Shown here piece by piece: positions 1 to 64,000 of a stretch of 64,000 bases of DNA. Source of the stretch: Desulfamplus sp. (lineage in GTDB: Bacteria; Desulfobacterota; Desulfobacteria; Desulfobacterales; Desulfobacteraceae); assembly GCA_015232465.1 (NCBI GenBank), contig JADFZO010000001.1:1-64000 (forward strand), given 5' to 3'. How positions within the stretch are numbered: the stretch's first letter is position 1; each line of letters begins with the position of its first letter. Position numbers and translations under genes: made by a program. The notes below the pieces were generated by a model. It saw nothing but the letters and a program-made list of their open reading frames with translations. It was not told the DNA's origin and ran no database searches.

Positions 1-1869
1 TTCAAAGCTCTTCACAACGCCTCTTTTGGTGGTATAACTATTCACGATAAAGGCGTTATTTTAGATTGCAATCAGGGATTGTCAGAAATAACAGGCTATT
101 CCATGAACGAGTTGATTGGCATGGACGGTCTGTTGCTGATAGCAGAGAAATCAAGAGACTTTGTAATGCAAAATATTCTATCTGGTTACGAAAAACCTTA
201 TGAGGCAGTTGGATTACGTAAAAATGGAGAAGAGTATCCAATTCGTTTGGAAGCTCGAAATATTCCTTATAAAGGAAAAACTGTCAGAGTGGTTGAATTT
301 AGGGACATTACCGAGCAGAAGCGGATAGAGGAAGAGCTTAGGGTCAGTGTAATCAAGCATAAAACAATCCTTGAGGCATTGCCTGTAGGTGTTACTGTAT
401 CTGATAATGCAGGAAATATTGTGGAATCGAACAATGCAGCACAGAAGATGCTGGGTCTATCCAGAGAAGAACATCTGAAAAGAGGGATTCAGGGAAACGA
501 GTGGAATATCATCAGGGAAGATGGTTCTCCCATGCCTCCTGACGAGTTTGCAAGCGTAAGAGCATTGAAGGAAAGGTGTCTTGTTGAAAATGTCGTAATG
601 GGCATTGTCAAAGAGGATAATGAGGTTACATGGATAAGTGTTTCCAGCACACCTGTTCATTTAGAAGGCTATGGAGTGGCGATAGCATTCAGCGACATCA
701 CCGAGCGTAAGCGGACAGAGGAGAAATATCTTACTCTTTTCCGTGAGATGCTTGATGGTTTTGCTCTGCACGAGATTATATGTGATGAAAATGGAAAACC
801 GATAGATTATAAATTTTTGACTGTTAATCCTTCGTTTGAGTGTATGACAGGACTTAAGGCTGCTGATATAGTTGACAAAAGAGTTTTGGAGGTGCTGCCA
901 GATATTGAAAAATACTGGATTGAAATTTACGGCAAGGTTGCCATTACAGGTGAACCCGCATTTTTTGATAACTATTCCGATGAATTAAAAAAGCATTTTG
1001 AGGTAAAGGCTTTTAGACCCGCCTATGGTCAGTTTGCCTGCATCGTTTCTGATATTACCGAGCGAAAGCAGATGGAGATAAAGCAAAGAGAGCTTGAAGC
1101 CACGAACCTGCGACTTCAAAAAACTGAAAGCCTTGCACAGATGGCTGGTGGAATTGCACATATTTTCAATAACTATCTTTATGCTGTAAGCGGGAATTTA
1201 GAGTTAGCTTTGTATGATTTACCAGAAGATTCCTTGATTCGTGAAAGGCTCATGGACGCAATGAAAGCAGCTCGTAGATGTGCTGATGTAAGCGGGTCTA
1301 TGCTTACATATCTTGGACAGAGTTTTATTCAAACGGAATCTCTTGATATTGCAGACTTTTGTCGAAAGCATCTGCCAGACTTTCAATCATCAGTTCTCAA
1401 TGACATCACCATAGAAGTAAAACTGATGGATACAGAATTGCTTGTCCGTGCAAATGCTGGGCAGATGCAGCAGGTTCTGAATCATCTGATTACCAATGCT
1501 TATGAGAGTATTGGTGAGAATAAAGGCAGAATTAATCTGATTACAAAAGCTATACCATCAGAGGATATTTCAAAATTCTATATTTTCCCTGCTGATTCTA
1601 AGCCAGCAGCAGATACCTATGTTTGTTTAGAAGTTACTGATACTGGATGCGGCATTTCAAAAGAGGATTTTCATAAAATATCAGACCCGTTTTTTACGAC
1701 CAAGTTCACAGGACGAGGTTTGGGGCTGGCAATTATATCGGGAATAGTGAAATCATGGGAAGGCATGATTGGTGTGAGGAGTGAAGTTGGTCATGGAAGC
1801 TCTTTTATGGTTTTTCTTCCCATGTCTGTTGACAATTCAGTTCGACAATCAAAAAGTCAGCAAGCATAA
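1..1869 (+). CDS. PAS-domain sensor histidine kinase (5' end outside window)
   Basis: The frame is open from base 1, so the N-terminus lies outside the window. What remains encodes about 622 residues. They hold three PAS domains in a row (about residues 1-105, 115-225 and 235-345, each ending in a DITE(R/Q)K-type motif), then a HisKA/HATPase core. The phospho-acceptor His codon is at 1159-1161, within GGIAHIFNN; most relatives of this class read GGIAHDFNN, so the Asp after His is replaced by Ile. The N box (NHLITNAYESIGENKG, from about 1477), G1 box (DTGCGI) and the F/G2 boxes (FFTTK, GRGLGLAI) are intact. No membrane segment and no C-terminal receiver domain is visible, so it is probably a cytoplasmic kinase whose partner regulator is elsewhere. 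It converges with the synthase genes on the other strand, only 27 bases away. The signal sensed is unknown. Confidence 0.88.
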   Translation, partial: FKALHNASFGGITIHDKGVILDCNQGLSEITGYSMNELIGMDGLLLIAEKSRDFVMQNILSGYEKPYEAVGLRKNGEEYPIRLEARNIPYKGKTVRVVEFRDITEQKRIEEELRVSVIKHKTILEALPVGVTVSDNAGNIVESNNAAQKMLGLSREEHLKRGIQGNEWNIIREDGSPMPPDEFASVRALKERCLVENVVMGIVKEDNEVTWISVSSTPVHLEGYGVAIAFSDITERKRTEEKYLTLFREMLDGFALHEIICDENGKPIDYKFLTVNPSFECMTGLKAADIVDKRVLEVLPDIEKYWIEIYGKVAITGEPAFFDNYSDELKKHFEVKAFRPAYGQFACIVSDITERKQMEIKQRELEATNLRLQKTESLAQMAGGIAHIFNNYLYAVSGNLELALYDLPEDSLIRERLMDAMKAARRCADVSGSMLTYLGQSFIQTESLDIADFCRKHLPDFQSSVLNDITIEVKLMDTELLVRANAGQMQQVLNHLITNAYESIGENKGRINLITKAIPSEDISKFYIFPADSKPAADTYVCLEVTDTGCGISKEDFHKISDPFFTTKFTGRGLGLAIISGIVKSWEGMIGVRSEVGHGSSFMVFLPMSVDNSVRQSKSQQA

Positions 1870-1896
1870 TTTATGCACCAGATAGCCCCTCTCTCT

Positions 1897-4425
1897 TTAG
1901 CTCTTCTTTTTCTTTACCAACTCCATACTAAAATCCTCCATCTGATAGATACACAGCCCATCTACATAAAGAAGCCCATCTGCTGTTATCTTTTGGCAGT
2001 TGTTATCTTTATCTTTAATGTGTGCCATAATCTCAATTTTACTGCATGATGGGATAATCTGACCCCTGTAAATCCATTTATGGGTATGTGGGCTTAATAC
2101 TAACTCGTAAAGCAATGGATCATATTTCCAAAGTTTGAGCGAGTAAAACTTGATGAGTTGAAGAAACGACTCTACCCCAAGAGAGCCAGGGCATACTGGG
2201 TCTTGATAAAAGTGGGCTTTAAAAAACCACTCATCAGGATCAACCAATTTTGTCCCCTTTATAAAACCTTTTTGGTATTTGCCCCCATCAAATGAAATCT
2301 TATCAATTGTGTCAACCATACGAATAGCCTTTGCAGCCATACCGTAATTAATAGCTGTGTCAGTATCTTCAATCATATCATCAGGAGTTAAAGGGTGGTG
2401 ATCTTTTAGGTAAAATTTATCGCTACTATTTGATTGTTCTGATTGCGTATCGTGCAGATGAGAGCTTTTTATCCCAGCCTGATTTTTAAGGGCTTGGGCT
2501 GTAAAAAAGCCAAAATTTGTCGAGCCTTTGTAGATGTATTGCCCATCTTTTAGAACCTCCATAAGAAAATTTTGGATAATTAGCCCCCCAGCATGAGATA
2601 CAGATGTCATTTTAGATCGCATGGTTAAGGTTCCAGATTCACGAGTTACTGGCTCAAAAATTTGAGCCTCACCACCAAGATTTCTGAAAAATAGCCTCTC
2701 TTTGCTCTTTAAAGCAGAGCCAACATAAGCTGCAAGCCAACCGCAAGGCTGCAAGGCAATCTCAAGCAAAATGCAAAATGGCAGATAATCTGTGTGAGCT
2801 GCCCTAAAATACCACCCATTGCTTGGCATATCAAATTGAGCCTCTATCCATCCACCACAAACCATCTCCCAAGGTTTTGCATCAGCTTTTATAACTCTAT
2901 CCATAAAAAAGTATGGGGGACCAGGAAGCCTTGCAATCTCTCGTTTTTCATCAAAATCCTTATATTTTTCCCCAAATGCTTTTGATGGGCTACCAATTGC
3001 AAACTCAACTATTTTATCTCTGTCAAATAGCGAAGGAGTTGATAAAAGAGATGCACCAATAACCACTTCAACATCTTGAAAATCGACCACATCTGATGAA
3101 CTATCTTTAGATATTGAGTTGCAAATCTCTTGAACAAAACTTTTTGCCCCTAAATTTAGATCAATCAGATCAATCCCCCGTTTTTTAAAGGCATTTTTAA
3201 GTGAAAGCGATACCATTCCACCCTCCCAAGCTCCCCAATTTATTGAGATAAATCTGCACCTGTCAATATCAATCTCTTTGCTGCTTTTTTTAGAGTTTGC
3301 AAGATGTTGAGCTGTTTTATTTAGCACCTCATTTGCCATTGCATAATCAACCTGACCAACATTGCCATACCTTGCTGCAACTGATGAGAAAAAGAGTACA
3401 AACTTTAGCTTCTCCTTAGCCGTAGCCTTTAAAAGATTCTCCATACCAACGACTTTTGTATCAAAAACTGCATCAAATTGGAATAGAGTTTTATCAACTA
3501 TCAGCTTATCTTCTAAGACTCCAGCACCATGAACAACTCCAGTTATTTTTCCAAAATTTTGTTTTGCATCTTTAAGAGCTTTGTTTAGCTCTTCAAAATC
3601 TCTAATATCAACGCTGTAATATTTAACAAAAGAGCCAGCAGCCTCTATGCGTTTAAGATTTTGGCTTATCTCTCTATTTGAAGATATTTTTTTATAGATT
3701 GCCTGAAGTTCAGAAGGGGTAGGGGCTGATTTAGATTTAAAGATATTTAAAAGGATCGCTTTTTTTATATCAACTTCAGATACTAAGCCATGTAGCCACT
3801 CTGGTTCTGGCTCTCTAAGCAGAGGTGATCTTCCAATAAGTATTATTTTTGGTGAAAATGTAGATGCAAGCTCAACAGCACATTCAGCAGTAACGCCTCT
3901 TGCTCCGCCTGTAATTACAATGACATCATCGCTATTTAACCTGTTATTTAAAGTCTCAAAAGAGGAAAACAAGGGTATGGGGGACTCTTTTAATTGCGGT
4001 ATTATGATACAATTATCTTTTATGCCAATCTCCACATAATCAGATAAGACAAAATTGCCAATAGCTCTTTTAGTCAGCATAAGATAGATAAGGCTCTGCG
4101 ATATTGAGGAGATAGAAAAATCAAAATCATCAATGCTTATAGGCTCAATATCAATTGCTCTGCATAAAACTTGACTCCACTCAAGTGCTGCTGTTTTTAA
4201 AAGTCCTGCAACTGCCCCTTGTAATGGATTATCAACTTTTCCATCTTCAAAACCAAACGCTCCATTAAGAGATGAGAGGCTCACAAAAAAAGCACTATTG
4301 CCTGATATTTTAGCCTTGGCAGCAGAGTCTATAAGATATTTTCCATTTTGTTTTGCAAGAAGAAAGGATTTTTTAACAAAATCTTTTGAGTGGCTGCTAT
4401 CTGTGATTATAACAAGACCAGCCAT
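1897..4425 (-). CDS. PUFA/polyketide synthase C-terminal part (KR-DH-DH), continuing the upstream synthase by frameshift
   Basis: 842 residues from the first available ATG. A ketoreductase holds the NADP motif TGGARGV (about residue 170) and the catalytic region FFSSVAARYG...DYAMANE (about 345-365). Two FabA-like hot-dog dehydratase domains of the PfaC type follow. The first has LLEIALQPCGW (about 550); the second has WFFKAHF...DPVCPGSLGVES (about 735) with its His and Asp. The protein-coding frame does not begin at 4425. It stays open up to base 4701, and the extra residues (including VYISSDW and GSYAYNVAIALQSQF) look like the normal N-terminal half of a KR domain. No ATG, GTG or TTG occurs in that stretch, so independent initiation would give a truncated KR. 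The reading makes sense as a -1 continuation of the KS-AT-ACP frame, giving one protein of about 2251 residues. The product is inferred to be a fatty acid or polyketide chain. Confidence 0.85.
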   Translation of the reverse strand: MAGLVIITDSSHSKDFVKKSFLLAKQNGKYLIDSAAKAKISGNSAFFVSLSSLNGAFGFEDGKVDNPLQGAVAGLLKTAALEWSQVLCRAIDIEPISIDDFDFSISSISQSLIYLMLTKRAIGNFVLSDYVEIGIKDNCIIIPQLKESPIPLFSSFETLNNRLNSDDVIVITGGARGVTAECAVELASTFSPKIILIGRSPLLREPEPEWLHGLVSEVDIKKAILLNIFKSKSAPTPSELQAIYKKISSNREISQNLKRIEAAGSFVKYYSVDIRDFEELNKALKDAKQNFGKITGVVHGAGVLEDKLIVDKTLFQFDAVFDTKVVGMENLLKATAKEKLKFVLFFSSVAARYGNVGQVDYAMANEVLNKTAQHLANSKKSSKEIDIDRCRFISINWGAWEGGMVSLSLKNAFKKRGIDLIDLNLGAKSFVQEICNSISKDSSSDVVDFQDVEVVIGASLLSTPSLFDRDKIVEFAIGSPSKAFGEKYKDFDEKREIARLPGPPYFFMDRVIKADAKPWEMVCGGWIEAQFDMPSNGWYFRAAHTDYLPFCILLEIALQPCGWLAAYVGSALKSKERLFFRNLGGEAQIFEPVTRESGTLTMRSKMTSVSHAGGLIIQNFLMEVLKDGQYIYKGSTNFGFFTAQALKNQAGIKSSHLHDTQSEQSNSSDKFYLKDHHPLTPDDMIEDTDTAINYGMAAKAIRMVDTIDKISFDGGKYQKGFIKGTKLVDPDEWFFKAHFYQDPVCPGSLGVESFLQLIKFYSLKLWKYDPLLYELVLSPHTHKWIYRGQIIPSCSKIEIMAHIKDKDNNCQKITADGLLYVDGLCIYQMEDFSMELVKKKKS

Positions 4426-4670
4426 ATCAGATAGCTCTTGATTTAAGGCATCATCAATTTTAACTATCTTTGAATCAACCCCATGTTTAGTAAATTGGGA
4501 TTGCAGAGCTATTGCAACATTGTAAGCATAACTACCATCTAAGTTTCCATCTTTATTATCGCACCAATCTGATGATATATAGACCTTTTTATTGCTCTCA
4601 ATGGTTATTAGCTCTGCATCTTTAAAATTAAGAGAATCAATTGGAATCTTTTTAAGAGAGATGACCTGCC

Positions 4671-7600
4671 TTAAAAGTTTTTTTTTTGACAGGAGCTGCT
4701 CTCACAAAGAGATGGCTCTTTTGTTGATGAGACCAAAATTTGCCCGCTCTTTTCAGAGTTATTGCCCATTAGATGAAGTGCAATCTCATCAATTGTCTTT
4801 AGCCGTCCAAGATCATCAGGCGATATTTGTGCTGCTTCTGGCAATTTCTCTTCAAGTTTGGATAGAATCTCAACCCGCTTTATTGAATCAATGCCAAGAT
4901 CAGACTCTATATCCATATCAGGGGTGAGCATCTCAACTGGAAAGCCCGTCAACTCGCTTATGGTCTCAAGTAAAATAGCCATGACTTTGTTGTTTTGGTT
5001 GTTATTTTCGTTGTTGATTAGCTCTTTTTGCTTGGCAATTTGAGTTGTCTCTTTTGGCAAAACGTCAATTTTAGCCTCTGTTCTATTGGCATGATTTTTA
5101 GGAATAAATGTGTTTGTTACTGGATTAGAGGCATTTTTACCATTATTTTTTGAATGCTCAACTATATGTTCAGGTTGAATCCTTGCTTGAGGAGGCTCTT
5201 CAATTCTTAGCTGTTCAACATTGTGAGTATGGTGAAGCTCTACAACAGTTGGGCTTGTGCCAACACGCATCTGATTTGGAATCTCGTGATTTGTTGAAAC
5301 TCTTGAGATTGTTGTTGGCTGCTGATAGTGATGAATATTTTGGTTGTTGTGATTTAGAGATAAGATTGCATTTTCAGCAAAAAAACGGGTCTGCTCCATC
5401 ATTGCTTGCAGTGTTTGGCTTGCTGCTGCTTGAGTCTCAAGAAATTTTTCATGTGCAAGGGCTGTTCGTGTCTGAAGCTCTTGCATTGAATCCATACCCT
5501 TTTGCACCATCTGCATTGCACTAAAAACAAGTGATGGTGGCTGTGAAATATCCCCTTTATTGTTCATGGTAGTTCCTCTTCCTTTTTCCTCTTTTTTGTT
5601 TGGACTATATATTTTTTTTGGCTCAATAATATGAGCCTCTAATTTAGGTTTTAAGTTAGGTTGGTTATCTGATTGCAAATTAGTAGGCGATTGCAAATTA
5701 GTTGATGGGTCAGAGACTAATACTTTTTGAGGCTTAGGCTTTATATTTGCCCCAGTTAAAGCAACTCTCATCATTTTTTTTGCAGGCTCTTTAACGCTAT
5801 CTTCCCACTGATCCAGCATAACTGTAATTCCACAAGCAGCAAGAGAGCAAAGAGTTGAGGCTAAATCGTAAATCGCCCCATTTTTTCCAGCAGATGAGTC
5901 AAAAGCAAAAGATAAGATTTTATTTGAACTCTCAATATTTTTAGACTCTAAAATAGATTTAGTAAGCCCTGTTAAGACAGCCTTAGGTCCAACCTCAATA
6001 AACGCTGTGATGTTTTTCTTTAACATGACCTCAATATTGGACATAAAGCAGACAGGATTTATAAGGTGCTCCCCAAGTATCTTTTTTGCAGCTTCACCAT
6101 CTAATGGGTAATCTTTTCCTGTGGTGTTAGAAAAGACAACTATGTTTGAGCCGTTAGATGGCTTAATCTCAATTGATGATACAATCTCTTTAAAAGGGGC
6201 AACTGCATTTTCAACAAGTTTGCTGTGAAATGCTGCTGCAACAGGCAGTTGAACGCCTCGCACCTTTCTATCTTTGCATATTTTTGATACCCTTTTTATC
6301 TCATCACTTTTGCCAGATAGCACAATCTGATTTGGGCTATTTATATTTGCAACAACAAGATCAAGATTTTCTGCCTTTATAAGCTCTTCTACATCTTCTA
6401 AAGATGCTTTTAGGGCAAACATACTGCCTCTATCTTCGCCATTTAAAGCAGCACCAGCCATAAGTCTGCCTCTTTGAGAGGCTAAATTTAAAAATGTATT
6501 TTCATCTATCCAGTTTGCAGCACAAAGGGCACTTAACTCGCCAAAGCTGTGTCCGCACACTGCATCTGGCTTTATGCCAAATCTTGCAAGAATTTTTACC
6601 ATACCAAGTGTTATAGCACCAATTGCAGGCTGGGCAACATCAGTGCTTCGTAGATTCTCCTCTGCACTCTTTTCATCTTGAGCATAAGGGGGCTGGCTAA
6701 ATATGTAATCTTTTAATTTTACCTTTTTATCATTTAGCCTGTTAAATATCTCTTCTGCCTCTTCAAGTGCCTCAAGAGCCTCTGGAAAGATGGAGATTAA
6801 ATCTCTTGCCATATCAACATATTGGCTACCTTGACCAGGAAATAAAAATCCAACTTTACCCTTATGCTCCCCTGAGCCGTAAAATATCCCTGAAAACTCT
6901 TTATCGCTCTTATCAGATTTGGTTATTTTATTGTGATTGTTCAATGAGTCAATATAATCAATAGCCTTTAAAGCCTTTTTTACGGGATCATCTTTATCAG
7001 TTATCAAGATCAAAAGCCTGTGCTTGTAAGATGATTTAAACTCTTTTCTCAAATTCTGAGACTCCCAAGCGATTTTATGCTCCATTTCGTAGGAGTCTAA
7101 CCCTTCGCCATTTTTTAAGAGTGCAGATGGCTCAATTGACTCCTTAAACTTTAAGATGCTCTTTTTTAAATCCTCTTTTGTGTTGGCACAAAATGGGGCG
7201 ATCTGAACAGTGCCGTCCCAAGATACATGCTCTTTTTTGGGGAGATACTCTTCAAGAAGAGCGTGAAAATTAGAGCCTCCAAATCCAAAAGCACTCACTC
7301 CGCACCTTCTTGGGTGATCTTTAGATTTAACCCAAGGTTTTGCAAGGTGGTTAAGATAAAATGGCGACTTTGTGATCTCAATTTCAGGATCAGGCTCTTC
7401 TGCTTTAAGTGTTGGTGGGATCACCTTGTGATAGAGGCTTAAAACAGCTTTGATAAGACCCGCAGCACCAGCAGCAGCTTTTGCATGACCAACCATTGAC
7501 TTAACAGAGCCAATTGCAGATTTAGAGTTTTTTTCTGAAAATAGAGACTTTAGAGCTGTAATCTCAATCTTATCGCCAACACGGGTTCCAGTTCCATGTG

Positions 7601-8651
7601 CCTCAATAAGCTCAACAGTAGAGGGATCAATTTGAGCCTCTTTGTAAGCTGCCTTTAATGCCCGCAACTGCCCATTAGCGTCAGGAGCGTATATCCCGCC
7701 AGTTTTTCCATCGCTTGATGTGCCAATCCCCTTTATTACAGCATAAATTTTGTCGTTATCTTTTTTTGCATCTGTAAGCCGTTTTAGAACAACCATGCCA
7801 ATACCTTCGCCAAGCACTGTTCCATCAGCATCTTTTGAAAATGGTCTTGCATCGCTTGTGTGAGAGAGCACGCCTGTTTTAGAAAAGCACATGTGCATAA
7901 AAATATCGTTTAAAGTATCAACTCCGCCGCTGATGCACATATCGCTTCTGTGTGCTGCAAGCTCTAAGCAGGCTGTATGGATAGCACTTAGCGAGCTTGC
8001 ACAGGCAGCATCAACAACTGTATTTGTGCCGCCAAGATTTAGGCGATTTGCAATTCTGCCTGCAACCACATTTCCAAGAAGTCCGGGAAATGAGTTTTCC
8101 TGCCATTTAGGCAGACCTTCAGAGATTCTTGCAACTATCTCATCACTCTTTTTACCAGTTATTCCAGACTCGTAAAGAGCCTTTTTCCATAATGGGTGGT
8201 AAAGGCGTGCTCCAAGCGGAATCACAAGCTCTTGAGTTCCAGTAACCCCTAAAATTACACCAGTTCTTAAATGGTTAGATGAAGATGAGTTAGAGGGTGG
8301 GTAACCAGCATCAACAAGAGCCATCTCAGCAACCATAAGAGCCAAAAGTTGAGATGTATCTGTTGCCTCAAGGTTGTTTGGGGGAAATCCATATTTTGCT
8401 GGATCAAAGTTGATTTTAGGGAGAAATCCGCCTCGTTTGCAGTAGGTGTAGTCTGGTGTGGCTGGATTGGAATCAAAGTAATCTGCAAGGGACCAGTGGC
8501 TCTCTTCAGGAATGGGGGTAATGGCATCTTTGCCATTAAAGATTAAACGCCAGTATGCTTTGTTGCCGTTTGAGGCTGGAAAAATAGCACCCATACCAAT
8601 AATGGCTATATCCATAGGCTGACCAGAAAAAGAGTTGTTTAGATTTCGCAC
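4671..8651 (-). CDS. PUFA/polyketide synthase N-terminal part (KS-AT-ACP)
   Basis: 1326 residues, starting at a GTG preceded by GGAG. The ketosynthase (about residues 12-470) has the active-site Cys in VVDAACASSLSAI (about 216) and the His motifs EAHGTGTRVGD and VGHAKAAAGA. The acyltransferase (about 595-900) has GQGSQY and the nucleophile in GHSFGEL (about 701). A Pro/Gln/Asn-rich linker surrounds a predicted helical segment (about 1035-1090) of the kind seen before carrier domains of such synthases. One acyl carrier domain has its phosphopantetheine Ser in LGIDSIKRVEI (about 1254). The order KS-AT-ACP followed by KR-DH-DH resembles a PfaA-PfaC composite without the chain-length-factor domain and with only one carrier domain. 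The frame ends 14 bases after a run of ten A that joins it to the next frame. An internal ATG at 5567 has a good ribosome-binding site. No phosphopantetheinyl transferase was recognised nearby. Confidence 0.9.
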   Translation of the reverse strand: MRNLNNSFSGQPMDIAIIGMGAIFPASNGNKAYWRLIFNGKDAITPIPEESHWSLADYFDSNPATPDYTYCKRGGFLPKINFDPAKYGFPPNNLEATDTSQLLALMVAEMALVDAGYPPSNSSSSNHLRTGVILGVTGTQELVIPLGARLYHPLWKKALYESGITGKKSDEIVARISEGLPKWQENSFPGLLGNVVAGRIANRLNLGGTNTVVDAACASSLSAIHTACLELAAHRSDMCISGGVDTLNDIFMHMCFSKTGVLSHTSDARPFSKDADGTVLGEGIGMVVLKRLTDAKKDNDKIYAVIKGIGTSSDGKTGGIYAPDANGQLRALKAAYKEAQIDPSTVELIEAHGTGTRVGDKIEITALKSLFSEKNSKSAIGSVKSMVGHAKAAAGAAGLIKAVLSLYHKVIPPTLKAEEPDPEIEITKSPFYLNHLAKPWVKSKDHPRRCGVSAFGFGGSNFHALLEEYLPKKEHVSWDGTVQIAPFCANTKEDLKKSILKFKESIEPSALLKNGEGLDSYEMEHKIAWESQNLRKEFKSSYKHRLLILITDKDDPVKKALKAIDYIDSLNNHNKITKSDKSDKEFSGIFYGSGEHKGKVGFLFPGQGSQYVDMARDLISIFPEALEALEEAEEIFNRLNDKKVKLKDYIFSQPPYAQDEKSAEENLRSTDVAQPAIGAITLGMVKILARFGIKPDAVCGHSFGELSALCAANWIDENTFLNLASQRGRLMAGAALNGEDRGSMFALKASLEDVEELIKAENLDLVVANINSPNQIVLSGKSDEIKRVSKICKDRKVRGVQLPVAAAFHSKLVENAVAPFKEIVSSIEIKPSNGSNIVVFSNTTGKDYPLDGEAAKKILGEHLINPVCFMSNIEVMLKKNITAFIEVGPKAVLTGLTKSILESKNIESSNKILSFAFDSSAGKNGAIYDLASTLCSLAACGITVMLDQWEDSVKEPAKKMMRVALTGANIKPKPQKVLVSDPSTNLQSPTNLQSDNQPNLKPKLEAHIIEPKKIYSPNKKEEKGRGTTMNNKGDISQPPSLVFSAMQMVQKGMDSMQELQTRTALAHEKFLETQAAASQTLQAMMEQTRFFAENAILSLNHNNQNIHHYQQPTTISRVSTNHEIPNQMRVGTSPTVVELHHTHNVEQLRIEEPPQARIQPEHIVEHSKNNGKNASNPVTNTFIPKNHANRTEAKIDVLPKETTQIAKQKELINNENNNQNNKVMAILLETISELTGFPVEMLTPDMDIESDLGIDSIKRVEILSKLEEKLPEAAQISPDDLGRLKTIDEIALHLMGNNSEKSGQILVSSTKEPSLCESSSCQKKNF
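4678..4687 (-). other. A10 slippery run joining the two synthase frames
   Basis: On the coding (minus) strand, ten consecutive A follow CTGTC and precede CTTTTAA, the frame-0 stop. Frame 0 reads CAA AAA AAA AAC TTT TAA and so contains the -1 heptamers A AAA AAA and A AAA AAC. The -1 frame is closed by a TGA at 4702-4704 upstream and is then open through the whole KR-DH-DH part. The two frames therefore overlap in only about 28 bases (4674-4701), and the A10 lies inside that window. A -1 ribosomal slip, transcriptional slippage, a phase-variable tract or a one-base assembly error would all join the halves. A weak TTTTAAG/CTTAAAA stem could form just downstream. Which mechanism applies cannot be told from the sequence. 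Confidence 0.7.
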
Positions 8652-8834
8652 AAAAATTCTCCATATTGCAAAGTTGTTTATTTTAGGCTATCTCTTTTAA
8701 AGTTTTAAAAAAAGAATATATTAATATTGCTATTTTATATAGCCATGCAGTGTTATTTTGACAAAAATTTTACATTAAAACTAAATTTATGACCAAAAGC
8801 AGTATTAATGATTTAACAATTTTAAGGAGAGTTT

Positions 8835-10886
8835 ATGTTTAGAAATTTGAAATTGGGTTCAAAATTGATGCTTGGATTCTCATTAGTTGCAACTATTACT
8901 CTCATATTGGGATTTATGGGTTACTATGGAGTGGTTAAAAATGGTAAATCTATCCATGAGATTGGGTTGATTGATCTTCCAGGGGTTGATGCTACTCTTG
9001 ATATGAAGGTGTCAGTAGAGAAGATTGTAAGGCATATACGAAATATGCTTATTCCAAGTCTTACTTTAGAAGATTACCAGAGGCAGTATGATAGCATTCT
9101 TGAGGCTCGACAAAATTATCAGGAGGCTTTTAAACTTTACGAGTCCCTACCTCAAACAGACGAGGAAAAAAGAGATTGGCAAGAGCTAAAGGGTATTATG
9201 CCTAAATGGGCAGATATAAATGATCAGGTAACTGCACTTCGCAAAGAGATTGATAAAATTGGCATTATGAATCCTGACGAGCTGTTAAGTTATCTACATA
9301 AGTTTAAAGCTGATCATTACGCTCTACAGCTTAAGGTTGCTGATATGATTCTTCTTGATGAGCCATTTGAGGGGGGCGATGATCACACATCATGTAACTT
9401 TGGTCGATGGGTAGCTTCGTTTAAGAGCACAAATCAAGAGCTTAATGAGCTTATTAAAAAGAGTGTTGAGCACCATAAAAATTTTCATGGCTCTATCGCT
9501 AAAATACGTGAAGATGCCAAAAATGGATATAAATATGATGCAACAAAACTTTTTAAAGAGTTAATGGTGCCTGCTGCAGAAGAGGTGTTTAATATTTTTA
9601 ATCAGATGATTGATAAAGCTGAAAATGTTGAGATGCTCCAAAAAAAGATGCAAGATATGGTTATGAATGATGCAAGACCTATGCAAAATAAGGCTCTTGG
9701 GCATCTTGAGAAGCTATCTCAAATTAAGATTAAAATTTCAAAAAATGAGGTAAGCCGTGCTAATAAGCAGGCACAATTTTTAAAAACAGCCCTATTTATT
9801 GCTACTATTGGTGCTATTATTCTCTCTTTGGCTCTTGCTTTTATCATAACAAGAAGCATAACACGACCAATTTTACAGGGTGTTGAATTTGCTCAAAAGA
9901 TGTCTGAAGGGGATATGACCCAACAGATAAACATTGATCGCAGTGATGAGGTTGGAATCTTTATAAAAGCTCTTAATAAGATGTCATCTGATTTAAGAGA
10001 GATGTTTAAGGGGATAATCATAGGGGTTCAGACTCTATCTTCATCAGCAACAGAGCTAAATCAGATTGCCCAAGAGATGGCAGTTGGTTCTGAAAATACA
10101 GCAACTAAAGCCCATACAGTTGCAGCAGCAGCAGAGGAATTAAGCTCTAATGTCAATTCAGTTGCAGCAGCAATGGAAGAGACTAACGCAAATATGAGCA
10201 TCGTTGCTTCAGGGGCAGAGGAGATGACAGCCACAATAAATGAGATAGCTATCAATGCTCAAAAGGCTCACCACACTACAGATAAGGCTGAAAAGCAGGC
10301 TCAAGCTGCATCTGGTAAAATTCAAACTCTTGGCAGGGCAGCCCAAGAGATTGGCAAAGTAACTCAAACTATTGCTGAGATTTCAAGCCAGACCAATCTT
10401 CTTGCTCTAAACGCCACAATTGAGGCTGCAAGGGCAGGGGAGGCTGGAAAGGGCTTTGCTGTTGTAGCAAGTGAGATTAAAGAGCTTGCTAAACAGACAG
10501 CATCTGCAACTGAGGAGATTAAAAGTCGCGTTAAGGGAATCCAAGATGCTACTGGCGGTGCTGTAGATGAGATTGTGAATATTGCAAATGTTATGACAGA
10601 GGTAAACGAAGGGGTATCAACAATTGCTACTGCTGTTGAGGAGCAGTCTGCAACAACAAAAGAGATTGCTGACAATGTGGCTCAGGCATCTGCTGCGGTT
10701 GATGATGTTGGCAGAAATGTGGTAGAAAGCTCGTCAGTTACTGCTGAAATTGCAAAGGATATATCGCAGGTAAATCGATCTGCCTCTGAAATGGCATCAA
10801 GCAGCCAAGAGGTTACAGCAAGTGCTAAAGAGCTTTCAAGGCTTGCAGAGGAGCTAAAAAATATGATGGTTAAGTTTAAAGTTTGA
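8835..10886 (+). CDS. Methyl-accepting chemotaxis protein with CZB-like ligand region
   Basis: 683 residues, start ATG with AAGGAG. The first membrane helix is at about 12-33, followed by a periplasmic region of about 280 residues, a second helix at about 312-334, HAMP at about 335-390 and the signalling hairpin (tip [20 protein letters not shown] near 515-535). The periplasmic part contains ADHY, then HTSCNFGRW, then EHHKNFHGS (about 160-216). This His/Cys pattern resembles the zinc-binding CZB domain, which is better known from cytoplasmic positions. No C-terminal CheR-binding pentapeptide is seen. A possible TTGACA -35 lies at 8758-8763 in the 183-base upstream gap. It stands alone without che genes nearby, so the ligand is unknown. 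Confidence 0.92.
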
Positions 10887-10929
10887 TTTTTATTGTTTTA
10901 TAAACAAATTAAGATGGAGACAAGAGATT

Positions 10930-11601
10930 ATGGAGACAAAAAAAGTTTTAGAGAATATCAAATGGCTTGGGCATGATTGCATGATGGTTAATTCAGTTGA
11001 TGCTAAATATCCTGTTATCTACTTTGACCCGTATCAGCTTGAGTCAGCCAATTTAGACAAGGCAGATATTATCTTGATAACACATGAGCATTATGATCAC
11101 TGCTCTTCTGACGATGTAAAAAAGATCATGGGGCAAGATACAGTTATTGTTACTGAAAAAGATTCTGCAAAAAAGCTAAAAAAAGAGCTTGGTAAGTTGG
11201 TTGATGGAAAGGTTGAGATTATCGCACCTAATCAGAGCATCAATGTAAAAGGGGTGCAAGTTTCTGCTGTTGTATCTTACAACATCAACAAAAAATTTCA
11301 CCCCAAAAAGAATAACTGGCTTGGCTTTGTTGTCGATATTGGAGGCGTTAAAATCTATCATGCTGGAGATACAGATTTTATACCTGAAATGTCTCAGATA
11401 GATTGCGATATTGCATTTTTGCCTGTATCTGGCACCTATGTAATGACTGCTGCGGAGGCAGCTTCTGCTGCTCTTGAGATAAAGCCAAAGCTCGCAATTC
11501 CAATGCACTACGGCTCACTTGTTGGTGAGCTATCAGATGCAGAGCTTTTTAAAAAGGCTCTTGATGGTAAAATAGAGGTTCATATCTGCTCAAAAAGTTA
11601 A
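10930..11601 (+). CDS. Metallo-beta-lactamase-fold metal-dependent hydrolase (UPF0173-like)
   Basis: 223 residues. The signature THEHYDHCS (about residues 50-60) gives the HxHxDH metal site. HAGDTDF (about 140) supplies the bridging Asp, and PMHYGS near the C-terminus supplies the last His. Length and motif spacing match the small, stand-alone UPF0173/YtkL-like branch of the superfamily, whose physiological substrates are mostly undefined. No signal peptide, so it is cytoplasmic. It lies 43 bases after the chemoreceptor and 16 bases before the 1020-residue gene, so co-transcription with the latter is likely. Function beyond hydrolase is not assigned. Confidence 0.85.
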   Translation: METKKVLENIKWLGHDCMMVNSVDAKYPVIYFDPYQLESANLDKADIILITHEHYDHCSSDDVKKIMGQDTVIVTEKDSAKKLKKELGKLVDGKVEIIAPNQSINVKGVQVSAVVSYNINKKFHPKKNNWLGFVVDIGGVKIYHAGDTDFIPEMSQIDCDIAFLPVSGTYVMTAAEAASAALEIKPKLAIPMHYGSLVGELSDAELFKKALDGKIEVHICSKS

Positions 11602-11617
11602 ATTAAGGTGGCTCTTA

Positions 11618-14600
11618 ATGGTCAAATCCCTTAAAAAAATTGATAGTTGCGATGGAGATAATTTAAATTGGCTTCTGTTTGACCAAAGAGACCATGAGCT
11701 TATAAAGATTGTAAATGAGCTTTATGATGGCGACAAATCGCTATCTTACACAAAAAAGCTCTTTTACCCATTTTTTCACCCGTTTGGGATTAAAGAGCTT
11801 GCAGAGTCAAAAGGGCTTCGCATTGCCTACTCAGTTGTAAATCTTCTCAACTCATTAGAGCGGGGCGATATAGATTACAGACTTCAGGCATTGCGAGGCT
11901 TACGCAACGAGATAATTGACACAACCTCTGGTGCAATGCCAAGAAATACAGCTCGCGTTCTGCTTCAAATTATGAAAGAGCTTGTTCGTGCACGGGGAAA
12001 ATATCAGCAGCAGCTTGAGCTTGCACACGATTTTAGAAAAACTGCATCAGGCAAACCAAGAGTTATAAGAAAGCAGCTTAAAAAATACCACCTTCTTGAG
12101 ATGCCTGAGTCGTGGAATCAACTCACATTTGACGATCATGTTCATGACGCAAACACAAAAGGGCGAAAAACTCCAACTCATCTTATTATGGACGCATGGA
12201 TAAAGGGGATTCGCCGCCTTAGAGTCATATATTACCAATATATTGAGCCCCGTTTTGTTGCAGAGCTTTCAGAGGCTGCAGAGATTATGAACATGGATAT
12301 AAGAATCGGGATTGAGTTCACAGCAAGGTTTAGAGACCGTTTTGCATCTTTTATTTGGGTATCGCGTGGGCTAAATGATGCCCAATCTTTTTTATGTTTT
12401 CTTGCAGAGCCTGAAGTTATTCGCTTTATGCAAAAGGGCAGAGAGGTGATGCAGTATCAGGCAAAGTATGTTCTTAAAATTCTTGAAGCCTTTAATCAAA
12501 CCTTTCGACAAAAATTTATTGAAGATACCTTAATTGAGCTTCCTTTGCTTGATGCTGAAAAGTTTATTCAGTTTGTAGCCCCAGGTCAGGCATCAATTCT
12601 CCATCTTGGAGAGTATATCCACTATCAGGCTGTTAAGGCTGTAAAAGATACTCTTCCTACTCAAAATCAAGAGATGGTTAAAAATGCCAATAACCTTACA
12701 ACCATCAAGATTGTCAACACCTACCTTGCCCCAGCTCTTTATCCTGATATTTCTGATCCATTAAAGCCCAAATTCCCCCCTAACCCTGATACTCCTGAGA
12801 GGCTAACTCTCTCTGTTCAAGAGCTTCTATTTCAAATATCTCAGCTACATTGCAGCTTTAAGCTCACCCTTAACTTAAGCAACCTAAAAGTTGAAGATGT
12901 GGTTGAGATTCTATACATGGGCGATGGGCTTATTACACGTTTGGAGATTTTTAACCTTAAAGATTACGCTGCTGGTGTAACAGATCACATTCCAGCCATA
13001 AATGAGCTTCAGCAGGCTATTAATCAAGGCAGCTTGATTAAACTAAAGAGTGTTGTAAGACATATTATTTATAATATGGAGAGGGCGGGCTATCCTGACG
13101 AGGCAGACAGACGAGAAAAGCTCGTTGATATTCTTCACGATTTAGCATCGTTAAAGAGCATGTATAACAAAGTAGTGCTTAAATCAAGAATTGGAAGCGA
13201 CTCTACAGGCAGATCCCTTCTTGCCTATGGAATGGGGCTTGGAATTGTTGAAACACTCTCTTTAAGGGCACAGAGGGAGATAGAGCAAAAATCATCTTCT
13301 CGCTTGATTATTCCAATTAGCATAAAGGTCTATCCAACAGTAAGTTCAATTCCAAGAGAGGGCAAAAAAGGGGTTGGCTCAAAGATTTTTTCAGCTTTAA
13401 GTGCTCTTCCTGGTCTTGAGTATTTAGGGGCAAAAAAGGTCAAAGATTGGGTTGTTAAAGAGGACTCAACTGTGATGGGTTACCCCGGAAATATAGTTAC
13501 TTTAGGGGGTGTTCAACAAAACATAGGGGACGAGCTTTTAATCTCACAGTGCCAAAATGGTGCACTAAAAAGTTCTCAAGACAAAGAGTGTAGCAGCACA
13601 AATAAAATAAGCCAAAATATCACAAAGTTATGGGCAAATCTAAACACTGGAATAAAAAACTCTCTTAAAGTCTTGATAGGATTTATCCCAGCATTTGCAA
13701 CATTTATGCTAACCAAAGATTGGTGGTTTCTTGCTTGGTTTGGTGCTTTTATCTGGTTTGGAATTACTGGTTTAAGAAACATAGTTCAAGCTGTGCTTGG
13801 CGGCGGCGGTATTATGCGATCGCCTCTTTTGAGGTGGAATGACTATGTAAGTTGGGAGAGGCTCACAGACTCTTTAATGTTTACGGGCTTTTCTGTTCCT
13901 CTGCTTGATTATTTGGTAAAGACCCTCATTTTAGATCAGACAATGGGAGTTACTATATCTACTAATCCAACAGAGCTATATGCTATTATGGCTCTTTCTA
14001 ATGGCATCTATCTATCGAGCCACAACGCATTTAGAGGTCTGCCAAAGGCTGCTATTGTTGGTAACTTTTTTAGAAGTATCTTTTCCATTCCAATTGCAAT
14101 CTTATTTAGCTCAATAATTGGAGTTATCCTTACAGATGTTAGTGGTATCACCACTCTTGCTGCTGCTGATATTTTGCAAAAATGGGCTGCTGTAATCTCT
14201 AAAGCTGCCTCTGATCTTGTGGCTGCATTGATTGAGGGTCCGGCTGATAGATTTCAAAATATTTCGTTAAGGCTGCGTGATTACAGGCGAAAGTTTTCAG
14301 AGCTGTTTGACTCATACTCTAAACTTGAGCTTATATTTCCAGATTGTGGGGAGTTATCCCTGCTTGAAAATCCTGAAAAGTTGATAAACAGCACAAATGC
14401 AGAGGTGCGTGATCTTATAACTGTTATGATTATAAATGCTCTTGATATGCTATACTTTTGGATGTATCAGCCAAGGGCACGAATCACCTTAAAAGAGATG
14501 ATGGGGCGATTCACACCAGAGGAGAGGCGGATATTTTTGCTATCACAGCATCTTTTAGAAGAGGAGCAACATATAAGCAGGCTATTTGTTGATGGGATTC

Positions 14601-14680
14601 TTGGCAGAAAATTTTCTAAACCATTATCATTTTATCTTGTAAGGTATGAGGAGTATTTAGAGGATTTAAATAATATGTGA
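11618..14680 (+). CDS. Unknown 1020-residue membrane protein
   Basis: I do not recognise a named family. ATG is preceded by AAGGTGG. The first two-thirds is soluble and charged. A segment DDHVHD (about 171-176) followed some 50 residues later by IGIEFTARF is loosely reminiscent of PHP-type phosphoesterase metal motifs, but the match is weak. Between about 680 and 840 there are four hydrophobic stretches (LKVLIGFIPAFATFML, WWFLAWFGAFIWFGITGL, LMFTGFSVPLLDYLV, IFSIPIAILFSSIIGVIL), suggesting membrane anchoring near the C-terminal third, then about 180 soluble residues. GC content and codon use resemble the neighbours. It follows the metallo-hydrolase by 16 bases, suggesting a shared transcript. 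No signal peptide is apparent at the N-terminus, so the large N-terminal part should be cytoplasmic. Confidence 0.8.
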   Translation: MVKSLKKIDSCDGDNLNWLLFDQRDHELIKIVNELYDGDKSLSYTKKLFYPFFHPFGIKELAESKGLRIAYSVVNLLNSLERGDIDYRLQALRGLRNEIIDTTSGAMPRNTARVLLQIMKELVRARGKYQQQLELAHDFRKTASGKPRVIRKQLKKYHLLEMPESWNQLTFDDHVHDANTKGRKTPTHLIMDAWIKGIRRLRVIYYQYIEPRFVAELSEAAEIMNMDIRIGIEFTARFRDRFASFIWVSRGLNDAQSFLCFLAEPEVIRFMQKGREVMQYQAKYVLKILEAFNQTFRQKFIEDTLIELPLLDAEKFIQFVAPGQASILHLGEYIHYQAVKAVKDTLPTQNQEMVKNANNLTTIKIVNTYLAPALYPDISDPLKPKFPPNPDTPERLTLSVQELLFQISQLHCSFKLTLNLSNLKVEDVVEILYMGDGLITRLEIFNLKDYAAGVTDHIPAINELQQAINQGSLIKLKSVVRHIIYNMERAGYPDEADRREKLVDILHDLASLKSMYNKVVLKSRIGSDSTGRSLLAYGMGLGIVETLSLRAQREIEQKSSSRLIIPISIKVYPTVSSIPREGKKGVGSKIFSALSALPGLEYLGAKKVKDWVVKEDSTVMGYPGNIVTLGGVQQNIGDELLISQCQNGALKSSQDKECSSTNKISQNITKLWANLNTGIKNSLKVLIGFIPAFATFMLTKDWWFLAWFGAFIWFGITGLRNIVQAVLGGGGIMRSPLLRWNDYVSWERLTDSLMFTGFSVPLLDYLVKTLILDQTMGVTISTNPTELYAIMALSNGIYLSSHNAFRGLPKAAIVGNFFRSIFSIPIAILFSSIIGVILTDVSGITTLAAADILQKWAAVISKAASDLVAALIEGPADRFQNISLRLRDYRRKFSELFDSYSKLELIFPDCGELSLLENPEKLINSTNAEVRDLITVMIINALDMLYFWMYQPRARITLKEMMGRFTPEERRIFLLSQHLLEEEQHISRLFVDGILGRKFSKPLSFYLVRYEEYLEDLNNM

Positions 14681-14696
14681 AATGTTTTTTTAAAAA

Positions 14697-14764
14697 CCCC
14701 ACCCCCGCAGGAGTAAATTATTGCCCTCCTAATGGGCGAGAAAAGGAGGGGTAAAAAGGTGGGG
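14697..14764. terminator. Nested inverted repeat after the 1020-residue gene, possible terminator
   Basis: CCCCACC (14697-14703) pairs with GGTGGGG (14758-14764), and inside it CCCTCCT (14724-14730) pairs with AGGAGGG (14744-14750). An AT-rich stretch with six T follows on the plus strand. It sits between convergent genes and may act on either strand. It lacks the compact form of a classical intrinsic terminator. Confidence 0.45.
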
Positions 14765-14778
14765 ATTAATTTTTTATC

Positions 14779-14885
14779 GCCCTAAGCTAAAGCTCTGGGC
14801 TAAGTTATCCAAGCCCGCTTAAGCGGGCTTACTTACCTAAGCCGATGGCTTGAGCCTACGGCTGAAAAGATTGAGTAAAAACTCA
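14779..14885. repeat. Cluster of small palindromes (REP-like)
   Basis: The cluster contains, in order, a GCCC...GGGC hairpin with an inner AGCT-AA-AGCT (14779-14800), a perfect 20-base palindrome AAGCCCGCTTAAGCGGGCTT (14811-14830), short AAGCC-GAT-GGCTT and AGCC-TAC-GGCT stems, and TGAGT-AAAA-ACTCA (14872-14885). It is non-coding and lies between the ends of convergent genes. The style, with short arms and two-base loops, matches the cluster at 59458-59533. Confidence 0.6.
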
Positions 14886-14908
14886 CTTTATGACCTTTAA
14901 CAGTATAG

Positions 14909-16189
14909 CTACTTAAACAAGAGATTTGGCAGCCACAGAGAGATAGCTGGAACATAGGTAATTACCATTAAATAGACAAGCATAACTATAATCCATGGGG
15001 CACAAGCCTTTGTGGTCTCTGTAAGTCCTAAATGGGAGATACCAGAGGCAACATAAAGATTTAGTCCAACAGGAGGTGTAATCATACCTATCTCCATGTT
15101 TACAGTCATCAAAATTCCAAGATGTATTGGATCAATGTTTAGCTGCATAGCCATAGGGTAGAGTAGCGGGGCAGTGATAAGCAGAATTGATGAAGGCTCC
15201 ATAAAATTACCGCCAGCCAATAAAAGAAGGTTGACCATAATAAGAAAGCCAACAGAGCCAAGCCCCATGTTTGTTATCCATGCAGTAAGCTGTTGCGGAA
15301 TCTGCTCTGATGTAAGAAGAAATGAAAATAGCACAGCATTTGTGATAATATAGAGAATCATTGATGACATATTTGCTGCTGCTAAAAGGGTTTTTGGCAC
15401 CTCTTTAAGTGTCATATCTTTATAGATAAAAACCGCAACTATAAAGGCATAAACAGCACTCATTGCTGCTGCTTCAGTTGGGGTAAAGATACCAGAGTAG
15501 ATACCTCCAATAACCACAACAATCAGCATAAGCCCCCATACACTCTCCTTAAAAGCCTTTACAACTGTAATAAAATTTGCTTTAGGAAGGCGAGGATAGT
15601 CTCTTTTTCTTGCAACAAACCATGTAACACCCATTAATACAGCACACAAAAGAATACCGGGTATAATACCAGCAATAAAGAGTTTACCAATTGATGCGTT
15701 GGTTGAAACTGCATAGATAACCATAACAATTGATGGAGGGATTAAAATTCCAAGTCCTCCAGATGTAGCAATAACACCAACTCCAAACTGCATAGGATAG
15801 CCCTGTTTAACCATGGCGGGCAGAAGTATTGAACCAATAGCAACAACAGTTGCAGGACTTGAGCCAGAGACAGCAGCAAATAAAGCACAGGCAAGAACAC
15901 CACCAAGTGCCAGACCACCAGTTAGATGACCAACCAAAGCTGTAGCAAAGTTGATCATACGTTTTGCAACTCCGCCGTGAGTCAAAAAATTACCAGCAAG
16001 GATAAAGAATGGAATTGCCATGATCTCAAACTTTTCAATACCAGTAAAGAGCTTCATAGCAACAGATTCAATAGGCACGGTAGTCATAGTAAATAGATAT
16101 GTTAGAACAGTAAGACCCAAAGAGATGGAGATGGGCATACCAGTAAGCATAAGTAGTGCAAGCAGTGTAAAAATAATCAATCCGCTCAT
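14909..16189 (-). CDS. dctM: TRAP transporter large permease (DctM family)
   Basis: 426 residues, hydrophobic throughout with about 12 predicted membrane segments, the normal size for a DctM subunit. It forms the ion-coupled translocation channel of a tripartite ATP-independent periplasmic transporter. Typical family features include the AIPFFILAGNFLTHGG region, LIPPSIVMVIYAV and the C-terminal ITPPVGLNLYVASG motif. It overlaps by one base with the dctQ stop and is the third gene of a minus-strand dctP-dctQ-dctM operon. The partners and the adjacent DctB-like sensor suggest a C4-dicarboxylate or related carboxylate substrate, but this is inference. Confidence 0.95.
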   Translation of the reverse strand: MSGLIIFTLLALLMLTGMPISISLGLTVLTYLFTMTTVPIESVAMKLFTGIEKFEIMAIPFFILAGNFLTHGGVAKRMINFATALVGHLTGGLALGGVLACALFAAVSGSSPATVVAIGSILLPAMVKQGYPMQFGVGVIATSGGLGILIPPSIVMVIYAVSTNASIGKLFIAGIIPGILLCAVLMGVTWFVARKRDYPRLPKANFITVVKAFKESVWGLMLIVVVIGGIYSGIFTPTEAAAMSAVYAFIVAVFIYKDMTLKEVPKTLLAAANMSSMILYIITNAVLFSFLLTSEQIPQQLTAWITNMGLGSVGFLIMVNLLLLAGGNFMEPSSILLITAPLLYPMAMQLNIDPIHLGILMTVNMEIGMITPPVGLNLYVASGISHLGLTETTKACAPWIIVMLVYLMVITYVPAISLWLPNLLFK

Positions 16190-16851
16190 TATGGTTTACC
16201 TCCATTTGTTCCAGCAATTTGAGAGCCATTTGCACTGCCTAAATTTTGGCTGTTAGTCTCATCTTCATCAATACCATCAACATGACCTGCATTGTGGTGA
16301 GGAAGCTGCCCTGTTTTGATAAAACTTACAATTACCTGCAAAAATCTAAAACACATAAGATATGAACCAAGTGGAATTGCTGAGTAGAACATCCAGACAG
16401 GCCACTCAAGATCAGGAGAGACAGGACCTTCTGTTAAGTTTGTTAAATCTAACCCTAAGGTAGAGAAAACAGCATAATGCATTCCAACTTCCCAAACAAA
16501 CATCAAACCTAATGTGCCAATAATTGAGGTAAATATAGCTCCACCACTAAGACCAATTACAACAAACTTTGCCCGTAATTTGCTATTAAGGCTGTTGATA
16601 AAGACATCAACACCAACATGGATTCCAGTTCTAACTCCGTAGGCTGCTCCAAATTTAGCCATCCAGATAAACATGTAAATACAAAGCTCCTGCGTCCAGC
16701 TCATATTAAGGCTAAGAAGCCAATCTTGTAACACAGGAATTGGCAAACCACTTCCGTAACGGTGAATAACTGATAGAAAAATTATTACAGTTGCAGCACC
16801 GATAAAGGTTGCGACTAACCACTCTTCCAAGTGATCAAGGAATTTTAACAT
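16189..16851 (-). CDS. dctQ: TRAP transporter small permease (DctQ family)
   Basis: 220 residues with four hydrophobic segments and the DctQ-type stretch SWTQELCIYMFIWMAKFGAAYG (shown only in part as its key residues W..E). The C-terminal tail of some 40 residues is hydrophilic and rich in Asn and Gly, longer than in many DctQ proteins. It sits between dctP and dctM and ends on the dctM start. A ribosome-binding site (GGGAG) precedes the ATG. It is separated from dctP by 160 bases that contain a GC-rich hairpin, which probably sets a lower expression level for the membrane subunits than for the binding protein. Confidence 0.93.
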   Translation of the reverse strand: MLKFLDHLEEWLVATFIGAATVIIFLSVIHRYGSGLPIPVLQDWLLSLNMSWTQELCIYMFIWMAKFGAAYGVRTGIHVGVDVFINSLNSKLRAKFVVIGLSGGAIFTSIIGTLGLMFVWEVGMHYAVFSTLGLDLTNLTEGPVSPDLEWPVWMFYSAIPLGSYLMCFRFLQVIVSFIKTGQLPHHNAGHVDGIDEDETNSQNLGSANGSQIAGTNGGKP

Positions 16852-16947
16852 TGCCTGTTTTTCTCCCTTAAAGATTTATTTTATGAGAGCAAAGGGTTAA
16901 TGAGTAACTTTTAACCTCCCTCACCCTTTACAATTTGATTTTTGGTT

Positions 16948-16970
16948 GTGCCCCCAATGAGGCGGGGCAC
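16948..16970 (-). terminator. Intercistronic hairpin between dctP and dctQ
   Basis: GTGCCCC (16948-16954) pairs perfectly with GGGGCAC (16964-16970) around a 9-base loop. It lies just downstream of the dctP stop within the operon. There is no strong T-run on the minus strand, so it is more likely an attenuator or an mRNA 3'-end stabiliser than a full terminator. Confidence 0.5.
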
Positions 16971-17011
16971 AGGAGGGGATTTATTGGTAGATACTTAAAA
17001 AATAGTGAATG

Positions 17012-18019
17012 CTATTTTTGAAAACCAATAGCCTGATAAACCTCTTGAATCAAATCTTTACCAATACGATCAGCCATCTTGTCATGAACGCTTACAAGAG
17101 CATCTTTCCATACTTCTCTCTCTTCTGGGGTTAGTTTAATAATCTCAGATTTTCCAGAAGCTGCAACAGATGCAAGGTCTTTTTCGTTATTCTTTTTTGC
17201 TATGTCATTGGCAAAAATTGTTGCCTCAGCCATTGCACTCTCAAGCTGGGTACGAATATCAGCGGGCAGACCTTCCCAGAACTTTTTGTTTACAAGAACA
17301 GCATAACCTAAATAGCCATGATCAGAGACAGTTACATACTTTTGAACCTCAAACATCTTTTGGGTGTAAAGATTTGATGGTGGGTTCTCTGTTCCATCAA
17401 CAACTCCAGTTTGAAGAGCCTGATAAACTTCAGAAAATGCCATAACCTGTGGAATTGCACCAAGTGCACGCATCTGAGCATCAAGAATTTTTGAGGACTG
17501 GATACGCATCTTCAAACCTTTGCAATCTGCTGGAACTTTAAGAGGTTTGTTTGCACTCATAACCTTAAAACCATTGTCCCAGTAAGCAAGTCCTAAAACC
17601 CCTTTTGGCTGCAATTTATCAAGCAGCTTCTTTCCAATAGGTCCAAGGGTTATCTTGTGCAAATCTTCATAACCACTAAAGATAAATGGAAGGTCAAAAA
17701 GTTCAAACTCTTTTACTCCAAGTGGTGCAAACTTAGCAAGAGATGGGGCAAGCATGTGAACAGCACCCATTTGGAGAGCTTCCATCTCCTCTTTGTCTTT
17801 GTAAAGCTGGCTGTTTGGATAGACTTCAACCTTTACAGCACCATTTGTCTTTTCCTCTGCAAGTTTCTTAAAATAGTTGGCAGCTTCACCTTTTGGTGTA
17901 TCATCAGCTACAACGTGGCTGAATTTAATAATTATAGGGTCAGCAGCCATTACGCTTGATGTAAAGGCAAATATTACGGCAATAGACAGAAGGAACATAA
18001 TTCTAATACTTTTACTCAT
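17012..18019 (-). CDS. dctP: TRAP transporter substrate-binding protein (DctP family)
   Basis: 335 residues with a clear signal peptide (SIRIMFLLSIAVIFAFTSSVMA, cleavage after AMA-like VMA), so periplasmic. The mature part has the family features IKFSHVVADDTPKG at the start, the GLKMRIQSSKILD segment with the substrate-carboxylate-binding Arg, and the GVVDGTENPPSNLY region. Size is typical. It is the first gene of the TRAP operon and lies just downstream of a response regulator on the same strand. Its likely substrates are C4-dicarboxylates or similar acids, judged only from the DctB-like sensor next door. Confidence 0.94.
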   Translation of the reverse strand: MSKSIRIMFLLSIAVIFAFTSSVMAADPIIIKFSHVVADDTPKGEAANYFKKLAEEKTNGAVKVEVYPNSQLYKDKEEMEALQMGAVHMLAPSLAKFAPLGVKEFELFDLPFIFSGYEDLHKITLGPIGKKLLDKLQPKGVLGLAYWDNGFKVMSANKPLKVPADCKGLKMRIQSSKILDAQMRALGAIPQVMAFSEVYQALQTGVVDGTENPPSNLYTQKMFEVQKYVTVSDHGYLGYAVLVNKKFWEGLPADIRTQLESAMAEATIFANDIAKKNNEKDLASVAASGKSEIIKLTPEEREVWKDALVSVHDKMADRIGKDLIQEVYQAIGFQK

Positions 18020-18216
18020 TTTTCTCTTCTCCTTTGTTAAAAGTGTTAAATAGTTGTGGTGTTCTATGTAGGGCTTGAAAAAAACACTTTCTTCTGCCCT
18101 TCATTTCTTAGTTTAACAGTTAATATCACTATGGGTAATAAAAAACAATCCTTGTATTTCTGATATTAGTGTAGGGATTTTTCTTACAGTTTCACAATTT
18201 AGGGGTCTGAAAATAG

Positions 18217-18858
18217 TTATAGCTCAATAATCCTATTTTGAATGGCAAATCTTGAAAGTTCTGCATTATTTCTAAGATTTAGCTTTTTTAATATTCTTGA
18301 TCTGTAGGTATCTACGGTCTTTACACTGATGTGGTAGCTCTCTGCAATTTCATGATTTGTCTGACCTAATGCAAGTTGACGCAGAACTTGAAGCTCTCTC
18401 ATTGATAGAGCCTCACTGCCTGATTTGCTACTCTCGCCTCGAACAACACGCAAAGCAAGTGCCTCGCTTGCCTTTTCAGTAAGATAGCGACCCCCTGAAT
18501 AGAGCTTTTTTACAGCATCAACAAGCTGCTCTGGTGCAGACTGTTTTGTAACATAGCCCATTGCACCAGCCTCAACAGCCCGAACAACATACTGCTCCTC
18601 ATCGTGCATGGTCAAAATTAGAACAGGTATTGATGGCATCTGAAATTTAAGTTGAGATACAACCTCAAGTCCGTCCATTCCGGGCGGCATTGAAATATCG
18701 ACAACAGCAACATCTGGTTTGAATTTAAGAGCCTTTTGTATTGCCTCATCGCCATTAGAAGCCTCAGCAACAACCTCCATCTCTCCGCTCTCTTGAATGA
18801 TACGGCGAAGCCCTTCACGGACAATTTTATGGTCATCTGCAAGTAGAACTTTAATCAT
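18217..18858 (-). CDS. NarL/FixJ-family response regulator
   Basis: 213 residues: a receiver domain (residues 1-120; acidic pocket LLADDHK, phospho-Asp in VAVVDISMPPGMDG, Lys in VTKQSA) and a LuxR-type helix-turn-helix (about 145-205; SMRELQVLRQLALGQTNHEIA). It lies 56 bases after the histidine kinase gene on the same strand and about 200 bases before dctP, so it most likely controls the adjacent TRAP operon. No operator could be identified with confidence in the 18020-18216 gap. Confidence 0.94.
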   Translation of the reverse strand: MIKVLLADDHKIVREGLRRIIQESGEMEVVAEASNGDEAIQKALKFKPDVAVVDISMPPGMDGLEVVSQLKFQMPSIPVLILTMHDEEQYVVRAVEAGAMGYVTKQSAPEQLVDAVKKLYSGGRYLTEKASEALALRVVRGESSKSGSEALSMRELQVLRQLALGQTNHEIAESYHISVKTVDTYRSRILKKLNLRNNAELSRFAIQNRIIEL

Positions 18859-18914
18859 ATCAAAGAGTTCTCCATCTTTTTTTAAAATCTAATACCTTAA
18901 CCACAGCAGATGTT

Positions 18915-21092
18915 TTATGAGATATTTAGGCTACACACAATTTTTGTTCCAATGTTTAGCTCTGAAAATATCTCCAATTTTCCGCCAACTAAGGTTGCAC
19001 GCTCTCTCATTCCAGTTAGCCCTAAACCATGATACTCCCTATTTTCAACAGATGAAAAACCGCAGCCATTATCTTCAACACTCAATTTTAAGCACCCTTT
19101 ATCATTAGAATCTTTTGGCAGCTCTGCTGTAAGATCAACTGAAATTTCAGTAGCTTTTGAGTGTTTTAGTGCGTTTGTCAAAGCCTCTTGAGCTATTCTG
19201 TAAAGTGCAGTTGCAACAGTGTCATCAATCTCTGGAATTGGGGTATGACGAAACAGAAACCAGACATCTGAGCGTTTTTCAAAATCACGCACAAGAGACT
19301 CTAAAGCATCAACAAGACCAAGATCATCAAGAAGCCCAGGTCTTAGACGAAACGCCATAGCTCTAACATCTGCAATTGTGTCATCAATAAGAGAGCAGAT
19401 GCGACTTGCCCGATTAGCAGCATCTGGATCAATTGGCTCAAGATACTTTTCAAGCCACACGCTATCCATTTTAAGTGCTGTAAGAACCTGCCCTAAATGG
19501 TCATGCAGCTCCCTTGCAACTGCTCGCCGCTCATTTTCATGTGCTGCCATTATATTGCCAGATAGTTTTCTTAACTGATCTTGAACACGTTTTAGCTCCT
19601 CTGTTCGCTCCTCAACCTGCTGTTCAAGATCAAGAGAGTAGCGAGATAATCTCTCTTGTGCTAACTCAAGATCGTGCTGTGCCTGATTTTTTTCTGTAAC
19701 ATCAACGCTTACAGCAAGAGACCTTACAACTTTTCCCGTCTCATCTCTAACTCCATAACACGATAGAAGAATCTCAATCTCTTCGCCACTCTTTTTAACA
19801 TAGTTATATGGAACATCTTTGCAAAAACCAGTTTTAAAAAAATAGGGGAAAATAACATCTTCAGCATATTTTCTTGACGATTCATTGTAAAAATCTGTCA
19901 ATTTTTTTCCAATAACCTCATCTCTTGAGTATTCCATCTTTTCAAGCCAAAAATCGCTGACTCTAATAATTTTGCCCTCAGTATCAATCGAGTGTAGCAT
20001 CACTGGAGTTTTATGGTAGATGTGTCTGTAACGAGCCTCATTTAATCTTAGCTCATTTTCAGCCTTTTTTCGCCTAAATATCTCTTGAAGAGCCTTTCTG
20101 TAGAGAATAAAAACAGAGATTCCAATAAATATGGATATAATAAGAGTAACCTGCCCAATTACCCGAATAAATGGGTCTGCAAGCTCACGTGAAATCTCTT
20201 TAAGGCTTCTTAAATGGACTATTTTCCAACCAGGGTACCCATCAAGAGCCATCTGAGAGTAGAGGTATTTTTGCCTATTTTGATCAATAACGTAGCCATT
20301 ATTTAGCTGTGAAAAACCAGCCCAGCTCCAATCAATATTGCCAAATTGACGGGTGGAGTTGATCTTTTCAATCTCCTCTTTATTAAGCTGCCATAAAAGC
20401 ATTAATTTAAGCTCATCGTGGTTGGAGATAAATATAACGCCGTTTGGGTCGCTAACCAACAGTATCCCTTCTGAATCTGCAAATAGCTTTGATTCGATCA
20501 TCTCAACAGATGCCTTCATTACAGCCACGCCAATAATTTTGCGATTTATATTTCTATCCTCAGATTCAAAAGATTTAGAGTTATCAATAAGATTTGGGAA
20601 GTCATAAATTGGGTGGCTATAATAGACCCCTCTTTTTCTTGATGTTGTTCCAAGTGCAAGATATGTTGATGGTCTATCTGCAATTGCCTCTATAAAGTAT
20701 GGTCTAAATGCAAAATTTTGTCCCACAAAGCTGTCTGGCTCATCTCTGTTGCTTGAGGCTATTGTGTTGCCTAAGTTATCCATAAGATAGCAGACCTCAA
20801 GGTTTAGCGATTGTGCAAAGTTATCAAGAATAGAGTTTGCCCTGTTTATCTCTTTATTTAGCTTTAGAGCCTCTTTTAACTCTTTTAGTCCAGCAAGTGC
20901 CTTTACAGGCTTTACATGCTCTGAGAGCGAAGATGTAAGCTGTCTATTAAAGAGTTCAAGTCTTGTGTTTGCATGGCTTTCTGCCTGCTGAAATGCAGCT
21001 TGTCTTAAAGAGTGGTAGTATAAACCTCCTCCTGCAGATGCAGACAAAACAGCAAGAATTGCTAAAACTAATATTATTATTCTTAATCGCAT
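18915..21092 (-). CDS. Sensor histidine kinase with DctB-like periplasmic sensor and NarL-type kinase core
   Basis: 725 residues. Membrane helices are at about 7-28 and 317-338. Between them is a double-Cache sensor strongly resembling DctB: LMDNLGNTIASSNRD, then SFVGQNFAFRPYF, then ALGTTSRKRGVYYSHPIYD. A PAS domain follows (about 355-475), then a coiled coil, then a HisKA_3 domain (AVARELHDHLGQVLTALKMD, His near 530) and a HATPase domain (DNGCGF, GLGLTGMRERATLVGG). Classical DctB has a HisKA core and pairs with an NtrC-type, sigma-54-dependent regulator. Here the sensor is joined to the core that pairs with LuxR-type regulators, which fits the NarL-family gene directly downstream. It probably detects carboxylates outside the cell. 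Confidence 0.93.
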   Translation of the reverse strand: MRLRIIILVLAILAVLSASAGGGLYYHSLRQAAFQQAESHANTRLELFNRQLTSSLSEHVKPVKALAGLKELKEALKLNKEINRANSILDNFAQSLNLEVCYLMDNLGNTIASSNRDEPDSFVGQNFAFRPYFIEAIADRPSTYLALGTTSRKRGVYYSHPIYDFPNLIDNSKSFESEDRNINRKIIGVAVMKASVEMIESKLFADSEGILLVSDPNGVIFISNHDELKLMLLWQLNKEEIEKINSTRQFGNIDWSWAGFSQLNNGYVIDQNRQKYLYSQMALDGYPGWKIVHLRSLKEISRELADPFIRVIGQVTLIISIFIGISVFILYRKALQEIFRRKKAENELRLNEARYRHIYHKTPVMLHSIDTEGKIIRVSDFWLEKMEYSRDEVIGKKLTDFYNESSRKYAEDVIFPYFFKTGFCKDVPYNYVKKSGEEIEILLSCYGVRDETGKVVRSLAVSVDVTEKNQAQHDLELAQERLSRYSLDLEQQVEERTEELKRVQDQLRKLSGNIMAAHENERRAVARELHDHLGQVLTALKMDSVWLEKYLEPIDPDAANRASRICSLIDDTIADVRAMAFRLRPGLLDDLGLVDALESLVRDFEKRSDVWFLFRHTPIPEIDDTVATALYRIAQEALTNALKHSKATEISVDLTAELPKDSNDKGCLKLSVEDNGCGFSSVENREYHGLGLTGMRERATLVGGKLEIFSELNIGTKIVCSLNIS

Positions 21093-21227
21093 ATTTTTTT
21101 ATTGATTTTGCTTTAAATTGAAAGTGTTGCAAAAGATATTTAGCCTAAACATAAAGCGAACTAACTTTGGTTGTTCTATCTATTTTAAGAGTTGGTTTGT
21201 CAACAGTTAAGATTTAAAAAATCATAG

Positions 21228-21233
21228 TATAAT
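21228..21233 (+). promoter_or_regulatory. Possible -10 box for the cold-shock gene
   Basis: A perfect TATAAT lies about 204 bases before the cspA ATG. No good -35 sits at 16-18 bases; TTAAGA at 21207-21212 gives a 15-base spacer and TTGTCA at 21197-21202 a 25-base one. The leader length would suit a cold-shock mRNA. The assignment is tentative. Confidence 0.35.
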
Positions 21234-21300
21234 AAAATAACTTTAGTAATATCTTAAGGATCGTTTAAAAAAATACTTGATTTATTGTTGGTTAAGTAAT

Positions 21301-21430
21301 AATCTCCTTGCCGTAAGTCAAGGTAAGGTTTCGTTCTAAAGGGAAGTCTAAAGTAAAAAAGATCCATTTGTGAAAGAGGCAAGCACCTTGAGTTTTTGGA
21401 ACTATATTATTTTATTTTTTTAAGGAGATT
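21301..21430 (+). promoter_or_regulatory. Structured cspA leader with anti-Shine-Dalgarno element
   Basis: AATCTCCTT at 21301-21309 is a perfect 9-base complement of the cspA ribosome-binding region AAGGAGATT at 21422-21430. The same upstream segment can pair instead with CAAGG (21319-21323) or with GGCAAG (21378-21383, via CTTGCC 21307-21312), and TCAAGGT (21318-21324) can pair with ACCTTGA (21385-21391). Mutually exclusive folds of this kind are typical of temperature-responsive cold-shock leaders. This covers most of the 344-base gap before cspA. Confidence 0.55.
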
Positions 21431-21436
21431 GTCAAA

Positions 21437-21637
21437 ATGGCAGATGGTATCGTAAAATGGTTTAATGATTCAAAAGGTTTTGGTTTTATTGAGCAGGAAA
21501 ATGGACCAGATGTGTTTGTTCACCACACTGGAATCAATGCAAGTGGTTTTAAATCCCTAAACGAAGGTGACCGTGTTAAATTTGATATTGAGCAGGGTCA
21601 AAAAGGACCTGCTGCGGTTAATGTTACTGTTATGTAA
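21437..21637 (+). CDS. cspA: Cold-shock protein, CspA family
   Basis: 66 residues, the full length of a single cold-shock domain. It carries RNP1 (KGFGFIE) and RNP2 (DVFVHH), the aromatic RNA-binding patches. The start has a strong AAGGAG 9 bases upstream. It acts as a single-stranded nucleic-acid chaperone in the cytoplasm. It is monocistronic: a strong intrinsic terminator follows, and a long leader with alternative base-pairing precedes it. Whether it is truly cold-induced or constitutive cannot be read from the protein. Confidence 0.97.
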
Positions 21638-21665
21638 TATTAATTAAAATATAAGCACAATTTTG

Positions 21666-21704
21666 AGCACCCCTGATGTAAAAGTCAGGGGTGCTTTTTT
21701 TTTT
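21666..21704 (+). terminator. Intrinsic terminator of cspA
   Basis: AGCACCCCTGA (21666-21676) pairs perfectly with TCAGGGGTGCT (21685-21695) around an 8-base loop, followed by ten T. It is a textbook rho-independent terminator. Confidence 0.93.
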
Positions 21705-21872
21705 CTTTTTTAAAATAGATTTCACTTCAAAATATGATAAAAAATTCATCTTTCTTATTTATACTTTATCAAGTCCATGCTACATTAAAAGATAATATAT
21801 GAAAAAATTTTAAGATAAATAAAATATAAAAATAGAGCAAAATAACAATCAAAAGAGATAAAAAGAGTCCTA

Positions 21873-22733
21873 ATGACAATTCAGTGGTTTCCCGGGCATA
21901 TGCAAGAGACAGAGCTTTTCTTAAAAAAGGCTGTCTCTGATGTTGATGTAGTTATGGAGATACTTGATGCTCGCCTGCCCTCCTCCAGTGCCAACCCCCT
22001 TATTGATAAAATCTGCAAATCTGTTTTACGGATAAAGGTTTTGAATAAAAAAGACCTTGCTGATCCTAAGCTAACTCAATTATGGATTGATTACCTAAAC
22101 TCTATAAATGTTTCAGATAGTCGATGCCAAGCCATTGCAATAACAGGGACAGATAGTGTAGATACGTGGCGTGTCATAGAGCTTGCACTCTCAACTCTTG
22201 ATGATTTAAAGGTGAGACTACCAAATAGCCGAAGGTTACGGGTAATGGTGGCTGGTATTCCAAACAGTGGTAAATCAACCATAATGAACACGCTTGCTGG
22301 TAAAAAGGTTGCAAAAATAGGCAATGTGCCTGCAATTACCAAACATCAGCAGCGAACATCTCTTAAAAATAAAATTGATATTTATGATACGCCTGGAGTT
22401 TTGCCGCCCATTTTGGAGAGTGAAGAGCGAGCTTTTAGACTTGCTGCAAGCGGAGCCATATCTGACGTGGCAATTGACTATAACGATGTTGCTATCTTTT
22501 CCATAAAATATTTGATAAAAAAGTATCCTGATGCTATTAAAAATAGGTATGGTATTGAAAATGATGATATATCTGATAGCATTGAAGTTATAAAAAAGAT
22601 CGGCTCTAAAAGAGGCTGTCTTAAAAAAGGGGGCGTTGTTGATCTTCAAAAGGCTTCAAAACTCATTATAAGAGAGTTGCGATCAGGTAAAATAGGACGT
22701 ATAACCTTTGAATCACCAGAAGATTTCTCATAA
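21873..22733 (+). CDS. ylqF: Ribosome biogenesis GTPase, YlqF/RbgA family
   Basis: 286 residues. A circularly permuted GTPase: the G4 motif (LNKKDLAD, about 55) comes before G1 (GIPNSGKST, about 130) and G3 (DTPGV, about 171). It starts with the family hallmark QWFPGHM followed by a segment rich in acidic and basic residues. In Bacillus, RbgA acts in late maturation of the 50S subunit; the same role is expected here. It is the first of four closely spaced plus-strand genes (prc starts 15 bases after its stop). Confidence 0.93.
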   Translation: MTIQWFPGHMQETELFLKKAVSDVDVVMEILDARLPSSSANPLIDKICKSVLRIKVLNKKDLADPKLTQLWIDYLNSINVSDSRCQAIAITGTDSVDTWRVIELALSTLDDLKVRLPNSRRLRVMVAGIPNSGKSTIMNTLAGKKVAKIGNVPAITKHQQRTSLKNKIDIYDTPGVLPPILESEERAFRLAASGAISDVAIDYNDVAIFSIKYLIKKYPDAIKNRYGIENDDISDSIEVIKKIGSKRGCLKKGGVVDLQKASKLIIRELRSGKIGRITFESPEDFS

Positions 22734-22748
22734 AAAGGCTTTTGAATT

Positions 22749-24944
22749 ATGACTACATTAAAAAAATTTTTAGAAAATTTTGTTTTATTTAAAGTGGCAG
22801 GGCTGCTATCTATAATCTTATTTGTTCTTATTTTTATTACGCCAAACTTGTCTTTAGCTTTAGATTCTCCCCCATACTCAATTGAGGGTAAAGCAATTGG
22901 CATTGGTGGTGAAATTAAAAAAGTAACCTTCTCAAAGTATGATGCTGATATATGTGTAAGCATTGTTGCAGCTCTTGAGAGGTCTCACTATCTTGGGCTT
23001 AAATTTAACGATAATCTATCATCAAAGATATTGAATCAATATATAAATATTCTTGATCCAGCTAAAAATCTCTTTACCATCAAAGAGATAAATGAGTTTG
23101 AAAAGGTTAGGTATTGGCTTGATAACACGCTCAAAAAAGGGGATTTAACACCTGGTTACACAATTTTTAATATCTATCTTGAAAGAAGCTATGAGAAACT
23201 TAGCTATATCAATAAAAATATAGAGACATGGCAAAAGAGCCTTAATTTTAATCAAAATGATGAGATAGATTTAGATAGAAAAGATGCCATATGGCCAGTT
23301 GATAAAGATGAGCTTCAAAGGCTTTGGGAGCATGAGTTAAAAAATACCATAATCTCTTTAAAGCTTGAGGGGGAGAGCGATGATGATATTACCAACCTTT
23401 TATCCAAACGCTATAAAAGCAGGCTCAATCGTCTTGTTCAGACAAACTCTGAAGATGCCTTTAAAACCTATATCAATGCTGTTGCAATGAGCTTTGATCC
23501 CCATACCCAATTTTTTCCCCCTCGTATGTCAGAAGATTTTGATATTCAGATGAGCCTGTCGCTTGAAGGTATTGGTGCTGTGCTGCAGACTGAGTATGAA
23601 TACACTAAAGTTGTAAGTCTAATTCCAGCGGGTCCTGCTGATAAATCAGGGTTTTTGATGCCGGGCGATAAGATTATTGGGGTAGGGCAGGGGTTAAAAG
23701 GTGCAATACAAGATACAGTTGGTTGGCGTATTGATGAGGTTGTCAACCTAATAAGAGGTCCAAAGGACTCGTTTGTTACGATAAAAATAATCCCTGTTGG
23801 GCAAAAAGGGTCTCACAATTTTAAGATAATCAATATAAAGAGAGATAAGGTTAAACTTGAAGAGCAGGCAGCAAGTAAAAAAATTATACCAATTAAACGA
23901 AATGGTCAGGCTTTTAATATTGGAGTGATTACAATTCCAACATTTTATCTTGATTTCAAGGGAATGCAAGAGGGGACAAGCGATTATAGAAGCACTACGC
24001 GTGATGTCTTTTTTCTACTTGAAGAGCTAAAAAAAGAGAATATACAGGGGCTTATAATCGATCTTAGAGATAATGGAGGTGGTGCTCTTCAGGAGGCTAA
24101 TCAACTGACAGGGCTTTTCATAAAATCAGGACCTACTGTGCAGATACGCTCAAGAAATGGATATATGTCAAGATTAGATGATATTGACCCTTCGGTTGAA
24201 TATGCTGGACCGCTTGTTGTAATGGTTAATCGTATGAGTGCATCTGCATCAGAGATATTTGCAGGTGCTATAAGAGATTATAACAGAGGCTTAATTGTTG
24301 GAAATCAGACATTTGGCAAAGGGACTGTTCAAGCTCTTCAGCCAATTGAAAATGGGCAGTTAAAACTTACCAATGCAAAATTTTACAGAGTGTCTGGCGA
24401 GAGCACGCAAAATCTTGGCATTTTGCCTGATATTGAGTTTCCATCAATCTATAACAGCGATGAGACTGGCGAAAGCTCTCTTGATGGTGCGCTACTGTGG
24501 GATAAGTCAGAGCGTGCACAATATAAACCCTATCCTGATACTCAGATTAGTTACACATTATCACAGCTAAAAGATAAGCACCTTAAACGGATTGATAAAA
24601 ATCCAGATTTTGCCCACCTAAGAGAGAGATATGAACTCTCAAAAGAGATATACAATTTAAAATCTTTATCTCTTAATATTGCCAAAAGAACAGAATATAA
24701 AGAGTATCTCAACCGTATGGAGCTTGAGATTGAGAATCGCCTTCGCCGTGCCAAAGGGCAGGAGCCTTTAACATCTATTGAGCAGCTTCAGCAGTTAGAC
24801 CCAAGAAGAAAAGGTGTTGATGATGAAGAGGTTGTGCTTGAAAAGCCCAAAAAAGAGGATAAAGATGATGTTCTTCTAAAAGAGGCTGAGGAGATTATGG
24901 CAGATTTTGTAAACATTGCTCAATCTAAGGGGTATAAGTGGTAG
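22749..24944 (+). CDS. prc: Tail-specific carboxy-terminal protease (Prc/Tsp, S41 family)
   Basis: 731 residues. An N-terminal hydrophobic segment (about 13-38, ending near LSLA) acts as signal or anchor, so the enzyme works in the periplasm. An N-terminal helical domain is followed by a PDZ domain (about 270-350), then the S41 protease core with MSASASEIFAGA (catalytic Ser near 499) and TFGKGTVQ (general-base Lys about 25 residues later). A charged C-terminal extension with many Lys and Glu follows, as in long Tsp forms. It degrades or trims periplasmic proteins from non-polar C-termini. It is encoded directly after ylqF with only 15 bases between. Confidence 0.95.
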   Translation: MTTLKKFLENFVLFKVAGLLSIILFVLIFITPNLSLALDSPPYSIEGKAIGIGGEIKKVTFSKYDADICVSIVAALERSHYLGLKFNDNLSSKILNQYINILDPAKNLFTIKEINEFEKVRYWLDNTLKKGDLTPGYTIFNIYLERSYEKLSYINKNIETWQKSLNFNQNDEIDLDRKDAIWPVDKDELQRLWEHELKNTIISLKLEGESDDDITNLLSKRYKSRLNRLVQTNSEDAFKTYINAVAMSFDPHTQFFPPRMSEDFDIQMSLSLEGIGAVLQTEYEYTKVVSLIPAGPADKSGFLMPGDKIIGVGQGLKGAIQDTVGWRIDEVVNLIRGPKDSFVTIKIIPVGQKGSHNFKIINIKRDKVKLEEQAASKKIIPIKRNGQAFNIGVITIPTFYLDFKGMQEGTSDYRSTTRDVFFLLEELKKENIQGLIIDLRDNGGGALQEANQLTGLFIKSGPTVQIRSRNGYMSRLDDIDPSVEYAGPLVVMVNRMSASASEIFAGAIRDYNRGLIVGNQTFGKGTVQALQPIENGQLKLTNAKFYRVSGESTQNLGILPDIEFPSIYNSDETGESSLDGALLWDKSERAQYKPYPDTQISYTLSQLKDKHLKRIDKNPDFAHLRERYELSKEIYNLKSLSLNIAKRTEYKEYLNRMELEIENRLRRAKGQEPLTSIEQLQQLDPRRKGVDDEEVVLEKPKKEDKDDVLLKEAEEIMADFVNIAQSKGYKW

Positions 24945-24960
24945 GGGATAAATAGTAGTT

Positions 24961-25284
24961 ATGTATCTCATCTCTTTTTATGTGCCAGAATCTCATCTAA
25001 AATTAGTTACAGAATCTCTTTTTAATAAAGGTGCTGGCAGAGTCGGCAATTATGACTCTTGCTCATGGTTCACCAAAGGTGTTGGTCAGTTTCGCCCCTT
25101 AGATGGTAGCCTGCCTTTTGCTGGCAGAGTTGGTGAGGTTGAGCAGATAGAGGAGATAAAAGTTGAGATGGTTTGTAAAAATAGCCTTATAAAAGAGGCG
25201 ATGCAAGAGCTTTTAAGCGTTCACCCATACGAGACTCCTGCCTATCATGCAATTGAAATATTAACACTTGACGATCTTAAATAG
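24961..25284 (+). CDS. NIF3/YqfO C-terminal-like small protein
   Basis: 107 residues. The whole sequence resembles the insert domain of YqfO/NIF3-type proteins, here stand-alone. Features are the opening YLISFYVPESHLKLV, the segment GAGRVGNYDSCSW, and the ending SVHPYETPAYHAIEI. This fold is related to CutA/PII-type ferredoxin-like domains. Stand-alone copies are widespread but their role is unknown. The gene sits 16 bases after prc and 8 bases before the thioesterase gene, so it is part of the same transcript. The ribosome-binding site is weak. Confidence 0.82.
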   Translation: MYLISFYVPESHLKLVTESLFNKGAGRVGNYDSCSWFTKGVGQFRPLDGSLPFAGRVGEVEQIEEIKVEMVCKNSLIKEAMQELLSVHPYETPAYHAIEILTLDDLK

Positions 25285-25292
25285 TTGATAGC

Positions 25293-26111
25293 ATGAGTAG
25301 ATTTGAATCTGAATTGGGAGTTTATGCCAAGAGATTGAGTGTTGGATATTCCACAATCGGCAAACAGGGGTTGCTAAAAATTGTCAGTATTATGAACTAT
25401 TTGCAAGATGCAGCCTCAGAACATGCTCATCTTATTGGCAGATCAGGTTTTGATTTGGCAGATGAAAATCTTGGCTGGGTTATCTTTCGCTACCATATTG
25501 AGATAAAAGCTCACCCTCGCTGGCAAGATGAAATTATTGTGAGAACTCGCAGGTTTTCATGCAAGAATCTTTATGAAATACGGCTTTTTAACATAACAAA
25601 AGATGAAAAGGATAAAGAAGAGCTTGTAAGTGCTAAAGGTTGCTGGATCATGGTAAATAAGAAGAGTGGACGACCAGTCAGACTTAGCAGATTTAATACA
25701 GAGCAAGGCGGCTCTTACCCTGAAACCAACTATTTTGAAAATAGCAGCGTTGGGTTAGAGTCATATTTTTCAGAGGTTATAAGATTTAAGGTACCCCATT
25801 ATAAGCTACAATTTAAGGTAGAGACGCACGATCTTGATCTAAATGGGCATGTCAACAATGCTGTTTTTGTCAAGTGGGGCGTGGAGAGTGTTCCAGAGTC
25901 AATTCTTGCCAACTTTTTTCCAGCTAAAATTGATGTTATATTTAATAAAGAGTCTCTCTATGGGGATCAAATTATATCGCAAACTGAGTTATGCGAGGTA
26001 GATGATAGCTTGCCTTTAACTCTTCACTCAATCAAAAGGCAGCAAGATAATGCAGAGCTTGCAAATATTAATATCTGCTGGCAAAGATATGTTACCAATT
26101 ATGTCAGATAG
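25293..26111 (+). CDS. Acyl-[acyl-carrier-protein] thioesterase
   Basis: 272 residues with two hot-dog halves. The first contains NYLQDAASEHAHLIG and GWVIFRYHIEIKAHPRW; the second contains DLDLNGHVNNAVFVKW, the catalytic-type Asn-His motif of the FatA/FatB family. It hydrolyses acyl-ACP to release free fatty acids in the cytoplasm. It could also act on acyl chains from the synthase in this window, but nothing in the sequence shows that. It is the last gene of the ylqF-prc cluster and is convergent with map. Confidence 0.9.
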   Translation: MSRFESELGVYAKRLSVGYSTIGKQGLLKIVSIMNYLQDAASEHAHLIGRSGFDLADENLGWVIFRYHIEIKAHPRWQDEIIVRTRRFSCKNLYEIRLFNITKDEKDKEELVSAKGCWIMVNKKSGRPVRLSRFNTEQGGSYPETNYFENSSVGLESYFSEVIRFKVPHYKLQFKVETHDLDLNGHVNNAVFVKWGVESVPESILANFFPAKIDVIFNKESLYGDQIISQTELCEVDDSLPLTLHSIKRQQDNAELANINICWQRYVTNYVR

Positions 26112-26182
26112 TTAAGATATGCAAGCCTTAAGATAGTTAAAAAAATAACTTATTAAAATTATTTGCTCACAAATGGATCATA

Positions 26183-27148
26183 TCACAACTCATAAGGGGT
26201 TAAACTCTCCCATCCTGTATCTGTAACCAATATTGTCTGTTCAAACTGGGCAGACAGAGAGCCATCATCAGTTACTGCTGTCCATTTATCATCTAAAAGA
26301 TGGAGTTTTCTTGTCCCAAGGTTAATCATTGGCTCAATGGTAAAGACCATGCCCGGAACAAGCATCACACCTTTACCCTTTTTGCCAAAATGGAGAACCT
26401 GAGGCTGTTCATGAAAGTTTAGCCCCACACCATGCCCCACAAACTCCCTTACAACTGAACAGCCTTGAGATTCAGCATAACTCTGAATTGCCCAGCCAAT
26501 ATCGCCAAGCCTTGAACCAGGCTTGACAGTCTCAATTGCCCGTTTAAGAGACTCTCTTGCCACAGATACAATTTTAATTGCATCAGGTCTTGGTGTGCCA
26601 ACAAAAAATGTTTTGTTGGCATCTGCATAATACCCATTTAAGATAGGGGTAATATCAACATTGACAATATCGCCATTTTTTAGAACTCGCTCACCGGGAA
26701 TCCCATGACATATCACCTCATTGACCGAAACACAGACACTTTTTGGAAAACCTCGATAATTTAAAGGTGCAGGAATAGCCCCAGCCTTTATTGTCTCATC
26801 ATGGACAAATGTGTTTATCTCATCGGTTGTAATTCCAGGGCAGAGCATCTTTTCAACTTTGTCCATAATATCAAGCAGCAGCACACCAGCTTTTCGTATC
26901 CCCTCAATCTCGTGCGGCTCTTTTAAAATAATATCAAATTTTTTTTTATACTCCTCTTTTAAGGTTGGCACTTTTGGAGGAATTTTAATTTGCAGCCTTC
27001 CAGCTATTCTGTTCAAAAGGGTAGGTGGCTGATTTTGAGCTACACTTGAGCCTTGATTTATCTTCATGCAGCAAAATTTATATTTTTTACCGCTTCCGCA
27101 TGGACATAAGCTGTTTCTTCCAACTATATTTTTAGATTGTTGTTTCAT
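26183..27148 (-). CDS. map: Methionine aminopeptidase type I with N-terminal SEC-C motif
   Basis: 321 residues, longer than the 250-260 of minimal MetAP-I because of an N-terminal extension with a SEC-C zinc motif (NSLCPCGSGKKYKFCC, about residues 12-27). The catalytic domain has the metal ligands in VDITPILNGYYADANKTF, HGVGLNFHEQP and FTIEPM. It removes the initiator Met from new proteins, and the SEC-C motif is thought to help contact the ribosome. Its ATG lies immediately before the miaB stop on the same strand, so translation is probably coupled. Confidence 0.95.
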   Translation of the reverse strand: MKQQSKNIVGRNSLCPCGSGKKYKFCCMKINQGSSVAQNQPPTLLNRIAGRLQIKIPPKVPTLKEEYKKKFDIILKEPHEIEGIRKAGVLLLDIMDKVEKMLCPGITTDEINTFVHDETIKAGAIPAPLNYRGFPKSVCVSVNEVICHGIPGERVLKNGDIVNVDITPILNGYYADANKTFFVGTPRPDAIKIVSVARESLKRAIETVKPGSRLGDIGWAIQSYAESQGCSVVREFVGHGVGLNFHEQPQVLHFGKKGKGVMLVPGMVFTIEPMINLGTRKLHLLDDKWTAVTDDGSLSAQFEQTILVTDTGWESLTPYEL

Positions 27149-28660
27149 TTAACTTAACTCTTCTTCTATTTTTGATTTATGCTTAATCGTTCCCCAAAGC
27201 GAGTGAGGATAAGCCTCTTTTATATAAACATCAACTATCTGCCCCTGACTTATATTGTCTGAATAAAAATGGACAATCTTGCCAGACTCTGTCCGTCCTG
27301 TCATCTGAGGCAGTTGCAATTGTGAATCTTCATTGTCATACTCTAATGTATCTTTTATCTGCCGTTTTTTAAGGCTTTTGCCCTCAACTAAAACAGTTTG
27401 ATAAGTGCCAATTAATGCCCTATTTTTCTTTTCAGTGTAGTTATCTTGAAGTGCAAGAAGCTCATTTAGCCTTGCGAGCTTCTCCTCTTCATCAACAGCA
27501 CCAGAAAATTTTGAGGCTGGTGCATTTGGGCGATCTGAATATGCAAAGGCAAAAATGCCGTCAAATTCAACGCTTTTTATAAGATCAAGGCTCTGTTCAA
27601 AATCGTTGCGAGTTTCAGACGGAAAACCCACAATCATATCAGAGGAGATAGCAATATCAGGGCACTGCTCTTTAAGCATTGATATTCTCTCTAAATATTT
27701 CTCCCTTGTATAGCCTCTGTTCATCTTCTTTAAAATGGCGTTTGAGCCAGACTGAACAGGAAGATGGAGCTGGCTACACACCTTTTTTATATCCCTGATT
27801 GCAAATATAAGCTCATCTGAAATATCTTTTGGGTGAGATGTTGCAAATCTGATACGCTCAATTCCATGAATTTTGCTAATCTTTTCAAGAAGTTCTGGGA
27901 AAGTGCAATTTTGCCTGTTAAATATTGTCCTTTGCGTGTGGTTACGCTCTTGAGCATTATTATCGCCAACTATGCCATAAGAGTTTACATTTTGCCCAAG
28001 CAGCGTAACCTCTTTAACTCCATGCCTTGCAAGGGTTGTAATCTCTTGCACAATGCTCTCTGGTGCTCTGCTTCGCTCACGCCCTCTGACATAAGGGACA
28101 ATGCAGTAGGTACAAAAGTTATTGCAACCCTGCATAATAGTTACAAATTTTGAGACCTTTTTGCTGTTACTTGTTAAATCTGAATCAGGGTTTGCTCTTC
28201 TAATATCAGCAGTTGGAAAGTAGGGCATTGATTCAAAAATTGATGCACTATCCTCAATATCAGTAATATGCTTTTTACCTTTTGGGTGTTTTCTGTTTAA
28301 CAAAACCATATTTATAAGGTTGGGGAGCCGTGCAAATGATTGAGTTCCCATAACAACGTCAAGATGAGGAATCCGTTTAAAGACATTTTCTCCCTCTTGC
28401 TGTGCAACACAGCCAGCCATAATGGCAATTAGATTTGGATTCTTACGTTTTTTAGTTGCAAGAGTGCCAAGAAAGCTAAACGCCTTCTCCTGAGCCTTTT
28501 CCCTTATTGAGCAGGTGTTACAAACCACAATATCAGCCTTGTCAAGTTTATCTGTCTGTGCATATCCAATATTGTCAAGAATTGATGCAATTTTTTCAGA
28601 ATCATAACTGTTCATCTGACAGCCAATAGTATAAATATAAGCATAACCTCTATAATTCAT
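27149..28660 (-). CDS. miaB: tRNA-2-methylthio-N6-dimethylallyladenosine synthase
   Basis: 503 residues, about 50-60 longer than common MiaB. The UPF0004 domain starts YTIGCQMNSYDSEKI with its three cluster-binding Cys (GCQMN, VCNTCS, GCVAQ). The radical SAM domain has CNNFCTYC, and a TRAM domain closes the protein. It adds the methylthio group to i6A37 of tRNAs. Extra length comes from a loop before the radical SAM cluster (ADIRRANPDSDLTSNSKK) and one after it (about residues 225-245, Asn- and Gln-rich). It overlaps the upstream DUF4911 gene by 11 bases and abuts map. Confidence 0.95.
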   Translation of the reverse strand: MNYRGYAYIYTIGCQMNSYDSEKIASILDNIGYAQTDKLDKADIVVCNTCSIREKAQEKAFSFLGTLATKKRKNPNLIAIMAGCVAQQEGENVFKRIPHLDVVMGTQSFARLPNLINMVLLNRKHPKGKKHITDIEDSASIFESMPYFPTADIRRANPDSDLTSNSKKVSKFVTIMQGCNNFCTYCIVPYVRGRERSRAPESIVQEITTLARHGVKEVTLLGQNVNSYGIVGDNNAQERNHTQRTIFNRQNCTFPELLEKISKIHGIERIRFATSHPKDISDELIFAIRDIKKVCSQLHLPVQSGSNAILKKMNRGYTREKYLERISMLKEQCPDIAISSDMIVGFPSETRNDFEQSLDLIKSVEFDGIFAFAYSDRPNAPASKFSGAVDEEEKLARLNELLALQDNYTEKKNRALIGTYQTVLVEGKSLKKRQIKDTLEYDNEDSQLQLPQMTGRTESGKIVHFYSDNISQGQIVDVYIKEAYPHSLWGTIKHKSKIEEELS

Positions 28661-28910
28661 TAATATAAATATCCTTTTTCAAATCACAAAGCACAGCCTC
28701 AACATCCTCTTCACAACCAGGTGCAATAGCAAACCTAACAAGTCCATATTTTATATCAGGGTTTAGTGCTGTATTGGGATTACTGTTTAAATTAGCAGGC
28801 GTTACATCAAGGGTTGTTATTACTGCAATCCCATCATAAGCCTCAAATATAAACTTTAAAAATCCGATTCTACTCTTATCTACCCTAAAAATTTTGTGAA
28901 TAGTTCTCAC
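28650..28910 (-). CDS. DUF4911-like small protein
   Basis: 86 residues. It matches the pattern of the small proteins found next to miaB in delta-type bacteria: a basic start (RVDKSRIGFLKFIFEAYDGIAVITTLD), a middle loop, and an acidic end (GCEEDVEAVLCDLKKD). No catalytic motif is visible. It overlaps the miaB start by 11 bases, so it is translationally coupled to it. A role in tRNA modification is suggested only by this position. Confidence 0.8.
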   Translation of the reverse strand: MRTIHKIFRVDKSRIGFLKFIFEAYDGIAVITTLDVTPANLNSNPNTALNPDIKYGLVRFAIAPGCEEDVEAVLCDLKKDIYINEL

Positions 28911-28944
28911 AACTAAAACTCCTATAAATATGACCCGTATAGAC

Positions 28945-30690
28945 TTATTTTGTATCTAAGACATCACGAATAAGCATCTCTAAATTTTTTGTGATTAGCG
29001 GCTTTTCTACATATCTCTTAATCCCAATCTCCAATGCCAGCTCCTCTGATATTTTATGGCTATAACCTGTGCAGAGAATAATCGGAATATTTGGTCTAAT
29101 TTTAAGAGCTGCGGTTGCAAATTTATCACCCTCCATCTGTGGCATTGTCATATCTGTTATAATAAGATTAAAGCTATTTGGCTCGCTTTCAAAGGTGTTA
29201 AGTGCATCTATGCTGCTTATAAATGGAAAAACTTTATACCCCATGCCCTCTAAAATCGCCTTAGTAACATCTAATATCATCTGCTCATCATCAATAAGCA
29301 TGATTGACTCTGTGCCTAATTTTGTTGACTCTTTTCTCTTATCTGAGGCTGGTCTGCGGCTGCCATTTTTCTCAACCACTGGAAAATAGATGCGAAAAGT
29401 TGTCCCTTTACCAAGCTCGCTATCTACCTTTATGTAACCTTTATGCTCTTGGACCACAACATGGACAATCGCAAGTCCAAGCCCAGTTCCTTGACCCTCT
29501 TTTTTTGTTGTAAAGTAGGGATCAAAAATTTTTCCCTTAATATTGCTATCTATTCCAGAGCCAGTATCGCTGATTTCAAGCTCAAGATACTTTCCAAATT
29601 GATTGCTAATCTCAGGAATACACTCATCTTTTTGGCAATCAATCGCACGCAGATTTACAGCCAATAAGCCTCCGCTATCGCTCATTGCATGGTATGCGTT
29701 AGTGCAAAGATTCATTAAAAGTTGATGAATCTTAGTTGGATCAGCCATCATCTTTGCTGTGGATTCGATATTTACCTTAATCTCAATCGTAGTTGGAATT
29801 ATTGACCGAAGCAGCTTTAGGGTCTCTTTGACAGCGATTGATAGAGTCATGGGGTGCTGTTGCTGTTCAGGATCGTTTCTTCTGCTAAATGTCAATATCT
29901 GACGAATAAGATCAGCAGCCTTTTGTGCACTGTTAAGAATGTTGTCAATATAGGCAAGAGCCTTTCTTGAGTTATTCTCTTTTATGTAATTGCCTGCCAA
30001 TCTTGAGTAGCCAAAAATTCCTGATAAGATATTATTAAAATCATGTGCAATCCCGCCAGCAAGCGTTCCAATAGCCTCCATCTTTTGAGCCTGCAAAAGC
30101 CTTAATTTTACCTCCTCTTTTTCATGTTCAGCCTTAGCAAGCTCTGTAATATCTCTAAAAATTATGATTATATACGTATTCCCATCTATCTCTAACGATG
30201 AGGTGTTTATATCGCAGTAGATAGCCTCTCCAAAAGAGGTCTTCATCTCAATATGTCGTAGCTTTACCCTGTTATCAATGGAGTTGGATATAAGTTTTTC
30301 TAATATCTCACTCTTTTGGGGATCAGGAAACAGATTCCATATTTTAAGACTCTCCATGCTTTCATGCGAGTAGGCAAACATACGACAAGCAGTTCGATTA
30401 AAAAGATAAAAGCCTCCTGTGTTAATATCAACAAGAATTATTGCATCGCTTGTGCTGTTAAAGATCATGGAGAACTTTTTTTCGTTCTCTTCAGCCTTCT
30501 CCTTTGCAAGAGATAGGTATTTAATCTGTTTTTGCAGTTGCGGAAAATAGCTTTTTCTGAGCGAACCCTCCCCAAGCCCTACAATTTTGCTCCTTAAATC
30601 CTCTTTAGGATTATCTTGAAGCCCATTTTGCAGAGTCTTAATTTCGCTTAAATTGGTTTTAAGCTCATTATTGTCAGAAGAGTTTTGCAT
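28945..30690 (-). CDS. Hybrid histidine kinase (PAS-HisKA-HATPase-REC)
   Basis: 581 residues, no membrane segment. A coiled-coil start is followed by PAS (about 65-190), HisKA with GTLAGGIAHDFNN (His near 225), HATPase with DTGSGI, FFTTK-type FTTKKEGQGTGLGLAI (about 380-405), and a C-terminal receiver (about 460-581) with IDDEQ and phospho-Asp in LIITDMTMPQ. It is probably a cytoplasmic phosphorelay kinase with an internal receiver. The start overlaps the end of the alcohol dehydrogenase gene by 17 bases, so the two are likely co-transcribed. Confidence 0.93.
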   Translation of the reverse strand: MQNSSDNNELKTNLSEIKTLQNGLQDNPKEDLRSKIVGLGEGSLRKSYFPQLQKQIKYLSLAKEKAEENEKKFSMIFNSTSDAIILVDINTGGFYLFNRTACRMFAYSHESMESLKIWNLFPDPQKSEILEKLISNSIDNRVKLRHIEMKTSFGEAIYCDINTSSLEIDGNTYIIIIFRDITELAKAEHEKEEVKLRLLQAQKMEAIGTLAGGIAHDFNNILSGIFGYSRLAGNYIKENNSRKALAYIDNILNSAQKAADLIRQILTFSRRNDPEQQQHPMTLSIAVKETLKLLRSIIPTTIEIKVNIESTAKMMADPTKIHQLLMNLCTNAYHAMSDSGGLLAVNLRAIDCQKDECIPEISNQFGKYLELEISDTGSGIDSNIKGKIFDPYFTTKKEGQGTGLGLAIVHVVVQEHKGYIKVDSELGKGTTFRIYFPVVEKNGSRRPASDKRKESTKLGTESIMLIDDEQMILDVTKAILEGMGYKVFPFISSIDALNTFESEPNSFNLIITDMTMPQMEGDKFATAALKIRPNIPIILCTGYSHKISEELALEIGIKRYVEKPLITKNLEMLIRDVLDTK

Positions 30691-31870
30691 AAATTTTCTC
30701 TACATCCTCTTGTGTTGGCATAACTGGATTTGTAAGAACACATGGGTCTGAAAGTGCAAAATTGGCAAGCTGAGAGATGCTCTCCTTTTTAATACCCATC
30801 TGTGATAGCTTTGTGTTGATTCCAACCCCTTTTCTAAGTTCACGCACTCTATCTACAAGATTTTGGCGTACAATATCTAAATTTGGCAGCACCTCATCAC
30901 CATCTAAATTATAATCATTATTAGTAACTTTAACACCCATTGCATTTGCAATATCGCAATATTTTTTAGCAGCATATTTAAAGTTGTAGTCAACAGCATG
31001 TTCAAGCAAAATAGCGTTACATTCACCATGAGCAAGATCAAAAGATCCGCCTAAACTGTGAGCCATAGAGTGAACAATCCCAAGACTTGCGTTAGAAAAT
31101 GCAAGACCAGCAAGAAGACTTGCAAGCATCATCTGGTATCTGTACTCTATGTTATCAGGCGAGTTATATGCACCTTGAATATTATTGTTAATTAATTCAA
31201 TAGCTTTTATAGCATTTATATCTGTAATTGTAGAGCTTGCGTTAGATACATAAGCCTCAAAAGCGTGAACTAAGGCATCAATTCCAGTCTCTGCCGTAAG
31301 TTTTGGGGACATAGTTATAGTTGTCATAGGGTCAATTATGGCAAGGTCTGGAACCATTGATTTACTTATAATAGCAATTTTAACTTTACGTTTTGTATCT
31401 CCAATAATTGCAAATTGGGAAATATCAGCAGCTGTTCCAGCAGTTGTAGGGATACAAATAAGGGGGGGACCAGGAATAGTAACTTTATCAACCCCCTCAA
31501 ACTCAAGAATATCAGCCTCGTTAGTGCTTACAATCCCAATCCCTTTTGCACAATCCATTGGACTGCCTCCGCCAACTGCAACAATAAGATCGCACGACTC
31601 TTTTAAAAATAGGGCAGCCCCAGCCATCACCTCATAATCTTTTGGATTTGGGGTAACATCGCTAAAGACAACACTCTTTAAGCCATAAGATGTTAATGAT
31701 TCGACCACTTTATCAACCCAGCCAGCAGAGATCACGCCATTATCAGTAACTACCAACACTCTGTTTATCCCAAAATTACTAACATACCCCCCAACTGTCT
31801 TAAGAGCATCTACCCCAATAAGAAACTCAGGGGCTACAAATTTCCTTAGCTCGCCTATGTTTGAGTCCAT
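30674..31870 (-). CDS. Iron-containing alcohol dehydrogenase (group III)
   Basis: 398 residues. The NAD-binding part has VAVGGGSPMDCAKGIG and IPTTAGTAADIS; the metal site is formed by residues in GLAFSNASLGIVHSMAHSLGG (given by its HSMAHS core) and HGECNAILLEHAVDYN. The length and motifs are standard for the AdhB-type family that interconverts alcohols and aldehydes with NAD(H). It is the first gene of a unit with the hybrid kinase and is transcribed away from recJ. The substrate is not predictable; ethanol or other short alcohols are plausible in a sulfate reducer. Confidence 0.93.
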   Translation of the reverse strand: MDSNIGELRKFVAPEFLIGVDALKTVGGYVSNFGINRVLVVTDNGVISAGWVDKVVESLTSYGLKSVVFSDVTPNPKDYEVMAGAALFLKESCDLIVAVGGGSPMDCAKGIGIVSTNEADILEFEGVDKVTIPGPPLICIPTTAGTAADISQFAIIGDTKRKVKIAIISKSMVPDLAIIDPMTTITMSPKLTAETGIDALVHAFEAYVSNASSTITDINAIKAIELINNNIQGAYNSPDNIEYRYQMMLASLLAGLAFSNASLGIVHSMAHSLGGSFDLAHGECNAILLEHAVDYNFKYAAKKYCDIANAMGVKVTNNDYNLDGDEVLPNLDIVRQNLVDRVRELRKGVGINTKLSQMGIKKESISQLANFALSDPCVLTNPVMPTQEDVEKIYAKLF

Positions 31871-32081
31871 ACAACCTCCTGTAATTTATGAGTTTTCAAT
31901 TTGATTTACATCTCCTTATGTCTCAAATTTCGATTGCATTGAACTTTTAAATAATCTTCTGGCTATTAATGGTTGATTTATATCATTAGAACTCTTATTT
32001 ATCCAAACACTATTTTTTTATCAGCTAAACGCACCTAAACTTTTGACAAAGAGAAACAGGAAATTCTTGGAGTATCAAAAT

Positions 32082-33848
32082 ATGGAAACAAGATGGCAAA
32101 TTCTCAATCCAGACCCTGAAAAGATCGATAAAATCTCAAAAGTTATTGGCTGCAATGAGATTGTCTCAAAGCTGCTTGTAAATCGCGGAATCAAAACTCC
32201 AGAAGAGGCTTTTAAATTCTTAAATCCAAGTTTTGAGCACCTTACAGAGCCGTTTCTACTCAAAGATATGCAAAAGGCTGTTGAGAGGATTTATACAGCA
32301 ATCTGCAATAAAGAGAGGATTTTAATTTTTGGAGATTTTGATGCTGACGGAATCACAGCCACAACAACTCTAAACGATTTTTTTAGCTATGTTGGGGCTG
32401 ATGTCTCGTGGTATATTCCGCACAGAATCAAAGAGGGTTATAGCCTTAAACTTCAACATATTGATATGGCAGTAAAACAAAGATGTGATCTTTTAATTAC
32501 AGTAGATTGCGGCTCAGATAGCCACGAGGCAGTTAAGGCAGCTACAAAAGAGGATATTGATATTATCATCACAGATCACCATGAAATATCTAACTCTCCA
32601 CCACCAGCGTATGCAATTGTAAATCCTAAGCAGCAGGGGTGTCAATCAGGATTGAGTAACCTTGCAGGTGTTGGAGTTGCCTTTTATTTGGTTGTGGCTT
32701 TAAGAAGTTATCTAAGATCAAAAGGTTTTTGGGAGGATATTAGTGAGCCAAATCTTGTTGATTATTGCGATCTTTTTGCTATTGGCACAATTGCCGATAT
32801 GGTGCCGCTTAAAGCTGAAAACAGAATTTTATCAAGGGCTGGAATATTAACAATAAAGCGGGGAAAACGTGTTGGGTTAAACTCGCTCATAAATAGCAGC
32901 GGCATTGATCAAAGATACATCAACTCTGATGACATTGCCTTTAAAATTGCACCTAAGATAAACGCTGCTGGCAGAATATCTCACTCTCGAATCTGCGTTG
33001 ATCTTTTATCTGAAAAGAGTAGCTCAAAAGCTGAACAGACAGCATTTATTTTAGAGGAGCTAAATAAAAGAAGACAAGAGCTTGAAAGAGCGATTATAGA
33101 AGATATTGAAAATAGGATTATTCGCGATCCAAATATTATAAAAAAAGCATCAATTGTGATGGCAGATAGGAGCTGGAGTCAGGGGGTTTTGGGCATTGCA
33201 GCATCAAGGGTTGCAAAAAAGTATTTTTGCCCAGTTGTGCTCATATCAACAGCCCCCATTAATGCTAATAACGCTTTAAACTCAAATCTTGTAACTGGCT
33301 CATGCAGAAGCATTGGCACAATAAATATCCATGATGCACTCTCAAAATCCTCTGATCTGCTTGAAAGTTTTGGAGGGCACAAAATGGCTGCTGGAATCTC
33401 AATTAAGCCTGAAAATATCGAAAAATTCTCAGAAAATTTTAACAGTGCTGTTCTAAGTCTATTAAACGGGGAAGATGATTTAACAAAATCTGAAATGGTA
33501 TTTGATACGCACCTTAATTTTAATGAGATTACAGATAAATTGCTCAATGAGATTGATATGTTAAGACCATTTGGCACAGATAACCCTGAGCCGTTTTTTT
33601 GCACATATAATGTTAAAGTTCTATCAAGCATTATGATAGCCTCAAAACATAGAAAGATGGTGCTTGAGCAGATAAGTTCTAAAGATGGGCAAAAAAGCAC
33701 AATTGATGCAATGCAGTTTAATGCAGTATTGCCAATGGAGTCAGATACAAATATCATACCAAATAGATTTGATAAAATAGCCTTTAAACTAAAGATAGAT
33801 AGGTTTAGTGGCAAAAATAAGCCTCAAATAGTTATTGAATCGGTTTAA
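32082..33848 (+). CDS. recJ: Single-stranded-DNA-specific exonuclease RecJ
   Basis: 588 residues from the ATG at 32082, which has GGAG 9 bases upstream; an in-frame TTG at 32043 has no such site and would add 13 residues. The DHH phosphoesterase motifs are FGDFDADGITATT, VDCGSDSHEA and ITDHHE, and the DHHA1 part contains ESFGGHKMAAG. An OB-fold C-terminal part ends with the usual FKLKIDRF..PQIVIE. It degrades 5' single-stranded ends in recombination and repair. It stands alone, 54 bases before pgk. Confidence 0.95.
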   Translation: METRWQILNPDPEKIDKISKVIGCNEIVSKLLVNRGIKTPEEAFKFLNPSFEHLTEPFLLKDMQKAVERIYTAICNKERILIFGDFDADGITATTTLNDFFSYVGADVSWYIPHRIKEGYSLKLQHIDMAVKQRCDLLITVDCGSDSHEAVKAATKEDIDIIITDHHEISNSPPPAYAIVNPKQQGCQSGLSNLAGVGVAFYLVVALRSYLRSKGFWEDISEPNLVDYCDLFAIGTIADMVPLKAENRILSRAGILTIKRGKRVGLNSLINSSGIDQRYINSDDIAFKIAPKINAAGRISHSRICVDLLSEKSSSKAEQTAFILEELNKRRQELERAIIEDIENRIIRDPNIIKKASIVMADRSWSQGVLGIAASRVAKKYFCPVVLISTAPINANNALNSNLVTGSCRSIGTINIHDALSKSSDLLESFGGHKMAAGISIKPENIEKFSENFNSAVLSLLNGEDDLTKSEMVFDTHLNFNEITDKLLNEIDMLRPFGTDNPEPFFCTYNVKVLSSIMIASKHRKMVLEQISSKDGQKSTIDAMQFNAVLPMESDTNIIPNRFDKIAFKLKIDRFSGKNKPQIVIESV

Positions 33849-33902
33849 CAGATATCAAAGTTGCTCACAAAAACAAAATAAGATAAAAAGGAGATACAAC
33901 TG

Positions 33903-35090
33903 ATGAGATCAATAAAAGATATTAATGTTGCTGGCAAAAGAGTTATGGTTCGTGTTGATTACAATCTGCCAATGGATAAAGATTTAAATATCACTGATGA
34001 TAATAGAATCGTGCAAACTCTGCCTTTAATTAAATATCTTATTCAAAATAGAGCAAAAGTTATCCTTATATCCCACTTAGGACGACCAAAAGGCAAGGTT
34101 GATCCTGCTCTATCTTTAAAGCCAGCATCAATTAGACTTGGCGAGCTTATTGGTCAACGTGTTGGATTTGTGGCTGACTGCATAGGTGATGAGGTTAAAA
34201 AAAAGGTGGCTGAACTCAAAGAGGGTGATACTCTTTTGCTTGAAAATTTGCGGTTTCACAGTGGCGAAAAGACCTCTGACCCTGATTTTGTAAGCCAGTT
34301 GTCAGCTTTGTGCGATGTTTATGTAAATGATGCTTTTGCTGTCTCGCACAGACAGGAGGCATCTATAACTGCACTTCCCTTGATTGTTAAAGAGTCTGCT
34401 GCTGGATTTTTGCTTGAAAAGGAGCTTTTATCTTATCAAAATGCAATGGCAAATCCAGCAAGACCTTTAGTTGCAGTGGTTGGCGGTGCTAAGGTCTCAA
34501 GCAAATTGGCTGCACTTGAAAATATGCTTAAATGCGTTGATACACTCATAATTGGCGGGGCAATGGCAAACACTTTTCTTAAAAGTCAAGGGGTTGATGT
34601 TGGGGCATCTTTAGTTGAAGCTGAACTTGTTGAGACTGCTGCAAAAATAGTTAAAGATGCTCAAGAAAAGGGGGTAAAACTTCAACTTCCAGTTGATCTT
34701 ATTTTTGCATCAAAGTTTGATAAAGATGCACAAAAGACCTCTATTGATGTTGGTAACCCTGCCCCTGAAGGTTGGATAGCTCTTGATATTGGAGAGAAGA
34801 GCTGCCAAGTTTTTGCAAATCTGATAGCTGGTGCAAAGACAATTGTTTGGAACGGTCCTATGGGCGTTTTTGAGATGGATAGATTTTCTCAAGGAACTTG
34901 CAGTGTTGCTTGGGCAATTGCTAATGCTTCTGCTTTTTCTGTTGTTGGCGGAGGAGATACTGGGGTGGCGGCTAAAGTTTGCAAAGTTGATGATAAAATA
35001 AGCTACATCTCAACTGGAGGCGGAGCCTTTCTTCATCTAATGGAGGGAAAAGAGCTTCCCGGTGTTGTGGCTCTTAAGGCAAGACGATAA
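33903..35090 (+). CDS. pgk: Phosphoglycerate kinase
   Basis: 395 residues, the normal bacterial length. Signature RVDYNLPMD near the start (about 17-25), substrate-binding SHLGRPKG, PLVAVVGGAKVSSKL in the hinge region, the nucleotide-site WNGPMGVFE, and the C-terminal GGGDTGVA. It catalyses ATP formation from 1,3-bisphosphoglycerate in glycolysis or the reverse in gluconeogenesis. ATG with AAAAGGAG. No gap or tpi gene lies next to it in this window. Confidence 0.98.
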   Translation: MRSIKDINVAGKRVMVRVDYNLPMDKDLNITDDNRIVQTLPLIKYLIQNRAKVILISHLGRPKGKVDPALSLKPASIRLGELIGQRVGFVADCIGDEVKKKVAELKEGDTLLLENLRFHSGEKTSDPDFVSQLSALCDVYVNDAFAVSHRQEASITALPLIVKESAAGFLLEKELLSYQNAMANPARPLVAVVGGAKVSSKLAALENMLKCVDTLIIGGAMANTFLKSQGVDVGASLVEAELVETAAKIVKDAQEKGVKLQLPVDLIFASKFDKDAQKTSIDVGNPAPEGWIALDIGEKSCQVFANLIAGAKTIVWNGPMGVFEMDRFSQGTCSVAWAIANASAFSVVGGGDTGVAAKVCKVDDKISYISTGGGAFLHLMEGKELPGVVALKARR

Positions 35091-35117
35091 TTAATTTAGA
35101 AATTTCAACATAACTGA

Positions 35118-35543
35118 TTAGCTTTGAGCTGATCCGTTATCCTTTTTAATCTTTTCTGACACAATATGTCTTAGCGTCTCATAAGCTACCTCTTTTTTCA
35201 TACCATGGCATGAGTTTGCCATGGTATCCCAATTTTCAGGGTGGGTTACAACTGTCTGTATGAAGGGCCAACTTCTGCACATTCGAGGTTTTACAGAGTG
35301 GATAGTGCACTGCTTCTTATCGTCAAAAAATATACATCTACCAGTTTCTGACTGACTTAAAACATACTTTGAGCCAGATTTATCACAAAATTTTGCTCTA
35401 AACTCAATTGGATCGCATTGGATAAAGTTGGCTATTTTTTCAATATCCTCGTCAGTAACGTATGTGCCACCAAAGCCTTTGCAACAATCTCCACACATGA
35501 CACATTGAAAAATATCGTCAGATGTTTTGTAGTCAGAATCCAC
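35118..35543 (-). CDS. YkgJ-family cysteine-cluster protein
   Basis: 141 residues from a GTG at 35543 preceded by GGAGGG at 5 bases; longer starts would run back over recR without a ribosome-binding site. The Cys pattern CVMCGDCCKG, GRCIFFDDKKQC and KPRMCRSWPF is the conserved putative metal-binding cluster of this family (CxxC..CC...C...C). The function of the family is unknown, possibly a zinc or Fe-S chelatase. It overlaps the recR end by 11 bases as the last gene of the dnaX cluster and converges with pgk. Confidence 0.87.
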   Translation of the reverse strand: MDSDYKTSDDIFQCVMCGDCCKGFGGTYVTDEDIEKIANFIQCDPIEFRAKFCDKSGSKYVLSQSETGRCIFFDDKKQCTIHSVKPRMCRSWPFIQTVVTHPENWDTMANSCHGMKKEVAYETLRHIVSEKIKKDNGSAQS

Positions 35544-36153
35544 GCCTGCCCTCCATAGCTCGTTGCATTGTAACCTGATCAACATATTGCAAATCACCAC
35601 CCATAGGGACACCAGAGGCTATTCTTGAGATTATCATGTCTCTATTTTTTAAGTTTTTAAGGAGAATTTTAAGATTATCAAAGATGTATGAAGCTGTTGC
35701 CTCGCCCTCAACATCTGTGCCAGTAGCAATAATGACCTCTCTAATATCGTTTGATCTTGCCCTTAAAAAAAGCTCTTTAATTCTGATCTCATCAGGACCA
35801 ATGCCGTCCATAGGAGATAGTGCCCCACCTAAAATGTGATAAAGCCCCTTAAACACACCTGATTTTTCAATTGCTGCCATGTCAGTTGGACTCTCAACAA
35901 CACAGATAATAGAGCCATCTCTGTTCATGTTGCTGCATATTTTGCAATGCTCTGTGTCAGTAAGGGCAAAGCATTTTGAGCAGAGTTTAACTTTTTGTCT
36001 TAACTCAATAATATCTGATGCAATTGCTTCAGCTTCGTGCATCGGAGCATGAAGAATGTGCAGAGCTAATCTTTCTGCTGTTTTGCGTCCTATTCCAGGA
36101 AGAGTTGAGAGGCTCTTTATCAGCTTTAATATAGATTCTGGATAGTAGTTCAA
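35533..36153 (-). CDS. recR: Recombination protein RecR
   Basis: 206 residues. Helix-hairpin-helix LPGIGRKTAERLALH (about 17-31), zinc finger CSKCFALTDTEHCKIC (about 57-72) and a Toprim domain with VVESPTDMAAIE and ATGTDVEGEATA. It loads RecA with RecF and RecO at gapped DNA. It follows ybaB by one base and dnaX by a further short gap, the usual bacterial order. Confidence 0.97.
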   Translation of the reverse strand: MNYYPESILKLIKSLSTLPGIGRKTAERLALHILHAPMHEAEAIASDIIELRQKVKLCSKCFALTDTEHCKICSNMNRDGSIICVVESPTDMAAIEKSGVFKGLYHILGGALSPMDGIGPDEIRIKELFLRARSNDIREVIIATGTDVEGEATASYIFDNLKILLKNLKNRDMIISRIASGVPMGGDLQYVDQVTMQRAMEGRRGF

Positions 36154-36154
36154 A

Positions 36155-36478
36155 TTACATCAAACCAGGTATGTTTAATCCACCAGTCAGTTTTCCCATC
36201 TCTGAGGAGACCATCTCTTGAGATTTTACCAAAGCATCGTTTACTGCTGCTAAAATTAAATCTTGAAGCATCTCAATATCTTCTGGATCAACAACCTCTT
36301 TTTCAAGAGATATTGACTCAATTTTTTGCCCACCATTTGCAACCACCTTCACCATGCCACCGCCAGCAGTAGCCTCAACAGTCTTTGCTGCTAACTCTTC
36401 TTGCATCTTTAGCATCTTTTTTTGAAGTTGCTGGGCTTGCTTCATCATGTTACCCATATTTCCACCAAAATTTTTCAT
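36155..36478 (-). CDS. Nucleoid-associated protein, YbaB/EbfC family
   Basis: 107 residues. A Met/Gln-rich helical start ([19 protein letters not shown]) is followed by the core [16 protein letters not shown] and [21 protein letters not shown]. It forms small DNA-binding dimers. It lies between dnaX and recR, the conserved place for this family, with RBS AGGAGAG. Confidence 0.95.
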
Positions 36479-36507
36479 TTTTCTCTCCTATTTAGTTATA
36501 ACTATTT

Positions 36508-38007
36508 TTAATTATTAACATTTTTAAATTTAACATCAACAATATTGCCTGAAAAAATCCTCATAGCATGGGTAACAAGTGGATGTCCCATTGCCTCATG
36601 TTTTAGCCTCTCCTCTTCTTGATGTTGAGATTTAGTATCAATAGGGTTAGTTTGAATTTTAACAGGTTCAGCCTCCTTATTATTTATAACCCCGCTCACT
36701 CTATTTTCAATATTAGGATTTGGCTTATTATTTGGAGCATCAATTTTATCGCTTATCTTATTATCAATTATCTCATTTGGAGTTACACTTGACTTTGGTG
36801 TAAAACTCTCAACCTGCTCTCGTGATATAATATGCTCTTGTGCCAGCTCTCTACCCTCCCCAATCTTGCCAGCAAGCAGATCAAGTCTTTTGATAAGCTC
36901 ATCAATTTCAATACCAGGTCTTATCTGGATAATTTTGAGCATCACCATCTCAAGAGCAACCCTTGTGTTAGATGCAAACTTAATAAGCTGCTCCTCTTTT
37001 AAAAGGGTATTTAAAATTTGAGTCAGATAGAGAACAGAGAAATTAGATACCATCTTTTCAATAATATCTCTGTCACTCTCAGTAATATCAACAACATCAC
37101 TGTTTTTACTGCAAGCCTTAATAACAGCAAAATTGCGAAAATGTTTTATAATAGCACTATAAAATTTTTTTAAATCTAATCCAAGATCATTGATTCTATT
37201 GATAAGCTCAAGCACAGAGGCAACATTATAGTTTAAAATAGAGTCAGATAGATCAAAGGTGATCTTTTTATCTATGATTCCAAGATTATTAATAATAGTA
37301 TCAAAATCTATCTCTTTTGTCTGGCTGCTTGATAAAACTCTATCAAGCAGACTTAAAGAGTCTCTTATTGAGCCGTCAGCCTCTGAAGCCACAAGATCAA
37401 TGCTCTCTTGCGAGATTATAAAATTCTCTTTAGTGCAAAGCCTCTGAAGATGGGCTGATATTTGGGCAAGTTTGACTCTGCCTAAATCATGACGCTGGCA
37501 TCTTGATAAAATTGTGATTGGGATTTTATGCGATTCTGTGGTTGCAAATATGAACATTACATGATCTGGCGGCTCTTCTAAAGTCTTTAGAAGTGCGTTA
37601 AAAGCTGCTGTGCTTAACATGTGAACCTCATCAATAATATAGATTTTCAATCTTGATGTGGTTGGCATGTAGGTTACATTGGCACGAAGCTCTCGTATCT
37701 GATCTACGCTGTTGTTAGATGCTCCATCAATTTCAAAGACATCAGAAGAGTTTCCAGAAGTGATGCTTTTGCAAGATTTGCAGATATTACACGGATTAGG
37801 GGTTGGTCCCTCTTGGCAGTTCATCGCTTTTGCCATTATTCGAGCAATAGTGGTTTTTCCTGTGCCTCGTGGACCTGTCAGAAGTATTGCGTGAGCAACG
37901 CGATTTGATGATATTGCATTAGATAGGGTTGTTGTAACATGCTCTTGACCAATAACCTCTTGAAATGTTTGGGGTCTGTATTTGAGGGCTAATACTTTAT
38001 AGGACAT
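36508..38007 (-). CDS. dnaX: DNA polymerase III subunit gamma/tau
   Basis: 499 residues. AAA+ clamp-loader core with Walker A GPRGTGKTT (about 45-53), zinc module CQEGPTPNPCNICKSC (about 64-79), Walker B region IYIIDEVHM and sensor SRCQRH. Domain III ends near 370, and the C-terminal tail is a short Asn/Lys/Ser-rich linker, shorter than the tau tail of enterobacteria. It is the ATPase of the replicative clamp loader. The reading frame is continuous with no sign of a programmed frameshift. Confidence 0.97.
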   Translation of the reverse strand: MSYKVLALKYRPQTFQEVIGQEHVTTTLSNAISSNRVAHAILLTGPRGTGKTTIARIMAKAMNCQEGPTPNPCNICKSCKSITSGNSSDVFEIDGASNNSVDQIRELRANVTYMPTTSRLKIYIIDEVHMLSTAAFNALLKTLEEPPDHVMFIFATTESHKIPITILSRCQRHDLGRVKLAQISAHLQRLCTKENFIISQESIDLVASEADGSIRDSLSLLDRVLSSSQTKEIDFDTIINNLGIIDKKITFDLSDSILNYNVASVLELINRINDLGLDLKKFYSAIIKHFRNFAVIKACSKNSDVVDITESDRDIIEKMVSNFSVLYLTQILNTLLKEEQLIKFASNTRVALEMVMLKIIQIRPGIEIDELIKRLDLLAGKIGEGRELAQEHIISREQVESFTPKSSVTPNEIIDNKISDKIDAPNNKPNPNIENRVSGVINNKEAEPVKIQTNPIDTKSQHQEEERLKHEAMGHPLVTHAMRIFSGNIVDVKFKNVNN

Positions 38008-38388
38008 CTTATTTCTTAGTTGAACCTGATAATTTAGTTAGTTTTATATTAGGGATTCTCTATTGTTCTCTTTGCAATTCTCATCTTTAGCGAGACATTT
38101 TAAACTTTTTCATTTTTTTGAATACTATTAATAAAACAATATCATGTCAATAATAAGGATCAACTTCTCATATCTTTCTTGATATTCATCAGTAGATAAT
38201 AGATAATAAATGGTTAAGAGATTGTTTATCTGAATCAGTATATTCAGGATAGAAGGATATTTCAAGGATTTTGCTTTATCCTGTTCTATCCTTTTTTTAT
38301 TTTGGGTATTCTGATTCTAATTTTTGAGGTTAAAAGTCGTTTTTGTGGCAGTTTTTAAAATATATCAATCAAGGGGGCAAAAAGGGTA
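38008..38388. other. Intergenic region before pfaD
   Basis: 381 bases between divergent dnaX and pfaD, very AT-rich. Apart from the hairpin at 38246-38298 I see no gene, tRNA or clear paired promoter boxes. AGGGGG at 38372-38377 and AAAGGG just before the pfaD ATG are purine-rich, and the former is a possible ribosome-binding site at a long spacing. Confidence 0.6.
38246..38298 (+). terminator. Hairpin with T-tract upstream of pfaD (REP-like or terminator)
   Basis: AGGATAGAA-GGATA (38246-38259) pairs with TATCC-TG-TTCTATCCT (38277-38292), with a two-base bulge and an 17-base loop, followed by seven T. It lies where no plus-strand gene is known to end, so it may be a dispersed palindrome or a leader attenuator of pfaD rather than an ordinary terminator. 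Confidence 0.5.
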
Positions 38389-40065
38389 ATGTTTAAAGGC
38401 TACTGGCAGAGTGATAAAAGCAACTATTTTGATAATCAAACCAACACAGATATAATGGAGGCTCTTTTTCATATTCACGAACCAATCTATTTGGTTAGCA
38501 ATAGCCAAATAGATAGATGGGTCTGGGGTGGAAGGGCATTTATAGGGTATGATAAAGAGAATCTAAATAAAGAGGCTCTTTTAAAACAGGGTGATGGTAA
38601 ATATTTAAAGATTAAAGCATATATCCCGCAGCTTCCCCTTGAAAATTTAGGAGACACTCAATTTAAAGCTCGCCATCAACTAAAATACCCCTACATTGCT
38701 GGAGCTATGGCAAATGGAATCACATCTGTTGAGATGGTTGAATCTATGGCTCAAAATGGCATGATTGGCTTTTTTGGTGCTGGAGGATTATCTATTTCAG
38801 AGGTTGAAAAGGCTATAATCTATCTAAAAAATAGTGTTAAAGTTTTTGGATTTAACTTTATCCACTCACTTGGCGATCCTGAATTTGAGATGGCTCTTGC
38901 TAAATTATACATAAAACATGAGGTTCACAAAATTAGTGCTGCTGCATTTATGAGAATAACCCTTTCGCTTGTTTACTATCGGGTTAAAGGGATTCATCAA
39001 AATATCGAGGGAAACATTGTAACCCCAAATCAGATAGTTGCCAAAGTCTCAAGGGTGGAAGTTGCACGACAATTTTTCTCACCTCCCCCGCAAAAACTTG
39101 TTGCAGAGCTTTTAAATCAAGGGCTTATAACGCAAAGTGAGGCAGAGCTTTCAGCCCATATTCCAATGGCACAAGATTTAACAGCAGAGGCAGATTCAGG
39201 TGGACACACAGACAATCGCCCTGCAATATCGTTGTGGCCCACTATGATTTTATTAAAAGATGAGTTTAATCAAAAATTTAACTATGCCACGCCTTTATGC
39301 GTAGGTTTTGCTGGTGGCATCTCAACACCAGAATCAGTTGCAGCAGCTTTTCAGATGGGTGCTGGATATGTTCTGACTGGCTCTATAAATCAGTCTTGCA
39401 TTGAGGCTGGAACTTCAGATAGCGTAAAGCAGCTTCTTGCACAGGTTGAGCAGGCTGATGTTGCAATGGCTCCTGCTGCTGATATGTTTGAGATTGGGGC
39501 ACGGGTTCAGGTGCTAAAGCGGGGCACTCTGTTTGCTGTTAGGGCTGAAAAGCTCTACCAGATTTATAAAAATTATAATTCTTTTGAAGATGTGCCTGAA
39601 AAGTTGCAAAAAGAGATTGAGGATAAATATCTTCAAGCCCCTTTTTATCAAAAATGGGAAGAGACCAAAGAGTTTTTTAAAATACGAAACATAAAAGAGG
39701 TTGAGCGTGCAGAGGTTGACCCTCACCACAAAATGGCTTTGGTATTTCGATCATATCTTGGATTATCATCACGCTGGTCAATTGTTGGGGAGACTAACCG
39801 AGCTATGGATTATCAAATATGGTGTGGTCCAGCAATGGGAGCTTTTAACCAATGGGTAAAGGGGAGTTATTTAGAAAAGAGCGAAAATCGGCGTGTTGCA
39901 GATATTGCACTAAATCTGCTTTTGGGGGCATCAATCTCTACAAGATTGGGCTGGCTAAGAGCACAAGGGGTTGGGATTTACGAAGTTGGTGGTAAAAATT
40001 TTAAACCATTTAAACCAGTAGATAGAGCAACTATTTTAAAGCTCGTCTCACAAAATAGGGGCTAA
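38389..40065 (+). CDS. pfaD: PfaD-family enoyl reductase (PUFA/polyketide synthase partner)
   Basis: 558 residues. A short N-terminal cap is followed by a flavin-binding TIM barrel related to 2-nitropropane dioxygenase. Recognisable PfaD features are YPYIAGAMANGITS, FFGAGGLS, LTAEADSGGHTDNRP (about 262-277), FAGGISTPESVAAAFQMGA and the C-terminal IWCGPAMGAFNQWVKGSYLE. PfaD proteins supply enoyl reduction in trans to PUFA-type synthases. The KS-AT-ACP-KR-DH-DH synthase in this window has no enoyl reductase domain, which makes it the likely partner although it lies 30 kb away on the other strand. It is followed by a small hairpin and the dsrE-queDEC genes. Confidence 0.92.
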   Translation: MFKGYWQSDKSNYFDNQTNTDIMEALFHIHEPIYLVSNSQIDRWVWGGRAFIGYDKENLNKEALLKQGDGKYLKIKAYIPQLPLENLGDTQFKARHQLKYPYIAGAMANGITSVEMVESMAQNGMIGFFGAGGLSISEVEKAIIYLKNSVKVFGFNFIHSLGDPEFEMALAKLYIKHEVHKISAAAFMRITLSLVYYRVKGIHQNIEGNIVTPNQIVAKVSRVEVARQFFSPPPQKLVAELLNQGLITQSEAELSAHIPMAQDLTAEADSGGHTDNRPAISLWPTMILLKDEFNQKFNYATPLCVGFAGGISTPESVAAAFQMGAGYVLTGSINQSCIEAGTSDSVKQLLAQVEQADVAMAPAADMFEIGARVQVLKRGTLFAVRAEKLYQIYKNYNSFEDVPEKLQKEIEDKYLQAPFYQKWEETKEFFKIRNIKEVERAEVDPHHKMALVFRSYLGLSSRWSIVGETNRAMDYQIWCGPAMGAFNQWVKGSYLEKSENRRVADIALNLLLGASISTRLGWLRAQGVGIYEVGGKNFKPFKPVDRATILKLVSQNRG

Positions 40066-40132
40066 CGATAAGAGTTTGGTTATTGATTGACACGATCTAA
40101 TATGACAGGTTATATACAAATTTATGTGAAAG

Positions 40133-40158
40133 TAGAGATGCTCGGCTGTGCCTCTCTA
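40133..40158 (+). terminator. Hairpin between pfaD and the DsrE-like gene
   Basis: TAGAGATGC (40133-40141) pairs with GCCTCTCTA (40150-40158) with one mismatch around an 8-base loop. A weak TTT follows. It could end pfaD transcripts or mark the leader of the next operon. It does not fit the consensus of a preQ1 riboswitch. Confidence 0.4.
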
Positions 40159-40196
40159 TAGTTTAAAATCAATCTGAAATTTTAAGGAGATTAACA

Positions 40197-40616
40197 ATGA
40201 AACTTTTTTACCACCTTCTACTTGTTTTTGCTTTAATTTTGGGCGGTTTAGTTACCAATCTATCTGCTGGCAATACAGACCCGCTATTTATAAGCCTTAC
40301 AACTGATGATCCTCACCGTGCCTACATGGGAATAAATTTTGGTGCAAATCAGTTGGATCGGGGACATCCTTTAACCATATTTTTTAACGACAAGGGGGTT
40401 TTGGTTGGCTCTAAATTAAATTCTGATAAATTTCTACAACATCAAAAAACAATAACTGAAATTATTGGCAAAGGTGGAACTATCTTAATCTGCCCCATGT
40501 GCATTAAACATTATGGCGTTAATGAGAGTGATATTATTGAAGGTATAAAAGTGAGCAATCCTGATATTACTGGCGGTGCCCTTTTTAAAGATAATACCAA
40601 GACTCTTACTTGGTAA
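40197..40616 (+). CDS. DsrE-like exported protein
   Basis: 139 residues with an N-terminal signal peptide (FYHLLLVFALILGGLVTNLSAG), so probably periplasmic. The mature part is a DsrE/YchN-like fold: LFISLTTDDPHRAYMGINFG at the start and a CPMC motif (TILICPMCIKHYG) in place of the single conserved Cys of DsrE. Cytoplasmic DsrE proteins carry sulfur for transfer; exported relatives are poorly understood. RBS AAGGAG. It ends 15 bases before queD, so it may be co-transcribed with the queuosine genes. Confidence 0.82.
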   Translation: MKLFYHLLLVFALILGGLVTNLSAGNTDPLFISLTTDDPHRAYMGINFGANQLDRGHPLTIFFNDKGVLVGSKLNSDKFLQHQKTITEIIGKGGTILICPMCIKHYGVNESDIIEGIKVSNPDITGGALFKDNTKTLTW

Positions 40617-40631
40617 AACGAGGTGTTTTTT

Positions 40632-41072
40632 ATGGTCAGCTCTTGTTGCAAAAGTGAAAAAGAGAAAATAGAAAAGATAGAAAATAAAATTGGTGTTTAT
40701 GAAATCTATGTCAAAGACCATTTTTCAGCAGCACATGCACTAAATGGCTATGATGGAAACTGCTCAAAAATACATGGGCATAACTGGATAATAGAGACCT
40801 TTGTTCAGTGCAGGCAGCTAAATGATATTGGCATTGGTATTGACTTTAGAGATGTTAAAAATTCAGTGAAAAATATTCTTAAAAAAGTTGACCATACCCA
40901 TCTAAATGAACTTGATGCTTTTAAAGAGATAAATCCAACATCAGAAAATATTGCCAAATTTTTATATAAAGAGCTTCAAACGCATCTTAACAGCCAATTT
41001 ATAAAGGTCTCTAAAGTTAAGGTATCTGAAACTCCAGGGTGTGGCTCAACCTATTGGGAGGAGTATCTTTAA
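40632..41072 (+). CDS. queD: 6-carboxytetrahydropterin synthase QueD
   Basis: 146 residues from ATG 40632, with GAGG 8 bases upstream; a GTG at 40623 overlaps that site. Zinc ligands are His in FSAAHAL and the two His of IHGHNW, and the catalytic Cys is in DGNCSKIHGH. The C-terminal ETPGCGSTYWE is typical. It converts 7,8-dihydroneopterin triphosphate to 6-carboxytetrahydropterin, the first dedicated step to preQ0. It has about 20 extra Lys/Glu-rich residues at the N-terminus. It is followed by queE after 6 bases. Confidence 0.94.
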   Translation: MVSSCCKSEKEKIEKIENKIGVYEIYVKDHFSAAHALNGYDGNCSKIHGHNWIIETFVQCRQLNDIGIGIDFRDVKNSVKNILKKVDHTHLNELDAFKEINPTSENIAKFLYKELQTHLNSQFIKVSKVKVSETPGCGSTYWEEYL

Positions 41073-41078
41073 AGAGTA

Positions 41079-41765
41079 ATGTCATTAAATCTATGTGAAA
41101 TATTTTATAGCATTCAAGGCGAATCAACATTTGCAGGATTGCCATGCGCATTTATAAGGCTTGCTGGTTGCAATTTAAATTGCAGTTGGTGCGACACCAT
41201 TTATGCAAGAGATGATATTGGTCTATCTGTTGAGATTGATGAGATAATCAGCAAAATTGAGGTGTTTGACTCTAAATTGGTTGAGATAACAGGAGGCGAG
41301 CCTTTGATGCAAAAAGAGACTCCAATTTTGATTGAGCAGCTTTTAAATATTGGTTATCAGGTGCTTGTTGAGACAAATGGCTCTATCAATATTAACACTA
41401 TTAGCAATAGATGCGTTAGGGTTGTTGATATAAAATGTCCATCAAGCAATGAGTCTGATAAAAATCTTCTCACCAATATTGATATGCTAACGGATCAAGA
41501 TGAGATAAAATTTGTGGTTGCAGATAAAAAAGATTATGAGTTTGCAAAAGAGATAATTTATGAGACAAATTTAAAAAAAATCAGCCCATCAAAGATTCAC
41601 ATTTCACCAGTAGGATTGGGTAGTAACTACAATAAATCTCTTTATAATTTAGAGCTACTCTCTCTTGAAGAGCTTGCTGCATTGATGGTTAAAGATAAAA
41701 TTGGGGCAAGGTTATCGCTTCAGATGCACAAAATAGTATGGAATCCTGAGAAAAGAGGAGTTTAA
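41079..41765 (+). CDS. queE: 7-carboxy-7-deazaguanine synthase QueE
   Basis: 228 residues. A radical SAM enzyme: [23 protein letters not shown] leads into the cluster motif CNLNCSWC (CX3CX2C), followed by ITGGEPLMQ and VETNGS. It performs the ring contraction of 6-carboxytetrahydropterin. The length is typical. The stop is one base before the queC start, so translation is coupled. Confidence 0.95.
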
Positions 41766-41766
41766 G

Positions 41767-42468
41767 ATGAGAAGTGTCAAAAAAAGGGCGGTTGTTCTAT
41801 CAAGTGGGGGAATTGACTCAACAACTGCAATGGCAATCGCAAAATTCGAGGGTTTTGATATTTACAGTTTAAGTTTTAGGTATGGTCAGCGTCATTATAC
41901 TGAACTTGTTGCTGCCCAAAAGGTTGCAGAGTTTTTCAGTGTCAAAAAGCATCTTATTGTCAATATTGATCTTAGAAGTTTTGGTGGGTCAGCTTTGACA
42001 GACTTGATTGATGTGCCAAAGCACCAAAGCGTTGATGAGTTATCTAAAGAGGAGATACCAATAACCTACGTGCCAGCCAGAAATACCATCTTTTTATCTT
42101 ATGCAGTTGCGTGGGCTGAGGTTGTAAAGGCTGAAAATATATTTATTGGCGTTACTGCGGTTGATTACAGCGGATACCCAGATTGCCGCCCTGAGTATAT
42201 TGCAGCTTATGAGAAGATGGCAAATCTTGCCACAAAAACAGGCGTTACTGGAGAGGTTCTCCTTAAAATTAGAACGCCGTTAATAGATATGTCAAAATCT
42301 GAAATCATACTAAAAGGGGCGGAACTTGGGGTTGACTACTCTCTAACACTTAGCTGCTACGATCCTGATACTCAAGGCAGGTCATGTGGACGGTGCGACA
42401 GTTGTCTTCATCGAATAAAAGGTTTTAAAGATGCTGGTATGGCTGATCCCACCATCTACTACTACTAA
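41767..42468 (+). CDS. queC: 7-cyano-7-deazaguanine synthase QueC
   Basis: 233 residues. PP-loop [15 protein letters not shown] (about 9-23), the segment [13 protein letters not shown], and a four-Cys zinc site at the C-terminus ([18 protein letters not shown]). It converts the carboxylate to the nitrile preQ0 with ATP and ammonia. It is the last gene of queDEC; queF and tgt are not in this window, so the final product (queuosine or another deazaguanine) is not shown here. Tail-to-tail with the GntR regulator. Confidence 0.96.
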
Positions 42469-42495
42469 ATAAAGGGCAGGCGATAGCTTCTAAAT

Positions 42496-43215
42496 CTATC
42501 TTTTAGAGTCTATTTTTCCGCTAAAAAAATCCATTACAAAGGTTATATGGTTTTTCATGGCAATGTATGATTTATTAGAGTCTCGCCCTTTTATTGCATT
42601 AACAATATCATTATGTTGACTGATTATTATGTCAATATTATCCATATTTTCGTAAAGCCCAGCTAAATTCTCCTTAATTCCATAAAAGAGATAGTCGTAA
42701 AAATTTCGCATGATCAAAATATGCAGCGAATTTTTAGTAGCATAGGATACTGCCATGTGAAAAGATGTATCAGCCTCTGTTCCAAGACGACCCGAAGCTA
42801 TCTCTTTTTTCATCTCCTCAATGCTGTGTTCCATTGCATTTATATCCTGCTCGTCAGCACGCATAGCAGCAAGTGCAGCAGCGTTGCACTCAAGACCCAT
42901 TCTAACCTCAAGCAAATCATCAATTGAAGCATCTTGAGTCTGCATAGCTTTTGCTAAAGGGCTTTGGGTATCTGAGTCATAAGATTTGACAAAAGTGCCC
43001 TGTCCCTGTTTTTGAATAATCAACCCCATCACCACAAGCCTTTGAACAGCATCTCGAATTGTGGTTCTGCTAACTTTCATTGCCTCAGCAAGCTCTCGCT
43101 CTGGCATCATCTTCTCGCCCGGTTTTAGCTTGCCTCTATATATAAGTTCTCTTATCTGGTCAAAAACCTGATCTGATATACGCTTAGGTTTTATTGGTTT
43201 TATGGTTATTGTCAT
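42496..43215 (-). CDS. GntR-family regulator with FCD domain (probable lactate/organic-acid repressor)
   Basis: 239 residues. An N-terminal winged helix (about 12-80; LKPGEKMMPERELAEAMKVSRTTIRDAVQRL) is followed by an all-helical FCD ligand domain (DDLLEVRMGLECNAAALAA, TSFHMAVSYATKNSLH, ISQHNDIVNAIKGRD) with the Asp and His residues that bind metal and carboxylates in FadR/LldR/PdhR relatives. FCD regulators of this type bind TGGT-N3-ACCA. Two such boxes lie in the divergent promoter region at 46.1-46.3 kb, so this gene is the likely local regulator of the glcDF and TRAP-lut operons. The gene lies 120 bases downstream of glcF and may be partly co-transcribed. Confidence 0.92.
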   Translation of the reverse strand: MTITIKPIKPKRISDQVFDQIRELIYRGKLKPGEKMMPERELAEAMKVSRTTIRDAVQRLVVMGLIIQKQGQGTFVKSYDSDTQSPLAKAMQTQDASIDDLLEVRMGLECNAAALAAMRADEQDINAMEHSIEEMKKEIASGRLGTEADTSFHMAVSYATKNSLHILIMRNFYDYLFYGIKENLAGLYENMDNIDIIISQHNDIVNAIKGRDSNKSYIAMKNHITFVMDFFSGKIDSKR

Positions 43216-43288
43216 AATCTCTATTCCTAACTTAAATTATACAAAGTTATTCATATACAAAATTAATCATTTAACTATTAAAATAGAG

Positions 43289-43325
43289 AACTTAAGAGAG
43301 ACACAAGCCGTGCATCTCTTAAGTT
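43289..43325 (-). terminator. Hairpin after the glcF-like gene
   Basis: AACTTAAGAGA (43289-43299) and TCTCTTAAGTT (43315-43325) form a perfect 11-bp stem around 15 bases. It begins 12 bases after the glcF stop on the minus strand; CTCTATTTT follows. AT-rich, so a weak terminator or a processing site that separates glcF from the GntR gene. Confidence 0.6.
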
Positions 43326-43336
43326 TTGTTTATGGA

Positions 43337-44638
43337 TTACTTACGAATAGCCTTTGCATAGAGTTCAATTGGATGGCAAACTTTTATATTTAGATTTTTC
43401 TTTGCAAGCATATCAGAGATTTGAACCATACAGGCAGGACAGCCTGTTGCTACTGTTGAGCAGTTGGTATCTGCGATATTTTTGCTTTTAATCTGACCGA
43501 TTTCAGACGATAGCTCATAATGGTAAAGATTAAAACTTCCACCCATTCCGCAACATTTATCAGAGCCTTCCATCTCAACAAGAGTGCCCCCTGATGCTTT
43601 AATTAACAACCTTGGCTCTTTAAAAACTCCAAGCGATTTTTTAAGATGGCATGGATCATGGTAGGTTACAATATCTCCTGATTCAGCATTATCTTCTGCC
43701 TGACTTAATGATATATTGACCTTATTGACCAAAAATTGATTTATATCAAGGGTTTTACTTGATAACTCCTTGACCCTCTCCCTTATTTTGCTACCACTAC
43801 CTTTATAAATTGATGACCAGAGCTTTTTAATTGTTGATGTGCATGTTGCACAGGCTGTAACAAGATAATCAAAGTGCTCTTGGCTAAATAGCTCAATATG
43901 ATACTCAACCAGCTTTTCAAAACTCTTCATATCGCCAGATGCAAGGGCTGGAATACCGCAGCAACCTTGACCTTTTGGAATATATGTTCCAACTCCATGA
44001 AACTCAAAAATATCAACCACATCTTGTCCAATGCGTGGAAAAAGTTTATCAATAATGCAGCCTGTAAAAAAGGCAGCTTTTACGCCAGATTTGCCTGCTG
44101 GAGTATTGATTAAAGGCGATGAGCTACGAAAAGGCGTATCTGACATTGGCAGAAAATGGCGATCTCCAAATAGAGGCGATACCACCCTTGCACACGAAGT
44201 TCCCTGTGCATTTTTATCTTTTTTTGTGAAGATGTTTTGAAATTTGCCTGCCCATTTAGTCAATTGATCAAAAGTTTCAGGATTTGAGAGCATTTTTTGG
44301 AAAATCAACTTTTTAGCAGGCGATAGCCCCTTAAACTCTGCAAGAATAGCCCTTGCTTTTATAAATATCTCAACAACATTTACCCCGCTTGGGCAGTTTG
44401 CAGCACATGAGCCGCACAAAAGACAGCGATTTAACCTCGTGTTCACACCATCAGGATCAGTAAATAGATTTTTTCCAAGACCATCAAGCAGAGCAAGTTT
44501 ACCCCTTGCAACATCAGCCTCTTTTCTGGTTCTATCAAAAAGGGGACAGACAGATTGGCACATTCCACACCTGATGCAGACAACCAACTGCTCCTCAAGC
44601 TCTTTTAAACGGTTTGCAAGCTCTTTCATTCCAGCCAT
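43337..44638 (-). CDS. glcF: (Fe-S)-binding oxidoreductase subunit, GlcF-like
   Basis: 433 residues. Two 4Fe-4S motifs (CIRCGMCQSVCPLF near 20 and CLLCGSCAANCPSG near 72) are followed by two CCG domains (GCCGIPALASGD, YHDPCHLKKSLG, KCCGMGGSFNLYHYE, GCPACMVQI). It passes electrons from a flavin subunit toward the quinone pool or other acceptors at the membrane. It follows the GlcD-like gene by 18 bases on the same strand. With lactate genes around it, the pair is more likely a D-lactate than a glycolate dehydrogenase, but both fit the family. Confidence 0.92.
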   Translation of the reverse strand: MAGMKELANRLKELEEQLVVCIRCGMCQSVCPLFDRTRKEADVARGKLALLDGLGKNLFTDPDGVNTRLNRCLLCGSCAANCPSGVNVVEIFIKARAILAEFKGLSPAKKLIFQKMLSNPETFDQLTKWAGKFQNIFTKKDKNAQGTSCARVVSPLFGDRHFLPMSDTPFRSSSPLINTPAGKSGVKAAFFTGCIIDKLFPRIGQDVVDIFEFHGVGTYIPKGQGCCGIPALASGDMKSFEKLVEYHIELFSQEHFDYLVTACATCTSTIKKLWSSIYKGSGSKIRERVKELSSKTLDINQFLVNKVNISLSQAEDNAESGDIVTYHDPCHLKKSLGVFKEPRLLIKASGGTLVEMEGSDKCCGMGGSFNLYHYELSSEIGQIKSKNIADTNCSTVATGCPACMVQISDMLAKKNLNIKVCHPIELYAKAIRK

Positions 44639-44656
44639 ATTAGTCGCTCCTATTTT

Positions 44657-46045
44657 TTATATAATTCCTGTAATTTTGCCTGGATTTAAAATACCATTTG
44701 GATCAAGAGCTTTGCGAAGTCGTCTTGAAAAGATGATTGAAGATAGTCCAGTCTCTTTTGCCAAAAATGGGGCTTTGGCAAGACCTGTTCCATGCTCTCC
44801 TGATAGAGTTCCGCCCAATGCTAAGGCTCTATCAAAAATCTCCTCAATTGCAGATTCAACCCGATGCCACTCCTCTTTATTTCGCTTGTCTGTCAAAATT
44901 GTAGGGTGAAGATTGCCGTCCCCTGCATGACCAAATGTGCCAATTTCAATCTTATATTTTATAGCAATCTCTTGAAGAGCCTTGACCATTGCTGGAATTT
45001 TGCTTCTTGGAACTGTTGCATCTTCTAAAACTAAGGTTGGCTTTAGCTTTGCAAGTGCAGATAGAGCACTACGGCGAGCAGCCCATATTTTATCTCGCTC
45101 AATATCGTCAGCAGCAACCTTTACATCAACTGCACCAAGTGTTTTACAAAGCTCTTCAACCTTTAATCCATCTTCTGCAACTTGACCAGGGTGCCCATCA
45201 ACTTCAATAAGAAGAAGTGCTCCAGCATCAATTGGTAAACCTGCTTTGCTGTATGCCTCAACAGCACGGATAGTAAAATTGTCAAGCAGCTCAAGGGTAG
45301 CTGGAACAATTCGGTTACTGATTATGGCAGCAACAGTTTCAGAAGCTTCATCAATAGTTTTATAGACAGCAACCATTGATTTGCGAGCTTTTGGAAGCGG
45401 GATAAGTTTAAGGGTAATCTCATCAAGAATCCCAAGAGTCCCTTCAGAGCCAACCATCAACCCAGCTAAGTTATAACCAGTTGCACACTTTACAGTTCGT
45501 GAGCCAGATTTAACATGCTCTCCCATTGAGTCAAAAAAGCTAACACCCATAACATAATCTTTAGTTACGCCGTATTTAAGCCCTCTTAAGCCTCCAGCAT
45601 TTTCAGCAACATTGCCTCCAATTGTTGAGACAGCTTGACTTCCAGGATCAGGCGGATAAAAAAGCCCTTTTTTTTCAACTGCTGCTGCAAGAGTTGCAGT
45701 AACAACTCCGGGCTGGACCACAGCATACATATCAGCCTCGTTTATCTCTAAGATTTTGTTTAACTTGCCAGTTAAGAGTACAATAGAGGCTCTGCTTGAA
45801 GGTATTGTTCCGCCGCTTAAATTTGTTCCTGCACCACGAACTGTAATGGGTAGTTTATTATCACTGCAAAGTTTAACGATCTGTCCAAGCTGCTCGCTAT
45901 TTTCAGGCATCACTGCTGCGGAGGGCACAACAGGATCAAGAACTGCTGCATCATAGGAGTATGTAACCATATCCTCTTTTTGGGTTAGCACATTATCTGC
46001 TCCAACTATCTTTTTTAATTCGCCAATTACGCCTTGAGTTGTCAT
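44657..46045 (-). CDS. glcD: FAD-linked 2-hydroxyacid dehydrogenase, GlcD-like (probable D-lactate dehydrogenase)
   Basis: 462 residues from the ATG at 46045, which has GAGAGG 4 bases upstream; an ATG 12 bases earlier lacks a site. The FAD-binding PCMH domain has GAGTNLSGGTIPS and PPDPGSQAVSTIGGNVAEN; the C-terminal oxidase domain has TFGHAGDGNLHPT and SGEHGTGLAKAPF. It oxidises a 2-hydroxy acid to the oxo acid and passes electrons to the GlcF-like protein. It is transcribed divergently from the second TRAP operon. Both promoters carry a TGGT-N3-ACCA box, which suggests joint control by the GntR/FCD protein. Confidence 0.93.
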   Translation of the reverse strand: MTTQGVIGELKKIVGADNVLTQKEDMVTYSYDAAVLDPVVPSAAVMPENSEQLGQIVKLCSDNKLPITVRGAGTNLSGGTIPSSRASIVLLTGKLNKILEINEADMYAVVQPGVVTATLAAAVEKKGLFYPPDPGSQAVSTIGGNVAENAGGLRGLKYGVTKDYVMGVSFFDSMGEHVKSGSRTVKCATGYNLAGLMVGSEGTLGILDEITLKLIPLPKARKSMVAVYKTIDEASETVAAIISNRIVPATLELLDNFTIRAVEAYSKAGLPIDAGALLLIEVDGHPGQVAEDGLKVEELCKTLGAVDVKVAADDIERDKIWAARRSALSALAKLKPTLVLEDATVPRSKIPAMVKALQEIAIKYKIEIGTFGHAGDGNLHPTILTDKRNKEEWHRVESAIEEIFDRALALGGTLSGEHGTGLAKAPFLAKETGLSSIIFSRRLRKALDPNGILNPGKITGII

Positions 46046-46090
46046 GTCGCCTCTCATTTTTTATGAATTTTTATTTTATTGGTTTGATTA

Positions 46091-46101
46091 TGGTATTACC
46101 A
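46091..46101. promoter_or_regulatory. GntR/FCD-type operator near the glcD promoter
   Basis: TGGTATTACCA matches the TGGT-N3-ACCA consensus bound by FadR-subfamily GntR proteins. On the minus strand it lies downstream of a TTGACA (complement of 46128-46133) at about the position of the transcription start, 35 bases before the glcD ATG. Half-sites TGGTATGA occur at 46140 and 46169. Confidence 0.6.
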
Positions 46102-46273
46102 ATACTAAAACACCATTAATAACAGCTTGTCAACAATAATGGTATGATGGTTGAAAAAAACTTAATTTTGGTATGAATAGAATCGGCAAGTGTTAAAAAT
46201 ATCAATGTTATTAAGGTTATTAAGGGGGTTATAACAGAGCAAAAAATAAAATTCAAATATTTTATTTTTTAGC

Positions 46274-46314
46274 TTGACAAGCAATATCCATTAATTTAAA
46301 TATTGGTCATACCA
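46274..46314 (+). promoter_or_regulatory. Promoter and GntR/FCD-type operator of the TRAP-lut operon
   Basis: TTGACA (46274-46279), 16-base spacer, TTAAAT (46296-46301), then TGGTCATACCA (46304-46314) right at the expected start of transcription. Binding of a repressor there would block initiation. A leader of about 205 bases then runs to the dctP ATG; I see no further element in it. Confidence 0.55.
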
Positions 46315-46522
46315 TAAAAGAATCGGCATAAAAGCATCGGTAAGATACCTCACATAAACAAGAACCTCAAAGAGCTTTTCAAAAGGGAGGTGGTAGCAGA
46401 TTAGACAATAAGTGTTTTAACCACCAATCTATTTTTAAATTTTTTTAACCTTTAACCTAAGATTTTTAACACCTAAACCATTTATTTACACCTAAAACTA
46501 TTTACTGGAGGAGAGAAACAAA

Positions 46523-47677
46523 ATGAAGAGAACCTTAAACTTTGTTATTGCTGCCTTAATAACAATCTGTCTTATTGTCCCTAATCTATATGCTGCTGAA
46601 AAACGCGAAAAATTTGGAACTGACAAGCGTCATATACAAGTAGATAAACTTAAAGTTGATACAAGTGATAAAAAATATCGTTGGAAAATGGTTATGCCTT
46701 GGTCAAAAGGTCTGCTTTTTTACGATATTGCTGTCCATTTTTGCGATACAGTAAGACTTGCCTCTGGCGGACGTCTTGATATTAAACCATTTTCTGCTGG
46801 TGAGCTTGTGCCTGCAATGGAGTCTTTTGATGCTGTAAGTAAAGGTTCATTTGAGGTTGGACACGATTGGCCCGGTTATTGGCAGGGCAAGAACGAGGCA
46901 TTTATACCCTTTGGTTCAGTTCCTTATGGATTAGATGGAGAGCTTTATAACATCTGGCTCTATGAAAGAGGCGGACTTGAGATGATGCAGGAGCTTTATG
47001 GAAGATATGGACTTTTTGCACTTCCTGGCGGTCAAGTGGGTCAGGAGATGGGTCTTGCATCAAACAGAGAAGCGAAAAAGATGGAAGACTTTAAAGGCAT
47101 GAAGATCAGAACTGCTGGCTGGTATATGGATATTTTAAATAAACTTGGCGCATCTGCCGTAGCTACACCTGGCGGCGAAATTTATCTCTCTCTCCAGACT
47201 GGTGTTCTTGATGCTGCTGAGTTTTCATCACCTGCGATCAACTGGCCTATGGGATTTGACGAAATCACAAAGTTCATAATTCAACCGGGTGTTCATCAGC
47301 CTGCATGTCAAAGTGCTGTCTTTTTTAACAAGAAAAAATATGACGAACTGCCTGACGATCTAAAGTGGATTATCGACACTGCTGCAAAAGAGACTCAGCT
47401 TTGGAGTTATAGTTGGATCAACAATTTAAATGCAGAGGCTATTCGTAAATTTGAAGAAAAGGTTAAAGTCGTGAAGATGGACGATGCGGCTATAATCGAG
47501 TTTGCTAAAGTTGCAAATGCCTATCTTGAAGAGAAAAAGGCTGCTAACCCTGATGTCAAAAAGATTCTTGATTCCCAAGATGCCCTTAAAAAGGATTTCG
47601 CAGATTGGAGAGAGTCAAGAAGTGGTGCAACTCCTTGGCCCTATGAGACATTCGTTGGCGGAAAACTGCATGAATAA
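46523..47677 (+). CDS. dctP: TRAP transporter substrate-binding protein, TakP/lactate-type
   Basis: 384 residues with a signal peptide (LNFVIAALITICLIVPNLYAA), longer than the usual 330-340. The mature part resembles the 2-oxoacid and calcium-lactate binding branch of DctP proteins: WKMVMPWSKG, DWPGYWQGKN, MEDFKGMKIRTAGW with the conserved Arg, and PGGEIYLSLQTGVLDAAEFSSP. It captures an organic acid in the periplasm. Given the flanking lactate oxidation genes, lactate is the probable substrate. It is the first gene of the operon dctP-dctQ-dctM-lutC-lutBA and is followed by a perfect dyad at 47741-47773. Confidence 0.94.
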   Translation: MKRTLNFVIAALITICLIVPNLYAAEKREKFGTDKRHIQVDKLKVDTSDKKYRWKMVMPWSKGLLFYDIAVHFCDTVRLASGGRLDIKPFSAGELVPAMESFDAVSKGSFEVGHDWPGYWQGKNEAFIPFGSVPYGLDGELYNIWLYERGGLEMMQELYGRYGLFALPGGQVGQEMGLASNREAKKMEDFKGMKIRTAGWYMDILNKLGASAVATPGGEIYLSLQTGVLDAAEFSSPAINWPMGFDEITKFIIQPGVHQPACQSAVFFNKKKYDELPDDLKWIIDTAAKETQLWSYSWINNLNAEAIRKFEEKVKVVKMDDAAIIEFAKVANAYLEEKKAANPDVKKILDSQDALKKDFADWRESRSGATPWPYETFVGGKLHE

Positions 47678-47740
47678 TTTACCAACACTTCTGCATTGGT
47701 TAGAATTTCAGGTTTAAATATTGCAGGATTTGAATGAATA

Positions 47741-47773
47741 AGATTTGACAACTTTTTAAAAGTTGTCAAATCT
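47741..47773. repeat. 33-nt perfect dyad, copy 1 (after dctP)
   Basis: AGATTTGACAACTTTT and its exact complement flank a single T: 16-bp arms with a one-base centre. Followed by ACAC. An identical copy, including the trailing ACAC, occurs at 49823-49855. In the mRNA it would form a long hairpin just before the dctQ ribosome-binding site. Confidence 0.9.
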
Positions 47774-47802
47774 ACACAAACTCAACAAAACGAGGTAAAC
47801 AG

Positions 47803-48306
47803 ATGTCAAAAGTATCTGAAGTTTTAGATAAAATAGTTGTAAAGCAGGGGCATGTCATGGCTTATCTTATGCCTCTGCTTGTGATTGTAACAGGATTAGA
47901 GGTTTTCAGAAGATATGCTCTATCCGCCCCTTCTGTCTGGGCACTTGAGTTTACAACCTTCTTGTTTGGCATACATTTTATGATGGGTTTTCCCTACACT
48001 GAACAGTATGATGGTCATGTAAGTGTAGATATTGTTACAGCACGATTATCAGAAAAGGCAAGGATAATTCTATGGCTTGTGGCAACACTGCTGTTGACTC
48101 TGCCCTCAGTGGCTCTGCTTGCTTATGGAGGGATTGTTTATGCCTATGAGTCTGTTGTTATTTTAGAGAAAAATTCAACTGCATGGAGTCCCCCTATTTG
48201 GCCCGTAAAACTATTCATACCTTTGGGATTTCTTCTTCTGCTTATGCAGATAGTCTCTAACATTCTTAAGAAGATTGAAGCTCTTAAAAATCTTAAAAAT
48301 AAATAA
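47803..48306 (+). CDS. dctQ: TRAP transporter small permease (DctQ family)
   Basis: 167 residues, four predicted membrane helices with the DctQ-type stretch APSVWALEFTTFLFGIHFMMG and a C-terminal Lys-rich end. Size is typical. It is the small membrane subunit that pairs with the dctM product encoded 32 bases downstream. It is separated from dctP by 125 bases containing the perfect 33-nt dyad, which may lower its expression relative to the binding protein. GAGG lies 9 bases before the ATG. Confidence 0.93.
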   Translation: MSKVSEVLDKIVVKQGHVMAYLMPLLVIVTGLEVFRRYALSAPSVWALEFTTFLFGIHFMMGFPYTEQYDGHVSVDIVTARLSEKARIILWLVATLLLTLPSVALLAYGGIVYAYESVVILEKNSTAWSPPIWPVKLFIPLGFLLLLMQIVSNILKKIEALKNLKNK

Positions 48307-48338
48307 TTCTTAACAGATTGTAAAAAAAGGGGTGGTGC

Positions 48339-49688
48339 ATGAGTCCTGAACTTATGAGTTTAATGATGTTTATTATGCTTGCCTTGTTTATTTTGACAGG
48401 CATGCCGTTGGCATTTGCTTTAGCAGCAACCGCAACAATTACAGGTTTTATAGATTATGGATTTAATGTTGATGCATTAGTTGGCGTTTTTATGAACAAC
48501 ACATGGGGAGTTATGGGCAACTTTGTTATTGTGGCAGTGCCTCTGTTTATTCTCATGGCTCAGTTGTTGGAACGCTCTCAAATATCAGAGGCTCTTTTTG
48601 AGGCTCTTTATGTTGTTATAGGAAAGATAAATGGTGGACTTGGCGTTGCTGTTGTTATTGTGTGCGTTATTCTTGCAGCCACCACAGGAATTGTTGGTGC
48701 GTCTGTTGTTGGAATGACACTGCTTGCAATCCCTACAATGCTTGAGAAAGGTTACGATAAAGGGATAAGTGCTGGTCTTATATGTGCTGGCGGAACACTT
48801 GGGATTCTTATTCCGCCAAGTATTATGCTTGTTGTTTTTGGTGGTCTGACTGGATTAAAAGAGACATCTGTAGGTAACCTCTTTGCTGGGGCTGTTATTC
48901 CTGGGCTGTTGCTTGCTCTGCTATATCTTATCTATGTTGCTGTAAGGTGCAATATAAATCCAAAACTTGGTCCTCAAATAAGTGCTCAAGAGGCTTCTAA
49001 ATACACAACGCAAGATAAAATAATTATGACAGTAAAGTCTCTGATTCCTCCTCTGTTTCTTATTCTTTCTGTTATGGGAACTATTTTGTTTGGAATTGCA
49101 ACCCCATCTGAGGCTGCTGCACTTGGTGTTATAGGTGCTACTATTCTTGCAGCATTTTACAGAAAACTTACATGGCAGGTAATAAAAGAGTCAAGCTACA
49201 ACACTCTTAAAATAACCTCTATGGTTATGATGCTCTTTGTGTGCGGAAACCTTTTTAGCTCTGAATTTCTCGCCATTGGTGGCGGTGATGTTATTACTGA
49301 TCTTTTAGTTGGTGGTGCTTTAAAAGATTATCCACTTGTTGTACTTTCGATCATGCTTCTTGCTGTTTTTCTACTTGGAATGTTTATTGACTGGGTTGCG
49401 ATTCTTCTTATTACAATACCAATTTTTCTGCCAATAACTATGGATTTGGGATTTGATCCACTCTGGTTCTCAATGCTTATGTGCATTACTCTCCAAACTT
49501 CGTTCCTCACACCGCCATTCGGATATGCCCTCTTCTATTTTGCAGGTGCAGCCCCAAAAGGTAAATATGATATGATGCTTATTTATAAGGGTGTTATGCC
49601 ATTTATTTTATTGCAGGTTCTGGGCATAATTTTATGTGTGGTCTTCCCCTCTATAATAACATATCTTCCTAAGCTGTTTTTTGGATAG
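48339..49688 (+). CDS. dctM: TRAP transporter large permease (DctM family)
   Basis: 449 residues, a little longer than average, with about 12-13 membrane segments. Family features are AVPLFILMAQLLERS, LGILIPPSIMLVVFG and SFLTPPFGYALFYFAG. It forms the ion-coupled channel. The order dctP-dctQ-dctM and the lut genes immediately downstream point to an organic-acid (lactate) permease. The start has GGGGTGG as ribosome-binding site. Confidence 0.95.
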   Translation: MSPELMSLMMFIMLALFILTGMPLAFALAATATITGFIDYGFNVDALVGVFMNNTWGVMGNFVIVAVPLFILMAQLLERSQISEALFEALYVVIGKINGGLGVAVVIVCVILAATTGIVGASVVGMTLLAIPTMLEKGYDKGISAGLICAGGTLGILIPPSIMLVVFGGLTGLKETSVGNLFAGAVIPGLLLALLYLIYVAVRCNINPKLGPQISAQEASKYTTQDKIIMTVKSLIPPLFLILSVMGTILFGIATPSEAAALGVIGATILAAFYRKLTWQVIKESSYNTLKITSMVMMLFVCGNLFSSEFLAIGGGDVITDLLVGGALKDYPLVVLSIMLLAVFLLGMFIDWVAILLITIPIFLPITMDLGFDPLWFSMLMCITLQTSFLTPPFGYALFYFAGAAPKGKYDMMLIYKGVMPFILLQVLGIILCVVFPSIITYLPKLFFG

Positions 49689-49794
49689 TAAACTAAAAAA
49701 TGGCAAAGGTAGAACATTACTACACTAAATTATCAGAAGGTTTTTGTTACCACTTGCCTGTTGGGAAATCATTTTCATCTGTTAGTGCGTGTAA

Positions 49795-49824
49795 AATCGG
49801 ATTTGTCAGATCGGGATTTGTCAG
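49795..49824 (+). repeat. Short tandem repeat before lutC
   Basis: ATCGGATTTGTCAG is followed directly by ATCGGGATTTGTCAG (two near-identical units of 14-15 bases), and the second runs into the ATTTGACAAC of the dyad. This looks like a local duplication of part of the dyad sequence. Confidence 0.7.
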
Positions 49825-49855
49825 ATTTGACAACTTTTTAAAAGTTGTCAAATCT
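49823..49855. repeat. 33-nt perfect dyad, copy 2 (before lutC)
   Basis: Identical to the dyad at 47741-47773 over all 33 bases and the following ACAC. It lies 27 bases before the lutC start, so the two copies bracket dctQ and dctM. Confidence 0.9.
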
Positions 49856-49881
49856 ACACGTAAATATTTAAGGAGCATAAA

Positions 49882-50430
49882 TTGAACCCTACAAATATCA
49901 TATCGGAATTTAAAGAAAAAGCCTCTCTTGTGTCAGCAGTTATACATGAGACTAATACTATTGAAGATGCTTTTCGTATAGCTCTCTCATTATGCAAAAA
50001 AAACTTTATCATAGCCTCTCCCCAATTTGATAATTCTGCTCTCCCATTGTTAGAAAAACTGTGCATTGAAAATGGAATAACAATTCTTAAAGATAGCCTT
50101 CGTAAATATACTAATGGAATTGATATGGGCATCACATTTGCAGATTTTGGGATTGCTGAGACTGGCACGATTGTTGTTAGCTCAGATTCTGAAGATAAGC
50201 GTCTATCAACCATGATAAGCGAAATTCATGTTGCTCTGCTCTACAAATCAAATATTAGACCAACTGCTCTTGATATGGCAGACGAGCTATCTGCATTGAC
50301 ATCAAAACCATCATCATACACAGCGTTCATAACTGGTCCCAGCAGAACCGCAGATATTGAGCGTGTTTTAGCAATAGGGGTTCATGGACCCCTTGAGCTT
50401 CATATTATCCTTTTGGAGGATAAGGAGTAA
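49882..50430 (+). CDS. lutC: Lactate utilisation protein C (LUD domain)
   Basis: 182 residues from a TTG with AGGAG 7 bases upstream. A single LUD/YkgG domain: GITFADFGIAETGTIVVSS, then the C-terminal TAFITGPSRTADIERVLAIGVHGP, which is the family signature. In other bacteria LutABC oxidises L-lactate to pyruvate, with LutC as a component of unknown chemistry. It is two bases upstream of the LutB-LutA fusion, so translation is coupled. Confidence 0.94.
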   Translation: MNPTNIISEFKEKASLVSAVIHETNTIEDAFRIALSLCKKNFIIASPQFDNSALPLLEKLCIENGITILKDSLRKYTNGIDMGITFADFGIAETGTIVVSSDSEDKRLSTMISEIHVALLYKSNIRPTALDMADELSALTSKPSSYTAFITGPSRTADIERVLAIGVHGPLELHIILLEDKE

Positions 50431-50432
50431 TC

Positions 50433-52703
50433 ATGGAGAATAGTGAGACTCTAAAAGAGTATAGACAGAGAATAGATTCTGCCCTTGATAATAAGTTTTT
50501 ACGATCTGCTATGGATAAATTTGCAGTTGCATATCGTGAGAGTAGAAAAAACGCATTTGCGGGAATGGACGTAGATGCACTTATTGCAGAGGTTGCAGAG
50601 ATTAAGCAAAATGCCATAAAAAACAACGATAAGCTCTTTGAAGAGTTTAAATCTGTTGCCCAAAAAAATGGTATTCATGTCCATTTAGCAGCCACAGCCA
50701 CAGATGCAAATAAGATTATCGCACAGATAGCCAAAGATACAGAATCCAAAAAGATCATAAAATCCAAATCAATGACAGCCGAAGAGATACACCTTAACAA
50801 ATGGCTTGAAAATGAGGGGTTTGAGGTTACTGAAACAGACCTTGGAGAGTGGATTGTGCAACTTCGCCATGAGGGACCATCTCACATGGTTATGCCTGCT
50901 ATCCATCTATCACGATTTCAGGTAGCAGAGCTTTTTGCAGGAGTTACAGGAGAAGAGCAGAACGTGGAAATTGAGCGGTTAGTTAAAGTTGCACGAAAAG
51001 AGCTAAGACAAAAATTTGTTGAGGCTGATATGGGTATCACGGGCGCTAATTTTCTCATTGCTGATACAGCAACTATTGGCATTGTAACCAACGAGGGAAA
51101 TGCCCGCCTTGCAACAACTCTTCCAAAGGTTCATGTTGCTTTAGCTGGCATTGATAAGCTGTTGCCAACCCTTAAAGATGCTTTAACCATTGCAAAGGTT
51201 CTTCCACGAAATGCAACTGGTCAGAGGCTAACCTCTTACGTTACTTGGATAACTGGACCATCTGAATATTTAGGTGCTGGCGAAAATTTCCCACCATCAA
51301 AGCGGGAGATGCACATTGTTCTTCTTGATAATGGGCGGCGAAAAATCGCATCTGATCCAGACTTTGCCCAAATATTACAGTGCGTGAGATGCGGAGCTTG
51401 TGCCAATGTCTGCCCTGTCTATCGCATGGTTGGGGGTCATACCCTTGGATATATCTATATTGGTGCGATTGGTCTTATCACCACATACTTTTTTCATGGT
51501 GCAGAAAATGCAAAAAATCTTGTTCAAAACTGCACAAATTGTGGAGCTTGCAAGGCTGTCTGTGCTGCTGGAATTGATCTGCCACGCCTTATTAAAGAGG
51601 TTCATGCACGAATCCAAGATGAAGATGGACATCCTCTTAAAAGCATGATGCTTGGAAGGATTTTAAGAGATAGAAAGATGTTTCACACCCTTTTAAGAAT
51701 CGCAAGCGTTGCACAAAAACCATTTGTCACGACACAAAATATCACGCAAAAAAAATCTTCTGCAAAAGGAGTTCAAACAGAAGAGCCTCTATACCTAAGA
51801 CATCTACCCCTGATATTTTTTAAAGAGCACAACTTTAGAGAGCTTCCAGCAATCGTAAAGACTCCATTTAGGGATAGATGGCGATCTATAAAGAGTGGTA
51901 TTGAAAATAAAAGGGTAAAAACTGCCAATAAAACGATTAAAATCGGTATATTTTCAGGTTGCGTTCAAGATTTTGTCTATCCAGAGCAGTTGGAGGCTGG
52001 GCTTAAAGTAATTAGCCAGATAGTTTTAAGTAATCCTAACTTAGATATAAAATTAGAGTTTCCAATGGGGCAGTCTTGTTGTGGACTTCCAGCCTTAATG
52101 ATGGGCGAAAAAGAGGCTGCAAAAGATGTGGCGATCCAAAATATTGAGGCTTTTAAGGGGTATGATCTTGATTATATCGTAACTCTTTGTGCTTCGTGTG
52201 CTTCACATCTGACTCATGCAACCCCTTGGCTTTTATCTGGATTGTATGACACTGATGCAAAAGAGTTTGCTAATAAAGTTGTGCCGTTTAGCCAATTTAT
52301 CAACAAAATTTTAATGGCAGAAGGGGAAAAAGGCTATGATATTTTAGATCGTAAAACTGACCTTACGCCGAAGCATGTTACGTGGCACTCTCCTTGTCAT
52401 CTCTGTCGCGGTCTTGGAATTAAAGACGATCCTAAGGAGCTTATTGCAAAATCAGGCAACTTATTTGTTCAGGCAAAAGAGGAGGAGACCTGCTGCGGAT
52501 TTGGAGGCAGTTTTTCAGCAAATTTTCCTGCAATCTCAAAAGAGATTCTTACCCGCAAATTAGATGATGTTGAAAATACAGGGGCAGAGATTTTAGCAAC
52601 AGAGTGTCCGGGTTGCGTGATGCAGTTAAGGGGCGGGGCTTTAAATCAGAATCGAAAATTTAAGGTGCTCCATTTAGCAGAACTGCTTGCTTCAAAATAT
52701 TAA
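50433..52703 (+). CDS. LutB-LutA fusion: lactate utilisation Fe-S protein with LUD and CCG domains
   Basis: 756 residues. The first about 300 residues are a LUD domain as in LutB (MGITGANFLIADTATIGIVTNEGNAR, and WITGPSEYLGAGENFP). Next come two ferredoxin motifs (CVRCGACANVCPVYR near 315 and CTNCGACKAVCAAG near 370). The last about 250 residues are two CCG domains as in LutA (CCGLPALMMGEKEAA, WHSPCHLCRGLGI, CCGFGGSFSANFPAI, CPGCVMQLRGG). LutA and LutB are separate proteins in Bacillus; the fusion with adjacent lutC makes a complete LutABC set. It probably oxidises L-lactate in the cytoplasm, complementing the GlcDF pair for the other isomer. Confidence 0.93.
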   Translation: MENSETLKEYRQRIDSALDNKFLRSAMDKFAVAYRESRKNAFAGMDVDALIAEVAEIKQNAIKNNDKLFEEFKSVAQKNGIHVHLAATATDANKIIAQIAKDTESKKIIKSKSMTAEEIHLNKWLENEGFEVTETDLGEWIVQLRHEGPSHMVMPAIHLSRFQVAELFAGVTGEEQNVEIERLVKVARKELRQKFVEADMGITGANFLIADTATIGIVTNEGNARLATTLPKVHVALAGIDKLLPTLKDALTIAKVLPRNATGQRLTSYVTWITGPSEYLGAGENFPPSKREMHIVLLDNGRRKIASDPDFAQILQCVRCGACANVCPVYRMVGGHTLGYIYIGAIGLITTYFFHGAENAKNLVQNCTNCGACKAVCAAGIDLPRLIKEVHARIQDEDGHPLKSMMLGRILRDRKMFHTLLRIASVAQKPFVTTQNITQKKSSAKGVQTEEPLYLRHLPLIFFKEHNFRELPAIVKTPFRDRWRSIKSGIENKRVKTANKTIKIGIFSGCVQDFVYPEQLEAGLKVISQIVLSNPNLDIKLEFPMGQSCCGLPALMMGEKEAAKDVAIQNIEAFKGYDLDYIVTLCASCASHLTHATPWLLSGLYDTDAKEFANKVVPFSQFINKILMAEGEKGYDILDRKTDLTPKHVTWHSPCHLCRGLGIKDDPKELIAKSGNLFVQAKEEETCCGFGGSFSANFPAISKEILTRKLDDVENTGAEILATECPGCVMQLRGGALNQNRKFKVLHLAELLASKY

Positions 52704-52771
52704 AAATTTGTAATAAACGCTGAATGTTATTACCAGCTAAATTAGAGAGAACTAAAAGAGGAGTTTAGGTT

Positions 52772-54331
52772 ATGATTAAAATTCTATCGCATATATTTCC
52801 AAAAGCGATAGCCTCATCAATTGAAGAAATTGAGAGTATTTTTGTCAACCTTACTAAGTCAGACGATAAAAGAATCAATATTGCAACACCAGATGTTGAG
52901 CTAAAAAGTGATAGTTCTAAAAAAATTGGCGAAATATACTCAAAATTTCTTGTAAAGCTGCAAAATATTGTAGATAAAATTCGTTCTATTGGATTAGATA
53001 CTGCACTTAGTGCCACTAAAATCGCTGGTAATGCTGAAGTTATATCGTCTAAAACAGCCAAGCAAAAAGATATATCTGATGCCCTATTTTTTGCAAGCAA
53101 AGAGGCAGATAGTGCGATAGCTGAAGTTGCAAAGAGCACGCAGTTTGTTGCTGATAAGACAGCAGGCGATCTTAAAATGGCACAAGCCTCATACAAAGAG
53201 CTTGTAGATGTTACCCAAAAGATTGATCAGATAAATAGGGCTGTTGAATCTTTTGGTGTAACTGTTGAAAAACTTGGGCAGAGTTCTGCTAATATTCTCA
53301 AAGTGGTTGATCTTATTAACGAAATTGCTGATATGACAGCTCTTCTATCGTTAAATGCAACAATTGAGGCAGCAAGGGCAGGCGAACATGGCAAGGGGTT
53401 TGCTGTTGTTGCCCAAGAGGTAAGAGAGTTATCCCATAAAATAAAGCCAGCTACTCAAACTATATCGACAAATATCAACGAGATAATTGATATTGTAAAG
53501 CTGACTCAAAGTGAGACTTTAGAGATAAAGGATCACTCCCAAACAACTAAAGGTGCTGTTGTTAAGGCTGTTGATAATTTTAGCAGCATGGTGTCTGATT
53601 TTGAAGTTGCAACTGACGAATTGACGAAAATAGCATCAGCAGTTGAAGAGTTAGCTACAAACAACTCAGAGATAACAAAAAAAGTTGAGGAGATTAATGG
53701 GTTTAGTCAAGAGATCGCAAGTAAAATGAGCGAATCTGAAAAATCTATCCATAAACTCAACACAGTTACAGAAAAGATGCTGGAGATGGTCTCTACTATA
53801 AGAACTGGTACTGGTAAGTTTGATAAGTTTATATCTTTTTGTTATGAGACTAAAGATATTTACACCCAAAAGATCGTAGAGATTAAAAATAGTGGAGTCA
53901 ATGTCTTTGATACCAATTATAAGAAAATTGCCAACACAAATCCTCAAAAATATCTTACCGCCTTTTCAGAGCCGTTTATTCAAAAATTTCAAGACCTTGT
54001 AGATGATAGATTGATGAAATCAGGCGGAGCTATCTATTGCCTTGCAGTTGATAAAAATGGTTATCTACCAGTTCACCAAAAGCAGTTTTCTCAAAAGATG
54101 ACAGGCGATTATAAAAAAGACCTCCTAAATAGTCGGCATCAGCGAATCTTTTTTAACAACACAACAGAGAAGAGACGATGCTCACACACAGAAAATATGC
54201 TTTTGCAAACTTACAGACGAGACACAGGCGAAATTTTAAACGATCTCTCAATTCCAATTTTTATTGACGGAAAGCACTGGGGTGCTATGATAATTGGCTT
54301 TGATGCTAAGGTTATCTTTAATGATCTATAA
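52772..54331 (+). CDS. Soluble methyl-accepting chemotaxis protein with C-terminal Cache-like domain
   Basis: 519 residues with no membrane helix. The signalling hairpin lies at about 150-345 (tip [31 protein letters not shown] near 185-215, key residues N-T-I-E-A-A-R-A-G), preceded by a helical N-terminal part. The last about 150 residues form a Cache/PAS-like sensor ([42 protein letters not shown]) of the kind that closes many cytoplasmic chemoreceptors. It lies between the lactate operon and a CoA-transferase, so sensing of an intracellular organic acid or energy state is plausible but unproven. Confidence 0.9.
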
Positions 54332-54388
54332 ATCTTACACAAAAATTACAAAACAACAGATTAAAGTATAAAATAGGAGATTTTTAAG

Positions 54389-56389
54389 ATGTCTCAAAAT
54401 AGTCAAACTTCCAAAAGCGGTCATCCAATGCTATCTACCTTAACCCCTGTAAAGGCAAAAAAGGGTAAAATCGTCTCAAGCGAAGAGGCGATTCAGCTTA
54501 TTCGATCAGGCGATACTGTTGCCACTGGTGGATTTGTGGGAATTGGATTTCCAGAGCAGCTTGCAATTGATCTTGAGGAGTATTTTTTAAAAACTGGCAA
54601 CCCAAGAGATTTAACGCTTTTGTATGCAGCGGGTCAAGGGGACGGCGTATCAAGAGGGTTGAACCACTTTGGGCATGAGGGGCTTGTCAGACGTGTAATT
54701 GGCGGGCATTGGGGGCTTGTGCCAAAGCTGCAAAAACTTGCTGTTGAGAATAAAATAATCTCTTACAACCTTCCGCAAGGTGTAATCTCTCATCTTTATC
54801 GCGATATTGCTGCGAAAAAACCTCGCACAATCACCACAGTTGGACTTGGAACTTTTGTCGATCCACGAAATGGGGGAGGCAAAATTAATCAGCTTACAAC
54901 TGAAGACCTTGTAGAACTTATCTATTTTGATGGAAAAGAGTATCTTGCGTACAAAACTATTCCTATAAATGTTGCCCTTTTGCGTGGCACAACAGCAGAC
55001 ACAGATGGCAATATCACAATGGAAAAAGAGGCTCTGATTTTAGAGTCCCTTGCAATTGCAACTGCTGCAAGAAACTCAGGAGGCGTTGTTATTGTTCAGG
55101 TTGAGAGGATCGCACAAAAAGGGACGCTTAACTCAAGGAGTGTTAAGATTCCCGGAATCATGGTTGACTGCGTTGTTGTCTCAAAGCCTGAAAACCATTG
55201 GCAGACATTTGCTGAAATTTACAACCCATCTTTTAGTGCAGAGATTAAAGTGCCAATGCAGTCAATAAAGCCAATGGGCATGAGCGAGCGAAAGATCATT
55301 GCCAGAAGGGCAGCATTAGAGCTTAACACCAACAATATTGTAAATCTTGGAATTGGTATGCCAGAAGGTGTTGCAAGTGTTGCCAATGAGGAGAGCATAT
55401 TGGACTATCTGACCCTTACAGCAGAGCCTGGGGTTATTGGTGGAGTGCCTGCTGGAGGGCTTAATTTTGGTGCTGCTACCAATACTGACGCTTTAATTGA
55501 TCAGCCTGCTCAGTTTGACTTTTATGATGGCGGAGGTCTTGATATTGCCTTTCTTGGACTTGCTCAGTCTGATCAGCATGGCAATCTTAATGTTAGCAAA
55601 TTTGGTCCTAAACTTGCTGGTGCTGGAGGTTTTATCAACATTAGCCAAAACGCAAAAAAGGTTGTCTTTGTTGGCACTTTTACTGCTGGAGGGTTAAAAA
55701 TTGCTGTTGATGATGCAAAACTCTCAATTTTGCAAGAGGGAAAATCTAAAAAATTTATTGATCATGTTGAGCACGTTACTTTTAGTGGAAAGTATGCAAT
55801 ACAAAAGGGTCAACCCGTGCTCTATATCACTGAACGATGCGTATTTAAACTTACAACAAAAGGAATGGAGCTTATTGAAATAGCCCCTGGAGTTGATCTT
55901 GAAAAAGATATTCTTGCAAATATGGATTTTAAACCAATAGTTGCAAATCCGCTTGTTGTTATGGATTCAAGAATTTTCATGGATCAGCCAATGGGTTTAA
56001 AAGATGATATGCTCAATATCCCACTTGAAAAGCGGCTAACCTACAACGAAAAAGAGAATCTATTTTTTGTCAATTTTGAGGGGTTCTCAATTCAGACACG
56101 AGATGAGATTACAAAGGCAAAAGAGGCTGTAGAGAGAATTATCAAGCCTCTTAACAAAAAAGTTTATACTATTGTCAATTACGATAATTTCTATATAAAT
56201 CCAGAGATTCTTGATGAATATACACTTATGGTCAAGGGGCTTGTAGATGAACTTTATGCTTGTGTAACACGCTATACAACAAGTGCGTTTCAGCGTATGA
56301 AACTTGGTGATGCCTTGCAGCAAAAAAATCTTGAGCCTCGCATCTACTCAACAATTGAAGAGGCTGGAGATGCGTTAAAAAAACTTTAA
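54389..56389 (+). CDS. Acyl-CoA:acetate/3-ketoacid CoA-transferase (fused subunits)
   Basis: 666 residues. An alpha-type half ([18 protein letters not shown]) and a beta-type half ([17 protein letters not shown]) are in one chain, with the catalytic Glu in [12 protein letters not shown] (near residue 352). The class is that of propionate CoA-transferase and YdiF. After the transferase core there are about 130 further residues (from [17 protein letters not shown] to the end, with [16 protein letters not shown]), longer than in Pct of about 520 residues. It moves CoA between acyl-CoA and acetate or lactate. It may belong with the lactate module or with propionate and butyrate metabolism. Confidence 0.92.
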
Positions 56390-56478
56390 AAAATTTATAG
56401 CCACTTTTTTTTAGTTATTTTAGTGTAGAGGTGCTATAAATTTGGCATCTCTACACTCTTATTTTAAATTAAGGAGCA

Positions 56479-57657
56479 ATGTTTATAATGATCTCACCCA
56501 TGAAAGCCCTTGTTGTAGATGATAATTTTCAGAATCGAATGTTATTAAAGGTAATATTAGAGCTTGATAATTTCACTATCTATGAGGCAGAAAATGGGTT
56601 AGATGCTGTTAATATGTTCAAAGAGGTAAATCCTGACATCGTGCTTATGGATGTTATGATGCCTGTTATGGACGGATATGACGCAACACGCCGTATTAAA
56701 GAGCACTCTGGCGATAAATTTGTCCCTGTAATTGTATTGACAGCGTTAAATGAACCAGAAGATATCTCAAAGGCGATTGAGTGCGGTGCAGATGATTTTT
56801 TAACTAAGCCTATCCACGCTCTTGTGTTAAAAAGCAAAATATTTGCTATGGAGCGATTACGGCAGCTATATCACAACTTAAATCTTCAAAAAGTTGAGCT
56901 TGAACTTTTAAATAGCAAAATGCGTCAGGAGCAAGATGCAGCAGCCGATCTTTTTAAAAAGGTGTTACGCTTAAATGAGGAGCGGGCTAAAGGCGTAAGA
57001 CAGATTGTGCTTCCAATGGAGAGATTTTCTGGAGATATTGTCTTTTCAAGAGCAAAGCCCTCTGGTGGTAAGTATCTTATTATTGGAGATTTTGCAGGTC
57101 ATGGCATTTTAGCTGCAATTGGCACTATACCTGTTGCAGAGATTTTTAATAGCATGGCAGATGCGGATCAGCCAATAGAGAGCCTTATTTTTGAGATAAA
57201 CAAAAAGCTAAAAGAGCTTTTACCGCCAGCAGCCTTTTTGTGTGCTGCTATTGTTGAGTGCAGCTCTAATCAAAGGGTTGTTAAGGTGTGGAGCGGCGGA
57301 ATGCCAGATATTTTTGTTGTGAACAGAGATGGCTTGATAAAGCAGAAGATAAAATCAGGTAATTTGCCGCTGGGCATTATTAATAGTATAAAGTGTGAAC
57401 CAGAGCCATTTATATTTGAAATTGATGATGCACTTTATCTCTTTTCTGACGGTGTTATAGAGACATTTAACGATAAAAATGAGATGTATGGTCAAGAGCG
57501 TTTAGAGGCTCATTTTAAAAGCGGTGCCCAAAGTAACCAAGCAAATAGATATAATCCAGATACAATCCTTGAAAAGATTAAGCAGAGTCTTGACGATTTT
57601 CGTGGAAACATAAGCCAGCAAGATGACATCTCAATGGTTCAGCTTATCTGCTTGTAG
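56479..57657 (+). CDS. Response regulator with PP2C-type serine phosphatase output (RsbU-like)
   Basis: 392 residues. The receiver (about 8-125; VVDDNFQNRML, phospho-Asp in IVLMDVMMPVMDG, KPIHALVL) is followed by a coiled coil and a PP2C/SpoIIE phosphatase domain (about 185-390; FSGDIVFSRAKPSGGKYLIIGDFAGHG, LYLFSDGVIETFND, DDISMVQL) with the metal-binding Asp residues. Such proteins usually dephosphorylate anti-sigma-factor antagonists in partner-switching modules. No anti-sigma factor or antagonist gene lies nearby. Start: AAGGAG lies 2-3 bases before ATG 56479 and 12 before ATG 56488, so either may be used. Confidence 0.93.
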   Translation: MFIMISPMKALVVDDNFQNRMLLKVILELDNFTIYEAENGLDAVNMFKEVNPDIVLMDVMMPVMDGYDATRRIKEHSGDKFVPVIVLTALNEPEDISKAIECGADDFLTKPIHALVLKSKIFAMERLRQLYHNLNLQKVELELLNSKMRQEQDAAADLFKKVLRLNEERAKGVRQIVLPMERFSGDIVFSRAKPSGGKYLIIGDFAGHGILAAIGTIPVAEIFNSMADADQPIESLIFEINKKLKELLPPAAFLCAAIVECSSNQRVVKVWSGGMPDIFVVNRDGLIKQKIKSGNLPLGIINSIKCEPEPFIFEIDDALYLFSDGVIETFNDKNEMYGQERLEAHFKSGAQSNQANRYNPDTILEKIKQSLDDFRGNISQQDDISMVQLICL

Positions 57658-58993
57658 TATTTTTATCTGCAAAATCAAACAGCTCTTGTCTCATCTCTTT
57701 GTTGTTTTTAAGCAATACGTATAAAAGTGGAATCAGATGAAAAATAACCGTGATTCCAATAATAATATCGCTCAATGACCAGACAAATCTTAAATTCAAA
57801 AACGGTCCAATAAAGGTAACACTCAAAAATGCTAACCTATACCAGATTGAGTTTTTACCGCCAAGATACTTAAAACATCTCTCTGAAATGTGCTCAAATC
57901 CTGCAATTGTTGTTAGGGCAAATACAATCAAACTGCCTACTACCACCATCTCTCCAAAAGAGCCGAGTCCAGACTCAAAAGCCAATGCAGTAAGGTGTGC
58001 ACCAGTTTCATAGTGCCAATCTGAATCAGAAAGAATCACAAGACCTGTGATGCTGCATATTATAATTGTATCAACAAAAGGTGTGATAGCTGACATAAAC
58101 GCGCCGGCTGCTGGGTTATCCTTGTTAGCTCCTTGCAAAAATGCACTTGTTCCCATACCTGACATGTGCGAAAATATCCCTCGTGATACTCCAAACTGCA
58201 TTGCCTGCATAACAGTATATCCCACCAATCCGCCACCAATAGAGTATGGCATAAAGGCAGAGGTAAAGACTTTTTTTAAAGCATCTATTGACTGCTCAGG
58301 GTTTAAAATTAGTATAAAAAAGCCAGTTATCACATAGATTAGTATCACAAAAGGGGCAGTAGCAGAGCAGTAATCAACAATTTTTTTCAAACCGCCAAGT
58401 ATTACAACTGCAACGCATAGAGTTATTACTATTGCGATTAAAAGAGTGTTGATATCAAATAGATTGTGCATAGCCTGAGCAAGCGAGTTTACTTGAACCA
58501 TGTTGTAGAGAACAACCCCTTGAATCAACAGCAAAAGAGCAACCATTCGAGGGATAAAACGCAAACCTCCTGTCATATATTTTTCAAGATACAACATCGG
58601 TGTAGCAAAAGATAGAGATGACTCATCTTCTGGACGCAGACGGATTACCATATAGGTTGATGTCATTCTAAAAAACATACCAAAAAGGGCTGAGATCCAC
58701 ATCCAAAAGAGTGCGCCAGGTCCCCCAAGGTGAATAGCAGTTGCAACTCCAGCGATGTTGCCAATTCCAACAGTGGCAGCAACACTTGTGAAAAAGGCTT
58801 TTCTGTGTGAAATTATATGGTCGCCTGAACCCAAACTACCACTGCCTATTTTTCCGCTAACAATAATTTTCAAAAAGACCTTAAAACTTTTTCTCCACGC
58901 CACTGCACGGGTAAGAAATAGAAAAATAATCCCAATTTCAAGGTAAATAAGGCATAGGACGGGATCCCATATCCATTTAGCTAAAGTATCTAT
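57644..58993 (-). CDS. Sodium:amino-acid symporter, AGCS family
   Basis: From the first standard start (GTG 58903) the product has 419 residues but lacks the first membrane helix and has no ribosome-binding site. The frame is open upstream, and 30 further residues (IDTLAKWIWDPVLCLIYLEI and on) look like a normal AGCS N-terminus. That segment begins with ATA at 58991-58993, preceded by AGGAG at 7 bases, giving 449 residues. Family features are SVAATVGIGNIAGVATAI, GGPGALFWMWI and GFEHISERCFKYLGG. It imports alanine, glycine or similar amino acids with sodium. Its end overlaps the end of the convergent phosphatase gene by 14 bases. The start assignment is inference. Confidence 0.88.
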   Translation of the reverse strand: MDTLAKWIWDPVLCLIYLEIGIIFLFLTRAVAWRKSFKVFLKIIVSGKIGSGSLGSGDHIISHRKAFFTSVAATVGIGNIAGVATAIHLGGPGALFWMWISALFGMFFRMTSTYMVIRLRPEDESSLSFATPMLYLEKYMTGGLRFIPRMVALLLLIQGVVLYNMVQVNSLAQAMHNLFDINTLLIAIVITLCVAVVILGGLKKIVDYCSATAPFVILIYVITGFFILILNPEQSIDALKKVFTSAFMPYSIGGGLVGYTVMQAMQFGVSRGIFSHMSGMGTSAFLQGANKDNPAAGAFMSAITPFVDTIIICSITGLVILSDSDWHYETGAHLTALAFESGLGSFGEMVVVGSLIVFALTTIAGFEHISERCFKYLGGKNSIWYRLAFLSVTFIGPFLNLRFVWSLSDIIIGITVIFHLIPLLYVLLKNNKEMRQELFDFADKNTTSR

Positions 58994-59031
58994 TTCTCTT
59001 CTCCTAAATTAAGTTTTTAAAAAAAAGTTAT

Positions 59032-59328
59032 TCACCCTTTTTTAAAGCCAGCTTTAACCCAAACGATTGCCCAACCCAAAACAACAGGCATAACGCCAAT
59101 CGACAAAAACAGAACAAGATTATTATCCCACGGTTTTGTTATAAACATCATAATCAATGTAAACATTGCAGAGATAACAATACCAAGACGAGCTTTTCCC
59201 GAGAGTTTGCCCCCACTATTTTTAATTTTGCCATAGCGAGGTTGGTTGTCTCTTACGAGTCGAGGCACAAAAAAAATACATAAAATAATAAAGCCAATTG
59301 TGAATATTTCCTGAATACCAGCCAGCAA
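59032..59328 (-). CDS. Small three-helix membrane protein upstream of the symporter
   Basis: 98 residues from a TTG with AAAGGAG 6 bases upstream. Three hydrophobic stretches (IFTIGFIILCIFFVPRLV, LGIVISAMFTLIMMFI, VLFLSIGVMPVVLGWAIVWV) with a basic loop between the first two. I do not recognise a family. It is 38 bases upstream of the proposed symporter start on the same strand, so it is probably co-transcribed and may be an accessory subunit. Confidence 0.72.
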   Translation of the reverse strand: MLAGIQEIFTIGFIILCIFFVPRLVRDNQPRYGKIKNSGGKLSGKARLGIVISAMFTLIMMFITKPWDNNLVLFLSIGVMPVVLGWAIVWVKAGFKKG

Positions 59329-59457
59329 TTAATCTCCTTTAATAGCTACTTGAGTTTTCAAATAAATCTTAATATCAATACCCCCTAAATCACCACTTAT
59401 CAAGGCAAATTTACCCAGCAATTCTAATTTTGGAAATTGTTTTATGATAATTTTTAT

Positions 59458-59533
59458 AGCCGAGCGATAAATCGCACGGCTAAAGTGTAAAAAGTCCACT
59501 AAAGTGGACTCTAATAACAGTCAGCTTTAGCCG
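59458..59533. repeat. Nested palindrome cluster (REP-like)
   Basis: First hairpin AGCCG-A-GCGAT-AA-ATCGC-A-CGGCT (59458-59481, one mismatch), then AGTCCACT-AA-AGTGGACT (59493-59510), enclosed by CGGCTAAAG (59477-59485) and its exact complement CTTTAGCCG (59525-59533). It lies in the 446-base gap between the small membrane protein and the next response regulator. It shares style (two-base AA or TA loops, GGCT/AGCC arms) with 14779-14885. Confidence 0.65.
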
Positions 59534-59725
59534 AAAAAAGGAAAAGGGGGCATCAAGTTTAGCTTTGATATTAATGTTGTGGTAGTTACAAAAAGTTATT
59601 TTAATAGACAAGAAGAGATAAAAACCATTGAAAAAGATTGTAAAATATGCGATACAGTCTTAAAAAACATATCAGTATTAAAGGATACTCCAGCTTGTTC
59701 AATCACTAAAAGATATGGTCAGTAA
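59531..59725 (+). pseudogene. Open stretch without a normal start, possible gene remnant
   Basis: 64 open codons. There is no ATG; the only standard start is a GTG at 59579, without a ribosome-binding site. The encoded segment looks protein-like (VVVVTKSYFNRQEEIKTIEK, then CKICDTVLKN and CSITKRYGQ) with a CxxC motif, but I do not recognise it. It begins exactly at the end of the palindrome cluster and ends 50 bases before the next gene. It may be a decayed gene end or chance. Confidence 0.25.
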
Positions 59726-59774
59726 TTACGAATATATAAGGCTGCTTGATGTACTATCGAAAAGAGGGTAAAAG

Positions 59775-60962
59775 ATGGGCAACAAATTGAATAACCAAAG
59801 TGATATTTCAAATAGCCAAGGGGTTCAAATAGCAGAAAAATCAAACATCGTCCTTGTAGATGATGTATCTGCAAATTTAAGGCTTTTGGTTGGTATTTTA
59901 GCCCGTCCTGATTACATGATACGCCCAATATTGGACCCTTTAATGGCAATTAGTGCCATAAAGGCAGACCCGCCTGATATTATTCTGCTTGATATTATGA
60001 TGCCCACAATGTCAGGTTATGATGCCTGTGCCTGCTTAAAGGCTGATCCTGATACTGCAGATATTCCAATTATATTTATAACTGCTAAAGATGATGTTGA
60101 AGATAAGATTAAGGGGTTCTCTTTAGGTGCTGTTGATTACATAACTAAACCTTTTCAGGCTGCTGATGTTACTGCACGGGTTCAAATTCACCTTAAAATG
60201 TATTCTCTTCAAAAAAATCTTAGAAAACAGGCAGAAGATATGGAGGTTCTAAATCAAGAGCTTGCAAGGGTTATTGTTGAGCGTCAAAAGGCTGAATCTC
60301 TACTACAAGAGTCATATATTTGGCTTCATAATGTCTTTGATGCCCTTAAAGAGTCAGTTATTATATTAACTCCTGATAGGTTCATAATAGATGTTAATCC
60401 TGCTGCAGAGAAAATTTTGGGCTACTCAAAAGATGAGCTAAAGGGGAGAGTATCTGAGATATTTCATGTTGATTCTAATCACTATTTGGAGTTCCAAAAA
60501 AAGATAGATGAGTCATTTAACAGCGGCAATACAGTTCTATTTGAGTATAGGCTAAAAAGAAAAGATGGCACTATATTTCCATCTGAACATAGCGTGGCTT
60601 TTTTAAAAACAGATGAGCACAAGCTCATAGGTATTGTAAGCGTTGTAAGAGATTTAACAAAGAAGAAAGAGGCTGAAGATAAGCTGATAGAGAGCGAAAA
60701 GCTCAAAGCCATTCTTGAGATCACAGGAACCGTGTGCCATGAGCTTAATCAGCCTCTGATGAATATCTCAGGCTACTCTGAGCTGGCTCTGATGGATAGC
60801 TCGCCTCAAAGCCCTGTCTATATGAAACTAAAAAAGATACAGCAGCAGATTGAACGCATGGCTATAATAACAAAAAAATTGATGCAGATTTCACGATATA
60901 AAACCAAATATTACCCTGATGGCAAGATTATTGATTTAGCTGAGTCATCAGATTTAAATTAG
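59775..60962 (+). CDS. Response regulator-PAS-HisKA protein lacking the ATPase domain
   Basis: 395 residues. Receiver (about 25-145; LVDDVSANLRLL, phospho-Asp in IILLDIMMPTMSG, ITKPFQ), coiled coil, PAS (about 180-305; NPAAEKILGYSKDEL), then a HisKA dimerisation domain with TVCHELNQPLMNISGYSEL (His near 320). The protein ends about 75 residues later, with no N, G1, F or G2 boxes, and the downstream sequence is non-coding up to the cytochrome gene. It may receive phosphate from other kinases as a phosphotransfer module. Similar short proteins occur in related bacteria (general recollection, not checked). Confidence 0.88.
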   Translation: MGNKLNNQSDISNSQGVQIAEKSNIVLVDDVSANLRLLVGILARPDYMIRPILDPLMAISAIKADPPDIILLDIMMPTMSGYDACACLKADPDTADIPIIFITAKDDVEDKIKGFSLGAVDYITKPFQAADVTARVQIHLKMYSLQKNLRKQAEDMEVLNQELARVIVERQKAESLLQESYIWLHNVFDALKESVIILTPDRFIIDVNPAAEKILGYSKDELKGRVSEIFHVDSNHYLEFQKKIDESFNSGNTVLFEYRLKRKDGTIFPSEHSVAFLKTDEHKLIGIVSVVRDLTKKKEAEDKLIESEKLKAILEITGTVCHELNQPLMNISGYSELALMDSSPQSPVYMKLKKIQQQIERMAIITKKLMQISRYKTKYYPDGKIIDLAESSDLN

Positions 60963-60989
60963 CAATAGCCACATTAAACTTTTTTATTA

Positions 60990-61017
60990 TTGACATGGTT
61001 GAACACCATATTATAAT
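60990..61017 (+). promoter_or_regulatory. Consensus promoter of the cytochrome gene with a dyad in the spacer
   Basis: TTGACA (60990-60995), 16-base spacer, TATAAT (61012-61017): both boxes match the sigma-70 consensus fully. ATGGT (60995-60999) and ACCAT (61005-61009) form a perfect dyad around five bases between the boxes, placed like an operator. The start would give a leader of about 117 bases before the ATG. Confidence 0.75.
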
Positions 61018-61141
61018 AGTCTCCTAAATTTCCATAGATGCGGATTTTGTTCGGATTCTTATCAGGTAGATTGGGATACTGCCTGATATATGTATAAGGT
61101 GATAAAAACTACTATTAACTGTTAAAAGGAGTAAAAAAACG

Positions 61142-61600
61142 ATGAGTAAAAAATTTGTTACACTTATGTTGTCAGTAGCTATTGCTCTTCTTTTTGCTGC
61201 AACCTGTATCTATGCAGGAACAGAGGTTGCGGACACATTCAAAATGGAGACAAAAGAGTACGCAAAACGTACAAAAAGTTTAGCTGAGTTCACGCACAAA
61301 GATCACATTGAGAAACATAAAATTGCCTGCGGTGATTGCCACCATGACGATAAAGGTAAACCACTTGATCTTAAAATGGGTGATAATGTTCAAAAATGCG
61401 TAGAGTGCCATAAAGAGACTGGCAAGGCACCAGAGGGTGAGAAACTTGGCAAGAAAGAAAAAATTGTAAAGTATCATGAAAAAGCTATCCATGCTAACTG
61501 CATTGACTGCCACAAAGAGTCAAACAAAAAGGCTGGGGATCCAAAAGGCAAAGGTCCTGCCCCAACATCATGTAATGACTGCCACCCCAAACAACAGTAA
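61142..61600 (+). CDS. Tetraheme class III cytochrome c (cytochrome c3 type)
   Basis: 152 residues with a signal peptide (KFVTLMLSVAIALLFAATCIYA), so periplasmic. Four CxxCH heme sites: CGDCH, CVECH, CIDCH and CNDCH. The distal His ligands are likely in FTHKDHIEKHK and YHEKAIHANC. The protein is Lys-rich as in classical c3. Class III cytochromes link hydrogenases and other periplasmic donors to membrane complexes in sulfate reducers. A consensus promoter and a strong terminator flank the gene, so it is a single, probably highly expressed unit. Confidence 0.95.
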   Translation: MSKKFVTLMLSVAIALLFAATCIYAGTEVADTFKMETKEYAKRTKSLAEFTHKDHIEKHKIACGDCHHDDKGKPLDLKMGDNVQKCVECHKETGKAPEGEKLGKKEKIVKYHEKAIHANCIDCHKESNKKAGDPKGKGPAPTSCNDCHPKQQ

Positions 61601-61639
61601 TATCCCAAAAATTTAAGTAACTCTTAAATGGTTTATGTA

Positions 61640-61669
61640 GGGGTGTAGCGATGCTACACCCCTTTTTTT
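61640..61669 (+). terminator. Intrinsic terminator of the cytochrome gene
   Basis: GGGGTGTAGC (61640-61649) and GCTACACCCC (61653-61662) form a perfect 10-bp stem with a 3-base loop, followed by seven T. Confidence 0.93.
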
Positions 61670-61699
61670 ATTTTAAACTTTTCTTAAATTCAAAAAAAC

Positions 61700-64000
61700 T
61701 TAATAATTTTTTAAAAGCTCCTCAAGTGAAGTTTGTCTTAAAGTTGTATCTTGATTTTTAACAGCCATCAACATAGCCTTTCTTGTGCCAACAAATATGG
61801 CAAGTTTTTTTGCCCTTGTTAAGCCTGTGTAGATAAGATTTCTAAAGAGCATCTTAAAGTGTTGAGATAAAATTGGAATAATTACAGTATCAAACTCGCT
61901 TCCTTGTGATTTGTGTATTGTGATTGCGTAGGCTAAATCAAGCTCAAGAATATCATCACGCTGATATTTGACAACTCTTGAATCAGGATAAAAAGATACT
62001 AAGCATGTAAGATCAGTTATCTCCATATCAACGATAAGACCAATATCGCCGTTAAAAACTCCAAGATCGTAGTTGTTCCTGCGATGTATTACCCTATCTC
62101 CAACCCTAAAGATTCGCTCTCCAACTCTAATCTCCCGTTTTGCAGCAGATGGCGGATTTGCAGATGCCTGTATCATTCTGTTTAAGTTTATTGTGCCAAG
62201 TGTGCCTCTGGTCATTGGAGATAAAATCTGTATTTCGCAACTCTTGCCATAATATTTAGGAATTGAATCAAGGTAAATCCGTTTAACCATATCAGCAGCA
62301 GCGTAGCCATAATGCAGCGATGACCAAGGGTGAACGCTTTTTAAAACAGCCATCAACTCTTTTACCTCTGTATCTGCTCGGTTTACTCTATTTATATCAA
62401 CATGCTCAAATTTTTTAGGAATCTTTATCTCTGACTCATAAGGTCTTATAGGCTCATTAATGCCAAACTGGTAAAACTCTTCAGGGTTATCATAGCCAAA
62501 ATAGTGGGTATCAATTTCAGATGTTTTAATATTTGAGAGCTGTTTTACCCTATTTATAAAGTTTATCTGCTCTTTTGTTGCCTCATCTGAATCTATGAAC
62601 ATGCAGTCAAACTGTTTAGTCCATATTTCAGGTCTTTTAAATGGAGAAGCTATCCATGGAACCTCCCCTTTGTTAATCTGGTGGGCATACTTGATAATTA
62701 AAGACTCTTGAGCTTGCCTAAATATTTGAGTTAAGACAAAGCATGGAATAACTCCAGATGCAATCATATCTTTTAGCACATTACCAGCCCCAACTGATGG
62801 TAACTGGTCAGCATCGCCAATAAATAATACCTGACAAGATTCTGGCACAGCCCTTAAAAGTGCAGCAGTTAGGCTAATATCGAGCATGGAGCACTCATCA
62901 ACAATCAAAAAATCAGCTTTAAGTGGGCTCTCTTCATTTTTTTTAAACTCTCCGCCTTTCCACTCCAAGAGGCGGTGTATTGTCTTTGCCTCTTTGCCAA
63001 TAACTTCGCTCATTCGTTGGGCTGCCCTTCCTGTTGGGGCTGCTAAAACTATCTTTATCTGGTGATTATAGTGATTATCTGTCTGATTTTTATCTGATGC
63101 TGCCCCATCTTCTTGTGAACCTAAAAAGCTATATTTAGCTCTATAATCGCCAATTGCCTCAAGCAGTTTTACAATAACAAGGGTAGTAGTTGTTTTGCCG
63201 CAACCTGGACCTCCTGTTAGAATTGAAAATTTTTGGTTAGCAATTGAAATAACAGCCTTTGCCTGCTCATGGCTTAATTTTATATGCCTTGCCTTGCAGT
63301 AAAGATTTACCCATCGCTCTATCTGCTCATGCTCTGGATATGCTGCTGGCAGTGGCTCTTTGTTATCCTCTTTTATCTGATTTGACTCTTTGCACATCTT
63401 TGCTACCCGTTTAGCAACATAAAGCTCATCAAAATAGAGAGATTTTGAGTAGTAGCAAGTCTCTTGTTCTTCTTCCTTTTTATTAGATGCTTTATTAGAT
63501 GCGATATGACGCACCATTAAGAGTCTATCCTCTTTCATCTGATTTAAAATATCAGGTATGCGATTTTTTAAATTTTCTTGGTATGATGCGTTAAAATCAG
63601 CAATATTATCAGATATATTGCTCAGATCATCAAAATCATATTGAGATGGAGTCTGGCTCTCTTGAGGCAGTAAAAGCTCTACAACCTCATCTTGAATCTG
63701 AGGCAGGGTTAAGTAGCAGTGTCCAAAGTTTCTGCTTGCAGCCAAAACATGGCGGATTGCAGCTATAATTCTCTTTTGGCTATCAGGGGCAAAGCCAATG
63801 CTTAAAGCCACTTTGTCTGCTGAAAAAAATCCAATACCGTAAAAGTCATTTGAAAGGCGATACGGGTCTTGAGTAACATATTGTATGGCATTATCGCCAT
63901 ACTCTTTATAAATTCTTACAGCAAAAAGGGTGCTGATTCCGTGAGATTGCAAAAACATCATAACATCGCGAATAGATTTATGCTCTTGCCACGCTTGACT
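61700..64000 (-). CDS. recD2: RecD2-type DNA helicase (5' end outside window)
   Basis: The frame is open to the right edge, giving at least 766 residues without the N-terminal OB-like part. The helix-hairpin-helix region (SIRDVMMFLQSHGIS, YGDNAIQYV, FYGIGFFSADKVA) is followed by the helicase core: Walker A ILTGGPGCGKTTT, APTGRAAQRM, Walker B FLIVDECSMLD, FIGDADQLPSVGAGNVL, and motif VI-type YAITIHKSQGSEFD with GLTRAKK. The usual RecD2 is about 720-740 residues in total, so this one is enlarged. Two inserts are apparent: an acidic, Asn-rich segment before Walker A and about 90 residues between motif III and the 2B-type part. It unwinds DNA 5' to 3' in repair, acting without RecBC. Confidence 0.93.
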   Translation of the reverse strand, partial: SQAWQEHKSIRDVMMFLQSHGISTLFAVRIYKEYGDNAIQYVTQDPYRLSNDFYGIGFFSADKVALSIGFAPDSQKRIIAAIRHVLAASRNFGHCYLTLPQIQDEVVELLLPQESQTPSQYDFDDLSNISDNIADFNASYQENLKNRIPDILNQMKEDRLLMVRHIASNKASNKKEEEQETCYYSKSLYFDELYVAKRVAKMCKESNQIKEDNKEPLPAAYPEHEQIERWVNLYCKARHIKLSHEQAKAVISIANQKFSILTGGPGCGKTTTTLVIVKLLEAIGDYRAKYSFLGSQEDGAASDKNQTDNHYNHQIKIVLAAPTGRAAQRMSEVIGKEAKTIHRLLEWKGGEFKKNEESPLKADFLIVDECSMLDISLTAALLRAVPESCQVLFIGDADQLPSVGAGNVLKDMIASGVIPCFVLTQIFRQAQESLIIKYAHQINKGEVPWIASPFKRPEIWTKQFDCMFIDSDEATKEQINFINRVKQLSNIKTSEIDTHYFGYDNPEEFYQFGINEPIRPYESEIKIPKKFEHVDINRVNRADTEVKELMAVLKSVHPWSSLHYGYAAADMVKRIYLDSIPKYYGKSCEIQILSPMTRGTLGTINLNRMIQASANPPSAAKREIRVGERIFRVGDRVIHRRNNYDLGVFNGDIGLIVDMEITDLTCLVSFYPDSRVVKYQRDDILELDLAYAITIHKSQGSEFDTVIIPILSQHFKMLFRNLIYTGLTRAKKLAIFVGTRKAMLMAVKNQDTTLRQTSLEELLKNY

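Follow-up and report, generated by a model that had tools for sequence, protein, structure and literature searches.

Cold-shock leaders are the textbook example of messenger RNA whose fold opens in the cold, and to our knowledge few examples of such cold-opening leaders are known. The window considered here, the whole 64,000-nucleotide stretch of DNA that was analysed, comes from a Desulfamplus genome and contains a csp gene whose product is 97% identical to that of its best named relative. A first-pass annotation read the leader of this gene as an RNA thermoswitch analogous to that of E. coli cspA but apparently of different sequence, built around a nine-base segment complementary to the Shine-Dalgarno (SD) sequence. 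The locus raises the question of whether the leader holds a switch at all, and if so which of its segments pair and when. The gene and its upstream signals are the following:

21277..21282, + strand: TTGATT, csp promoter -35 element, conserved in every congeneric locus of the alignment
21300..21305, + strand: probable -10 element TAATCT, at 17-nt spacing, overlapping the segment in the next line
21301..21309, + strand: AATCTCCTT, the nine-nucleotide anti-SD of the first-pass annotation; exact complement, absent in congeners, judged coincidental
21437..21637, + strand: csp, cold-shock domain protein of 66 amino acids
21665..21696, + strand: intrinsic terminator of csp

Elsewhere in the window, adjacent two-component genes on the minus strand (18217-21092) encode a NarL-type regulator and a PAS/UhpB-type kinase; the pair resembles MctR/MctS and scores below their cut-offs.

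The nine-base complement and the csp promoter

All the bases and positions on which the earlier reading was built are correct: AATCTCCTT at 21301-21309 is the exact reverse complement of AAGGAGATT at 21422-21430, and CAAGG (21319-21323), GGCAAG (21378-21383), TCAAGGT (21318-21324) and ACCTTGA (21385-21391) are each in place. The nine-base match had been called unlikely by chance; it is improbable, though only modestly so, and it was chosen after the fact. In dinucleotide shuffles a nine-nucleotide complement to the nine-nucleotide SD segment arises with p ~0.000-0.004, the value becomes 0.03-0.04 when the target is instead the 21 nucleotides around the SD, and some self-complement of 9 bp is present in 8% of shuffled leaders.

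Congeneric sequences place this segment in the promoter. AATCTCCTT occurs in none of the eight congeneric sequences aligned through the stretch (seven of them distinct loci), and these carry TACGCT, TACGAT or TAGCAT at the place of the -10 element with the same 17-nt spacing; more distant relatives have TTGAC(T/A)-N16-TATAAT at the homologous place, followed after a median of 39 bases by the conserved core described below. Because the segment overlaps a -10 element that aligns across the genus, most of it is expected to precede the transcript start, predicted from the promoter sequence near 21311, and so to lie outside the RNA. A transcript starting downstream of 21309, the very case that the first-pass annotation had held against its own proposal, is therefore the likeliest one. 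An alternative upstream promoter (21207-21233, TTAAGA-N15-TATAAT) may exist, with a -35 element that is not conserved in congeners. If a transcript did begin at 21301, pairing of AATCTCCTT with the SD, an exact complement of nine nucleotides, would appear in the minimum-energy fold; yet computation gives the conserved closed pairing described below an advantage in stability of 4.5-7.4 kcal/mol over it, even in a transcript that begins before 21301. Given this, the promoter overlap and the absence from congeners, we rejected AATCTCCTT as a switch element: that it pairs with the SD is highly improbable, and it is probably part of no RNA switch.

A conserved element in csp leaders

A different element in the same leader proved to be widespread. 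Leaders from the 80 closest csp genes of the genome collection were examined, and most of them share a core, GGTTTCGTTCTgAAGGAAAGATCCATTTGTCAAAGTGGCAACCTGAAGTTTGGAACTAT; in this window the conserved structured RNA spans 21327-21440, and its parts are:

21327..21332, + strand: 5' arm of predicted helix P1, GGTTTC (RNAalifold consensus on 59 leaders; pair counts)
21336..21342, + strand: 5' arm of predicted helix P1b, CTAAAGG (RNAalifold consensus; pair counts)
21346..21360, + strand: extra segment of ~14 nt within the loop of the core (around TCTAAAGTAAAAAA), which congeners lack
21364..21369, + strand: CCATTT, conserved loop segment that could pair with the start-codon bases AAATGG (21435-21440)
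21378..21391, + strand: arm b, GGCAAGCACCTTGA, putative anti-RBS arm, with two predicted partners: the 5' arms of P1b/P3 (open) and the ribosome-binding site (closed)
21386..21392, + strand: 3' arm of P1b, CCTTGAG, overlapping the anti-RBS arm (RNAalifold consensus; pair counts)
21398..21403, + strand: 3' arm of P1, GGAACT (RNAalifold consensus; pair counts)
21420..21433, + strand: region c, TTAAGGAGATTGTC, ribosome-binding region, UUAAGG pairing with CCUUGA and UUGUC with GGCAA

A model of the leader core (R1) was used for genome searches. It matches the source genome in one place, the window; in the class it has matches in 333 of 390 genomes, the most copies in one genome being 11, and in a sample drawn from across the phylum it has matches in 34 of 297, the 263 genomes of that sample without a match being taken as outgroup control. 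About 90 matches were examined, and all precede csp except one that is cut off at a contig end. The element thus occupies the place expected of a csp-leader thermoswitch, in the leader of a csp gene with a promoter predicted upstream. The second csp gene of the source genome (L002, at G000:C104:5805-5996) is without it, and its upstream region gave no profile match. In another genome two copies lie 538 bases apart on the same strand (G178:C98:4457-4543 and 4995-5081, minus strand), an arrangement suggestive of csp genes in tandem, every one preceded by a leader of its own. Rfam gave no match to the leader, and no description of the element was found in the literature searched, in which coverage of subscription literature was thin.

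By its sequence, the copy in the window is a degraded example. It scores 36.5 bits against ~62 in most congeners (ten genomes of the genus searched), and relative to these it carries the extra loop segment and has lost ~75 nt between promoter and core, including an upstream hairpin, P0. This GC hairpin precedes the core in most relatives, and with a U-rich tract it might terminate transcription, Csp acting as antiterminator. In favour of such an attenuator, P0 segments fold more stably than their shuffled versions do (median z -1.7, with 80% of them below -1), and in L031, L043, L063 and L070 the hairpin is followed by GATTTTTTT or GGTTTTTTT, ~85-110 bases before the ATG, in the manner of an intrinsic terminator. 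In most relatives, however, the tract after P0 is GGTTTCGTTC, with no U-run, the hairpin is entirely lost in the window, and attenuation leaves the pairing of b with c unexplained; we consider it very unlikely.

Two predicted pairings of one segment

The first of the two pairings of b would form a hairpin with the upstream arm. Run unaided on 59 leaders, RNAalifold returned P1 (GGUUUC/GGAACU) and P1b (CU..AG/CU..AG) as the consensus; pair counts over 57 leaders find 94.1% of cells paired, compared with 29-55% in slid versions of the register, and changes on both sides in 7 of 15 pairs, compared with 2.3 in shuffles. In the window, GGUUUC (21327-21332) would pair with GGAACU (21398-21403) and CUAAAGG (21336-21342) with CCUUGAG (21386-21392), and the predicted fold, in which b is held in this way, leaves the ribosome-binding site free. 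The predicted competing partner of the arm at 21378-21391 is 21327-21342 plus the loop. The earlier reading had named 21319-21323 and 21378-21383 as competing partners; the latter falls within the conserved anti-SD arm, but the former is not the competitor, and the pair TCAAGGT/ACCTTGA, thought to support the open form, is absent or not conserved in congeners. As a terminal pair of the hairpin, CCA:UGG was discarded, being broken in several leaders by eye; UGUC:GRCA fits better, yet breaks in some leaders.

The second pairing would join b to the ribosome-binding region. In the closed fold predicted for the window, CCUUGA (21386-21391) pairs with UUAAGG (21420-21425), GGCAA (21378-21382) with UUGUC (21429-21433), and CCAUUU (21364-21369) with AAAUGG (21435-21440). 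Across leaders the consensus of b, AGUGGCAxCCU, is complementary to c of the same leader, AGGxUGUCACU, and compensations can be seen by eye in the alignments, with GCGAUA facing UAUCGU in L047, GUGAUAUCC facing GGAUGUCGC in L041 and GUUACGUCCUCC facing GGAGGAUGUAAC in L063. Double-changed cells number 19, compared with 12.0 +/- 2.7 in shuffles (1/500); the covariation score is unexceptional (71/500 shuffles). When compensatory branches are counted on a tree from which b and c were left out, the proposed register has 8 and every other register 0-3; 75% of the cells of the proposed register are paired, against at most 55% elsewhere. Duplexes of b and c from one leader are stronger than swapped ones (-12.4 vs -11.4 kcal/mol, z -6.2), the reversed-sequence controls giving z -3.0 and -1.3 at absolute values of -6.6 and -7.1.

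The tree-based and swap tests allow for relatedness between sequences as far as they can. The control value of -3.0 shows that some of this signal comes from shared ancestry, and because the control already has signal, we regard the b:c covariation as moderate, supported rather than proven. Since the SD core hardly varies, the CCU in P1b already accounts for part of the complementarity. Both pairings of b, with the upstream arm and with c, are supported by covariation.

Conservation of the bases between SD and start codon also depends on the leader. The spacer before ATG is usually free to vary; here 88% of the 146 csp genes with the leader have the motif G[TC][CT][AG], compared with 24% of the 25 scored as leaderless. 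L008, L015 and L076 (from two Desulfoluna species and a relative), which were scored leaderless, have a strongly diverged csp leader barely seen by the profile, and keep GUGAC opposite the spacer GUCAC. The CAU/AUG pairing is kept in most leaders; no covariation was found for CCAU:AUG, and none between CCAU and codon 2.

These observations bear on two other accounts of the element. If the hairpin were a stable structure merely protecting the mRNA from decay, with the complementarity to the ribosome-binding site incidental, P1 might be expected to be the best supported helix, as it is; the compensatory b:c changes and the leader-dependent conservation of the SD-AUG spacer speak against this account, which we find distinctly unlikely. 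The leader could also be a conserved binding site for Csp, with hairpin and AU-rich linker bound by the protein in negative autoregulation and no direct role for temperature. Csp proteins bind single-stranded RNA and act as RNA chaperones, a U-rich linker precedes the SD in the alignments, and at the loci checked the element stands only before csp genes; binding alone, however, leaves both the b:c covariation and the leader-dependent spacer unexplained. As the whole explanation it is unlikely, though less so than decay protection or attenuation, and Csp binding with negative autoregulation is compatible with a switch and can coexist with one.

A proposed switch and its relation to known systems

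Computed folds and covariation together point to two mutually exclusive folds that differ in access to the ribosome-binding site. Folding was predicted with one energy model without pseudoknots, the complete leader including 24 coding bases. At 37 C, the minimum-energy fold contains P1 in 125 of 140 nascent cores and in only 15 of 140 complete leaders, and it contains b:c in 119 of the complete leaders; at 5 C the complete leaders show a slight shift toward the open form (P1 in 25/140, b:c in 108/140). From the folds predicted at nascent and complete length, the leader would therefore be open first and closed later. At equilibrium the models prefer closure at all temperatures from 5 to 37 C, and because thermodynamics favours it throughout, an open state in the cold would need kinetic trapping or a protein.

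Taken together, these results make it probable that three competing segments of the csp leader act as a translational RNA switch. The segments would be a (GGTTTC...CTAAAGG...TTTGT), b (GGCAAGCACCTTGA) and c (TTAAGGAGATTGTC, then AUGG). In the emerging RNA, a and b would form the extended hairpin P1/P1b and leave c free; once transcribed, c could take over b, and the loop CCAU would pair with AUG, so that SD, spacer and start codon were all sequestered. By analogy with E. coli cspA, and with the csp leaders of Listeria and S. aureus, slow strand exchange would hold the open hairpin longer in the cold and give cold-induced Csp synthesis, and Csp, which melts RNA, may when abundant bring about closure of the leader of its own gene. 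More tentatively, the csp leaders of Desulfobacterales may constitute an undescribed RNA family in which b alternates between the upstream arm and SD, spacer and AUG, opening then closing, with cold keeping it open; P1 and b:c may also coexist as a pseudoknot. Of the thermoswitch first suggested for this leader, then, the idea of a switch with alternative folds and a sequence different from that of E. coli cspA has strong comparative support; the elements named for it have not.

Such a leader switch would offer a means of regulation in anaerobes for which few tools exist. Most genomes of a large sulfate-reducing order carry the element, often in several copies, and it supplies hundreds of natural variants, which allow tests of the closed and open pairings by covariation and leader swaps.

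Among known families, the cspA thermoregulator (RF01766) scores 49.7 bits on the whole gene against a cut-off of 78, from coding region and terminator, with no match to the leader alone, and exceeds its cut-off in none of 21 genomes (the source genome and 20 relatives). Membership was rejected: the match is to the coding region, and the model also matches control genomes as distant as Haloferax. As for melting-type RNA thermometers (ROSE, FourU), no Rfam family exceeds its cut-off within the window.

The leader likely acts like a csp leader switch. In B. subtilis cspC, expression is altered by point mutations within or close to a cold-shock box (PMC8307031), and by that description cspB and cspC resemble the present genes in having conserved boxes in their leaders, although the boxes are short, unlike the present element. 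In the thermoswitches described for Listeria cspA and for S. aureus cspB/cspC (review, PMC8155936), alternative leader structures likewise control access to the SD, in phyla other than that of the present leader. The E. coli cspA mRNA folds in one way at 37 C and in another, exclusive of the first, at 10 C (Giuliodori 2010, summarised in PMC4166951). The present leader differs from that thermosensor in sequence and in pairing, and resembles it in being a csp leader where exclusive conformations of leader and coding region would change access to the start site; it is probably a translational switch of the cspA type with a different sequence, in which temperature would be the signal and cold would favour translation.
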